A DNA stretch of 46,745 nucleotides from an uncultured Caulobacterales bacterium (GTDB taxonomy: Bacteria; Pseudomonadota; Alphaproteobacteria; Caulobacterales; Maricaulaceae): assembly GCA_938040095.1 (NCBI GenBank), contig CALHXF010000032.1, forward strand, positions 1-46,745, read 5' to 3'. The translations under genes were made by a program, and so were the position numbers. Positions 1 through 46,745 of the stretch are shown piece after piece (positions within the stretch are counted from its first letter, which is position 1; each line of letters starts with the position of its first letter). Under the pieces are notes generated by a model. That model ran no database searches and was not told the DNA's origin. It saw only the letters and a list, made by a program, of their open reading frames with translations.

Positions 1-669
1 ATTAGTTTGTTCGTCCCGTACGATGCCCATGTTTGTTACGTTTGCACCCCACATTTCTAACGTAGCTTTCAATCCTATCACGTTTGCCGCGATAATTTCA
101 CCCTTTGATAGGTCTGACCCTGGTACACGGAGTTCATCGCCAGAGCTGATGAGCGCAATTTTCAATTGGCGCTGTACTTTGAGGTTCGCGTGATTGGCTG
201 CTGCGCAGAGAGTGACAAGGGCTGGTGTCAACATTTGCCCTTTTTGAGCCAAGAGTTCTCCAGCTTGAAAGTCAGAGGCCACGTGTCGAATGAAAGCGTT
301 TGGCCGTGGGGTCTTTTGTACTGTTAAAAGACGACCTAGCAGGCCCGCGTCTTCTTTTAACAAAATTCGATCTGTTCCCTCTGGTACGACGGCGCCGGTT
401 GATACTTTCACGGCTTCACCGAGTTTAACTGTCTGCTCGTAGGGACGGCCCGCCGAGGATTCCCCAATCACACTAAGAGACTCTCCAATATCACAAGCAT
501 TGACTGCGTAGCCATCCATGCTTGATCCCTTGAACGGAGGCATATCTATTCGGGCGTAGGTGTCGTCGGCTATGGTGCGTCCACCGGCCGCGTTGATATG
601 TACCGTTTCCGCCCCAAGTTCGGGTTTGTGTTGACCAACAACGATAAGGGCTTCGGAAACGGAAATCAT
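1..669 (-). CDS. moeA: Molybdopterin molybdenumtransferase MoeA (partial, C-terminus beyond window)
   Basis: MoeA inserts molybdate into adenylylated molybdopterin in the cytoplasm. The gene is absent from the ORF track because it runs off the left edge; I translated it from the reverse strand. An ATG at 669 opens 223 codons without a stop. The N-terminal part carries the family motif MPPFKGSSMDGYAV (about residues 43-56), equivalent to the usual LPPFDNSAMDGYAV. Later comes ISSGDELRVPG, the start of the MogA-like molybdopterin-binding domain. MoeA is normally about 400 residues, so the second half is missing here only because of the window edge. It diverges from the XdhC/moa operon with a 74-bp gap, so the two units probably share a promoter region. 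The identification is secure; the 3' end is unseen. Confidence 0.93.
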   Translation of the reverse strand, partial: MISVSEALIVVGQHKPELGAETVHINAAGGRTIADDTYARIDMPPFKGSSMDGYAVNACDIGESLSVIGESSAGRPYEQTVKLGEAVKVSTGAVVPEGTDRILLKEDAGLLGRLLTVQKTPRPNAFIRHVASDFQAGELLAQKGQMLTPALVTLCAAANHANLKVQRQLKIALISSGDELRVPGSDLSKGEIIAANVIGLKATLEMWGANVTNMGIVRDEQTN

Positions 670-743
670 CTTTCAGCTTGTAGACTGCCTAATGTCTTGC
701 ATAAAGCATTGCCTTCGCGACACGTCTCAATAAGTTTAGATTC

Positions 744-1583
744 GTGAAACAAACTTATGATCATCCGCACGACGTTTTACGTTTTTGTGCATCGCATCCC
801 AACGCGACGTTGGTCATAGTTCGCGATGTCACAGGCGGAACCTTGCGTGCACGTGGGGCTTTAATGGCGGTCACTGAAACTCACGTTGCAGGTTATGTGT
901 CCAATGGATGCGTAGATGCCGATATCATTGCACGTGCGCGTTCGGGACATTTTGGGTCTCTGGTTTATGGAAATGGCTCGCCGTATCGCGATATCACTTT
1001 GCCCTGTGGTGGGACTATCTGCGTGTTCCTAGTACCGCATCCAAATTCTCATGCGGTAGAAAGGGCAGTTTCTGATTTGGATAAGAGGCTGGCTTCAAGT
1101 TTGAAACTGGGGAGTGTTTCAGTTGATATTAAACCTCGTATGTGTCTTAGGATTGCCGGGCGTGGAGCCGCTTTTTTGGCGTTGGCCGATATGGCTGCAA
1201 CCGCTGGATTTGAAGTGCGCCTCCAATCTCCAGATCCAAATATTTCCTCCCATGTTAAACACTTAACTGACCCCTTGGAAGTGCTGGCGAGTGAAGATGA
1301 TAGATGGACAGCTGTAATTTTACTCTTTCATGATCATGATTGGGAGCCCTCAATTTTGAGCCAAGCCATTAAAGGTCCTGCGTTCTATATCGGGGCGATG
1401 GGTAGCGTCAAAACCCATGCCGTGCGCGTAGAAAATCTATTGGAAATGGGGGCGGATTCTGATCAAATTAGACGCGTTCGAGGACCTATTGGATTGGTTC
1501 CCGCACAACGCGATGCGCGCTCTCTTGCCGTCTCTATTCTCGCCGAAATCATTCAAGTGGCACAAGCTGAGGGGGTGATGTGA
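744..1583 (+). CDS. XdhC/CoxF-family molybdoenzyme maturation factor
   Basis: XdhC-family proteins bind molybdenum cofactor and promote its sulfuration and insertion into xanthine dehydrogenase-type enzymes. The 279-residue protein has the N-terminal XdhC/CoxI domain, with GGTLRARGALMAV (about 31-43), NGCVD (54-58) and the conserved LPCGG (about 86-90). A Rossmann-like C-terminal domain ends in FYIGAMGSVKTHAVR, typical of the family's second domain. The start is GTG at 744. The stop overlaps the GTG start of the next gene by 4 bp, so translation is probably coupled. No molybdenum hydroxylase is encoded in the window; the client enzyme must lie elsewhere. Family membership is clear, exact client unknown. 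Confidence 0.85.
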   Translation: MKQTYDHPHDVLRFCASHPNATLVIVRDVTGGTLRARGALMAVTETHVAGYVSNGCVDADIIARARSGHFGSLVYGNGSPYRDITLPCGGTICVFLVPHPNSHAVERAVSDLDKRLASSLKLGSVSVDIKPRMCLRIAGRGAAFLALADMAATAGFEVRLQSPDPNISSHVKHLTDPLEVLASEDDRWTAVILLFHDHDWEPSILSQAIKGPAFYIGAMGSVKTHAVRVENLLEMGADSDQIRRVRGPIGLVPAQRDARSLAVSILAEIIQVAQAEGVM

Positions 1584-2158
1584 GACCTATAGATATAGCC
1601 TGTATCGTTCTGGCAAGTGGGCAATCAAAACGGTTTGGTGTAGCTGATAAACTTGAGGCGAAGCTCGATGGAAAAACGGTTTTAGAAATGGTTATCGATA
1701 CCGTGAATTCCGTTGGTTTCGGTCAGGTATATATTGTGTCGCAGTATGAACTACAGGGGCATTTTAAATGGATAGAGAATATCGATCCCGAGAAAGGTCA
1801 AGGACACTCTCTCAGGCTCGGGTTAAGAACGGCGATAGAAAATAAGTGGGACAACGTCGTTATTGCACTTGGTGATATGCCACTGGTAAAATCTGTAAAC
1901 TTTGTAAACATGATAAGTGAAATTCATAAAAAACAGATGGTTGTGAGTGACTGTGAAGGTGTGCGTATGCCGCCAGCCTGCTTTGGGCGTAAAGTCATGG
2001 ATCAAATTTTGGAAGACAAATCCGCGAAAGGTGCGCGTCATTTCTTTGATAAAATACAGCCAACGACTGTTAAGATCGACGCGGAGTCTTGTCAGGATGT
2101 GGACACGCCTGAAGATTTGATTAGGGTAAGAGACATATTGAAGCGAAGCAAATTGTGA
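1580..2158 (+). CDS. MocA/MobA-like molybdenum cofactor nucleotidyltransferase
   Basis: This 192-residue protein is an NTP-transferase that probably attaches CMP to molybdenum cofactor, giving the cytosine dinucleotide form used by xanthine dehydrogenase-family enzymes. The N-terminal nucleotide-binding loop LASGQSKRFGVADKL (about 12-26), the ALGDMPL segment (about 96-102) and the terminal DVDTPEDL are typical of the MobA/MocA superfamily. The loop lacks the GGxSxRMG form common in MobA, and the XdhC neighbour favours the cytidylyltransferase MocA. A MobA-like guanylyltransferase role cannot be excluded from sequence alone. The start is GTG at 1580, overlapping the preceding stop; moaA follows 10 bp downstream. 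Confidence 0.8.
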   Translation: MRPIDIACIVLASGQSKRFGVADKLEAKLDGKTVLEMVIDTVNSVGFGQVYIVSQYELQGHFKWIENIDPEKGQGHSLRLGLRTAIENKWDNVVIALGDMPLVKSVNFVNMISEIHKKQMVVSDCEGVRMPPACFGRKVMDQILEDKSAKGARHFFDKIQPTTVKIDAESCQDVDTPEDLIRVRDILKRSKL

Positions 2159-2168
2159 AGGGTGAAAC

Positions 2169-3179
2169 GTGATAGATAAAACGCAAATATCGCCTGCGCC
2201 TTTGGTCGACCCCTTCGGTCGTAAAATCACATATTTGCGCCTCTCCGTAACGGATAGATGTGATTTGCGCTGCAACTATTGCATGTCTGAAAAAATGACA
2301 TTTTTACCAAAGTCAGACCTTCTTGATGTCTCTGAGTTGGACACAGTTGCTAGCGCTTTTATCGCACGAGGTGTTCGCAAAATTCGTATCACGGGCGGAG
2401 AGCCATTGGTGCGCAGAAACATCATCGAAATCATGCAACGTATATCCAATCATTTAGGCGATGGGTTGGATGAATTAACGCTTACGACAAATGGAACTCA
2501 ACTTGAAAAGCATGCTGCGGACTTGGTTAAAGTTGGTGTGCGCCGAGTCAATGTATCGTTGGATACTTTAAATCCAGAGTCCTTTAGTCGGATCACCAGA
2601 GGAGGTCGACTGAACCAGGTTTTGGACGGAATTGCAGCGGCTCAATCACATGGACTAAAAGTCAAACTTAACGTCGTTGTTTTGAAATATGAGAATTTGG
2701 AAGAGCTTCCGTTTATTGTCCGATGGGCGCATAAACGTGACATTGATGTGACGTTGATTGAAGCCATGCCTATGGGAGAAATTGAAGCTGACAGGTTCGA
2801 TCAATACACACCACTATCTGACGTCCAAAGGAATTTTAGGAAGCTCTGGACGATGTCTCGCGATAGTTTTCAAACAGGTGGTCCGTCAGACTATTGGCGC
2901 GTCAAAGAGACTGGCGGACGACTTGGTTTTATTACGCCGATGTCCAATAACTTTTGTGGTGGATGCAACCGTGTTAGATTGACTTGCACGGGTCGTCTGG
3001 TTCTTTGTCTTGGACAGACTGATGACGCGGACCTTCGGGCTGTGTTAAGAGGTGGTGGTGATATTCATGCAGCACTGGAAGAAGCAATCGCCAGAAAGCC
3101 GAAGTCTCACGATTTTCTGATTGATGCTCCAGGTCAAAAACCTGCAATTTCTCGCCATATGTCGATGACGGGCGGTTAG
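2169..3179 (+). CDS. moaA: GTP 3',8-cyclase MoaA
   Basis: MoaA is a radical-SAM enzyme that, with MoaC, converts GTP to cyclic pyranopterin monophosphate, the first step of molybdenum cofactor synthesis. The 336-residue protein has the N-terminal radical-SAM cluster motif CDLRCNYC (CX3CX2C, about residues 31-38) and the SAM-binding ITGGEPL. The second C-terminal cluster motif is FCGGCNRVRLTCTGRLVLC (CX2CX13C), which binds GTP in MoaA. The C-terminus ends in the Gly-Gly required for catalysis. Length matches the family (about 330). The start is GTG at 2169. It sits in the middle of the mocA-moaA-moaD-moaE-moaB-moaC run, 3 bp before moaD. Confidence 0.97.
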   Translation: MIDKTQISPAPLVDPFGRKITYLRLSVTDRCDLRCNYCMSEKMTFLPKSDLLDVSELDTVASAFIARGVRKIRITGGEPLVRRNIIEIMQRISNHLGDGLDELTLTTNGTQLEKHAADLVKVGVRRVNVSLDTLNPESFSRITRGGRLNQVLDGIAAAQSHGLKVKLNVVVLKYENLEELPFIVRWAHKRDIDVTLIEAMPMGEIEADRFDQYTPLSDVQRNFRKLWTMSRDSFQTGGPSDYWRVKETGGRLGFITPMSNNFCGGCNRVRLTCTGRLVLCLGQTDDADLRAVLRGGGDIHAALEEAIARKPKSHDFLIDAPGQKPAISRHMSMTGG

Positions 3180-3182
3180 ATA

Positions 3183-3428
3183 ATGGCTGTGATATTGTTT
3201 TTTGGTCGGTTTTCTGACCTCTCTAAACGCATTGACGTTGAATTGCCTGCATACGTGACTGACAAAGCGTCATTGACTACATATCTATCGCAGACTGTTG
3301 AGGGTTTTGCTTCGCTGGCAGCTCTAAAGGATACACGGATATCCGTGAATATGATAGTTTCGATGACTGAAACGTCAGTCGGGAACGATGATGAGATAGC
3401 ATATATGTCGGCTTTATCAGGCGGATGA
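3183..3428 (+). CDS. moaD: Molybdopterin synthase small subunit MoaD
   Basis: MoaD is the ubiquitin-like sulfur carrier of molybdopterin synthase; its C-terminal glycine is thiocarboxylated and delivers sulfur to precursor Z within the MoaD2-MoaE2 complex. The 81-residue product has the right length and ends in the required Gly-Gly (ALSGG), preceded by the NDDEIAYMSALSGG stretch that corresponds to the usual D-x-DEVAFLPPVSGG. The core is more divergent than MoaA or MoaE. It starts 3 bp after moaA stops and overlaps moaE by 4 bp (ATGA), consistent with stoichiometric co-translation of the two subunits. Confidence 0.93.
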   Translation: MAVILFFGRFSDLSKRIDVELPAYVTDKASLTTYLSQTVEGFASLAALKDTRISVNMIVSMTETSVGNDDEIAYMSALSGG

Positions 3429-3874
3429 TCCGTATTTTAGACAAAGGTTTTGACCCCGATTTCGAGTTGGCCGAGTTTCAAAAGCGAGCGTTTGGTGCGG
3501 GGGCAATCGTCTCTTTTACAGGGTGGGTTCGAGACGATGGCGCCACTGAAAGTCTAAGCCTCAGTCATTACGAAGGCTTTACTGAAACGCACATCAAAGG
3601 TTTCGTGGAATGTGCAAAATCAAGATGGGCCTTGCAAGAGAGTTTGATTGTCCACCGTGTCGGTAAAATGTCTGTAGGTACCCCAATTGTGTTGGTCGCA
3701 ACGGCTTCGGTGCATCGTCGTGATGCGTTCGAAGCCTGTGATTTCCTGATGGACAAGTTGAAATCCGAGGCCCCATTTTGGAAGCAGGAAACTAAATCTG
3801 GGGAAACCGTCTGGGTTGAACCAAGACAGCAAGACAAGAGCGATCTGAAACGGTGGGACAATGCCAGGGATTGA
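3425..3874 (+). CDS. moaE: Molybdopterin synthase catalytic subunit MoaE
   Basis: MoaE is the large subunit of molybdopterin synthase and converts cyclic pyranopterin monophosphate to molybdopterin using sulfur from MoaD. The 149-residue protein has the family pattern GAIVSFTGWVRD near residues 27-38, LSLSHYEGF, HRVGKMSVG and the catalytic LKSEAPFWKQE segment carrying the active-site lysines (about 114-124). Length is typical. It overlaps moaD upstream by 4 bp and moaB downstream by 14 bp. Confidence 0.96.
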   Translation: MIRILDKGFDPDFELAEFQKRAFGAGAIVSFTGWVRDDGATESLSLSHYEGFTETHIKGFVECAKSRWALQESLIVHRVGKMSVGTPIVLVATASVHRRDAFEACDFLMDKLKSEAPFWKQETKSGETVWVEPRQQDKSDLKRWDNARD

Positions 3875-4388
3875 TGAGAATTTATTGTTCCGATCTCTGG
3901 GTATTGCAGTTCTGACGATTTCGGATACCCGGACGTCCGAAAACGACCGTAGCGGGGATGCTTTGGCACGGTGTGTTACTGACGCAGGGCATTATTTGGT
4001 GTCGAGGGCGATTGTTCCCGACGATACGGTTGAAATTGCCGGCATGATCACGCGATGGGAAAATCACTCGGCGATAGACGCTATTTTGACCACGGGCGGA
4101 ACGGGCCTCACGGGTCGCGATGTAACGGTGGAGGCCATTTCGCCTATGCTTGACAAAACCTTGGATGGTTTTTCGGTCCTTTTTCACCGTATGAGTTTTG
4201 ACAGTGTCGGTTTGGCTACGCTTCAATCACGTGCCTGTGCAGGTTTAATTGACACAACATTTGTGTTTTGTTTACCTGGTTCCACCGGCGCAGTAACCGA
4301 GGCTTGGGATCATATCATCCGTGATGCCTTGGACAGTCGCTATCGCCCATGTTCACTTGTTGACCTAATCCCGAGGCTTTCAGAATGA
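3861..4388 (+). CDS. moaB: MoaB/MogA-family molybdopterin adenylyltransferase
   Basis: MoaB/MogA proteins adenylylate molybdopterin ahead of metal insertion by MoeA. The 175-residue protein has the opening VLTISDTRT, the molybdopterin-binding motif [13 protein letters not shown] (about 76-88), and [12 protein letters not shown] near the C-terminus. The layout TTGGTGLxxRDVT with length about 175 is closer to MoaB than to MogA, but I infer the same reaction. The ATG at 3861 lies inside moaE; the ATG at 3874 is out of frame, so a 14-bp overlap seems real. The 3' end overlaps moaC by 4 bp. Confidence 0.92.
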
Positions 4389-4873
4389 CCGCTCTTACCC
4401 ATATTGACGATCAAGGTCGTGCCGCGATGGTTGATGTTTCAGGAAAGCCTGTCACGGCGCGTAGGGCGCTAGCGGTAGGGTCCGTCCGTATGTCTGCAGA
4501 GACGTTCGCCCTACTTCAATCAGGTGAAAACCCCAAAGGTAGTGTCGAGAATATCGCTGAACTGGCGGGTATAATGGGTGCCAAACGAACCGCTGACCTT
4601 ATTCCATTATGTCATCCACTGCCGCTATCAAAAGTAAAAGTACGCATCGCGTCGGACGGGGCTCTGCCAGGTGTTAGGGTGACCGCCGAAACGAAAACTA
4701 ATGGTGTTACGGGTGTGGAGATGGAAGCGCTGACCGCCGTATCTGTCGCGTGTTTGACCATTTATGATATGTTGAAGGCAGTCGATAAATCGATGGTCAT
4801 TCAGGGTATTTGCTTGCTTGAAAAGGACGGTGGTAAAAGTGGGTATTGGCGTGCGGATGAAGACGGTGGCTAA
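4385..4873 (+). CDS. moaC: Cyclic pyranopterin monophosphate synthase MoaC
   Basis: MoaC rearranges the MoaA product 3',8-cyclo-dihydro-GTP to cyclic pyranopterin monophosphate. The 162-residue protein has the family opening [17 protein letters not shown], the [10 protein letters not shown] motif (about 73-82), and the active-site stretches [17 protein letters not shown] and MLKAVDKSM with the catalytic Lys-Asp-Lys pattern. Length is canonical (about 160). It is the last Moco gene of the operon, and a 78-bp gap follows before the next gene. Confidence 0.97.
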
Positions 4874-4951
4874 TTTCTTCCTCTTAAGGCGGGCAGGTGT
4901 TGACGTTTCGACTTGTCCTTGGCATTTGCGGGGAAACTTTGAGGTATAAGT

Positions 4952-5503
4952 ATGTCCCCTAAATTACGCAAATATATGGTCCTTGCTCATCTGTGGGCTG
5001 CAGGACTTATGGCACCGGCTTTTGCGCTTCATGCGATTTCGGGTGGTCTTTACTTAATGAATATCAAAGGTCAGGCTGCAACTGAACGTGTTCCTCTTCC
5101 AGCGAGTGCAACACTCGATTTTTCCAGTGAAACGTTAGATGCAGAGGTAAGAGAGCTCTTGTTTAAGGCTGATATTGATCATAATTTTCAATATATCCGT
5201 AATCGAGGTTCGCTCATTCAATTGCGTCCTACATCTCGCACTTATTTAGAATTCAAACAAACCGACAGCGGACTCACGGCAACTCGAGTGAAGCCAAATG
5301 CGGTCAGGTCCATGATGGAGCTTCACAAGGGACATGGACCTACGTTGTTCAAAACGTATCAAAAGTTTGTCGCGCTCTTGCTTCTTCTTGTGGTTTTTGG
5401 GGGTGTTTTGGTGGGCTTGTTAGCTCGCGCGTATCGTCGTCAAACCGTCACTGCTGTGATTTTGGGTGGGGTTGCGTTCGTCATGATTGGCTTTGTGGTT
5501 TGA
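4952..5503 (+). CDS. PepSY-TM-like small membrane protein, function unknown
   Basis: This 183-residue protein has an N-terminal membrane segment (about 9-35), a soluble part of about 90 residues, the segment MELHKGHGPTLFKTYQKFVALLLLLVVF leading into a second helix (about 137-158), and a C-terminal helix (about 165-182). The histidine-containing HLWAAGL and ELHKGHG ahead of helices resemble PepSY-associated TM proteins, which often accompany iron or redox functions; this is inference. A GAGG Shine-Dalgarno sits 8 bp before the ATG at 4952. It may be read with the moa operon or from its own promoter in the 78-bp gap. A terminator-like hairpin follows at 5544. Confidence 0.6.
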   Translation: MSPKLRKYMVLAHLWAAGLMAPAFALHAISGGLYLMNIKGQAATERVPLPASATLDFSSETLDAEVRELLFKADIDHNFQYIRNRGSLIQLRPTSRTYLEFKQTDSGLTATRVKPNAVRSMMELHKGHGPTLFKTYQKFVALLLLLVVFGGVLVGLLARAYRRQTVTAVILGGVAFVMIGFVV

Positions 5504-5543
5504 GCGCTGACACCTAGAGTGTTGGCCCACTTTATCTAGGATG

Positions 5544-5566
5544 CCCCTGCATCAATGCAGGGGTTT
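5544..5566 (+). terminator. Intrinsic terminator-like hairpin after the Moco/PepSY-like genes
   Basis: The stem CCCCTGCA/TGCAGGGG (8 bp) encloses a 4-nt TCAA loop and is followed by TTT then CAAAA. The U-tract is short, so strength is uncertain. It lies 41 bp after the stop at 5503 and between convergent genes. The minus-strand reading has no T-run, so I assign it to the plus strand. Confidence 0.6.
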
Positions 5567-5628
5567 CAAAATATCGTCACCCCATTTTGGGATGACTTGA
5601 TAGCAAAATTGCGATTGAAATAGACGGC

Positions 5629-6945
5629 CTATTTCACTGCATTGGTAAGATAGTTTTCAAGCATTTCTTGTTTGCCAGACATGACAGCAGGAGAGACATT
5701 GCCCTTCAAGGCGGCGTCAGACATTTCGCTAAGTGAGAGTTTACCAGATAACATCTGTTCCCCAAGCCCGCTTTCCCACCCCGCGTAGCGAGATTTTTTG
5801 AAATCCTCTAATGCATCAGCTTCAATCATTTCAGCTGCGTTCATGAGGCCCCGTGCGAGGAGGTCCATGCCACCAATGTGCCCATGGAATAAATCGTCTG
5901 CATCGCTAGATTGACGACGGATTTTGGCGTCAAAGTTAGAGCCGCCATTTTTGAAACCGCCACCTTTTAAGATATAGTATAAAGCCAGTGTAATCTCTCT
6001 AAGGTCATGTGGGAACTGATCTGTGTCCCAACCATTTTGCGGATCACCTCGGTTGAAATCGATTGATCCGAAGATATCGAAGGCATTCGCCATTTCGATC
6101 TCATGCTCAAAGCTATTTCCGGCGAGTGTCGCGTGATTAGGTTCAATATTTACGCCGATTTCTTTTTCCAATCCGTATTGCTTTAGAAACCCATAAACTG
6201 TCCCAACATCGCGATCATATTGGTGTTTTGTGGGCTCATGCGGTTTGGGTTCAATCCAGATGTCGCCCTTGAATCCGATCTTGTGCTTGTGCTCGACAAC
6301 CATGGTCATAAACCGACCTAATTGTTCCATTTCCTGACCGACATTAGTGTTCAAGATCGTGTCATATCCTTCACGACCACCCCAAAGCACATATCCAGAC
6401 CCTCCAAGTCGATGTGTAGCTTCCAAGCAGTGTTTGACCTGCAGGGCTCCGAAGGCTGTTACGTCTGGGTTCGGGTTCGTTGCGCCACCCGCCATATAGC
6501 GTGGGTGCGAAAATAGGTTCGCTGTTCCCCAAAGAAGTTGGGTCGAGCTCGCGTCCATCTTGGCTTCGATTTGATCGACAATAGCCGCGAAATTCTCAAC
6601 ATGTTCACGCGGCGTTTCCGCGGCGGCCATAACATCTGTATCGTGAAAGCAAAAAAAGGGCTGCCCTAAACGATCAAAAAAATCGAAAGCAACATCTAGT
6701 TTTTGTGTCGCTGCCGCTTGATCCATTGGTCCGCTCAACCAAGGGCGATCAAATGTTCCTGCGCCGAAAATATCATGACCGTCCCAGCAGAAGCTATGCC
6801 AATAACACGCGGCAACTCGCAGGTGCTCTTCAATCGGTTTACCCATTACGATTTTTTTCGGGTCGTAATATTTGAACGCCAATGGGTTGGCGCTGTTCGG
6901 GCCTTCATATTGTATTTTTTCGATGTGATCAAAATAGCCGCTCAT
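5629..6945 (-). CDS. xylA: Xylose isomerase XylA
   Basis: XylA converts D-xylose to D-xylulose in the cytoplasm (two divalent metal ions; TIM barrel). The 438-residue length matches the long class II enzymes. Visible motifs are FCFHDTDV with the catalytic histidine (about residue 100), VLWGGREGYDTILNTN (about 185-200), WIEPKPHEPTKHQYD with a metal-binding glutamate, NIEPNHATLAG, and SIDFNRGDPQNGWDTDQFP with metal-binding aspartates. It is the last gene of a leftward operon, with its ATG overlapping the xylB stop by 4 bp. Together with xylB this gives the isomerase route to xylulose 5-phosphate, rather than the oxidative Weimberg route well known in Caulobacter. Confidence 0.97.
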   Translation of the reverse strand: MSGYFDHIEKIQYEGPNSANPLAFKYYDPKKIVMGKPIEEHLRVAACYWHSFCWDGHDIFGAGTFDRPWLSGPMDQAAATQKLDVAFDFFDRLGQPFFCFHDTDVMAAAETPREHVENFAAIVDQIEAKMDASSTQLLWGTANLFSHPRYMAGGATNPNPDVTAFGALQVKHCLEATHRLGGSGYVLWGGREGYDTILNTNVGQEMEQLGRFMTMVVEHKHKIGFKGDIWIEPKPHEPTKHQYDRDVGTVYGFLKQYGLEKEIGVNIEPNHATLAGNSFEHEIEMANAFDIFGSIDFNRGDPQNGWDTDQFPHDLREITLALYYILKGGGFKNGGSNFDAKIRRQSSDADDLFHGHIGGMDLLARGLMNAAEMIEADALEDFKKSRYAGWESGLGEQMLSGKLSLSEMSDAALKGNVSPAVMSGKQEMLENYLTNAVK

Positions 6946-8396
6946 GACATCAAGTCCTTTGTTCGCGTGTATAGGGTTTTAAATGTGTCTCGCCGAGGGG
7001 CTAGTTGGGCTTGCCACTCTGTGTTTGGAGATAAAGTTTGTTGGATCGGAGGAGGGGTGCAGACGTCGGTTGCGGTTTCGCCAGTCAAACCCAAACGAGC
7101 CAGTCTCGCGGCGCCAAAAGCGGGGCCAACAGACGCACCATCGCGGATGTGTATGGGTAGGTCAAAAACAGACGCAAGAACCTCTGCCCAATATGTGGAG
7201 CGTGATCCACCTCCAATGACCGAGAGTTCAGTTGGGGCATTCCCCGCAGCGCGAATTGCGTCAAAGCCGTCGGCTAAAGCGAAGCTAACCCCTTCGACTG
7301 CTGCGCCACCCAAGTCGATTCCGGAGTGCTCAAAGGATAAACCGAAAAACGCGCCTTTTGCAGCAGGGTTGTTATGTGGTGTCCGTTCACCTGAAAGGTA
7401 AGGAAGGAATATTGGGCCTGTCCCAATAGGGCGCTTACTCTCCAATTCCTCAAACAGGTCGCTTGATTGCGAGTAGCCTGAAAGTTTAGACGCAAAGTCA
7501 ACGGCGCTCGCAGCTGCTAGGGTTACGGCCATGCGATGCCAAAGACCTGGAAGGGCGTGACAAAAGGCATGCACGGCTTGGGATGGATTGGGACGATACC
7601 CATCATCTGCGGAAAATACGACGCCCGATGTCCCAAGTGAAACGAAGCCGTCTTTCGGATTAATTGTTCCCGCGCCCACAGCGCCTGCCGCGTTATCACC
7701 GCCACCTGCGACGACAGGTACTTTGTCCATGCCCCATTGCGAGGCAATTTCACCAAGCAACATGCCTGTAACGTCGGAACCTTCAAACAGGGAGGGCATA
7801 TTTTCGCGTCTAAAACCGCAATGACCTAGTACATCGTCTGACCAATCGCGTTTCGCCACATCCATCCAAAGTGTACCTGCGCTGTCTGACATATCAGATG
7901 CGTAGACACCGCACATTTTTAAGCGAATATAGTCTTTCGGTAATAGAACCTTTGCCGTCTGTTTAAACAGGTCGGGTTCGTTGTCTTTCATCCAAGCCAG
8001 TTTTGGCGCAGTGAAACCCGGCATGGCCAGATTGCCTGTAATATCCGAGAGGTGCGGGATGTTGGTCATCATGCTCGCGCATTGCCCCGCGCTGCGCCCA
8101 TCGTTCCAAAGAATAGCGGGCCTGAGAGGCTTGTCAGAGGCATCCAAGCAAACAGCACCATGCATCTGTCCTGAAAGGCCGATAGCTTTGACCGCCGCTC
8201 GCCCTTTTGTTGAGAGCGACATGATGGCTTCGCAAACAGCTGGCCACCACTGTTGGTCGGGGTCTTGCTCTGCGTGAAGCGGGGCAGGGCGGTGGACATC
8301 CATCTGCGTAGAAGACGCTTGTTCAATGATGACTTGGTCATCGTCAACCAAGACGGCTTTTACGCTTGATGTCCCAATATCGAGGCCGAGATACAT
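6942..8396 (-). CDS. xylB: Xylulokinase XylB (FGGY family)
   Basis: XylB phosphorylates D-xylulose to xylulose 5-phosphate, feeding the pentose phosphate pathway. The 484-residue protein opens with the FGGY-kinase phosphate loop GLDIGTSSVKAVL. It then shows LSGQMHGAV (xylulokinase substrate loop, about 75-83), ILWNDGRS, the GGGDNAAGAVGAG motif, and SLGTSGVVF in the second ATPase domain. Length is typical for XylB. The ATG at 8396 shares one base with the TAA stop of the upstream GH3 gene, and the 3' end overlaps xylA by 4 bp, so all three genes form one translationally coupled operon. Confidence 0.96.
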   Translation of the reverse strand: MYLGLDIGTSSVKAVLVDDDQVIIEQASSTQMDVHRPAPLHAEQDPDQQWWPAVCEAIMSLSTKGRAAVKAIGLSGQMHGAVCLDASDKPLRPAILWNDGRSAGQCASMMTNIPHLSDITGNLAMPGFTAPKLAWMKDNEPDLFKQTAKVLLPKDYIRLKMCGVYASDMSDSAGTLWMDVAKRDWSDDVLGHCGFRRENMPSLFEGSDVTGMLLGEIASQWGMDKVPVVAGGGDNAAGAVGAGTINPKDGFVSLGTSGVVFSADDGYRPNPSQAVHAFCHALPGLWHRMAVTLAAASAVDFASKLSGYSQSSDLFEELESKRPIGTGPIFLPYLSGERTPHNNPAAKGAFFGLSFEHSGIDLGGAAVEGVSFALADGFDAIRAAGNAPTELSVIGGGSRSTYWAEVLASVFDLPIHIRDGASVGPAFGAARLARLGLTGETATDVCTPPPIQQTLSPNTEWQAQLAPRRDTFKTLYTRTKDLMS

Positions 8397-10774
8397 TATT
8401 TGACCTTTAACTCTACGGATTTCGTATTCGTAGAACTATTCCCGACCATGATGTCAAAGTCACCAGGCTCCACGACGCGATCCATGTTGATGTCGTAGAA
8501 GCGAAGGGCTTCGGGGCCGACATCAAATGCAACAGTCTTCGTTTCGCCTGCGGCCAAAGACACGCGTTCAAACCCTTTCAATTCTTTGACGGGACGGGTC
8601 ACAGAACTGAACTTGTCTCGAACATACATTTGAACGATTTCGTCACCTGCGACGTCTCCGGTGTTGGACACGGTAACAGAAACTGTCGTTTGTCCATCAA
8701 TGCCAATGATTGGTTTGCTTAGTGTGGGGTCGCTAACCTCAAAGCTCGTGTAGCTCAATCCATGACCAAAGGCGTAGAGAGGGCCTGCGTCACCAAATGC
8801 ATAACCACGACGGGCCGTTGGTTTATGATTATAGAACGCTGGAATTTGACCGACAGTGTGCGGAACGCTGACAGGCATCTTTCCTGATGGATTGATGTCT
8901 CCGAACAAAATGTCGGCCACCGCTGTCCCAGTTTCTTGTCCCAAAATCCAACCGTATAGAATTGCATCTAAATGGGTCTCGACATTGGTGAGGGCGAGCG
9001 GACGACCTGAAATAATGACGCCAACAGTAGGCTTGTTTAGAGCCCCAATGGCTTCAACGAGTTCTTTTTGTTCGCCAATTAATGTGATGTCATTCCGATC
9101 ACCTGGATGCGTTTCGGACCACGCTTCGCGTGATGTGGACTCATCGCCACCGATAGCTAGGATAATCAAATCGGCCGTTTTTGCTATCTCGACAGCTTTT
9201 TTGATATCACGTCGGTTTTGTTCAGGATCTATGAGATTGACTTTGTCATCCCACCAAGACCGGTTGTCCGTCAAAGTGACGCCTTGCGCATGAACAACGG
9301 AGGCATTTTGTCCGACTTCTGTTTTAATGCCATCTAGGATCGAGATCGTTTGTTTCGGTTCATCAGAATACCCGCCTAATACTGTGATGGCGGCATTGGG
9401 TCCTATGACGGCGATCCGTTTATACTTTGATTGTGAGAGCGGAAGAATACCGTCATTTTTCAGAAGGACTGGCGCTTTTTGCGCCGCTTCTAACGCGATG
9501 GCACGGGCTTCAGCATTTCCTGTAATTTCGGTTGCATAGGCTGCGTCCGCATAGGGTGTTTCGAAAACACGACCGCGCTCTTTCATCTCCAAAACACGCC
9601 CAACGGCTTGGTCAACATGCGCGATGTCGTATTCACCAGATTCTATGCTGTCCTTGAGCGCATAAAAGGCAACGCCATCGGGAAGTTCAAGGTCAACACC
9701 AGAGCGGAGGCTCAAGGCGCCCGCTTCGCTAATATTTTCGACGATACCATGGCGTTTTTCGAGTTCGTTGATTGCAAAATAATCTGCAACGACAGCGCCA
9801 TCAAACCCCCATTCATCTCGAAGTACGTCATTTAAAAGCCAGCTATTGGCATGGGACGGTATGCCGTTGATCTCATTGTAAGAGGCCATAACGCTGGCGG
9901 CGTTCGCTTCTTTGACAGCGGCTTCGAAGGGTGGGAAGAAAACTTCATATAGATTTCGCTCTGACAAATGAGCTGGGCCGACATTCATACCGGCTTCCGG
10001 TTGTCCGTGACCTGTCATATGTTTCAGCGTTGTTAGGACTTTATCATCTGCGATTGGGAAACCGTCGCCTTGAAAGCCTTTTACAGCAGCGACGCCCATA
10101 CGGCTTACGAGGTAAGGGTCTTCACCGAATGTTTCTTCGATACGGCCCCATCTTGGGTCAAGCGCAACATCGACAACGGGGGACAATACGTGATGTATGC
10201 CGCGGGCGCGGATTTCTCGGGCTGTGATTGCGTAAATGCGTTCCGTAAGTTCGACATCAAATGTTGAGGCAATCGCGATAGATTGTGGAAAGCTTGTGGC
10301 TTGATAAGCTTGATACCCGTGAAGCCCTTCTTCGTGAAAGAGTGTTGGAATGCCCAAACGTGTATTCTCAATGTGCCACTTTTGGATGTCATTGACGAGT
10401 GCAACTGTATTGGCGGGATTACGGCCCGTCATTGAACGGACGACGGTCGAGTCATTTACGTCTTTGCGTTCAATCTCCGCTTCCATGCCCTGCGTGTCTT
10501 GGGGGCGAGCATAGCAACCAATACCATTTGGGTGGATTTTCGCCATCTCCTCGGGCTGGAAGTCGCCTTGCGGGTCGAGGAAGTCACCTTTCTTGAGCCA
10601 GACGCATGAAATTTGCGCGAGTTTTTCGTCAAGAGTCATCGACTGGATAATGCCTTCAACACGAGGGCTAAAGGTTTGACGGTCAATTTTGGAACTGGTG
10701 TCAGATTGGGATGGGGCGCATCCAGAGGCGATTAGTAGTGCCGAAATTGATGCGCAAAGTAATAGTTTTTTCAT
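8396..10774 (-). CDS. Glycoside hydrolase family 3 lipoprotein (beta-xylosidase or beta-glucosidase)
   Basis: The ORF track gives 893 aa, but the start is almost certainly the ATG at 10774 (792 aa), where MKKLLLCASISALLIASGC gives a lipoprotein signal with Cys19. The longer version would run through the divergent LacI gene. The GH3 domain includes HEEGLHGYQ (about 148-154), the substrate-binding Lys-His (251-252) and the putative nucleophile Asp331 in FDGAVVADY. The second GH3 domain follows, then a C-terminal fibronectin-III-like domain (VSVTVSNTGDVAGDEIVQMYV). The enzyme probably works in the periplasm or on the outer membrane, cleaving beta-linked oligosaccharides. Its operon with xylB and xylA suggests xylo-oligosaccharides; beta-glucosidase is the alternative. 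A LacI-type operator lies about 50 bp upstream. Confidence 0.92.
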   Translation of the reverse strand: MKKLLLCASISALLIASGCAPSQSDTSSKIDRQTFSPRVEGIIQSMTLDEKLAQISCVWLKKGDFLDPQGDFQPEEMAKIHPNGIGCYARPQDTQGMEAEIERKDVNDSTVVRSMTGRNPANTVALVNDIQKWHIENTRLGIPTLFHEEGLHGYQAYQATSFPQSIAIASTFDVELTERIYAITAREIRARGIHHVLSPVVDVALDPRWGRIEETFGEDPYLVSRMGVAAVKGFQGDGFPIADDKVLTTLKHMTGHGQPEAGMNVGPAHLSERNLYEVFFPPFEAAVKEANAASVMASYNEINGIPSHANSWLLNDVLRDEWGFDGAVVADYFAINELEKRHGIVENISEAGALSLRSGVDLELPDGVAFYALKDSIESGEYDIAHVDQAVGRVLEMKERGRVFETPYADAAYATEITGNAEARAIALEAAQKAPVLLKNDGILPLSQSKYKRIAVIGPNAAITVLGGYSDEPKQTISILDGIKTEVGQNASVVHAQGVTLTDNRSWWDDKVNLIDPEQNRRDIKKAVEIAKTADLIILAIGGDESTSREAWSETHPGDRNDITLIGEQKELVEAIGALNKPTVGVIISGRPLALTNVETHLDAILYGWILGQETGTAVADILFGDINPSGKMPVSVPHTVGQIPAFYNHKPTARRGYAFGDAGPLYAFGHGLSYTSFEVSDPTLSKPIIGIDGQTTVSVTVSNTGDVAGDEIVQMYVRDKFSSVTRPVKELKGFERVSLAAGETKTVAFDVGPEALRFYDINMDRVVEPGDFDIMVGNSSTNTKSVELKVK

Positions 10775-10824
10775 AGCGGTCATCCCATCGAGATTATTTG
10801 TCTTTGACAGCATTTGACAATTGA

Positions 10825-10838
10825 TGACAACGTTGTCA
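10825..10838. promoter_or_regulatory. LacI-type operator (site 1), perfect 14-bp palindrome
   Basis: TGACAACGTTGTCA is its own reverse complement, with the central CG typical of LacI-family operators. On the minus strand it begins with TTGACA, a consensus -35 hexamer for the GH3-xylB-xylA operon; a weak TCAAAT -10 follows after 16 bp. The site sits in the intergenic region between the GH3 lipoprotein gene and the divergent lacI gene, so it could control both. Further TTTGACA half-sites occur just to the left (10803 and 10813). Confidence 0.8.
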
Positions 10839-10907
10839 AACTGAATCTTATATTCTTCGATGCGCGTTGTGATAGTGCGACCTGTAGATCGTAAGGGAGA
10901 GTTGATT

Positions 10908-11903
10908 TTGCCAACCATCATTGATGTCGCCCGAGAAGCGGGCGTATCCTTCAAAACTGTGAGCCGTGTGTTTACGGGCGAAGCCAATGTGCGACCAGAG
11001 ACGCGGGACAAGGTCCGGGCAGCCGCGGCAAGGATCGGATATGAAGTCAATCCTGCCGCTCGGGCATTGCGGTCCAAAGCGCCCAGGCAAGTGGGGTTGT
11101 TACTAAGTAACCCCAGTCGCTCCTATTCGGAAACCACGCAAATCGGAGCATTATTAGCGACCCAGAAGCTCGGCTCACAATTGGTCATTCTTGAAGATTT
11201 GGAAGCTTTGAAGGCTTTCGGAGACCTAAAAGGCGTTGTGGCTTGCCCGCCTTTATCAAATGACCCGTTTGTTACGGCCTATCTTCAGGCATCAGGGCAA
11301 CCCTTTGTTCGTGTCGGGGCGGAGCGTATTAGTGATGCAGGAGATAAAATCGGAATAGATGATCGTCTCGCGGCTCGTGAGATGACAGAGTACTTGATTG
11401 GGCTTGGGCATGAGCGGATCGGATTTATTGAGGGCGACCCTCTATTTGACATCTCTCGACGACGGAAGGCGGGCTTTGAAGATGCGATGTCCCATGCAAT
11501 GTGTTCTGATCAAATGCAGATCATAAGTGGCTCGTTTTCATATCAATCAGGTTTGACTGCGTCTGAGACGCTCCTGTCGAGAAGAGATCGCCCAACGGCC
11601 ATCTTTGCAGCAAATGATGAAATGGCATCTGCCTGTCTGGCTGTCGCATATAAACGTAATTTGCGTGTGCCAGAGCAATTAAGTGTAGTTGGCTTTGATG
11701 ACTCGCCCGTTTCTCGTGCGATATATCCTGCGCTCACGACAGTTAGGCAGGGCTTGCAAGAGCTTGTGAGTGATGCATTTGTACTTTTATCTAACCGACT
11801 TGGCGGTGATGACGCCCCGTTTTATGACATTATCCACCAACATGACCTCATAATTCGCGATTCTGCTGGTCCACCCGAGGAGGAAATGACCAGAAACGAT
11901 TGA
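10908..11903 (+). CDS. LacI-family transcriptional regulator (sugar catabolism)
   Basis: The ORF track starts at 10860, but the helix-turn-helix normally begins within a few residues of the N-terminus. A TTG at 10908 (giving MPTIIDVAREAGVSF) has an AAGGGAGA Shine-Dalgarno at 10893-10900, 7 bp away, so I prefer it (331 aa). The HTH GVSFKTVSRVFTG and the hinge helix NPAARALRSK are followed by a periplasmic-binding-protein-like effector domain (about 60-320) with PTAIFAANDEMA and VVGFDDSPVSR. It diverges from the GH3-xylB-xylA operon and precedes a sugar porter; near-identical operators flank it on both sides. It likely represses both units until a sugar binds. The effector is unknown, with xylose or glucose plausible. 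Confidence 0.9.
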   Translation: MPTIIDVAREAGVSFKTVSRVFTGEANVRPETRDKVRAAAARIGYEVNPAARALRSKAPRQVGLLLSNPSRSYSETTQIGALLATQKLGSQLVILEDLEALKAFGDLKGVVACPPLSNDPFVTAYLQASGQPFVRVGAERISDAGDKIGIDDRLAAREMTEYLIGLGHERIGFIEGDPLFDISRRRKAGFEDAMSHAMCSDQMQIISGSFSYQSGLTASETLLSRRDRPTAIFAANDEMASACLAVAYKRNLRVPEQLSVVGFDDSPVSRAIYPALTTVRQGLQELVSDAFVLLSNRLGGDDAPFYDIIHQHDLIIRDSAGPPEEEMTRND

Positions 11904-11914
11904 CACCGCTGTCA
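11901..11914. promoter_or_regulatory. LacI-type operator (site 2) before the sugar porter
   Basis: TGACACCGCTGTCA matches site 1 in both TGACA/TGTCA arms and the central CG, with one asymmetric pair inside. Its first three bases are the TGA stop codon of the preceding lacI gene. With the base before it, it contains TTGACA, and a CATAAT hexamer overlaps the right edge (11913-11918). It lies 64 bp upstream of the MFS start. Confidence 0.72.
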
Positions 11915-11977
11915 TAATGCCAAAAAGCTAAGTTAGAAGACCCGCTAGACGGGCGAGAAAATGTAAGGGGAACGGCT

Positions 11978-13402
11978 ATGGCCGAAATTATTGAAGAGCA
12001 AAACACGGTGAATACTCGCTTTATTTTGCTGATTACGATTGTCGCAACATTGGGCGGCTTCTTGTTTGGCTTTGACTCCGCCGTTGTCAACGGAACTGTT
12101 GATGGACTTCAACAAGCGTTTAACTCTGATAGTGTCGGGACGGGCTTCTCTGTTTCTTCCATGCTTCTCGGTTCAGCTTTTGGCGCGTTCTTTGCCGGTT
12201 GGCTAGCTGATACATTTGGACGTCGCAAGATGCTAATGGTCGCGGCTGTGTTATTCATTATTTCGGCTTGGGGTTCGGGCATTGCTGGATCGCCTGGAGC
12301 TTTCATCTTTTATCGTATCATTGGCGGTCTCGCAGTTGGCGCGGCGTCCGTTATGGCTCCAGCCTATATTTCAGAGATTGCGCCAGCGGAAACACGCGGG
12401 CGCCTGACGTCGATCCAACAAGTTGCGATTGTTGTTGGGTTAACACTCGCTTTCATCTCAAATTATTTTCTCGCTAAATTTGCTGGCGGTTCGACCGCAG
12501 AATTTTGGGGCGGATTTCAGACATGGCGCTGGATGTTCTGGATGGAATTGATTCCAGCCTTTTTGTTCTTGGGTCTGTTGTTTTTCATCCCGAAATCACC
12601 GCGCTTCTCAATGCTTAAGGATGATGAAGTCGATGCGAAAGCAACATTGCTGAAGTTGTTCGGTGATCCAAAAGCCTCTCGTAAGGTTCAGGAAATCAAG
12701 GACTCACTTCAAAACGACCACAAACCTACCCTTGGGGATGTAATGTCCAAAGATGGCGATAAGAGCTTTCTTTTTCGCGGGATCGTTTGGGTCGGTATCG
12801 GCTTGGCGATGTTCCAGCAACTCGTCGGTATTAACGTGGTATTCTATTACGGTGCTGTGCTCTGGCAGGCCGTTGGCTTTACGGAAAGCGATGCGTTGCT
12901 GATTAATGTGATGTCTGGCGTTTTGTCCATTGCTGCTGTTATGGTGACTTTGATGACGATCGATCGCATTGGACGTAAGCCTTTCTTGGTTTGGGGTTCT
13001 GTCGGAATGGCCATTTCTTTGGTCCTTGTGGCTTTTGCTTTCTCACAAGGTACACTCAACGCAGAAGGTACTTTGCAGCTCCCAGGTAAAATGGGCTTAG
13101 TCGCCTTGATCGCCGCAAACGCTTACGTTGTTTGTTTCAACATGAGTTGGGGTCCTGTGATGTGGGTTATGTTGGGCGAAATGTTCCCGAACCAAATTCG
13201 CGGTTCAGGCTTGGCTATCGCAGGTCTTGCGCAATGGTTTACCAACTTCGCGATTACATTGACCTTCCCAATCTTCTTGGCAGGCATTGGCCTTGCAGCC
13301 GCCTATAGCATTTATGCTGCATTTGCACTGATCTCAGTCTTCTTCGTGCTTTGGTTCGTGAAGGAAACGAAGGGCAAAGAGCTTGAGGATATGACAGGTT
13401 AA
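11978..13402 (+). CDS. MFS sugar porter (sugar:H+ symporter family)
   Basis: This 474-residue protein has about 12 predicted membrane helices and the sugar-porter signatures GFLFGFDSAVVNGTVDGL (helix 1), ADTFGRRKM after helix 2, RIIGGLAVGAASVMAPAYISEIAP (helix 4), PKSPRF near helix 6, FYYGAVLW in helix 7 and RIGRKPFLVWG in the second half. It belongs to the XylE/GalP-type branch that brings monosaccharides across the inner membrane with protons. Context (xylA/xylB on one side, Entner-Doudoroff genes on the other) suggests xylose and/or glucose, which sequence alone cannot decide. It follows lacI by 74 bp with an operator in between. Confidence 0.93.
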   Translation: MAEIIEEQNTVNTRFILLITIVATLGGFLFGFDSAVVNGTVDGLQQAFNSDSVGTGFSVSSMLLGSAFGAFFAGWLADTFGRRKMLMVAAVLFIISAWGSGIAGSPGAFIFYRIIGGLAVGAASVMAPAYISEIAPAETRGRLTSIQQVAIVVGLTLAFISNYFLAKFAGGSTAEFWGGFQTWRWMFWMELIPAFLFLGLLFFIPKSPRFSMLKDDEVDAKATLLKLFGDPKASRKVQEIKDSLQNDHKPTLGDVMSKDGDKSFLFRGIVWVGIGLAMFQQLVGINVVFYYGAVLWQAVGFTESDALLINVMSGVLSIAAVMVTLMTIDRIGRKPFLVWGSVGMAISLVLVAFAFSQGTLNAEGTLQLPGKMGLVALIAANAYVVCFNMSWGPVMWVMLGEMFPNQIRGSGLAIAGLAQWFTNFAITLTFPIFLAGIGLAAAYSIYAAFALISVFFVLWFVKETKGKELEDMTG

Positions 13403-13940
13403 GCCTGAACTTATTCACCACTGGAAAATTGGTTAGCCCTAATTGGGCTGACCATTCTGGACATCGTTTTGTTTAAAGGTGTGTCGGAATGTGAGACGGG
13501 TTTTCTTTGATTTTTTTGAGCTTCTCAAGTTTCTCAAAATTGGGCTAGTCGACTACGAATTTTAATACTAAAGAGGCCATATGGTAACTATAGCTAAACA
13601 GCTTTTTTTGGCGTTCGTTTTGCTTCTTTTGGTCCTCCTCGGGCTTTAAGCGCTTTACAGAACTGCATTTATTCGACGCGATTTTTCACGTCGATTTGAT
13701 CTATAGTGCGTTTTTTTTATTTGAATTTTGTGTTTTCGGTCTCCCTTTAGGTCAAAGAGCACTTGAAATGCACCGAGTTCCATCGCGTTGCTTCATTTTG
13801 CGCGGTTCACAACGAATGTAATTTGAAAGTGTTCGCTGGGCTTCCTTAGTCCACAGCTTTTGAAACTGCTTTCATCACAAGTTATTCGATCTGCCATGAT
13901 AATGGCTTCGAGCCATTTTTGTAAATTCAAGGGATATACC
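13403..13940. other. 538-bp intergenic region between the sugar porter and the second GH3 gene
   Basis: This is the longest non-coding stretch of the window apart from the pseudogene. It holds a 9-bp hairpin GGTTAGCCC/GGGCTGACC at 13431-13453 that has no T-run after it (one G-T pair), a 22-codon hydrophobic small ORF at 13581-13649, an 8-bp palindrome AAGCGCTT at 13648-13655 and a T8 tract at about 13711-13718. The right-hand 200 bases show nothing further I can support. The ORF-track start at 13860 for the GH3 gene is an upstream in-frame extension. Confidence 0.5.
13581..13649 (+). CDS. Small hydrophobic ORF, 22 aa (putative membrane peptide)
   Basis: This ORF is too short for the track. 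ATG at 13581 is preceded by AAGAGG (13571-13576), a good Shine-Dalgarno at 4-bp spacing. It encodes MVTIAKQLF followed by a run of Leu, Val, Phe and Ala ending LLGL, then TAA. One lysine and one glutamine near the N-terminus precede about 15 consecutive apolar residues, the pattern of a single-helix membrane micropeptide. Alternatively it is a leader peptide for the GH3 gene that starts 291 bp downstream. The ribosome site and clean hydrophobic composition argue against chance, but there is no family evidence. Function unknown. Confidence 0.45.
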   Translation: MVTIAKQLFLAFVLLLLVLLGL

Positions 13941-16496
13941 ATGATACGGACTCTCGCTCTAAAATCTGTTTCAATACTCGCGGTCACGGCCTTGCTGGGT
14001 GCCTGCTCAAATTCATCTGACCAGCCTGACGCTAAAACGCAAAACAAAGAAGTTCGAGCGCCAGGCACTGTTGATCCCTCGATTTGGCCAAAATTGGAAA
14101 GCCCTGTTGGTTTGGATGCAGCTATGGAATCTCGCATCACCAATATTATGGCGCAGATGACATTGGCCCAAAAAGTCGGACAGATTATCCAGGCTGACAT
14201 TGGGTCGATTACACCAGAAGATTTGAAAACTTATCCATTGGGCTCCATTTTGAATGGCGGTAATTCAGCCCCAAATGGTGATAATCGTTCTCCTGCATCT
14301 GCATGGGTTAAGCTTGCAGACGAATTCTATGAGGCTTCGAAAGAGGCATATGGCGATGATCTATTTATTCCGATGATTTGGGGTACGGATGCGGTTCATG
14401 GACATAACAATGTTCCTGGAGCGACAGTATTTCCCCATAATATTGGCCTCGGGGCGACCCGTAATCCAGCTCTTCTGGGGAAAATCGGGGCCGTCACCGC
14501 TCAAGAAATCCGAGTGGGCGCGCAGGAATGGACCTTTGCTCCAACCCTCGCTGTTGTTCGAGATGATCGTTGGGGGCGGACATATGAAGGCTATTCTGAA
14601 AACCCAGAAGTAACGGCCTCATACGCGGGCGAACTTATCCGTGGTATTCAAGGCGACGTTGGTTCGAGTGATTGGCTGACTGGCGATCATGTCATTGCGA
14701 CAGCTAAACACTTCTTGGCCGATGGTGGTACCAACCAAGGGCGGGATCAGGGCGACTCAATTGAAACAGAGTTAGAAATTCGTGATATTCACGGGGCGGG
14801 TTATCCGCCAGCGCTAGAAGCTGGCGTGCAATCTGTGATGGCGAGCTTTTCGTCTTGGCAGGGTAAAAAACTCACAGGCCACAAAGGCTTGTTGACTGAT
14901 GTGCTCAAAGGTCAAATGGGATTTGACGGCTTTATCGTCGGTGACTGGAATGCGCACGGTCAGCTTGACAGTTGTACCAATACAGATTGCCCTGAAGCCC
15001 TTCATGCTGGTCTTGATATGTTCATGGCTCCCGATAGTTGGAGAGGGCTTTTTGATACGACGCTGCAACAGGCTGAAGGCGGCGAAATCGATCTTGAACG
15101 TTTAGATGACGCCGTGCGACGTATCCTTCGCGTTAAATTGCGGGCAGGTTTATTCGAAGCAGGCAAACCCTCTACACGTGGCGTCGCAGGTCAGTATGAA
15201 TTACTCCAAGATCCCGCTTCTAAAGCCGTTGCACGTCAAGCCGTACGCGAATCCTTGGTGCTTCTGAAGAATGACGGTGTTCTTCCGCTCTCTAACGATG
15301 CAACTATTCTCGTTGCGGGTGATGGCGTCGACAATATTGGCAAACAATCTGGCGGTTGGACTCTATCTTGGCAGGGGACAGGGAATGAAAATAGTGACTT
15401 CCCCGGTGGCTCATCTTTTTTAGATGGTATTGAACGTCATCTCTCCAACGGTTCAGGTAAAGTTATTCAGGCAGATGCGACCGGAAGCTACACCGGCAAT
15501 CCTACGGTTGCTGTCGTTGTCTTTGGCGAAGACCCTTATGCTGAGTTTAAAGGTGATCGGGATACGCTTGCCTATAAGCCAGGTAATGACAGTGATCTCG
15601 ATCTGCTGAAGAAATTCCAGGCCGACGGCATTCCGACTGTGGCCGTATTCCTTTCTGGGCGTCCAATGTGGATTAACCGCGAATTAAACGCATCTAACGC
15701 ATTTGTTGCGGCTTGGTTACCCGGCTCCGAAGGCGGCTACGCGATGGACGTTCTTTTCGGTCAAACTGATGCGAGTGCGCCTGTCGATTTCAAAGGGACT
15801 TTGTCTTACTCTTGGCCGCGCACGGCTATTCAGACACCGCTGAACTATGATGACGAAAAATATGATCCGCTTTTCGCTTATGGTTATGGCTTGTCTTATG
15901 CGAATTCAAAACCCGTTGATCAGCTTCCTGAAGATGCGGGTATTGAATTATCTCAGAAGAATGAAAGCAATTTCTTTAAAGCGGGTAAGGCCGTTTTTCC
16001 TTGGGAAATGATAATTGGTGATGCTTCGGGCAAGACGACAGTCAAAACCTCGAAGGCGGATAGTCCTGGTGGTAATGTTAAGATTATTTCTGCTGATGAC
16101 GGTGTTCAGGAAAATATCCGAACTCTTGAGTTTACAGGCCCGGGACGATTTGAAATTCGAGGTACACCGATTGACCTTCGCCGTCAAAATACGGGCGATA
16201 TGGCTGTGTATCTACGTGTCCGACCGGAAGTTGCAGACGAAAGTAAAGCTGTTCGCCTAGGAGTAGATTGTGGTGGGACAACTTGCGATGTCGACAACAA
16301 ACTTTCAGATATATTGCAAAATACTAAGGTTGGAGAGTGGGCTGAAGTCTCAGTCAAGCTCTCCTGCATGGGCGATGCCTCCGCAATGGAATATGTCCGC
16401 GCACCTATTGTGATTGAGACGGACGGACCTGCGAAATTTAGTATTTCAGATGTCCGCTTGGTGGCAAATGAAGGCCAAGCGGTCTGTTTGGACTAA
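13941..16496 (+). CDS. Glycoside hydrolase family 3 lipoprotein, ExoP-like exo-beta-glucosidase
   Basis: The start is taken at ATG 13941 (851 aa), which has AAGGGA at 6-bp spacing and opens a lipoprotein signal with lipobox LLGAC (Cys22); the ORF-track start at 13860 adds 27 unlikely residues. The GH3 barrel contains IWGTDAVHGHNN, the Lys-His pair in ATAKHFLADGG (256-257) and the probable nucleophile Asp335 in FIVGDWNAHG. The second GH3 domain follows (VRESLVLLKNDGVLPL). The last 200 or so residues form an extra beta-rich domain, as in ExoP-type exo-1,3/1,4-beta-glucosidases. The enzyme should release glucose from beta-glucans outside the cytoplasm. It is flanked by the sugar porter and a LacI gene and followed by a clear terminator. 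Confidence 0.92.
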   Translation: MIRTLALKSVSILAVTALLGACSNSSDQPDAKTQNKEVRAPGTVDPSIWPKLESPVGLDAAMESRITNIMAQMTLAQKVGQIIQADIGSITPEDLKTYPLGSILNGGNSAPNGDNRSPASAWVKLADEFYEASKEAYGDDLFIPMIWGTDAVHGHNNVPGATVFPHNIGLGATRNPALLGKIGAVTAQEIRVGAQEWTFAPTLAVVRDDRWGRTYEGYSENPEVTASYAGELIRGIQGDVGSSDWLTGDHVIATAKHFLADGGTNQGRDQGDSIETELEIRDIHGAGYPPALEAGVQSVMASFSSWQGKKLTGHKGLLTDVLKGQMGFDGFIVGDWNAHGQLDSCTNTDCPEALHAGLDMFMAPDSWRGLFDTTLQQAEGGEIDLERLDDAVRRILRVKLRAGLFEAGKPSTRGVAGQYELLQDPASKAVARQAVRESLVLLKNDGVLPLSNDATILVAGDGVDNIGKQSGGWTLSWQGTGNENSDFPGGSSFLDGIERHLSNGSGKVIQADATGSYTGNPTVAVVVFGEDPYAEFKGDRDTLAYKPGNDSDLDLLKKFQADGIPTVAVFLSGRPMWINRELNASNAFVAAWLPGSEGGYAMDVLFGQTDASAPVDFKGTLSYSWPRTAIQTPLNYDDEKYDPLFAYGYGLSYANSKPVDQLPEDAGIELSQKNESNFFKAGKAVFPWEMIIGDASGKTTVKTSKADSPGGNVKIISADDGVQENIRTLEFTGPGRFEIRGTPIDLRRQNTGDMAVYLRVRPEVADESKAVRLGVDCGGTTCDVDNKLSDILQNTKVGEWAEVSVKLSCMGDASAMEYVRAPIVIETDGPAKFSISDVRLVANEGQAVCLD

Positions 16497-16522
16497 ATGG
16501 TTTTGGGTTGATAAGGTCCATC

Positions 16523-16555
16523 GCTCGTGATGCGCTTTGCGTCACGAGCCTTTTT
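16523..16555 (+). terminator. Intrinsic terminator after the second GH3 gene
   Basis: GCTCGTGA/TCACGAGC pair as an 8-bp stem, extendable inward by TGCG/TGCG with G-T pairs around a CTT loop. It is followed by C and TTTTT. It lies 26 bp beyond the GH3 stop codon and separates this gene from the downstream lacI. Confidence 0.85.
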
Positions 16556-16722
16556 ACGTCGAAAGAAAGCGATTTTTTAAAATACGACGACGTAAGTTTC
16601 GATGCAAAAGGGTGCCTTGCGAATAGCTGATAAACCCTTCATGGTATTCAAATATCACATGTTTAGAGAGATATAATCGATTCTAATATGAGTGAGTCGT
16701 TGAGCTGGGGGAGCCTTCAGAT

Positions 16723-17751
16723 ATGAAAGCTACAATTACCGATGTCGCCAAAAAAGCTGGCGTCTCGATGAAAACGGTATCCCGGGTTTTGAATAATGAA
16801 CCCAATGTCGCGGACAAGACGCGTGCTCGCGTAAAAGCGATTGCGGCGGAACTCAGATACTCTCCAAATCTTGCTGCTCGTGGATTGGCGACATCAAAGT
16901 CCTATTTAATCGCACTGATTTACGATAATCCATCAATTAACTACATCTCGCATATTCAACGTGGGGCCATCGATGCGTGTCGAGAGGCGGGGTATCACCT
17001 TGTCGTCGAGCCGTTATATTTGGAGAAAGCTAAGTCGAGAGATGAAAAAGCGGACGCCATGCGTTCGGTTCTCGAAAGATTGCCTGTCGACGGCGTTATT
17101 TTAACGCCGCCGCTTTGCGATAGTGAAGGAATTCTTCAAACCCTCGCTGAACTTCGCATTGATTGCGTTCGGGTCGCGCCCGCCAATCGAGGCCAGCAGC
17201 CATTTGTAGGTATGGATGACGATACGGCAGCCTATCAAATGACCCAGTATTTATTGGGGCAGGGTCATCAACGAATTGGGTTTATAAAAGGTCATATTGG
17301 TCACGCTGCGACAGATATGCGTTTTGACGGATACTGTCGTGCGATTGAAAGCGTTGGTCTGAATCTGACACCAGAGCTTGTCGTGAATGGTGACTTTTCT
17401 TTCGAGTCTGGAGCCGAGCAGGCAAAAATACTTCTGAATCTTCCCGTTGAAAAGCGCCCTACGGCGATATTCGCGTCTAATGACGACATGGCTGCGGCCG
17501 TGATTTCGGTGGCTTCTCAAATGGGTTTGGCTGTTCCAGCAGATCTGTCTGTTTGTGGCTTTGATGATACGCCTCTGGCGCGCATTTTGTCGCCTGCTTT
17601 GACGACAGTGAGGCAACCGATTTATAAAATGGGGTATAACGCGGCTCAGCAATTGATCATGCCAGCGGGAAGTAAGGCGGAAATAGGTCAAATTCTCGAT
17701 TTTGAGATTAAGTTGCGAGATTCAGTTGCCCTTTTAAAAAAGAACATGTGA
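16723..17751 (+). CDS. LacI-family transcriptional regulator (second copy)
   Basis: This 342-residue repressor has the N-terminal HTH TDVAKKAGVSMKTVSRVLN and the hinge LAARGLATSK. The sugar-binding domain carries PTAIFASNDDMAAAVI and VCGFDDTPLARILSPALTTVRQP, the last being typical of the dimerising C-terminal lobe. A GGGGAG Shine-Dalgarno is 10 bp before ATG 16723. Its recognition helix (SMKTVSRV) differs from that of the first LacI (SFKTVSRV) at one position, so the two could bind overlapping site sets. It precedes the zwf operon; an operator lies 42 bp after its stop. Probable role: control of glucose/Entner-Doudoroff genes or the neighbouring GH3. Effector unknown. Confidence 0.9.
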   Translation: MKATITDVAKKAGVSMKTVSRVLNNEPNVADKTRARVKAIAAELRYSPNLAARGLATSKSYLIALIYDNPSINYISHIQRGAIDACREAGYHLVVEPLYLEKAKSRDEKADAMRSVLERLPVDGVILTPPLCDSEGILQTLAELRIDCVRVAPANRGQQPFVGMDDDTAAYQMTQYLLGQGHQRIGFIKGHIGHAATDMRFDGYCRAIESVGLNLTPELVVNGDFSFESGAEQAKILLNLPVEKRPTAIFASNDDMAAAVISVASQMGLAVPADLSVCGFDDTPLARILSPALTTVRQPIYKMGYNAAQQLIMPAGSKAEIGQILDFEIKLRDSVALLKKNM

Positions 17752-17792
17752 CTTGAAATGCTCTCTATTGAATAAATATAGGGCGAATGAAT

Positions 17793-17821
17793 TTGACAGC
17801 GCTGTCACTATTGGACATATT
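17793..17821 (+). promoter_or_regulatory. Predicted sigma-70-type promoter of the zwf operon
   Basis: TTGACA (17793-17798) and CATATT (17816-17821) are separated by 17 bp. A second possible pair, TTGGAC (17811-17816) and TACATT (17834-17839), also has 17-bp spacing. The first is preferred because its -35 lies in the operator. The zwf ATG is about 55 bp downstream, preceded by GAGG. Confidence 0.5.
17794..17807. promoter_or_regulatory. LacI-type operator (site 3) upstream of zwf
   Basis: TGACAGCGCTGTCA is a perfect 14-bp palindrome with a central CG. It matches sites 1 and 2 in all ten arm bases and the CG. It overlaps the -35 hexamer of a credible zwf promoter, so bound repressor would block RNA polymerase. 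Confidence 0.8.
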
Positions 17822-17882
17822 TGAGCGTGAAGGTACATTCGTGCTCACGCATTTAGACTATTATTGTCTGTATTGAGGTAAC

Positions 17883-19430
17883 ATGGTTGACGATCACACA
17901 ACAACATCAGCGCATACAACTGATGAAACGGATGCCACAAAGGGGGGGGGAGCAGTTGAAGCAGGCTCTGTTTTTGTTCCTGTTGAACCTTTTGAAATCG
18001 TAGTTTTCGGTGGAACCGGCGACCTTGCAAGGCGTAAGCTTATTCCGTCACTCTATCACCGATTTTGTGATGGCCAAATTCCAAAAGAATCCCGCATCAT
18101 AGGTGCATCACGTTCGTCCTTAAGCCGGGATGAGTATCTCAAACTTATCAGAAAATCATATCTTGAATTTGTTGGTAAAAAAGGTTTCTCCGAAACGAAA
18201 TGGCAGAGCTTTTGTGAGATCATCGACTATGCGGTTGTTGATGTCACGAAAGATAGTGACTGGGGCGGTTTAGGTGAAAAACTTGACGCATCTGAGTCGC
18301 TTATACGTGTCTTCTATTTGGCAATGCCTCCTGCTCTGTTTTCAGACATTTGCAACGGATTGAAAAAAGCTGGACTCGCGCACAAGGAAAGTCGCGTCGT
18401 TTTAGAGAAGCCGTTAGGTCGTGATTTTAAATCTGCCGACGCTATCAATGAAGCTGTTGGACAGGTTTTTTCAGAAAAACGAATTTACCGAATTGATCAT
18501 TTTCTAGGCAAAGAAACTGTACAAAACTTACTTGTCCTGAGGTTTGGCAATGTCTTGCTTGAGCCGCTTTGGAATCGAGATTCCATTGAGCATATTGAAA
18601 TTACCGTTGCCGAAGATATCGGCGCAGGTGGACGTGGCGCCTATTATGACAAATCTGGCGCGTTACGGGATATGGTGCAAAACCATCTCCTGCAGTTGCT
18701 TTGCCTCACCATGATGGAGCCTCCTGGATCGACGGACGCTGATGATTTACGGCTTGAGAAAATTAAAGTTCTTAGAGCGTTAGCCCCCATTGACGCTTCC
18801 AACGTGAAGCAGAAAACTGTTCGCGGCCAATATGTCAAAGGTAAAGTTGATGGCGTGGCTGTGCCAGATTATTTGACGGATGTTGACGTCGAAGAAAGTG
18901 TGGCTGAAACATATATCGCGATTAATGCAGAGGTGAATAATTGGCGTTGGGCTGGCGTTCCAATCTATATCAGAACAGGCAAGCGAATGCAGGCAAGACG
19001 ATCTGAGATTGTCGTTCAATTTAAACCTGTTCCGCATTCTGTGTTTGGGCCCGGAATTAAAGTAAATCCCAATAAGCTTGTCATCCGCTTGCAGCCAGAT
19101 GAAGCTGTAAACCTTTGGATGGAAATTAAAGAACCAGGTGCCGGTGGCCTCAGGTTGAAAACCTTACCTCTGAATCTGTCCTATGCCGATAATTTCACCG
19201 TGCGCTATCCTGATGCTTATGAACGGCTGCTCATGGATGTTGTGCGGGGTCGCCTTTCGCTCTTTATGCGTCGCGATGAAGTTGAAGCTGCATGGCGTTG
19301 GTGTGACGGCATTTTGGAGGCTTGGGATGAGGTCGATCAGAGCGTGGCTTACTATCCTGCGGGTTCGGACGGTCCAGAAGAAGCCAAACGCATGCTTGCC
19401 AGACAAGATGATGTTTGGTCCGAAAGTTGA
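17883..19430 (+). CDS. zwf: Glucose-6-phosphate 1-dehydrogenase Zwf
   Basis: Zwf oxidises glucose 6-phosphate to 6-phosphogluconolactone, reducing NADP+ (or NAD+), and is the entry to the Entner-Doudoroff and oxidative pentose pathways. The Rossmann motif FGGTGDLARRKLIPSLY (about 41-57) and the catalytic RIDHFLGKETVQN (about 201-213) are clear. At 515 aa it is about 25-30 residues longer than usual. The extra is a low-complexity N-terminus (MVDDHTTTSAHTTDETDATKGGG) containing a G9 tract. No alternative ATG lies between this extension and the conserved domain, and GAGG precedes ATG 17883, so the extension seems real. It is the first gene of zwf-pgl-edd-glk-SMP30. Its stop overlaps the pgl ATG. 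Confidence 0.96.
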   Translation: MVDDHTTTSAHTTDETDATKGGGAVEAGSVFVPVEPFEIVVFGGTGDLARRKLIPSLYHRFCDGQIPKESRIIGASRSSLSRDEYLKLIRKSYLEFVGKKGFSETKWQSFCEIIDYAVVDVTKDSDWGGLGEKLDASESLIRVFYLAMPPALFSDICNGLKKAGLAHKESRVVLEKPLGRDFKSADAINEAVGQVFSEKRIYRIDHFLGKETVQNLLVLRFGNVLLEPLWNRDSIEHIEITVAEDIGAGGRGAYYDKSGALRDMVQNHLLQLLCLTMMEPPGSTDADDLRLEKIKVLRALAPIDASNVKQKTVRGQYVKGKVDGVAVPDYLTDVDVEESVAETYIAINAEVNNWRWAGVPIYIRTGKRMQARRSEIVVQFKPVPHSVFGPGIKVNPNKLVIRLQPDEAVNLWMEIKEPGAGGLRLKTLPLNLSYADNFTVRYPDAYERLLMDVVRGRLSLFMRRDEVEAAWRWCDGILEAWDEVDQSVAYYPAGSDGPEEAKRMLARQDDVWSES

Positions 19431-20140
19431 TGCAAACACGTCAGATTATATCAGATCAAGGTGACGCTATTGTTGACGCGTCCAATGCTATCGCAGGTGT
19501 TTTGAGGCAAGCCTTGGAAACCCGTGGATGCGCGAGTTTGATGGTAAGTGGGGGGAGTTCGCCCAAGCCTGTTTATAACTTACTCTCAAAGGCTGATTTG
19601 GACTGGTCCAAAATAACAGTAAGTTTGGTTGATGAGCGTTGGGTGGACCCAGGGCAGGCGGGATCAAACGAGGATTTTATCCGCGAAAACCTCATCCAAA
19701 ATAAAGCTAAAAGCGCATCTTTCTTTGGCTTGAAAACGCCTCATTCGACGGTCGCTGATGGACTGAACGACGCAGAAGCACGGTTTGAGAACATAAAAAA
19801 GCCATTTGATGTGTGTGTGATGGGAATGGGCGGGGATGGACATACGGCGTCTTGGTTCCCAAATTCAGGTGGTCTTGAATCAGCGCTGTCTTTGAAGAAT
19901 GAAAATGTTCTGTGTGAAATTGATGCGGCAGGTTGCCCCGTGGCGGGTGAGCATACGACACGTATTTCCCTGACTTTGAAAGCCGTTCTTGATGCACATG
20001 CCATCATTTTATTTATTCCAAGCGCAGAAAAACGCGCTGTATTTGATGCGGCTTCTGAACAATACGTTAATGATGCGCCTGTGAAAGCTCTGCTACAAGC
20101 TGGTGCGAAACTTCATGTCTTTACGAGTCCCACAACATGA
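19430..20140 (+). CDS. pgl: 6-phosphogluconolactonase Pgl
   Basis: Pgl hydrolyses 6-phosphogluconolactone to 6-phosphogluconate. The 236-residue protein (NagB/DevB type) shows LMVSGGSSPKPVYNLL near residue 33, the SLVDERWV motif with its SNEDFIRENL continuation, and MGMGGDGHTASWFP (about 121-134). The track begins at a TTG at 19415, but the ATG at 19430 overlapping the zwf stop as TGATG fits family length better and implies coupling. Its 3' end overlaps edd by 4 bp. Confidence 0.95.
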   Translation: MQTRQIISDQGDAIVDASNAIAGVLRQALETRGCASLMVSGGSSPKPVYNLLSKADLDWSKITVSLVDERWVDPGQAGSNEDFIRENLIQNKAKSASFFGLKTPHSTVADGLNDAEARFENIKKPFDVCVMGMGGDGHTASWFPNSGGLESALSLKNENVLCEIDAAGCPVAGEHTTRISLTLKAVLDAHAIILFIPSAEKRAVFDAASEQYVNDAPVKALLQAGAKLHVFTSPTT

Positions 20141-21987
20141 CCCACCCTATCATTAAAGACATAACCGCTCGTATTACGGAACGCTCCAAAACAAGTCGCG
20201 CTGGATATTTGGCGGCATGCGAAATGCAGATGCGGGAAGGGCCTCGCAGGAGACGGCTTTCCGAAGGAAATGTTGCTCATGCGTCTGCAGGCTGCGCTGT
20301 ACTAGAAAAAACGGAATTACTTGGGGCTAAATGGGCAAATATCGGCATCGTAACGGCTTATAATGATATGTTGTCTGCGCATGCTCCATTTGAAAAATTC
20401 CCAGAATTGATCAGACATGCGGCGCGTCGTAATGGCGCTACGGCGCAAGTTGCTGGCGGCGTTCCTGCGATGTGTGATGGGGTGACTCAGGGCCGCGATG
20501 GCATGGAACTCTCGCTTTTTTCTCGCGATAATATTGCGCAGGGTGCCGCGATTGCGTTGTCTCATGATATGTTTGATGCGGCAATTCACTTGGGCGTCTG
20601 CGATAAAATCGTACCAGGCCTCATGATTGCAGCATTACGATTTGGGTGGATACCTCAGATTTTCGCGCCAGCAGGTCCGATGCCATCGGGCATTCCTAAT
20701 CCTGAAAAAGCGCGAGTGCGGCAGGCGTTTGCAGCAGGAGAGGCAACACGTGCGGAACTTCTTGCTGTTGAAGCCGCGAGTTACCACGCCCCAGGAACCT
20801 GCACGTTTTATGGGACAGCCAATACAAATCAAATGCTCATGGAAGTCATGGGGATGCAATTACCGGGCTCTAGTTTTGTGCATCCAAACACACCTCTGCG
20901 CGATGCCTTAACGGCCCAAGCTGTTCGTCGTGCGACACAAATCACGAATATGGCTAAGGGTAAAGATGCCGCCTTCACACCTACTTGTAAGGTGATCTCG
21001 GAGAAAAGCATTGTGAATGGTATCGTTGGCTTGATGGCAACCGGGGGGTCGACTAATCTGACGATCCATATGGCAGCCATCGCACGTTCAGCAGGGATAC
21101 TTATCAATTGGGATGACTATGCTGCGATCAGTGCGGCTGTGCCATTGATCTGCAAAATATACCCAAATGGTATTATGGACGTAAATCACTTCCATGCGGC
21201 AGGCGGTATGGCTTACTTGATAGGTGAGCTCCTGAGTGAAGGCTTATTGCAAGGGGATGTTACAACGGTGGCTGGCGGAAATGGGTTGCATGCCTATAAG
21301 CAAGAGCCTGTCAAAAATATGCATCTTGAGGCAGACAGTGTAATCTGGAGAGATGGCCCAACGAAAAGCCTTGATCCTGAAATACTCACTACTGTTAAAG
21401 CGCCCGTTCGCGATGATGGCGGCCTTGCCGTGATGACGGGAAACCTCGGTCGCGCTGTCATGAAAATTTCAGCGGTCCAGCCTGAAAATTGGTTTGTGGA
21501 AGCGCCTGCTATTGTCATTGATGATCAGAATGAATTGATCACGATGCATAAAGCCGGTGAATTGGAACGAGATTTTGTTGTTGTTTTGCGGTTTCAAGGT
21601 CCTCGGGCAAATGGGATGCCGGAACTTCATAAATTGACTCCGATTTTAGGTCTCCAACAGGACAAAGGTTATCGCGTTGCGATGGTAACGGATGGCCGAA
21701 TGTCAGGGGCGTCGGGCAAAGTGCCTGCCGCTATCCACCTCCATCCAGAGGCCCTCATGGGCGGTCCGATTGCACGTGTTCAAACCGGAGATCTTATCCG
21801 TTTGGATCCTGCTAATAATACAGTTGAGGTCGTCGGGCAGGACATATCTGAACGTGAGGCCGCAAACCAACCTCCACAGCCTCAGCTGGCCGCCTTAGGT
21901 ATGAATATGTTTGCAGCACAACGTGCTAATGCGAGCGATGCGGAAAGTGGAGCGTCTACATTGGGTGATATGCCGTGGTTCACTTGA
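20137..21987 (+). CDS. edd: Phosphogluconate dehydratase Edd
   Basis: Edd dehydrates 6-phosphogluconate to 2-keto-3-deoxy-6-phosphogluconate, the defining step of the Entner-Doudoroff pathway, using a [4Fe-4S] cluster. The 616-residue protein belongs to the IlvD/Edd family. Edd-type stretches are [23 protein letters not shown] (about 108-130), [23 protein letters not shown] with cluster cysteines, [14 protein letters not shown], and [18 protein letters not shown] near the C-terminus. These distinguish it from dihydroxy-acid dehydratase. The aldolase Eda is not encoded here. It overlaps pgl upstream by 4 bp and glk downstream by one base. Confidence 0.96.
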
Positions 21988-22982
21988 TGGAAATGCCAAC
22001 TTCACAATCTGTTGATATGTCCGAAGAGTTGACCTTGGTCGGGGACGTCGGAGGTACGAATTGTCGTTTGGCATTGGCCCAACGTACTGCGTCAGGAAAC
22101 ATCGAGTTGCATCATTCCGAGCGTTATGCCGTCGCTGAATATGCGCATTTCAATGACGTTGTTGCGAGTTACTTGGAAAAATACGGTATACGGGCCCAAC
22201 GTGGCGCCTTTGCTTTTGCAGGTCCGAAATTTGATGACGAAATTCGGATGACAAATGTTAACTGGATCGTGTCTGAAGAGGAATTACGGCGGACATTTGC
22301 CTTAGAAACGGCTGTCGTCCTGAACGATTTTGTCGCTATGGCGAATGGAGCGACTGTTATCCCCGATGACGGTTTCGAGGTGTTGATACCAGGCAAGGTG
22401 AATTATAATAAGCCTGTTGCGGTTTTAGGTCCTGGAACGGGAATGGGCTTATCTTGCATTTTACCTGGCCGTCCCTTGCGCATTATTCCGACCGAGGGCG
22501 GTCATACAGCCTTTGCTCCAGGTAATGAATTAGAACGAGATGTGCTGGGATATTGGTCCAAGCGCCTGCCATTCGTATCTGCCGAGGCATTGATATCTGG
22601 GCCGGGGCTCGTGCGATTGCATACCGCCATTTGTGCAATTATGGATGCACCATCAAATGATTTGACGGCACCTGAAATCGTCTCTGCTGCGGAGTTGGAC
22701 AGTTCTTCAACCGCCCGAGTTACGGTTACACATTTTTGCTCAATGTTGGGTGGGTTCGCGGGCAACGCAGCCGTGACTCAAGGTGCATCTGGTGGCGTTG
22801 TTATTGGGGGAGGGGTCTCTCGCCATATCGCGCCCTTCATTGCTCAGTCAGATTTTATAGAACGTTTCAAAAACCGTGGCCCAGGAAGCTGGTATGTCAA
22901 AGACATACCCGTGCGACTGATCCGCGCCGACTTTGTGCCATTATATGGTGCAGCTGCTATGGTTCTCGATGCTCCACATTAA
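21987..22982 (+). CDS. glk: Glucokinase Glk
   Basis: Glk phosphorylates glucose with ATP, supplying Zwf. The 331-residue protein is of the bacterial Glk family rather than ROK: LVGDVGGTNCRLAL forms the ATP-binding loop, LNDFVAMANG holds the conserved catalytic Asp region, GPGTGMGLSCIL and IPTEGGHTAFAP follow, and GGVVIGGGVSRHIAPF is near the end. The track start at 21975 lies inside edd. ATG 21987 forms TGATG with the edd stop and is preferred, although [14 protein letters not shown] leaves a further possible start about ten codons on. A glucokinase fits import of free glucose by an MFS porter rather than a PTS. Confidence 0.95.
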   Translation: MEMPTSQSVDMSEELTLVGDVGGTNCRLALAQRTASGNIELHHSERYAVAEYAHFNDVVASYLEKYGIRAQRGAFAFAGPKFDDEIRMTNVNWIVSEEELRRTFALETAVVLNDFVAMANGATVIPDDGFEVLIPGKVNYNKPVAVLGPGTGMGLSCILPGRPLRIIPTEGGHTAFAPGNELERDVLGYWSKRLPFVSAEALISGPGLVRLHTAICAIMDAPSNDLTAPEIVSAAELDSSSTARVTVTHFCSMLGGFAGNAAVTQGASGGVVIGGGVSRHIAPFIAQSDFIERFKNRGPGSWYVKDIPVRLIRADFVPLYGAAAMVLDAPH

Positions 22983-22993
22983 AGGATGTCACT

Positions 22994-24028
22994 ATGCATA
23001 GATTGACTAAGGCTTTGACGTTTGCGGCTGTTTTGTTGTCCGCTTGTTCTGGTGCGATGCCCGTTGGCGAACCTAATCTTGACGTTCAATTTGAAACGGT
23101 AGGGTCAATTGAGACATCTCGTCCTGACCTCATTAGCGCGTCGGCCAAAATCGAAACTCTTGGTGGAAATTTTGGGTGGTCCGAAGGGCCCGTCTGGGTC
23201 GAAAAACTTGATGCTGTTCTTTTCACGGATGTTCCAGGTAATGCGATTTGGAAGTATAAAGACGGAGAAGGTCTGACAGAGTATATGTCTCCTGCGGGAG
23301 CGGTGCCTCCGCTGCCTGAATATACATCCAGTGCAGGGGCAAACGGATTGATCATGTTGGATGAAGATCACATTATTGTACCCGATCACGGGAATAGAGC
23401 GCTTTGGAAGCAGAACGTGATGAGCCAAGACAGAACGCTCTTGGCGGATAAGTTCGAAGGTAAACGCCTCAATAGTCCAAATGATGCAGCGCTACACAGT
23501 TCCGGGATAATTTTCTTCACTGACCCACCATATGGATTGAAGGGGCAAGACGACAGCGAGGCCAAAGAACTCGATTTTAATGCCGTCTTCGCGCTCTATC
23601 CTGATGGCAGCCTTACGGTCGTTGACGACAGTTTGTCTCGACCAAATGGCGTGATCTTATCACCCGACGAGAAAACGCTTTATGTAGCTAATTCTGACCC
23701 CGCGACGGCAAATTGGACCGCCTACGACGTTTCCGCCGATGGCACAGTGTCCAATTCACGGGTGATTGCTGAGGCTTTTCAGGACTTAGCTGCTGGCTTG
23801 CAAGGAAATCCTGATGGTATGGCAATGGCGGAAGACGGTTCCATCTTTGCGACAGGCCCAGGTGGTGTCTGGTTATTGTCGCCTTCAGGTGAAAAACTGG
23901 GCGTGATTTCCACAGGCGCCTCTATCGCGAATGTGACGTTTGGTGGGGCGGACGGACGCGACCTTTATATGACATCACATAGTTTTTTGGCGCGAACGCG
24001 GACAAAAATTAAAGGTCATGGATTTTAA
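22994..24028 (+). CDS. SMP-30/gluconolactonase-family lipoprotein
   Basis: The track begins at 22736 in the middle of glk. The true start is ATG 22994, with AAGGA at 7-bp spacing, giving 344 aa and a lipoprotein signal with lipobox LLSAC (Cys18). The rest is a six-bladed SMP-30 propeller. Metal-site stretches are SEGPVWV (Glu), NSPNDAALH (Asn), SRPNGVIL (Asn) and GNPDGMAMAEDG (Asp). Family members hydrolyse sugar lactones such as gluconolactone. Its predicted exported location contrasts with the cytoplasmic enzymes of the operon, so it may act on lactones formed by periplasmic sugar oxidation. That is inference. It ends 48 bp before a convergent ABC exporter gene. Confidence 0.88.
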   Translation: MHRLTKALTFAAVLLSACSGAMPVGEPNLDVQFETVGSIETSRPDLISASAKIETLGGNFGWSEGPVWVEKLDAVLFTDVPGNAIWKYKDGEGLTEYMSPAGAVPPLPEYTSSAGANGLIMLDEDHIIVPDHGNRALWKQNVMSQDRTLLADKFEGKRLNSPNDAALHSSGIIFFTDPPYGLKGQDDSEAKELDFNAVFALYPDGSLTVVDDSLSRPNGVILSPDEKTLYVANSDPATANWTAYDVSADGTVSNSRVIAEAFQDLAAGLQGNPDGMAMAEDGSIFATGPGGVWLLSPSGEKLGVISTGASIANVTFGGADGRDLYMTSHSFLARTRTKIKGHGF

Positions 24029-24076
24029 GGCTAGACTCTTTGAGACAAGCTACCGCAATCTCGTCGACTTAAACCG

Positions 24077-25957
24077 CTAAGTTGACAATTCTGCGCCTTG
24101 CTCAAATTGGATATTTGCCAATCTTGCGTAAAGGCCGTCTTTGGCTTTGAGTTCAGCATGCGTACCTACTTCGACAATCTGACCGTCCTCCAAAACGACG
24201 ATTTTATCAGCCTTGAGGACTGTCGAAAGACGATGAGCAATGACTACGGTCGTCCGATTTTTTGACGCCATCTCAAAAGCTTTCTGCACGGCTTGTTCTG
24301 ACTCTGAATCTAACGCAGACGTCGCTTCGTCGAGAAGAAGGATCGGCGCATTTCTCAATACAGCGCGTGCGATTGCAATCCGTTGACGTTGTCCTCCCGA
24401 AAGCATGGTGCCCTGTTCACCAAGGTCTGTGTCATATCCATTGGGTAGTGCCGTGATGAAGTCATGCGCATAGGCAGACTTCGCGGCCGACATAACTTCA
24501 TGCCGCGTTGCACCTGCTCGACCGTAACAAATGTTTTCATAGGCAGTGCCTGAGAAGAGGGGCGCGCTTTGTTGAACGACGGCGATATGAGAACGCAAAT
24601 TTTCTGGAGCAAAGTCTTTGATGTCAGTTCCATCCAAACGAATGGAACCCGACTGAACATCATAGAAACGCAGAAGAAGTTGAAAAATTGTCGACTTACC
24701 AGCGCCACTGGGGCCAACGACGGCAATCGTTTCACCTGATTGTATGTCTAGGTTTAACGCTGTCAAAGCGGGTTGGTCGGGACGCGTTGGATAGGTGAAA
24801 TTGACATCATCAAAAGATAAGTTGCCGCTAATGCTCTCGCGCAGGACAGGGTTAGGTGGTGCCGTGATAATCGGGTTTTCGTCAAGAATTTCGACTAACC
24901 TATCGGCGGCACCTGCTGCCCGAAGCAAGTTTGTGAATGTCTCTGTTAAAGAACTAGCGCCCGCAATGGCCAAGACAGCTAAGAGGACAAATGCACCAAT
25001 GTCCCCCGCCGTTATTTTTCCATTTAAGACGAGCCAGGCTCCGTAATTCAGAATGCCAATAATACCGAGCAACGCGATCACCATCATGAGAGCGGTGAGC
25101 GCGGATTGAATTAAAATACGTTTACGTTGCGATCCAAAGCTAGATTCTATCTCTGTTCCGAATTCATCTCGTTCGAAAGCTTCTTGGGTATACGCTTGTA
25201 CGGTCTGGATACTGCTCAGGGCTTCGCCTGCACGTGCTGAGGCTCCCGCTAAATGATCTTGGCTTTCCCTTGAGTGTTTCTTGATTTTCTTGCCTGTTAG
25301 GACGAGCGGGAGGATCATAGCGGGCGCAATAGCTAAAACCATCAAGGCGAGTTTCCATGACAGGAAGAACATCATGAAGAGCGCGCCAATGATTTGAGCG
25401 ATAGACCGCAATGCAAAACTCACCGATCCCGTGATCACCGTTTCTACAAGAGTCGTGTCAGTGGTTAGTCGCGAAAGAACCTCGCCCGTTCGCACCCGTT
25501 CGAAATAAGTCGGCGATAAATACGTTAACTGATCGAAGACAGCCTTGCGTACGTCTGCAATCACGCGTTGCCCTAAATTCGTTATGAAAAAGAACCGAAG
25601 TGCTCCCGTAATGGCGAATAGGATCGCGAAGACACCTGCAAAGATAAAATAGCGATTGAGCGAACCGTCTTGCTCGCTAGAGACATATCCGCAGATGGAT
25701 ATGGCGGCGTTACCATCGCCGAAACCGCAATCAATGATGAGCTTCAAAATCCACGGCATTGTAAGACTACCCAGCGCGGATAAAGTCAGAAAAAGTAAAA
25801 ACGCAAAAAGTTGACCCGGATAACGGCTGATAAATGGCCAGAGTTTCGCGAGAGGTCGCAGCGAACGCGCTTTGTTACGTCCTGCTTTGTCCTGATCAAC
25901 TTTAGCGGTGAAAGCTGCGCCTGAACTGCGGGAAGGGTCTGTTGAAGTGTTTGCCAT
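24077..25957 (-). CDS. ABC-type exporter, fused transmembrane and ATPase domains
   Basis: This half-transporter has a six-helix type-1 exporter domain (MsbA/LmrA fold) over about 40-360, then an ATPase domain with Walker A GPSGAGKST, signature LSGGQRQRIAIARA, Walker B ILLLDEATSALD and the VIAHR switch histidine. Such proteins export lipids, drugs or peptides as homodimers; the substrate is unknown. The track start at 26029 would leave only 29 bp to the divergent recQ. ATG 25957 (626 aa, MANTSTDPSRSS) is preferred on spacing, although its Shine-Dalgarno is weak. Its 3' end faces the SMP-30 gene. Confidence 0.9.
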   Translation of the reverse strand: MANTSTDPSRSSGAAFTAKVDQDKAGRNKARSLRPLAKLWPFISRYPGQLFAFLLFLTLSALGSLTMPWILKLIIDCGFGDGNAAISICGYVSSEQDGSLNRYFIFAGVFAILFAITGALRFFFITNLGQRVIADVRKAVFDQLTYLSPTYFERVRTGEVLSRLTTDTTLVETVITGSVSFALRSIAQIIGALFMMFFLSWKLALMVLAIAPAMILPLVLTGKKIKKHSRESQDHLAGASARAGEALSSIQTVQAYTQEAFERDEFGTEIESSFGSQRKRILIQSALTALMMVIALLGIIGILNYGAWLVLNGKITAGDIGAFVLLAVLAIAGASSLTETFTNLLRAAGAADRLVEILDENPIITAPPNPVLRESISGNLSFDDVNFTYPTRPDQPALTALNLDIQSGETIAVVGPSGAGKSTIFQLLLRFYDVQSGSIRLDGTDIKDFAPENLRSHIAVVQQSAPLFSGTAYENICYGRAGATRHEVMSAAKSAYAHDFITALPNGYDTDLGEQGTMLSGGQRQRIAIARAVLRNAPILLLDEATSALDSESEQAVQKAFEMASKNRTTVVIAHRLSTVLKADKIVVLEDGQIVEVGTHAELKAKDGLYARLANIQFEQGAELST

Positions 25958-26058
25958 ATCACGCGCGCTATCGCACTTTGTCGGGCAGGTGTAAAAGACT
26001 GATTGTGCCTTGTGCAGAGTGACTTGCACCGCACGTCAAACCGCGCCAAACGCCCCTT

Positions 26059-27852
26059 ATGCCTACACCTCTAGACGTTCTCTCAAACCAATTCGGGCAT
26101 AACGCCTTTCGGCCCGGTCAAGCCGACATCGTCGATTATATTTTGGAAGGCCAAAATGTCCTTGCCGTGATGCCGACAGGGGCAGGTAAATCGATTTGTT
26201 ATCAGGTACCCAGTCAATTGCTTGAAGGGCCAACTGTTGTCATTTCCCCGCTCGTTGCATTGATGGATAACCAAGCCGCTGGACTGCGCGCGAATGGTGT
26301 TGCGGTGGCGTCAATTCACTCGGGCCAATCGAGAGAAGAAAATGTCGCGCAATGGAAAGAGATTGCGAGTGGACGCGCAAAACTACTTTACCTTTCACCT
26401 GAACGCCTCATGCAATCGCGTATGCTATCAGCGATGCGGGCACTAAATCCCGCTTTATTTGTGGTCGACGAAGCCCATTGTGTTTCGAAATGGGGGCCTG
26501 CTTTTCGCCCGGAGTATGGCGAACTTGGGCAGTTGAAAGACATGTTCCCTGATGCCCGTATTGCAGCCTTCACAGCAACAGCAGATGAGGCGACCCGGAA
26601 GGACATTGCAGCGCAATTATTCAACGGCCAAGGTAAAACCATTGTGCATGGCTTTGACCGTCCGAACCTTAACCTAACTGTTGCGCCACTCTCTAACCGC
26701 ACAAATCAACTGTTGGAATGGATGGAGACACAACGCGGTGAGTGCGGCATCGTCTATTGCCTGTCGCGTAAAAACACCGAGAAATACGCCCAAATATTGC
26801 GAGATAAAGGTTATAATGCTTTGCCTTATCATGCAGGGCTTTCGTCTGAGGAACGGTTTGAGAACCAAGAACGGTTTTTGGCGGAACCCGCTATTATAAT
26901 TGTCGCGACGATTGCGTTTGGGATGGGCATTGATAAGTCAAATGTACGTTTTGTCTATCACCTGAACTTACCCAGTTCTCTGGAAGCTTATTATCAAGAA
27001 ATTGGTCGAGCCGGGCGCGATGGTGCGCCGTCCGAAACAGGTATGATTTTCGCGTTAGATGATATTCGGATGCGGCGTCAGTTTATTTCCGATGATGGTT
27101 CCGACATTGATCACCAGATGCGTGAACACCGCAGACTGGATGCTTTGCTTGGGTATTGTGAAGCCGCAAAATGTCGTCGGCAAATTTTGATGACTTATTT
27201 TGGAGAAACGTCAGACCCTTGCGGGAATTGCGATGTCTGCCAAAATCCACCCGTGTTAATTGATGCAACCGACGCGGCCAAAGCGTTGTTCGGTGCCGTT
27301 GAACAAACAGGGCAACGTTTTGGCGCTGGTCATGTCATATCTGTTGCGCGGGGTGATGAAACCGATCGTGTTCTACAATTCGGACATCAGGACCTCCCTG
27401 CATTTGGACGAGCCAAACAACCGAAACCGTGGTTTCAAGGATTGCTAAGGCAAGCCGTTGCCTTGCGGTATTTGAATGTGAATATGGAAGCCTATGGGCG
27501 GTTAGAACTCCTTCCGAAAGCGCGCGCCGTCCTAGAAGGGGGGGAGCTATTTATGTGCAAAGACCCGGCCGTTAAGCGTAGTGGAGGTAAGAAGGTCATT
27601 CGCGCGTCAGATCGTCAAAAGGTCGATTTGAACTCTGGCGATACGGAATTACTATCTCGCTTAAAGGGCCTACGCATGGATTTTGCGCGTCAGCTCGGGA
27701 AGCCCGCCTTTGTCGTCTTTTCTGACGCAACCCTCATAGATATGGTTGCTCGAAAACCCTCAGACCGTGAAACTATGTTAGCGGTTAGTGGTGTCGGACC
27801 GAGTAAATATGACCGCTTTGGCGAAGCGTTTTTGTCAGAAATTGCAGGTTAG
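26059..27852 (+). CDS. recQ: ATP-dependent DNA helicase RecQ
   Basis: RecQ is a 3'-5' DNA helicase of recombination and replication repair. The 597-residue protein has the RecQ motif 0 (FGHNAFRPGQADIV), Walker A MPTGAGKS, DEAH box VVDEAHCVSKWGPAFRPEY, AFTATAD (motif III) and EIGRAGRDG (motif VI). The zinc-binding CRRQILMTYFGE...CGNCDVC lies near residues 374-397, then the winged-helix region. A C-terminal HRDC domain (about 520-597) ends VSGVGPSKYDRFGEAFLSEI. Length is normal. It diverges from the ABC exporter and overlaps the convergent 27849 gene by 3-4 bp. Confidence 0.96.
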   Translation: MPTPLDVLSNQFGHNAFRPGQADIVDYILEGQNVLAVMPTGAGKSICYQVPSQLLEGPTVVISPLVALMDNQAAGLRANGVAVASIHSGQSREENVAQWKEIASGRAKLLYLSPERLMQSRMLSAMRALNPALFVVDEAHCVSKWGPAFRPEYGELGQLKDMFPDARIAAFTATADEATRKDIAAQLFNGQGKTIVHGFDRPNLNLTVAPLSNRTNQLLEWMETQRGECGIVYCLSRKNTEKYAQILRDKGYNALPYHAGLSSEERFENQERFLAEPAIIIVATIAFGMGIDKSNVRFVYHLNLPSSLEAYYQEIGRAGRDGAPSETGMIFALDDIRMRRQFISDDGSDIDHQMREHRRLDALLGYCEAAKCRRQILMTYFGETSDPCGNCDVCQNPPVLIDATDAAKALFGAVEQTGQRFGAGHVISVARGDETDRVLQFGHQDLPAFGRAKQPKPWFQGLLRQAVALRYLNVNMEAYGRLELLPKARAVLEGGELFMCKDPAVKRSGGKKVIRASDRQKVDLNSGDTELLSRLKGLRMDFARQLGKPAFVVFSDATLIDMVARKPSDRETMLAVSGVGPSKYDRFGEAFLSEIAG

Positions 27853-28382
27853 CTCGTTGTATCCAAACAGGAACTCGGTGCCCCAACAGCGTCAACGCCA
27901 GCTTTGAAGTCGAAATTGGGGCGGACGTCGGGCGCATAGTGAAATTCGAAAACAACGGCTTGCTCAACGGGCGTACCTTCGCGGGCTGCCGTTTTTTTAT
28001 CCGCGATATAGATAGGTGAGGCGAGGCCTGTTGACTGACTACATGTGGAATGGTCACCAGGGATTTGTGCAGCATCTCCAAACCGCGTTGTTACGTTCAT
28101 TGTACCGCTGCGGCGAACGGATACGTCTACGTCTCCAATGACGCCTTCTACTTCTACGCCAAATCCAGAATTGGATGCCACGAGAAACCTGGAAAGCCCG
28201 GGTTCTGCCGTTGGAATTTCGACGGCGGTTACAATAGGACGTACCTCAAAGACGACACGGTTTACGATTTGGGCCGCTGCGGGTAAGCTCGCGAGTTCCG
28301 CACAGACTACAGCCATCATAATATATCGTTTTTTTCCATCGAGCATGGTTAGGGCTTTGTTACGATTCTTCATGCGGTTCAC
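27849..28382 (-). CDS. Hypothetical exported protein
   Basis: I do not recognise this family. The 177-residue ORF opens with a basic region and then MMAVVCAELASLPAAAQ, a likely signal peptide cleaved near residue 38, so the mature part of about 140 residues is probably periplasmic. It has few lysines and two cysteines (STCSQSTG and SSCLDTT) that could form a disulfide. Several in-frame ATGs (codons 1, 4, 13, 22, 23) make the start uncertain. It is convergent with recQ, their stop codons overlapping, and divergent from queC. Confidence 0.6.
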   Translation of the reverse strand: MNRMKNRNKALTMLDGKKRYIMMAVVCAELASLPAAAQIVNRVVFEVRPIVTAVEIPTAEPGLSRFLVASNSGFGVEVEGVIGDVDVSVRRSGTMNVTTRFGDAAQIPGDHSTCSQSTGLASPIYIADKKTAAREGTPVEQAVVFEFHYAPDVRPNFDFKAGVDAVGAPSSCLDTTS

Positions 28383-28464
28383 ACTGCAATTGTCGTGCCG
28401 TACTTAGAAACTTGTTCTGATTCTTTCGTGATCGTTCTGCTTGGCGCTGAAACCACAATCCGCT

Positions 28465-29187
28465 ATGCGCCCGCCTATGCAAAAGAATTCACAAACCGCA
28501 GGTCTCCTTTTCTCAGGGGGGCAAGACTCAGCAACGTGTTTGGCGTGGGCTTTGGAGCGGTTTGATCGCGTTGAGACGATTGGTTTTGACTATGGACAAC
28601 GTCATGACATCGAGATGCGGTGCCGTTTAGAGGTGCGCAAAGCGGTGCAAGAGGCCTTTCCTGAGTGGGCAAACCGGATCGGTGAGGATCATATTATAAA
28701 TTTGGCAGGTTTGGGTCAGATTAGTGAAACATCCTTGACCCGTGAAGTTGAGATCGGTGTGCATGAGAACGGTTTACCGACGACATTTGTGCCGGGTCGA
28801 AATTTGATTTTCCTGAACTACGCAGCGGCATTAGGTTGGCGACGTGGGTTTTCACATCTTGTTGCAGGTATGTGTGAGGCTGATTTTTCTGGCTATCCAG
28901 ATTGCCGTAAAGAGACGCTTGATACCCAAATGCGAGCGATTTCACTCGGTCTTGATCGGGAATATGTCTTGCATACGCCCTTGATGCATTTGTCTAAGGC
29001 TGGCGCGTGGGACCTCGCAGAAAGCCTTGGCGGTAAAGTCTTGGTCGAAATTGTTCGAACGAAAAGTCATACGTGTTATAAAGGCGTCCACAACGAGCTG
29101 CACGCTTGGGGCTATGGATGTGGCGACTGTCCGGCTTGCGAATTACGCGCGAATGGTTGGGCTGAATATGAGGGCGTCACAACATGA
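28465..29187 (+). CDS. queC: 7-cyano-7-deazaguanine synthase QueC
   Basis: QueC converts 7-carboxy-7-deazaguanine to preQ0 with ATP and ammonia in queuosine (tRNA wobble base) synthesis. The PP-loop [14 protein letters not shown] near the N-terminus and the C-terminal zinc site CYKG...[11 protein letters not shown] with four cysteines are diagnostic. Start choice: the track's TTG at 28441 is unlikely; ATG 28465 or 28477 both fit family length and neither has a strong Shine-Dalgarno, so the start is uncertain by four codons. Its 3' end overlaps queE by 4 bp, forming a two-gene unit. QueD and QueF are not in the window. Confidence 0.95.
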
Positions 29188-29837
29188 CCTATGCCGTGAA
29201 AGAAATTTTTCTAACCGTTCAGGGCGAAGGCGTCCGTGCGGGCACTGTATCTGTCTTTCTGCGTTTTGCGGGATGCAATCTATGGAGCGGTTTGGAAAAG
29301 GACCGGGCGAGCGCCATTTGTAAATTCTGTGACACGGATTTTGTTAAAACAGACGGCGAGAATGGCGGGAAATATAGCGCCGCCAAATTATCAGAAAAGG
29401 TGCGTTCTCTCTGGCAAGGCCAGGGGGATATGGTCGGAGATCCTTGGGTAGTTTGCACGGGCGGTGAACCCTTGTTGCAACTTGATACACCGCTCATTGA
29501 CGCCATCCATGCGTGCGGGTTTAAGATCGCAGTCGAGACAAATGGCACGATTGCGGCGCCAAATGGAATCGATTGGCTCTGTGTCTCGCCCAAGGCAAAT
29601 GCGGAACTGGTACAAATATCGGGTGATGAGCTGAAACTTGTTTTTCCGCAGGACGAAAACATCCCATCTGATTTCACACATCTAAATTTCACTAATTTTT
29701 GTCTGCAGCCTCGTGATGACAGTTATCTTGGAACAGAAAAAAAGGCGACGCATTCTGACGCCGCCTTCCAATATTGTCTTGAAAACCCGATCTGGCGTTT
29801 GTCTGTACAAACCCATAAATCGATTGGCGTACCTTAG
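29184..29837 (+). CDS. queE: 7-carboxy-7-deazaguanine synthase QueE
   Basis: QueE is the radical-SAM enzyme that contracts 6-carboxytetrahydropterin to 7-carboxy-7-deazaguanine, immediately before QueC. The 217-residue protein has the QueE-type expanded cluster motif starting at CNLWSG and closing at CKFCDTDF (CX14CX2C) instead of the usual CX3CX2C, plus [10 protein letters not shown] and ETNGT for SAM and substrate binding. The start ATG overlaps the queC stop as ATGA. The end of the coding sequence contains, on the opposite strand, a terminator for the convergent gene. Its stop overlaps that gene's stop region by 4 bp. Confidence 0.95.
29737..29765 (-). terminator. Minus-strand intrinsic terminator inside the 3' end of queE
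   Basis: Read leftward, GGCGGCG-TCAGAATG-CGTCGCC forms a 7-bp stem (one G-U pair) with an 8-nt loop followed directly by seven T. It lies about 70 nt past the stop of the leftward 29834-30457 gene, the right place for its terminator, although it is within queE codons (the A-run encodes EKKA). Confidence 0.72.
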
Positions 29838-30457
29838 CTGGTACCTGCACCTGCGGCAGCTAGTTTCTTGCTGAGACGGTTCGAGAAACGAGAGAAAGCC
29901 CTGCTCGCATCGCTCCAAGTGCCCGTGGCACTGAACCCTTTCTCATCCAGAGAGGGATAATACCTGTAGCTGGCGCTGCCTAAGGTGTTTCCGCCCGCGG
30001 CAACGATTTCAACGGACATGTCTGCCCCGCCGATACCATAACTCTTATACGAGAGAGAGGTATCACGGCTCAATTGATTGAATGTCGGCCGGTTTGGTTT
30101 GGCCATTTCGATTGTGACCCGCAAAAGTGTGGGCGCGTCATCGGATAATACAATATTTTGCTTTCCAAAATCTTGGACCAATTCATCTTGGATATCTTTG
30201 ATCAGATATTCGATGGCTTTGTCTCCATAACGCCCATTATTGGCGAATGATGAATTTAGGCGTGTGCTTGACCCTCTAGCCGAGAGCTTCTTGGGAAGAT
30301 TATTTGCGCGATGTGCGAGATCTTCTGACACAATGATGTCCAGTTTCAGCGGTCCCGATATCATTGTTCCTATGTCGGATTTAAACCCGCGCGCCTCGGC
30401 AAAAGCGGGCGTGGCAAGTAGGGTAGCTGCCGTTAAACACATCAGTAATTTACGCAT
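29834..30457 (-). CDS. Hypothetical exported protein, 207 aa
   Basis: No family recognised. The protein opens with a clear Sec signal (MRKLLMCLTAATLLATPAFA, cleavage after about residue 20). The mature part has SDIGTMISGPLKLDIIVSEDLAHRANNL near the start, a central stretch IEYLIKDIQDELVQDFG suggesting an amphipathic helix, then beta-like segments (LRVTIEMAKPNRPTF; GADMSVEIVAAGGNTLGSASYRYYP). It resembles small periplasmic proteins in overall plan only. A strong AGGAG lies about 7 bp before ATG 30457. It converges on queE with a terminator inside that gene. Confidence 0.65.
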   Translation of the reverse strand: MRKLLMCLTAATLLATPAFAEARGFKSDIGTMISGPLKLDIIVSEDLAHRANNLPKKLSARGSSTRLNSSFANNGRYGDKAIEYLIKDIQDELVQDFGKQNIVLSDDAPTLLRVTIEMAKPNRPTFNQLSRDTSLSYKSYGIGGADMSVEIVAAGGNTLGSASYRYYPSLDEKGFSATGTWSDASRAFSRFSNRLSKKLAAAGAGTS

Positions 30458-30561
30458 GAGTCACTCCTCTTCACGAGGTGCGTAGCACGATTATGTCAAT
30501 CTGACAAAGCTTCGCGCTTTAATAACGTCTAACAATTCGGAAACGTAAACGCTGTCATTAG

Positions 30562-30957
30562 TTACGTGGCGACGTCGACGACGACCGAGAGCACATTTGT
30601 TGCGGTTTTCAATCCAGCCAATTCAGCGTCCAGTCTTGCCGCATTTACAACACGTGAAACCGTAACAACTTTACCTGAGAGGTCGACGACTTGCGTTGTG
30701 ATCATCAACACTTTTGAGGTTGTGTTTAACGCGGCATCTGTGATTTTTACAGGAACGGAGCCTATATAATATACACCTTTGCCAGTTGCCCATAGACCTT
30801 TTCCGACCATCTTTGTTCCGCCAACAGCCGTTTTTCCGACAAATTTTGTGGCTTTGTAAGCGCCTTTAACGGGAACTGTTACGACCTTGTGAACGCCGCA
30901 GCTAGAGAGCGCAAAAGCCGCAAGTGTGACGGCTGTGATGACTTTAAGTTTGCGCAT
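30562..30957 (-). CDS. Small lipoprotein with Gly/Lys-rich repeats
   Basis: No family recognised. The 131-residue product has a lipoprotein signal ending in lipobox LSSC (Cys20). The next part is a quasi-repeat of lysine and glycine (KGAYKATKFVGK, then TKMVGKGLWATGKG) that would form an amphipathic basic region. The remainder is Val/Thr/Ala-rich (TTSKVLMITTQVVDLSGKVVTVSRVV). The protein is probably anchored to the outer or inner membrane. It lies between the 29834 gene and the large leftward MoxR cluster, with about 70-100 bp on each side, and may be transcribed alone. Confidence 0.65.
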   Translation of the reverse strand: MRKLKVITAVTLAAFALSSCGVHKVVTVPVKGAYKATKFVGKTAVGGTKMVGKGLWATGKGVYYIGSVPVKITDAALNTTSKVLMITTQVVDLSGKVVTVSRVVNAARLDAELAGLKTATNVLSVVVDVAT

Positions 30958-31029
30958 TTTAAAAGGCCCGTGTTTTTCCAGTAGGCATATAACGAAAAGG
31001 TCCTGAATAAGACGTGAAGATTAAGAGGC

Positions 31030-33117
31030 TCACTGTCCCTCGCGTCGCCAAGCCCATATGAGAAAAAGAAAGAAAAACCCGAAGAGAAACAGGCCCGGAG
31101 CGAGAGGTGTGCGGCGGCTTTGGGTTACAGTATAGGCTCGATGGGCGACCAGACCTATCCAGTCTGAACCCGATGTGGCTCTGCCAGGTCGCGGACGCCT
31201 GATATCTGGAAGCGTTGATGCGTCCAAACCCACTGACAATGTTGTTCCGCCTGTCGCTGTTGAGAGTGGCTCTAAGACATCAAGGGTCGGAAGGAGGTTC
31301 TCATATTCGCGAGGGTTAAGTGCGCCGACGGCGACAATTGTCGAAACGTCATCATTCGCCAGACGATATGCGCCTTGACCTGCAAGGGGTATTGTTGCGC
31401 GGTAAAGCCCTGGAGCTACCTTGTCTAAGGTAATGCGACTTTGGCTGCCGTCTGGGGCGATCATATCAACGGGTGCGTTGACATCGTTAAGTGAACGCCG
31501 GGTGATGACGAGCTCATCTCCATCCCTTACAGCAGATAGGGTTTCTGCGTCTAATTCAGGTTCACCCATCAACCAATGCGCCGTGCGTCGGAACATTTCG
31601 CGATAGGGTCCGCCGCCTTCATGGCCTTTAGCCCAGAGCCATGCTTGGTCACTCATCAGCATCGCGACACGGCCTTCGCGGACTTTATCAATGATAAATA
31701 ATGGTACGCCATCAGGACCATCGATCAGGACATCTCCGCCAACAGGATCATTGTCGATCGCTCGATACCAAGGGCCCCATGAGGCGTCTTCAGTGCCCGC
31801 GAAATCTGAGGTAATTGGATGGCGGCGACCTTTTTCGTTCAACTCAGGTCGAAAGGCACCTGTTAGAATTTCTCCTGTCGGGCGAGAGGGAAGGACGTTC
31901 ACCAGAGAGGTGCGGTAGAGGCTGGCTTGGCTTGCAAAGGCTGGACCTGTCGCAAGGAGCAGCGCGCCACCATCCTCGACGTAGCGTGAAATATTCTGAA
32001 AATACTGTGGCGGGATTGTCGCCCGGGACCGACCTTGGCTCCGAAAAGCGCGTCGTTCGTATTGATCGAAAATGATGAGATCAAATTCATCTAAACGGTC
32101 TTCAAAGAGTTGATCCGTAGGAAACCGGATCAACGATAGCTCTTCTTCTCTGGCGTTCCGAAATTTACTACTGCTTGTCAGGATGGTGAATTGCACGAGG
32201 TCCAATGCAGGATCGGACTTCAACAGATTTCGCCACGCCCGTCCGCCACTATGCGGTTCACCTGTAATCAGCAAAACCCTCAGGCGGTCTCTTACGCCTT
32301 GGATTTCCGAGACAAAGAGATTGTTATTCAGGGTGAGCTCGCCCTCAGCACTCTCGACGCTTAATTCGACTGTATTACTACCGCGTCTTTCAATTTCTAA
32401 CGGTACAGATAGAGGGCGACCAATTGTAATCGGGAAACGGGCTTTGACAGTGCCGTTAAGTTTCAATTCAATGCGAGCGCGTTGCCCTTCAAAACCAGAA
32501 TCCTCGACGAGAATTTCGAATTCAGCTTGCTCACCGACGACACCAAATTTGGGTGCTTTAGTTGCAAGAATACGGCGATCACGCGCATTGGGGTCGCCGA
32601 TGATGAGGCTGTGAAAGGGAACGCCTTCAGGCAAATACGTCGAAACGGCGTCGGTGATATCATGCACGCGGCCATCCGTGAGCGCCACAACACCTGCCAA
32701 ACGTTCAGACGGGGCAGCAGCCAAGGCATCCGTGAGCGCCGCGCGAAGCAATGTACCGTCATCATTTTGCGGCACTGAGATTGTAATGATGTCGAGTTGA
32801 CCATCTGTTCGAAATTTAGATTTTAAAGTGGCGGAAATCGCGTCGCGGGCTTCGCTACGACCAGCAAAGGACATGCTATCGCTCTTGTCTTCAATAACAA
32901 TAACGGTGTCAGGTAAGGTTTGACGGTCTTCTTCTAAAACTTGCGGGTTCATCACACCGAGGAGCAAAAAAAGACCTGCTGTCAGACGGGTAAACTGACT
33001 ACGCAAACGTCCAGCACCCGCCGCGATTGAGGCGACAAAGACAAGAATTGCAAGACCGTAAACCCAAGGCATCGGAAGCAAAGGGTCAAGCGCAAGGTTT
33101 CCGAACAGGTTTTCCAT
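31030..33117 (-). CDS. VWA-like / glutamine-amidotransferase-like membrane protein of the MoxR cluster
   Basis: This 695-residue protein has two N-terminal membrane helices (about 17-35 and 43-58) and a C-terminal one (about 667-688). The loop carries a VWA MIDAS-like DxSxS pattern (IEDKSDSMSF, about 76-85), a beta-sandwich middle region, and a Rossmann-like segment (LIIFDQYERRAF, then YVEDGGALLLATGPAFA) resembling class I glutamine amidotransferase folds. The usual catalytic Cys-His pair is not obvious. Equivalent genes lie after BatA/DUF4159 genes in alphaproteobacterial MoxR clusters; the role is unknown but envelope-linked. Its ATG shares a base with the upstream gene's stop (TAATG). Confidence 0.78.
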   Translation of the reverse strand: MENLFGNLALDPLLPMPWVYGLAILVFVASIAAGAGRLRSQFTRLTAGLFLLLGVMNPQVLEEDRQTLPDTVIVIEDKSDSMSFAGRSEARDAISATLKSKFRTDGQLDIITISVPQNDDGTLLRAALTDALAAAPSERLAGVVALTDGRVHDITDAVSTYLPEGVPFHSLIIGDPNARDRRILATKAPKFGVVGEQAEFEILVEDSGFEGQRARIELKLNGTVKARFPITIGRPLSVPLEIERRGSNTVELSVESAEGELTLNNNLFVSEIQGVRDRLRVLLITGEPHSGGRAWRNLLKSDPALDLVQFTILTSSSKFRNAREEELSLIRFPTDQLFEDRLDEFDLIIFDQYERRAFRSQGRSRATIPPQYFQNISRYVEDGGALLLATGPAFASQASLYRTSLVNVLPSRPTGEILTGAFRPELNEKGRRHPITSDFAGTEDASWGPWYRAIDNDPVGGDVLIDGPDGVPLFIIDKVREGRVAMLMSDQAWLWAKGHEGGGPYREMFRRTAHWLMGEPELDAETLSAVRDGDELVITRRSLNDVNAPVDMIAPDGSQSRITLDKVAPGLYRATIPLAGQGAYRLANDDVSTIVAVGALNPREYENLLPTLDVLEPLSTATGGTTLSVGLDASTLPDIRRPRPGRATSGSDWIGLVAHRAYTVTQSRRTPLAPGLFLFGFFFLFLIWAWRREGQ

Positions 33118-35819
33118 TACTTTGGTTCCTGCGGTTCTGGTTTAGCGGGCGTTTGACCCGGTAGAGGCAACTTCCCCCTCCCTAAACGTTCAACGAGGGC
33201 GGCCGCATGAACTTGGTCGGCTTTGTAATTCCCAGACAGCGCATACATCGCGATATTCACGCCAAAACGTATGGACATTTCGCGTTGACGTGGGATGTCT
33301 TTCTCTAAATTTACAGCCGCACCGTCCGCACTTGTGACGGCCCAACCCGCCGCCCAATCATTTGATCCGATGATGATCGGAGAAACGCCATCTCGACCGC
33401 CTGATCCTGCTTCGCCCGCTTGGACGTAAACAGGTCCATTGGCCCAGCGTCCTGCGAACACTTGGAGGAGGTAAAATGATTTCGTAAGCACGTGGTCCTC
33501 GGGGGCTTCAACGAGGCGTGGTATGTCTAAGCCCTCAGTGACACGTTGTAGACCAGGATGCGGTTGTCCTGCGCGTAAAATACGTTCGCCTTCGTCACCT
33601 GTGTCAAAAATGACTGTTCCACTTGCCGCCATATAAGCATTTATTTTCAGTCGTTCGGCTGGTGTCAGCGCAGCCGTATCGCGACGGATGGGCCAATATA
33701 GAAAGGGATACATTTCTAACGCTTCAGCGTCAGGGCTTACGCCATGCACGCCAACGGGCTCTATCGTTGTGCGGGTTGTGAGTTGTTCTTTTAGGCCTTC
33801 CAAAGCTAAGCGAGAAAGATCGTCTCTACGAACATCACCTGTTTCGATATAGGCAAGGTGGAGGCCTGTCGCGGCTTCCATGATACGTGTATCCTCTTGG
33901 GCGAGAACATCGGGTGACGTAAATATGCCGATGATTAGAACCGCTGCCAAGCCCCGCGCTGGGCGCAGGTAGTTCAGACGTCCTGAGGCAATGAGTGCAA
34001 AGAGCGCGTCAAGTGCAAGCGCCAAGAGAGCGAAGCCAAGAAGTCGTCCCATCAATGATGTGTCAGAGGTTTCCCCGTAGGCCTGTATTCGCGTTCCATT
34101 CGGTAGGTATATGTCGGTCACAACTGTTGCGTCGCGAATAACGGGTAGCGCCCGTGTTCGGGTGCCTTGCCGATAGGTACCAGGCGGTGTTTCAGCTGAG
34201 GCTGTCGCTATATCAAATACGCCACTTTCGACGGCGAGCAACCCTGGTGGCGGGGACTGCAAACGTCCAAAGGCATCAAGTTCTCGATCTAATGTCCAAT
34301 CGGCGACGGACACTGAAGCTTCCATGACGCGTCCTTTTGCGAGGGGAAGAAGCCGTTGCAGCATTTCAACATAAAGCCCTGAAATCGCAAGGTTAGACCA
34401 ACTTGGCCCTGCCGTGACATGGAAGAGGATAATGCGACCTTGGCCCAAGGGTGCGCTTGTGACGATGGGACTGCCATCTTCTAATCGCGCCCATGTGCGG
34501 ACATCGGTTTCAATACCCGGTTCCGCCATAACTTGTTTGGAGACGGTGACATCATCTGGAATAGCCAAACCTGCAAAAGGGGAGTCTGATGCAAAACCCG
34601 CTAATTTTTGTGGCGATTCCCATGCTAATGCGCCACCAATTGCGCGATCTCCGCCACGCAATTTAACAGGGAGAAGGTCATCTTGACGTTTGGCTAGACG
34701 TGGTCCAGCGAAGCGAATGAGAATGCCTCCGTCTTCCACGAATTTCCGAACAGCCTCATTATCGTTGCGTTGGCTGTCGGGCATCACGAGGATCGAGGGT
34801 TGAAGACTCAATAGCGTATCTTGATCACCTTCAAATACATCCGCGAAGGGGAGTAAGGCTTGTTTGGCGTAGAAGGGTTCCGTCAGCAACGGGCTGGATG
34901 TATCCGCATTAGCGCGAAGAACACCAACGAGTGGCCGCCCAAAACTATCATCCAAGAGTTTAAGGGATGCGGCGGAACGCACACCTGAAACGCGTAGTCT
35001 GGCGACTTTAGATCGTAGCTGAGCAGGAAGGGAAAAGCTGACAGTTGCGAGGTCAGCACCTGCTGAAAACTGCAGTGTTTCAGAGGCAATCACACTGCCG
35101 CCCGAGCCCAAAGCCTCAATGGTGTGCGTTAGAGGCGCAGTCTTGGAGGGGCGATACCAATCGCTGTCAAAGCCTTGAGCGGTTTCACGAATGTCAGCAG
35201 GCAACAAAGTGGCTTGCACATCAGGCGTAAAGAACACGGCGTCTTTTGGGTAACTAAACGCATCAGAAACCGCGAGACCAGACGACATGATATATGAGTC
35301 TGCGTGTTCGTAAACTGCAGGATCAACAGTTAAGGGCGTCTCAGCATAATTCACAGGCTGCAGTATTTTGAGGGTTTCAAGGGCTTCTCTGGCTGGCCGA
35401 AAACCCAGTGATTCAGTTTGACTTGGGATGAGGCTAACTTCCATATTATTGCGTTGCGCCGTGCGAACAATCAGTTCAGATTCATCAATCATTTCATCCC
35501 AAACCTGTGCGGAGAAGACACTCTGATCAATGAAAATGGCAGCACGTTTTTGCGTTTGATTTTGTGAAGATTTCAAAATGGGTTGAGCCAAGGCAGCCGC
35601 AACTAACGCTACCATTAACAAACGAAACAGTAATAGCCAAAGCGGTGTCCCAGCAGGCGTTTCTTCTTCTGCTGTAACGCCTTCGAGAATCCGTAAAGGT
35701 GGAAAAATTTGTTCGCGGGCGCGTGGGGGACTAATCCGCAGAACCCACCAGACAATTGGAAGCGAAAGTAGCCCGAGCAAAACGATGGGGGCTAGAAATG
35801 TTAAGCCTGCGAAACTCAT
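33117..35819 (-). CDS. BatA-domain and DUF4159-domain membrane protein
   Basis: The 900-residue protein starts with the BatA (aerotolerance regulator) domain: a helix at about 5-25, the PPRAREQIFPPLRIL loop and a second helix near 62-82. The large extracytoplasmic middle has VWA-like and amidotransferase-like stretches (ILVMPDSQRNDNEAVRKFVEDGGILIRFAGP). Helices around 600-650 follow, and the C-terminal 210 residues are a DUF4159-type domain (TGLHLAYIETGD, FLYWPIRRDTAALTP). Family and neighbours place it in the MoxR/DUF58 module, thought to act in envelope integrity or stress; its exact function is not established. It overlaps the DUF58 gene by 4 bp. Confidence 0.85.
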   Translation of the reverse strand: MSFAGLTFLAPIVLLGLLSLPIVWWVLRISPPRAREQIFPPLRILEGVTAEEETPAGTPLWLLLFRLLMVALVAAALAQPILKSSQNQTQKRAAIFIDQSVFSAQVWDEMIDESELIVRTAQRNNMEVSLIPSQTESLGFRPAREALETLKILQPVNYAETPLTVDPAVYEHADSYIMSSGLAVSDAFSYPKDAVFFTPDVQATLLPADIRETAQGFDSDWYRPSKTAPLTHTIEALGSGGSVIASETLQFSAGADLATVSFSLPAQLRSKVARLRVSGVRSAASLKLLDDSFGRPLVGVLRANADTSSPLLTEPFYAKQALLPFADVFEGDQDTLLSLQPSILVMPDSQRNDNEAVRKFVEDGGILIRFAGPRLAKRQDDLLPVKLRGGDRAIGGALAWESPQKLAGFASDSPFAGLAIPDDVTVSKQVMAEPGIETDVRTWARLEDGSPIVTSAPLGQGRIILFHVTAGPSWSNLAISGLYVEMLQRLLPLAKGRVMEASVSVADWTLDRELDAFGRLQSPPPGLLAVESGVFDIATASAETPPGTYRQGTRTRALPVIRDATVVTDIYLPNGTRIQAYGETSDTSLMGRLLGFALLALALDALFALIASGRLNYLRPARGLAAVLIIGIFTSPDVLAQEDTRIMEAATGLHLAYIETGDVRRDDLSRLALEGLKEQLTTRTTIEPVGVHGVSPDAEALEMYPFLYWPIRRDTAALTPAERLKINAYMAASGTVIFDTGDEGERILRAGQPHPGLQRVTEGLDIPRLVEAPEDHVLTKSFYLLQVFAGRWANGPVYVQAGEAGSGGRDGVSPIIIGSNDWAAGWAVTSADGAAVNLEKDIPRQREMSIRFGVNIAMYALSGNYKADQVHAAALVERLGRGKLPLPGQTPAKPEPQEPK

Positions 35820-36691
35820 GTTTGACCGCTCAAGCTTTGGTAGAGCGCATTAAGGGCTGTCGTGGCGGGCTCATCTGTTCGGTGTCGAATGAGGGACCAT
35901 CCCAAACGTGCCGCTGTATTGGCGATTTGCGTATTGTGATCGGCGAGGCGTTTTTGGTATTCTTCGCGGGCGGTTTCCGCACGTCCCAATAGGAACCGCC
36001 GTCCGCTGCCTGGAGCGCTCATGTTGAGGCGGCCTTTATAGGGAAATGCTTCTTCCGCAGGGTCGATAATTTGAAGTAATATGCCTGTGGCAGGTCGGCC
36101 TGATAATCGCGACAACCGGGTTCGCCAGTCTTCGATTGGGTCGAGGAAATCGGACGCAATGACAAATCGAGAGTGAGCTGCAACATCTGCATCTAACGCA
36201 CGTTCATCGGTTTGATCGCGCATCATGGCTTCGGCCAGGCGTTCATATCCAACGCGACCTGATCGTGCGCGATCTTGGAGACCGATGAGAGCGCAACGTT
36301 CACCTGCTTTCATAAGTAAATTTGCGACGGCTAGACTGAGAACCCGTCCGCGATCAGCTTTTGTGAGGAGAGCTTTGTCGCTACTCCACTCCATACCCGC
36401 GCGGGTGTCGGGCCAAAGGTAAACTGTGTTTGCGGCTTCCCATTCATTGTCACGGACAAAAATTTGATCACCACGAGCAGACCTACGCCAGTCAATTTGA
36501 CTAGCGGCGTCTGTCGTTTGATAATTTCGATATTGCCAGAATGTCTCGCCTTGTCCCGCGCGTCGTCGACCATGCACGCCTGATGCTACAACCGCCGCAA
36601 CGCGTTCAGCTTCTGCCAGCAATGCTGGGTAACCCTGCGAAAGTGACAGGGCCCGTGTGCGAATATCGCGGTGTCGGGCGAGGCGCGCCAT
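35816..36691 (-). CDS. DUF58-domain protein
   Basis: This 291-residue protein carries the DUF58 core FWQYRNYQTTDAASQIDWRRSARGDQIFVRDNE (about 51-83), matching the family pattern F-R-Y-x-GD-x-R-x-IDWR-x-SAR-x-x-L-V-R-E. The later part follows a VWA-like fold. No membrane segments are seen. DUF58 proteins almost always sit directly downstream of a MoxR ATPase, as here (1-bp gap), and are presumed its partners in envelope or complex-assembly functions. Its 3' end overlaps the BatA/DUF4159 gene by 4 bp. Confidence 0.92.
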   Translation of the reverse strand: MARLARHRDIRTRALSLSQGYPALLAEAERVAAVVASGVHGRRRAGQGETFWQYRNYQTTDAASQIDWRRSARGDQIFVRDNEWEAANTVYLWPDTRAGMEWSSDKALLTKADRGRVLSLAVANLLMKAGERCALIGLQDRARSGRVGYERLAEAMMRDQTDERALDADVAAHSRFVIASDFLDPIEDWRTRLSRLSGRPATGILLQIIDPAEEAFPYKGRLNMSAPGSGRRFLLGRAETAREEYQKRLADHNTQIANTAARLGWSLIRHRTDEPATTALNALYQSLSGQT

Positions 36692-36692
36692 T

Positions 36693-37718
36693 TTAACGGA
36701 TGCGATCTTTCAACGTTTCAATGACGCTTTCGACCGTTTGCCCATCGGCACGGGCGGCAAAGTTCAGCGCCATACGATGTTTCAGAACAGGTTGAGCCAA
36801 TTCGAGAACGTCGTCGATTGAGGGTGATAAACGTCCATCGATCAACGCTTTTGCACGGGTCGCTAGCATAAGTGCTTGCCCTGCGCGTGGGCCAGGGCCC
36901 CAACTGACTTGATCCCGAATACTCTCGATTTCGCTTTGCGCGGGACGGGCATTTCGAACGAGAGTCAGAATGGCGTCGAGCACATTCTCACCGACAGGGA
37001 GTTGCCGAACGAGGGCTTGCATGTCCAAAAGCTGTTTCGGCGTGATCGCCTTTTTCGCTTTCGCATCATTTGCGCCTGTCGTGCGGACAAGAATGTCTCG
37101 CTCTGTGGCGAGCGTTGGGAAATCGACGTCGATCCGAAGTAAGAAGCGATCGAGCTGAGCCTCTGGCAAGGGATAAGTACCTTCTTGCTCAATCGGGTTT
37201 TGGGTCGCGAGAACATGAAACGGCTTCGGCAGTGCGTGATGCACACCCGCAACAGTGACTATTTTTTCCTGCATAGCTTGGAGGAGAGCGGATTGTGTAC
37301 GTGGGCTGGCGCGGTTGATTTCATCGGCCATCAAGAGCTGCGTGAACACAGGACCGGGAATGAAACGAAACTCGCGTTTGCCTTTGGCCGTCTCTTCCAG
37401 GACTTCTGAGCCTAAAATATCACCTGGCATGAGGTCGGGTGTGAATTGAACGCGTTTATCATCTAGTCCAAGAACCGTACCGAGCGTTTCAACCAAAAGC
37501 GTTTTCGCGAGACCAGGTACACCGACGAGGAGGGCATGACCGCCAGAAAGGATGGCTGTGATCGCCAATTCAACGACTTGGTCCTGTCCGTAAACGACGG
37601 AGCCGATGTTGGTTCGCGCTGAACGAAGGCGGTCGCTGGCTGCGCCTGCGGCATTTTCAATTTTGGCGGTAATGTCTTGCATCGAATTGGTGGCCTGTGA
37701 ATAGTGTTCGGGACTCAT
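36693..37718 (-). CDS. MoxR-family AAA+ ATPase
   Basis: MoxR ATPases are AAA+ chaperone-like proteins that help assemble or activate partner complexes. The 341-residue protein has Walker A VGVPGLAKTLL (about 64-74), LMPGDILG, Walker B LLMADEINRASPRTQSALLQAMQE and ATQNPIEQEGTYPLPEAQLDRF (sensor 1 and arginine region). It ends with the MoxR C-terminal lid. It heads a four-gene leftward operon. Only 31 bp separates its ATG from the divergent DUF1285 gene; a GGGG Shine-Dalgarno supports 37718 over the alternative M13. Confidence 0.96.
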   Translation of the reverse strand: MSPEHYSQATNSMQDITAKIENAAGAASDRLRSARTNIGSVVYGQDQVVELAITAILSGGHALLVGVPGLAKTLLVETLGTVLGLDDKRVQFTPDLMPGDILGSEVLEETAKGKREFRFIPGPVFTQLLMADEINRASPRTQSALLQAMQEKIVTVAGVHHALPKPFHVLATQNPIEQEGTYPLPEAQLDRFLLRIDVDFPTLATERDILVRTTGANDAKAKKAITPKQLLDMQALVRQLPVGENVLDAILTLVRNARPAQSEIESIRDQVSWGPGPRAGQALMLATRAKALIDGRLSPSIDDVLELAQPVLKHRMALNFAARADGQTVESVIETLKDRIR

Positions 37719-37749
37719 TTAATACCCCGCATGAAAGCTGATAAAACCA

Positions 37750-38355
37750 TTGTCCACCTTAAACACCTTAAATGGCGGTAAGTCGCAGTTTTCTCTCAAA
37801 GATTTGATGGAGGCTCTGGGTGACACCTCTGACGACCGTCGCCCCGTTGAGCGCTGGAATCCTGATTATTGCGGTGAGATCGACATTGTTATTAAACGCG
37901 ATGGGTCTTGGTGGCATGAAGGCTCTCAAATCACGCGCAAAGGCATGGTGGAGCTCTTTGCCTCGGTCCTGCGTAAAGATGAAGACGGGAAGACATATCT
38001 CGTCACGCCCGTTGAAAAGCTACTGATTACGGTTGAACGTGCGCATTTCATTGCTGTGCGTGTGGACGCCAAAGGTGAGGGTGAGGCGCAACGATTGTTT
38101 TTCACAACGAACTTAGGAGATGTTGTTGAAGCGGGAGAACACACACCGATTCGAGTCGAAACCGATCCCGTTACATCTGAGCCTGATCCTTACGTGACCA
38201 TTTGGGGGCGATTGGAAGCGGCGTTGTCCCGTCCTGTGTTTTATGAGCTTGTGAATTTAGCCGTCGAACGCGAAACTGAAGACGGGCCACAATTGGGGGT
38301 TTGGGCAGCTGGAACCTTCTTCCCACTTGGGCCAGCAGGCTCTCATGACGTTTGA
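37750..38355 (+). CDS. DUF1285-domain protein
   Basis: The protein (201 aa from TTG 37750) matches the DUF1285 family: VERWNPDYCGEIDIVIKRDGSWWHEGSQITRKGMVELFASVLRKDEDGKTYLVTPVEKL, then a two-lobed beta fold ending NLAVE...GVWAAGTFFPLG. The family is of unknown function and is commonly found next to a CoA-type Nudix hydrolase and the CCA-adding enzyme in alphaproteobacteria, as here. The start is uncertain: TTG 37750 lacks a good Shine-Dalgarno, and ATG 37807 would lose part of the N-terminal region. It overlaps the Nudix gene by 11 bp. Confidence 0.88.
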   Translation: MSTLNTLNGGKSQFSLKDLMEALGDTSDDRRPVERWNPDYCGEIDIVIKRDGSWWHEGSQITRKGMVELFASVLRKDEDGKTYLVTPVEKLLITVERAHFIAVRVDAKGEGEAQRLFFTTNLGDVVEAGEHTPIRVETDPVTSEPDPYVTIWGRLEAALSRPVFYELVNLAVERETEDGPQLGVWAAGTFFPLGPAGSHDV

Positions 38356-38947
38356 TTCCGATTTAGCCAGCGTCCGCCGTGCGCTGCTGCCGCTCTCTAT
38401 TACGGATGGTACGCATGAGGTTAAACGCGACGGACAACGCGTTGCCGCCGTGTTGTGTCCGCTCGTGATGCGTTCTGAATGGCATATTGTTTTGACGCAA
38501 CGTCCAGAGACGATGCCTTCTCATCCGGGACAAATTGCTTTTCCCGGAGGGAAAGCGGAAGCCAGCGAGACGATAGCTCAAACAGCCCTTCGGGAGACGG
38601 AAGAAGAAATCGGCGTTGGGGCCGGTGATATCGAATTACTAGGTCGGTTACCGAGTTTCGATGCCGTGAGCCAGTATCGCATCACACCCTTTGTCGGCAT
38701 CATTGACTCAAAGGCCATAATTACACCTGACCCGCGTGAAGTCGAAAGCGTCTTCGAAGTCCCACTTTCGTTTTTAATGAGTACCTCGAACCATATCCGC
38801 AGAGAGGTCTTCTTTGATGGCGATACACATGTCCTTTTCGATATGCCATATGATGAGCCTGACGGGACGCATCGGAATATTTGGGGTATGACGGCGATGA
38901 CGTTATATCGTCTCTGGCAACGTGGATTCGAAGAGGACACAGCATGA
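38345..38947 (+). CDS. CoA pyrophosphatase-type Nudix hydrolase
   Basis: The Nudix box GGKAEASETIAQTALRETEEEIGV (G-x5-E-x7-REUxEExGU) lies near residues 65-88. It is preceded by TQRPETMPSHPGQIAFPGG, the signature that marks the CoA pyrophosphatase (NudL-like) subgroup, which cleaves CoA derivatives to phosphopantetheine and 3',5'-ADP. I take the start at ATG 38345 (200 aa) instead of the track's TTG at 38327. The gene overlaps DUF1285 by 11 bp and the deacetylase gene by 4 bp (ATGA). Confidence 0.92.
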   Translation: MTFDSDLASVRRALLPLSITDGTHEVKRDGQRVAAVLCPLVMRSEWHIVLTQRPETMPSHPGQIAFPGGKAEASETIAQTALRETEEEIGVGAGDIELLGRLPSFDAVSQYRITPFVGIIDSKAIITPDPREVESVFEVPLSFLMSTSNHIRREVFFDGDTHVLFDMPYDEPDGTHRNIWGMTAMTLYRLWQRGFEEDTA

Positions 38948-39864
38948 TAGACCGCCGTAGTTTTTTACTTTCCGCCGCAGCTTTAGCCGCTTGCAGTCGC
39001 GCCGTTCCCAATATTCCGCCTGATGCCAAAATTATGGCGATCACGATGGATGATTTTACCCAAAGTTTCGATGTGGGTTTAAGTCTCGAAGATCGAAATG
39101 CGAACATACTCAACGCATTTGATGAAGTTGGGCACAAAGCTGCAGGTTTTGTAACTGGGAGTTTTGTAAAGAGTGATGCTGGCCAAAAGGTCGTCGAGTC
39201 GTGGATTGCCCGCGGTCATGAAATCAGTAATCACACTTGGACACATGCTCATGCGAATGAGACCTCTACCGAGGTTTTTCTCGCAGATATCGCGCGTAAC
39301 CAAGACTTTTTAAGCGGCGTTCCGGGCACCAACGCCTATTTTAGGTTTCCCTTTTTAGATGACGGTAAAGATCGGGCTCAACAGGTTGCCTTGTTCGAAG
39401 GTTTGGAGAGCATGGGCTTAATCAATGCGCCCGTCACAATAGGAACAATAGACTGGTATACGACCAGTCGGTTGGAGGCGAGGTTGAGAGATGACCCAAA
39501 TACTGACCTTGCGCCCTATCGTGACTACTATGTTGAGATGTGTGTGACCCTCGCCAATTATTGGGAGAATATCTCAAAAATGCAGGGGTATGTTTCTCTG
39601 CCGCATCTCACACTTGTCCATCATAACGTATTGAATGGACATTTTTTAAAAGATGTCCTTTTGGCGCTCAAAGGAGATGGATGGTATTTCATGGATGCAA
39701 AAGATGCGCTGTCGACAGCGCTCTATCATGACCTCCCGCCAAACATTACTAATGGCAGGAACTGGTTGACCCTTCAGGGGAATAAGCGCGGCCTAGATCT
39801 CCCTGATTTCCCTAAAAAATATTGGAATACTGGGCGTAAGACGATGGACGCTTTAGGTCTTTAG
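38944..39864 (+). CDS. Polysaccharide deacetylase (NodB-like), predicted exported
   Basis: The track start at 38881 lies in the Nudix gene; ATG 38944 overlaps its stop and gives 306 aa with MIDRRSFLLSAAALAACS, combining a twin-arginine-like RRSFLL with a lipobox (Cys17). The NodB-type domain has the Asp pair ITMDDF (about 36-41), the metal-binding ISNHTWTHAH (about 96-105), and RFPFLDDGK. The typical NodB N-acetyl deacetylation of peptidoglycan or exopolysaccharide is inferred. Chain length fits a single-domain member. It sits within the normally contiguous DUF1285-Nudix-CCA set, 14 bp before cca. Confidence 0.88.
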   Translation: MIDRRSFLLSAAALAACSRAVPNIPPDAKIMAITMDDFTQSFDVGLSLEDRNANILNAFDEVGHKAAGFVTGSFVKSDAGQKVVESWIARGHEISNHTWTHAHANETSTEVFLADIARNQDFLSGVPGTNAYFRFPFLDDGKDRAQQVALFEGLESMGLINAPVTIGTIDWYTTSRLEARLRDDPNTDLAPYRDYYVEMCVTLANYWENISKMQGYVSLPHLTLVHHNVLNGHFLKDVLLALKGDGWYFMDAKDALSTALYHDLPPNITNGRNWLTLQGNKRGLDLPDFPKKYWNTGRKTMDALGL

Positions 39865-39878
39865 GATAAGACGCAAAC

Positions 39879-41108
39879 ATGACCCTTAACCCAACACAAT
39901 TTCCTTGGATGCGCGATACTGCGGTAACGGCGCTTTTTGACGCCTTACCTAAAGATAGCTTGCGCTTTGTCGGAGGTTGCGTGCGCAATGCGTTATGGGG
40001 CGAACCTGTCGCCGACACAGATTTGGCCTGCCAGCTTGAACCAAAAGCCGTCGTCGCAGCGTTGAATGCTGCGGGTATTCGAAATATTCCGACAGGTATT
40101 GAACATGGCACCGTCACGGCTGTGATTGATGGGCAGCCTTACGAAGTGACGAGTTTACGGCGAGACGTGGAAACGGATGGGCGACGGGCGACAGTATCTT
40201 ATACGACGGATTGGGCCGAAGATGCGCAGCGTCGCGACCTCACGATTAACGCGCTATATGCGGATTGGGATGGCGTTGTTTTTGATCCGACAGGGCAGGG
40301 GCTGGATGACATCGCATCAAGAAAATTCCGATTTGTAGGAGACGCAGAACAGCGTGTCCAAGAAGACTATTTGCGCATCCTCCGCTTCTTCCGATTTTTG
40401 GCATGGTATGGGGGACAAGAGAAGGTTGACGCGGCGTCGTTAAAAGCTTGTCGCGAACATCAGGCGGGTTTGCGGAAACTCTCCTCTGAACGGGTTTGGA
40501 TGGAGGTGAAAAAACTCCTTTCGGCACCTAACCCAAGACGTGCGTGTTACATCATGTTGACTAATGGGGTTTTGGAGACAATTTTGCCAGAAGCCAATAA
40601 TGTTGACGGGCTTGAGGCTGTTGTGAAACTGGAAGCCCGCGAAGGTTTCAATCCAGATCCGCTTTTACGACTAATGGCGATGAGCCCGCGTGAACCACTT
40701 CAAATGGCGTTGCTCACCAAACGCCTTAAGATGAGTAAGACTGAGACTTCGCGTCTTCGTGGATGGGCCGATGATGATGCGCAACTCGCTACGGATATGC
40801 CAGAACGTGAGCGTTTGGCAGCGATATATCGGTCAGGCAAGCAGGTCATTTTGGACCGTGCCCGTTTACGTGCCGCCGGGGAAACTGATCCAATTCAGTC
40901 TTCGCGCTGGATGGTTTTGGCCGATTTGGCGATGGGATGGCAGCCACCCGTTTTTCCAATTTCGGGTAAAGATTTGGCAGAGACGGGCGTTCCGAAAGGC
41001 CCTGCTATGGGCAAAGCCTTGAAGGCGTTGGAAGCCCTTTGGGTGCGGTCGGGCTTCTCAACTGAAAAACCGCAGCTTCTCGCTGCATTGAAATTTATGG
41101 GTTACTAA
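39879..41108 (+). CDS. cca: CCA-adding tRNA nucleotidyltransferase
   Basis: This enzyme builds or repairs the 3' CCA end of tRNAs. The 409-residue protein has the class II nucleotidyltransferase start RFVGGCVRNALWG with DTDLACQ (catalytic Asp pair near residues 44-46). Then come RRATVSYTTDWAEDAQRRDLTINALYAD and EDYLRILRFFRFLAWYG (neck motifs D/E). No HD phosphohydrolase domain is visible. Length fits the alphaproteobacterial form. The ATG lies 14 bp after the deacetylase stop; its stop shares a base with the GST start (TAATG). Confidence 0.94.
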   Translation: MTLNPTQFPWMRDTAVTALFDALPKDSLRFVGGCVRNALWGEPVADTDLACQLEPKAVVAALNAAGIRNIPTGIEHGTVTAVIDGQPYEVTSLRRDVETDGRRATVSYTTDWAEDAQRRDLTINALYADWDGVVFDPTGQGLDDIASRKFRFVGDAEQRVQEDYLRILRFFRFLAWYGGQEKVDAASLKACREHQAGLRKLSSERVWMEVKKLLSAPNPRRACYIMLTNGVLETILPEANNVDGLEAVVKLEAREGFNPDPLLRLMAMSPREPLQMALLTKRLKMSKTETSRLRGWADDDAQLATDMPERERLAAIYRSGKQVILDRARLRAAGETDPIQSSRWMVLADLAMGWQPPVFPISGKDLAETGVPKGPAMGKALKALEALWVRSGFSTEKPQLLAALKFMGY

Positions 41109-41755
41109 TGTCAAATCTAACGCTTTATATCGGTAATTATAATTACTCATCATGGTCGCTGCGCGCGTGGCAAGTCCTGCGGAAGACGGAGTTACCGTTT
41201 CAATCCGTGATGATTGATTTGGACGTCCCAGGATATAAGGACGCGCTTCTGAAAGTCAGCGATGCAGGGACAGTTCCTGTCTTAGATGTCAATGGTGACA
41301 TGATCCCTGACAGTCTGGCGATTGCAGAATTTTGCGCGAAAGCCGTACCAAATCTCTGGCCGAAGGACGAAGCGTTATGGGCTGAGGCTAAGGCCATCGT
41401 GACGAAGATGCACACGGGGTTTGAAGCCATTCGCCGCGAAGCCCCAATGAATCTCCGTCGCCGGACCCAAGGTGTAATGCCTGCAGATTGCCTTGTCGAA
41501 GCGGCAGAGGTTTCTGACATGTGGGATGACTTATTAGGACGTCATGATGGTCCTTACCTTTTTAATGAGTGGACAATAGCCGACGCGTTTTATCTGCCTG
41601 TCGCAACGCGGTTTGAAAGCTATGGATTGCCGCGGACAACGCGGTCGGATGTCTACATTTCAGAACTCATGAGCGATCCCCACTATTTGGAGTGGGAAGC
41701 CTTAGCCTTTACGGAAACGCATATTCTGCCTGAAACAGACGCTGTGAACACCTAA
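41108..41755 (+). CDS. Glutathione S-transferase
   Basis: The 215-residue protein has a thioredoxin-like N-terminal domain (LTLYIGNYNYSSWSLRAWQVLR, with a candidate catalytic Ser-Ser-Trp-Ser region near 13-16, and GTVPVLDVNG...DSLAIAEF, the GSH-binding strands). An all-helical C-terminal domain follows, with FNEWTIADAFYLPVATRFESYG. Substrate unknown; such genes often follow CCA/Nudix clusters without a clear link. Stop at 41755, followed by the degenerate region. Confidence 0.88.
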   Translation: MSNLTLYIGNYNYSSWSLRAWQVLRKTELPFQSVMIDLDVPGYKDALLKVSDAGTVPVLDVNGDMIPDSLAIAEFCAKAVPNLWPKDEALWAEAKAIVTKMHTGFEAIRREAPMNLRRRTQGVMPADCLVEAAEVSDMWDDLLGRHDGPYLFNEWTIADAFYLPVATRFESYGLPRTTRSDVYISELMSDPHYLEWEALAFTETHILPETDAVNT

Positions 41756-41786
41756 GTGAATTGGTTTCGGGCGTTGTTAATTTCGA

Positions 41787-42369
41787 TCACTGAATTCTAA
41801 CACGAACCAAAACCTCGCCTGTTGAATTTTGGGCGAGACTGGCGCTTGTTAGGCTGACCGTACAGTTCCCGCCCATGCAGCTCGTATTCGGTGTTGGGTT
41901 GGATAGGCTGCCGCCTGTGAAGCCTGTTGTCGACGCGGACAGGAAAGTGAGTTTATCTGGCAGAACATCTGAAATGGCAATATCGTCTGCAGGCGAGAAA
42001 ACATCACATATTTCTAAGACTCAATCGCCCTGCGCGGCTTGGCCGTTAAAAGTAGAGAGACGGTTGTTTGGGCGTACTGTATTTTCGAACGACGGCGCGA
42101 CGGCGCGACGGTGCCATCGGGTGTCGTGTGTGATCCTGTATTTACCAGATCGGCAGCGGCGCCGTCTAATATGGCATTATAATTATCAATAATGCCGTCG
42201 GCATTTGCATAGGAAGCGAGCAACTGAACAGTCGTGCCTGAGGGTTAAGTCAAACTCAACTATATATCACCTCTCCACGTATGATCAGCCTGAAAGCCAA
42301 GACCCTCATCAGTGATGATAAAGGCTTGCGTAACTTGGAAAGTGCGGACCAGCGGCACAGCGCAGTTTG
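41787..42369 (-). pseudogene. Degenerate paralogue of the adjacent P-domain/DUF11 protein
   Basis: Reading the minus strand immediately after the stop of the 42370 gene gives a P-domain remnant in the order CAVP...FIITDEGLGFQADHTWRGDI, with in-frame stops TAG (42260-42262) and TAA (42245-42247). It continues LLASYANADG...VNTGSHTTPDGTVAP. There a frame change falls at an 8-bp tandem duplication (42091-42106). With one copy removed, FENTVRPNNRL and FNGQAAQGD appear, followed by a TGA (42021-42023) where a Trp would be expected. Then VLEICDVFSPADDIAISDVLP fuses into a DUF11 C-terminus ending VLVRVRIQ and a stop at 41787. The aligned parts correspond to the intact protein's residues from about 55-170 and its last 60. 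No start or signal peptide remains, so it is not expected to be expressed. Confidence 0.8.
42091..42114. repeat. 8-bp tandem duplication (two exact, one near copy) in the pseudogene
   Basis: GACGGCGC occurs twice in tandem (42091-42098, 42099-42106), followed by the near copy GACGGTGC. Removing one copy restores the reading frame to the paralogue's P-domain. Confidence 0.8.
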
Positions 42370-44340
42370 TTATTTTATCAGTGCTCGAACTTGAATTTCC
42401 GCCGTCGTATCTATTGGCACGTCACCGCCAGAATATCGAATAACGCAGGCTGTTACGGCGCAGTCTTGGTTTGACGCGGGAAGGGCCGGTGACCCAAAGG
42501 CGCCACCTGTAAATCCAGTTGTCGTTGCAGAGATGAATTTTAAATTCGTTGGGAGCGTATCGCTTATGTCGACGTCTTCTGCGGCGGCCGTTGCAGTTGC
42601 CGAATTGGTGACGACGATTTTGTAAAGCACTTCGTTCCCAGGGGTCATGTAGAGCCCTAATGCACTTGGATCATAGACCTCAACGGTTTTGACGGCATTG
42701 ATATCAGCCTGTCGTCTACCACACATTGTTATCGTATGCATCGCGATGATCTGGAACGCGGGATCCGGTCCGACACTAATATCATTTCCGTAATCCCACT
42801 CGACGCGATCAACAGGTTGATTGAACGTCACGATCACATTGCCCGCGCTAGACGTTTGTGCCGCGTTGCCGCCTTGACCAATAGCTTCATTACCGGACAC
42901 GAAATTCTGGGTGCTTGGCGTGATAAGTGGGGTGACTGGAATGGTGCTGAGGAAGCCGCGGAATTGCAAACGATCCACCCATCCCCCTAAATCAACATCA
43001 AAAATGATGAATTGGAAGGCTCCAATACCGACGCCCGGCGTACCAATGTCCATTCCCATGGTTACGAATTTAGACGGCGAGTCGAAGTCAGCCGCGATCC
43101 CGATACTGTGCTCGCCTGTGAAGCCACCATTATAGTCAGTCTGGCTAACTGGCGTGTCCGTCCCGCCAATAGCGCCAAGATATCCCGTCGTGTCACCTTT
43201 AAGCTCAAAGTCTAAGTCAATGTTCGTTGAATTAACGGGATCAAATGCCGTGAAAGTTCGGGTGGTATCGCCCGAGGTCCATCCGTTTGTTGTGCCCGGC
43301 GCGCCGAACACGAGTTCGAACTGATCGATCGCAGGACAGCTTAGAGTTGGGGGGATTGAAGACGGCTGCACGTTGATGGTTACTGTGCTGTAGTCATCTT
43401 CAATAGAGACTCCATTGTTTGGCGTGGAGTCACTATCAGTTTGATCCGACGCAGTGATTTCTGTGACAACATTTGCGGCACCGATAGAGGCCGCTGTTGT
43501 TGTAAGCGTGAGTGTCGATATTGATCCGCTAGCTAAAGAGGTTGGTAAGGTCCAAACACCAGACACGGTGTTATACATCCCCGCGCCCACTTCGGTTATG
43601 AGTGTCAGGCCCGCTGGAATAGGCGCACTCGCTGTGACGTTGGTTGCTGCCGCAGGACCAGAGTTCACCAATGTATATGTCAATATAACTGTGTCAGACG
43701 TTTCAGGCGTCGTTGTATCAGCATCCACATTTAGGGATAAATCAGCGTCTGACGTATTAGCAAAAAACAGCGTCGCAATCCCAAAGTTTCCTTGATCGGC
43801 GTTGAAGCCATCACACACATTTACCGTCCAAGTGCCCGATGGGTCTTCTCCGTCAAAATTACCCAATCCACCTGCGAGTGGGTTATTGGTACGTACGAGA
43901 TTCTCATAGGGTGGCGCTATGCTACCATCTGGATCAGTGTGATCGCCCGTGTAGATTTCGTCAGTCGCACCATCGTCAATTTCGACGTTTAAATTTGCAT
44001 TTCCTTCGCCACCATTACTTGTAATCAATTCAGTTGTAGTCCCCGCAGGGGAACTTAGGCGGACACGCAAATCCCCGCGGTAGGTGGTTGTTGCTTGGAA
44101 ACCGAACTTTAACTCTTCAAAGCTCGTTAAGCCTGTGACCACGATTGGGTAGTTGAGTTCGTCGGCTGTGCCGCAGGTTGCATTGGGGCCGATTTGCTCA
44201 CCTGATGTAACAGTGCTAAAGCTTTGCGCAGCAGCCATTGTGGATAATCCACAGAGAAGGGCCGCCGCGGTGATTGCCCGCAAACAAGCTGACGCAAACG
44301 TCCAACGACGTGCGTCAAAATCTATCTCGTTAGAGGTCAT
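42370..44340 (-). CDS. Secreted P-domain/DUF11 protein
   Basis: The 656-residue protein has a long N-terminus with a likely signal peptide (ITAAALLCGLSTMAAAQS, cleavage near residue 40). Domains in order: a P/Homo B-like region (about 55-175, FGFQATTTYRGDLRVRLSSPAG and DPSGTWTVNVCDG, as in secreted subtilisin-like proteins but without a protease domain); a DUF11-type beta domain (about 178-310, VILTYTLVNSGPAAATNV); an unrecognised region (about 325-540, rich in Thr/Gly, with an LGGWVDRLQFRGFLST stretch); and a C-terminal DUF11 domain (KTVEVYDPSALGLY, EVLYKIVVTNS...ISDTLPTNLKF). These folds are typical of surface or adhesive proteins. No cell-wall anchor or PEP-CTERM tail is visible. Exact function unknown. 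Confidence 0.78.
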   Translation of the reverse strand: MTSNEIDFDARRWTFASACLRAITAAALLCGLSTMAAAQSFSTVTSGEQIGPNATCGTADELNYPIVVTGLTSFEELKFGFQATTTYRGDLRVRLSSPAGTTTELITSNGGEGNANLNVEIDDGATDEIYTGDHTDPDGSIAPPYENLVRTNNPLAGGLGNFDGEDPSGTWTVNVCDGFNADQGNFGIATLFFANTSDADLSLNVDADTTTPETSDTVILTYTLVNSGPAAATNVTASAPIPAGLTLITEVGAGMYNTVSGVWTLPTSLASGSISTLTLTTTAASIGAANVVTEITASDQTDSDSTPNNGVSIEDDYSTVTINVQPSSIPPTLSCPAIDQFELVFGAPGTTNGWTSGDTTRTFTAFDPVNSTNIDLDFELKGDTTGYLGAIGGTDTPVSQTDYNGGFTGEHSIGIAADFDSPSKFVTMGMDIGTPGVGIGAFQFIIFDVDLGGWVDRLQFRGFLSTIPVTPLITPSTQNFVSGNEAIGQGGNAAQTSSAGNVIVTFNQPVDRVEWDYGNDISVGPDPAFQIIAMHTITMCGRRQADINAVKTVEVYDPSALGLYMTPGNEVLYKIVVTNSATATAAAEDVDISDTLPTNLKFISATTTGFTGGAFGSPALPASNQDCAVTACVIRYSGGDVPIDTTAEIQVRALIK

Positions 44341-44419
44341 CCCGAACCCACATTTCTTAGAACCAATTTGTTCTTCCCTGACATCCTACAGGGACTTGAT
44401 TGACCAGACCTTAATCACT

Positions 44420-45007
44420 TTAGTCACGTTCGGTCGATGTGGCGGTTGTTGAACGGGCAAGAGATTGATGTTGTTTGGCTTTTGCTTTCGCGTCGCGCTG
44501 AACATTATTGCCGCGTTTGCCTAGTCTTCTATCGGCGCTAATCGTCCATTTTCCGCTTTTATTCTGACTGATCAAGACGCGAACAAACTTGGCTTGTGTT
44601 TCTCGACTATTCGGATTTTCTACACGCCAAGTCAGGGTGCCAGGCTGTTTTTCATTAGGTGGGCCAAAAGCTTCGGTAAGTGATTTCGCTGTATCGGTGA
44701 ACGCTTCGGTTTGTGCGTTGTAGATAACGGTGATTTTGTCGATTTGCTTGGCAGATTTAAATTTATGTCCGTAGAGTTTGACGCGCTGTCCATCTTCGAA
44801 GCGGTACAGGCGCCCCTGCATGCGTGGGTCGTTCGAGCGAAATCGTCGATCAGAGGTTAGTCTCTTCGCGATCGTTGCATTTGATAAATCTAACCCACTT
44901 ATTTCCAATAGGAGTTTCACAGGGTCAGTTGAAACATCCGCATAAGCGGTTGTGCCGATCAGGGCCGTGGCCGCTGCTAGGGTCAATGATACAATAAACT
45001 GGCGCAT
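44420..45007 (-). CDS. Hypothetical exported protein, 195 aa
   Basis: No family recognised. A Sec signal (MRQFIVSLTLAAATALIGTTAYA, cleavage near 23) precedes a mature protein with VKLLLEISGLDLSNATIAKRL, FRSNDPRMQGRLYRFEDGQRVKLYGHKF and a tail rich in Arg/Lys (RDAKAKAKQHQSLARSTTATS). GGAG lies 8 bp before the ATG. It is leftward between ychF and the P-domain gene, 74 bp from ychF. Confidence 0.62.
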   Translation of the reverse strand: MRQFIVSLTLAAATALIGTTAYADVSTDPVKLLLEISGLDLSNATIAKRLTSDRRFRSNDPRMQGRLYRFEDGQRVKLYGHKFKSAKQIDKITVIYNAQTEAFTDTAKSLTEAFGPPNEKQPGTLTWRVENPNSRETQAKFVRVLISQNKSGKWTISADRRLGKRGNNVQRDAKAKAKQHQSLARSTTATSTERD

Positions 45008-45081
45008 GGGCTATCTCCACAATTCGGGAGTAGCATTGCGTTAGTGTGATTAAGAAAGCGCAAATGGCGCCGTAATTGACC

Positions 45082-46179
45082 CTAGACGTTGAATTTGAAG
45101 AGCATGATGTCGCCGTCTTTGACGATATATTCTTTACCTTCTTGGCGTACCTTGCCCGCGTCTTTTGCGCCCGCTTCGCCATTATTATCGACATAATCTT
45201 GGTAGGCTGTCGTTTCAGCGCGGATGAAGCCTTTTTCGAAATCGCCGTGAATAACGCCCGCACATTTTGGTGCCGTCCAGCCGTCTTGGAATGTCCAAGC
45301 GCGGGCTTCTTTTGGGCCAACTGTGAAATAGGTTTTCAAACCCAGCAAGGTGAAGCCTGAACGGATGAGGCGGTTGAGACCTGGCTCTTTGAGGCCAATC
45401 GCGTCCAAATACTCGGCTTGTTCTTCATCTTCCAGCACGGCCATTTCAGATTCGATCTGTGCGGAAATCACAACGGCTTGTGCGCCCTCAGATTCGGCAT
45501 GGGCGAGAACTTTGGCGGAAAAATCGTTACCTTCGGCGGCGCTATCTTCGTCGACATTGGCGACATAGAGAACTGGCTTCGACGTAAGCAACTGCAGCAT
45601 CCGCCACGCTTTTGCGTCGTCTTCGTCGATTTCTAGGGTGCGGGCAGGTTTGCCGTCTTCCAAAACAGGAATCGCCATTTCAATGAGGCGGATCGTTTGT
45701 AGCGCGTCTTTGTCGTTTTGCTTGATCTTCTTTTCTAGCCCCGGCTTGCGCTTCTCGAGGCTTTCGAGATCGGCGAGCATCAACTCTGTTTCGATTGTTT
45801 CATAATCCGACATTGGATCGATGCGACCTTCGACATGGGTGATGTCGTCATCTTCGAAACAGCGCAGAACGTAGACGATCGCATCTGTTTCGCGAATGTT
45901 GGCGAGGAACTGGTTGCCCATGCCTTCGCCTTGGGACGCACCCTTCACGAGGCCCGCAATATCAACGAAATTCATACGCGCAGGGATGATGGAGGCCGAA
46001 CCGCCGATCTTCGCAATGATGTCCAAACGTGCTTCTGGCACAGCGACATCGCCCACATTGGGTTCAATGGTACAGAACGGATAATTGGCCGCTTGTGCAT
46101 TGGCTGTTTTGGTCAGCGCATTGAAGAGTGTGGACTTGCCGACATTTGGCAGACCAACGATACCGCATTTGAAACCCAT
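45082..46179 (-). CDS. ychF: YchF/OLA1-family GTPase
   Basis: YchF is a conserved Obg-related NTPase that binds ribosomes and prefers ATP. The 365-residue protein has the Walker A GLPNVGKSTLFNALT at residues 8-22, FVDIAGLVKGASQGEGMGNQFL (G3 plus switch II), FCTIEPNVG, LYVANVDEDSA in place of the canonical NKxD, and a TGS-like C-terminal domain ending with the RAWTFQDGWTAPKCAGVIHGDFEKGFIRAE pattern. The track start adds eight residues. ATG 46179 has AGGAGG at 5-bp spacing, so it is the true start. The gene is well conserved and probably a housekeeping gene. Confidence 0.95.
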   Translation of the reverse strand: MGFKCGIVGLPNVGKSTLFNALTKTANAQAANYPFCTIEPNVGDVAVPEARLDIIAKIGGSASIIPARMNFVDIAGLVKGASQGEGMGNQFLANIRETDAIVYVLRCFEDDDITHVEGRIDPMSDYETIETELMLADLESLEKRKPGLEKKIKQNDKDALQTIRLIEMAIPVLEDGKPARTLEIDEDDAKAWRMLQLLTSKPVLYVANVDEDSAAEGNDFSAKVLAHAESEGAQAVVISAQIESEMAVLEDEEQAEYLDAIGLKEPGLNRLIRSGFTLLGLKTYFTVGPKEARAWTFQDGWTAPKCAGVIHGDFEKGFIRAETTAYQDYVDNNGEAGAKDAGKVRQEGKEYIVKDGDIMLFKFNV

Positions 46180-46304
46180 GAGAGCCTCCTGAATTTTAGG
46201 CAAAATCTATATCTTGATGTGTCGCGGCTCTTTTCAGGCCACGCCCCAAGCGTCAAGCCAAATTGCCCCATACACTTCGTGGATATACAGTCCTATGAGA
46301 GCTT

Positions 46305-46688
46305 ATGACACCTGAAACTCTTGTCAGAAACCATCTTTGCTTGCGCATTTGGCTGCAACGGATTGCGCTGCCTACGATGATGGTATTGATTGCGCTTCTA
46401 TATGCGTTCTCGGCGATCTCCGACGCGCCACGGTTTCGCGACCATAACGCGACGATTGTTGGGTTCTTTGCCTTTTATTTCGTACTTGTCCGCGGCGGGC
46501 ATATGTTGATGATCCGTTCGATGCACAAAGATATGATGCGCAAATATGAAGCGCCTTATCGATATGAATTGGCGGCGGTTGATCCTGTCCTGTTTCGCAA
46601 GCGCACCCTTGGTTTTACCCTCGCGCAAATCAAACGCCGTATATTAGAAGATGCCAACCGCCCGAATGGGGAACGGTCGAAATACTAA
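46305..46688 (+). CDS. Small membrane protein, function unknown
   Basis: No family recognised. The 127-residue protein has two predicted helices (about 20-40, LPTMMVLIALLYAFSAI, and 47-65, ATIVGFFAFYFVLVRGG), then a cytoplasmic basic tail (LRKYEA-like region and KRRILEDANRPN) of about 60 residues. A GAGAG lies just before ATG 46305. It diverges from ychF with about 125 bp between the starts, enough for separate promoters. The 57 bp after it to the window end contain nothing I can support. Confidence 0.6.
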   Translation: MTPETLVRNHLCLRIWLQRIALPTMMVLIALLYAFSAISDAPRFRDHNATIVGFFAFYFVLVRGGHMLMIRSMHKDMMRKYEAPYRYELAAVDPVLFRKRTLGFTLAQIKRRILEDANRPNGERSKY

Positions 46689-46745
46689 CGGGCAGGGTGG
46701 ACCACTCGCAGCCCATCGCCTCTGTTTCAAGGGGGAGCTGCCGAT

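Follow-up and report, generated by a model that had tools for sequence, protein, structure and literature searches.

A free-standing gene for a probable single-span membrane micropeptide near sugar-catabolic genes in marine Caulobacterales

Among bacterial small membrane proteins, CydX, AcrZ and KdpF are very short, contain one transmembrane helix, tolerate sequence change and are often encoded near their partner; in CydX, no single residue is required for wild-type resistance to beta-mercaptoethanol (PMC6005532). The inner-membrane hydrophobic micropeptide YohP of E. coli, 27 aa in length, reduces both the potential and the fluidity of the membrane under starvation (PMC12719787). Short hydrophobic peptides with a basic residue are also found among type I toxins of the Ibs, TisB and TimP class, and one study describes Salmonella TimP, a small inner-membrane protein that is toxic and is repressed by a small RNA (PMC7667032). 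Operon leader peptides, encoded by short ORFs upstream of the operon, provide a further point of comparison. Genes this short escape standard annotation and homology searches. We describe here a micropeptide gene that resembles each of these systems in some respects and differs from each in others.

The gene lies in a 46,745-nt contig of an uncultured Caulobacterales bacterium, the whole of which is referred to as the window. A 22-codon ATG frame at 13581-13649 on the forward strand encodes MVTIAKQLFLAFVLLLLVLLGL followed by a stop codon, as the original prediction described. It occupies a 538-nt gap (13403-13940) between an MFS sugar porter gene (11978-13402, +; Pfam Sugar_tr, E 4e-114) and the gene for a GH3 beta-glucosidase-like lipoprotein of the ExoP type (13941-16496, +; Pfam Glyco_hydro_3, Glyco_hydro_3_C and Exop_C). 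Beyond the GH3 gene, a lacI-family regulator gene and zwf, pgl, edd and glk form an Entner-Doudoroff cluster (16723-22982, +; Pfam LacI, G6PD, Glucosamine_iso, ILVD_EDD and Glucokinase). The gap is T-rich, with an AT skew down to -0.46. It had been called the longest in the window, which is probably incorrect: the 614 nt at 41756-42369 exceed it in length and, apart from junk-like mechanical ORFs, offer no convincing gene and neither a tRNA nor an Rfam match. At 13430-13454, just after the MFS gene, there is a very stable hairpin, GGTTAGCCC-TAATT-GGGCTGACC (fold of 13425-13475, -21.2 kcal/mol, z -5.5), and in another genome of the set (G010, L011 642-660) the gene for a different transporter, of the SSS type, is followed by a similar stretch, CCTGATTGGGCTGACC.

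Stepwise profile searches combined with synteny yielded a family of 34 members of 21-26 aa, one per genome, in four genera of a single Caulobacterales family, the marine clade that includes Litorimonas, Algimonas, Hellea and their relatives. Several members were first recognised from their location, either upstream of lacI-zwf or following a transporter or SGNH gene, and then matched to the profile. The peptide is present in 16 of 18 genomes of the window's own genus, in all 10 of genus g9, in 6 of 10 of g7 and in 2 of 3 of g5; besides the 22-aa set, the window's genus has eight members of 23 aa. The cultivated Litorimonas cladophorae KCTC 23968 carries MVTIAKQLLLAFVLLLLALLGL. All members follow one plan, in which a K or R near the N-terminus (34/34) is followed by 14-15 uncharged, mostly hydrophobic residues, a Gly (penultimate in 32/34), one further residue and the stop. 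No member has a charged residue after residue 10, GRAVY values range from 1.6 to 2.6, and a small residue (A, S or T) usually precedes the Gly by four positions (by three, as A-x2-G, in the 22-mers).

A strict motif scan in six frames of the fetched DNA, about 1.0 Mb in a total that counts overlapping loci more than once, returned family loci only. Scanning 84,980 species with a DNA pattern gave 20 loci, of which 12 fall in Litorimonas cladophorae, Algimonas, Hellea and Caulobacterales or Hyphomonadaceae MAGs, matching the genus searched; the other eight are scattered over unrelated phyla, and none of them passes the strict motif. Outside the four genera, the matches from a profile search of 398 genomes of the order were all either below threshold or located within longer ORFs, and a search of 385 genomes of the class produced no clear member and three weak matches, with the reservation that a 23-position profile may miss more diverged relatives. 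The best of the class-wide matches (L224, G489:C33:10203-10259; E 5.8e-4) lies inside a 91-aa frame from another alphaproteobacterial family. The micropeptide has no match in Pfam or in the plasmid search; NCBIfam gave only an irrelevant match (E 0.91), and the best PDB profile match, to the N-terminus of a fimbrial subunit (E 1.7), is not to a relative. The micropeptide represents a new family of a known kind, the bacterial small membrane proteins.

The case that the frame is translated is carried by how it has changed among close relatives. When the 18 genomes of the genus were searched at the DNA level, G002 (74%) and G010 (68%) gave a match at the corresponding place. A 22-aa frame of identical length is present in G002, G004, G010, G012, G013, G014 and G016, with 55-91% amino-acid identity, and the alignment that the original prediction had proposed finds the start, the frame and the hydrophobic codons all conserved. 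Compared with one another, the eight closest sequences differ at 36% of first, 2% of second and 54% of third codon positions, and over all within-group comparisons (1658 codon comparisons) the corresponding fractions are 0.41, 0.06 and 0.58. Estimates of dN among the eight are 0.07-0.33, far below dS, which in most cases is either close to 1 or saturated. Past the stop codon, the next 45 nt are at background level, with a mean identity of 0.27 in the same eight. Selection on a hydrophobic protein is the sole explanation that fits this substitution pattern and the unconserved flank. By this comparison, the 22-codon ORF is a genuine, previously unannotated micropeptide gene, and it is single copy, has a fixed plan and is maintained under protein-level selection in four genera.

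The commonest setting of the gene, seen in all four genera, is in or beside a sugar cluster, where about 25 of the 34 copies are found. The recurrent order is a transporter gene (MFS or SSS), an SGNH hydrolase gene, the micropeptide, GH3, lacI and zwf-pgl-edd-glk, with different genes missing in different genomes. In several genomes (G001, G003, G006, G015, G035, G040 and G051) the micropeptide lies outside this cluster. The next gene may be GH3, lacI, zwf, an SDR gene or a convergent eda, moxR or ABC transporter gene. It is convergent in eight genomes, among them G007, G052 and G054 with eda and G001, G003 and G015 with moxR. The remaining two, G006 (L093) and G051 (L206), belong to different genera and share the same convergent ABC transporter gene; this is the second neighbourhood that recurs. 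In two g7 genomes (L208 in G035 and L209 in G040) the micropeptide has moved off the sugar cluster to a place between ppx/gppA-like and SDR genes, and in two others, from two genera (L027 in G016 and L190 in G031), tryptophan-halogenase-like gene pairs lie directly beyond it, near GH3/lacI clusters. We also considered, and rejected, an obligatory partnership with the MFS or SSS transporter: the MFS gene persists in streamlined g7 genomes, and in G038 the SSS gene as well, with no detectable peptide, so both transporters can do without it. No particular downstream gene is fixed beside the micropeptide.

Signals flanking the gene suggest how it might be expressed. When 16 upstream regions of the window's genus are aligned ungapped on the ATG and numbered relative to its A, the columns kept are C-36 (13/16), T-35 (15/16), G-33 (14/16), T-12 (14/16) and A-11 (16/16), although conservation among related genomes may partly reflect ancestry. 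T-35, G-33, T-12 and A-11 occupy exactly the canonical -35 and -10 positions for a transcript whose first base is the A of the ATG. In the window they correspond to a putative -35 element, TAGTCG (13546-13551, +), and a putative -10 element, TAAAGA (13569-13574, +). The AAGAGG proposed as a ribosome site (13571-13576, +) is indeed present, with a 4-base gap to the ATG, but it is only weakly conserved as a Shine-Dalgarno sequence and may not act as one, as it overlaps the better-conserved -10-like element. The two genomes that lack T-12 (G007 and G017) instead have the longest Shine-Dalgarno matches, and the other genera mostly have purine-rich GAGG or GAGAG stretches upstream. Since the conserved columns sit at fixed -35 and -10 positions and leaderless mRNAs are common in Caulobacter crescentus, where 375 have been described (PMC4117421), a leaderless mRNA is plausible in the window's genus.

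On the downstream side, strong intrinsic terminators lie about 30 nt after the micropeptide stop in G001 and G003. In the window, a hairpin followed by eight T (13660-13718, +; fold -14.3 kcal/mol, z -2.5) could terminate the micropeptide transcript; a simple terminator scan did not report it. Together with the variation in the next gene, the terminators make it most likely that the micropeptide gene forms its own short transcription unit. The palindrome AAGCGCTT (13648-13655, +) overlaps the stop codon, as had been noted, and is probably incidental: the window contains one copy where 0.98 are expected by chance at its composition, and the homologues lack it. A LacI-type operator at this palindrome was rejected because it occurs in the chance number and is unconserved, and a riboswitch or other known RNA was rejected on the lack of an Rfam match.

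These observations bear directly on two explanations that would deny the peptide a function of its own as a protein. A chance hydrophobic ORF might be expected in such T-rich intergenic DNA, where T at codon position 2 gives hydrophobic residues, but the retention of start, stop, length and hydrophobic codons while third bases are saturated and the flanks show no conservation refutes this explanation, to which we assign a negligible probability. The original prediction had also raised the possibility of a leader peptide controlling the GH3 gene, and an upstream ORF acting on GH3 or lacI-zwf by attenuation or ribosome stalling would account for the position of the gene directly upstream of GH3 in the window and in G002, G004, G008 and G010, and directly upstream of lacI-zwf in five other genomes of the genus. 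Gene order and terminators are at odds with such control, however, as the convergent arrangements and the terminators of G001 and G003 illustrate, and the position directly upstream of GH3 is not conserved. The next start codon lies anywhere between about 80 and 500 nt away, apart from Leu there is no excess of codons for a regulated amino acid, and no conserved leader RNA linking the peptide to the next gene appears either as an Rfam match or as conservation after the stop. Unlike in operon leader peptides, moreover, selection here acts on the amino-acid sequence over its whole length. We therefore rejected control of a downstream gene by a leader peptide, which we regard as highly improbable.

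Two further explanations accept a membrane peptide and differ in what it would do. Type I toxin-antitoxin pairs show a sporadic, multicopy pattern. The size, hydrophobicity and single N-terminal Lys of the micropeptide resemble those of known toxins, and a membrane-depolarising peptide held off by an antisense RNA would have a precedent in Salmonella TimP (PMC7667032). The micropeptide, by contrast, is single copy, vertically inherited and recurrently syntenic, and it is present in nearly all species of two genera, a pattern that speaks against a toxin. The sequences give no sign of an antisense RNA: there is no Rfam match, and the region downstream, the expected site of an antisense promoter, contains no conserved block. 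A toxin seems unlikely. We attach a comparably low probability to a free membrane-modulating peptide that acts with no dedicated partner in the manner of YohP, to which the micropeptide is likened by description and not by homology. Such a peptide would fit the similar size and plan and a very tolerant sequence in which physical properties are conserved, but the conserved register of the Lys, the near-invariant penultimate Gly and the small residue four positions before it suggest specific packing. YohP is, in addition, tied to starvation (PMC12719787), whereas the neighbours here are sugar-catabolic and the Lys...Gly plan is conserved.

We favor a free-standing gene for a single-span inner-membrane micropeptide that would have its own promoter and work in trans, with a guessed role in sugar uptake, and we put the probability of this reading at about 0.7. 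The suggestion of a single-helix membrane micropeptide, already part of the original prediction, gains support from purifying selection on hydrophobicity across the 34-member family and from the N-terminal basic residue, the C-terminal Gly and the uncharged remainder of the chain. The peptide is predicted to contain one hydrophobic stretch long enough to span the membrane, with its charges at one end. In the window's genus, its own promoter would probably give rise to a leaderless mRNA of about 140 nt. By the positive-inside rule, the basic side of a membrane helix stays cytoplasmic, so the peptide would insert N-in, keeping its Lys side cytoplasmic and its short C-terminus on the outer side of the inner membrane. 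The small-residue face near the outer end ([A/S/T]-x3-G, or A-x2-G in the 22-mers) may then pack on a partner, either by docking in trans onto a larger membrane protein or by self-association. As to function, our guess is that the peptide adjusts sugar uptake or the energy state of the membrane during growth on glucose or beta-glucans, which appears the most likely role given its usual neighbours, namely the sugar transporter, SGNH, GH3, LacI and Entner-Doudoroff genes. In these features the micropeptide approaches CydX, AcrZ and KdpF, but it is shorter, is often in a transcription unit of its own and has no detectable sequence similarity in Pfam, NCBIfam or PDB.

A more specific proposal, which we consider doubtful, is that the peptide is a leaderless subunit of 21-26 aa that tunes sugar uptake or the Entner-Doudoroff pathway by docking on a transporter or respiratory protein. 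If this were true, it would rank with the shortest known examples of a dedicated regulatory subunit translated from a leaderless mRNA, would be specific to marine Caulobacterales, and it would be a subunit that evolves fast, with only the position of the charge, the hydrophobicity and the C-terminal Gly persisting between genera. Sequence evidence by itself supports the micropeptide in 34 genomes, and the family makes a clean test set for the minimum of sequence that a conserved membrane protein requires. It also marks an unrecognised component near the central sugar catabolism of algae-associated bacteria.
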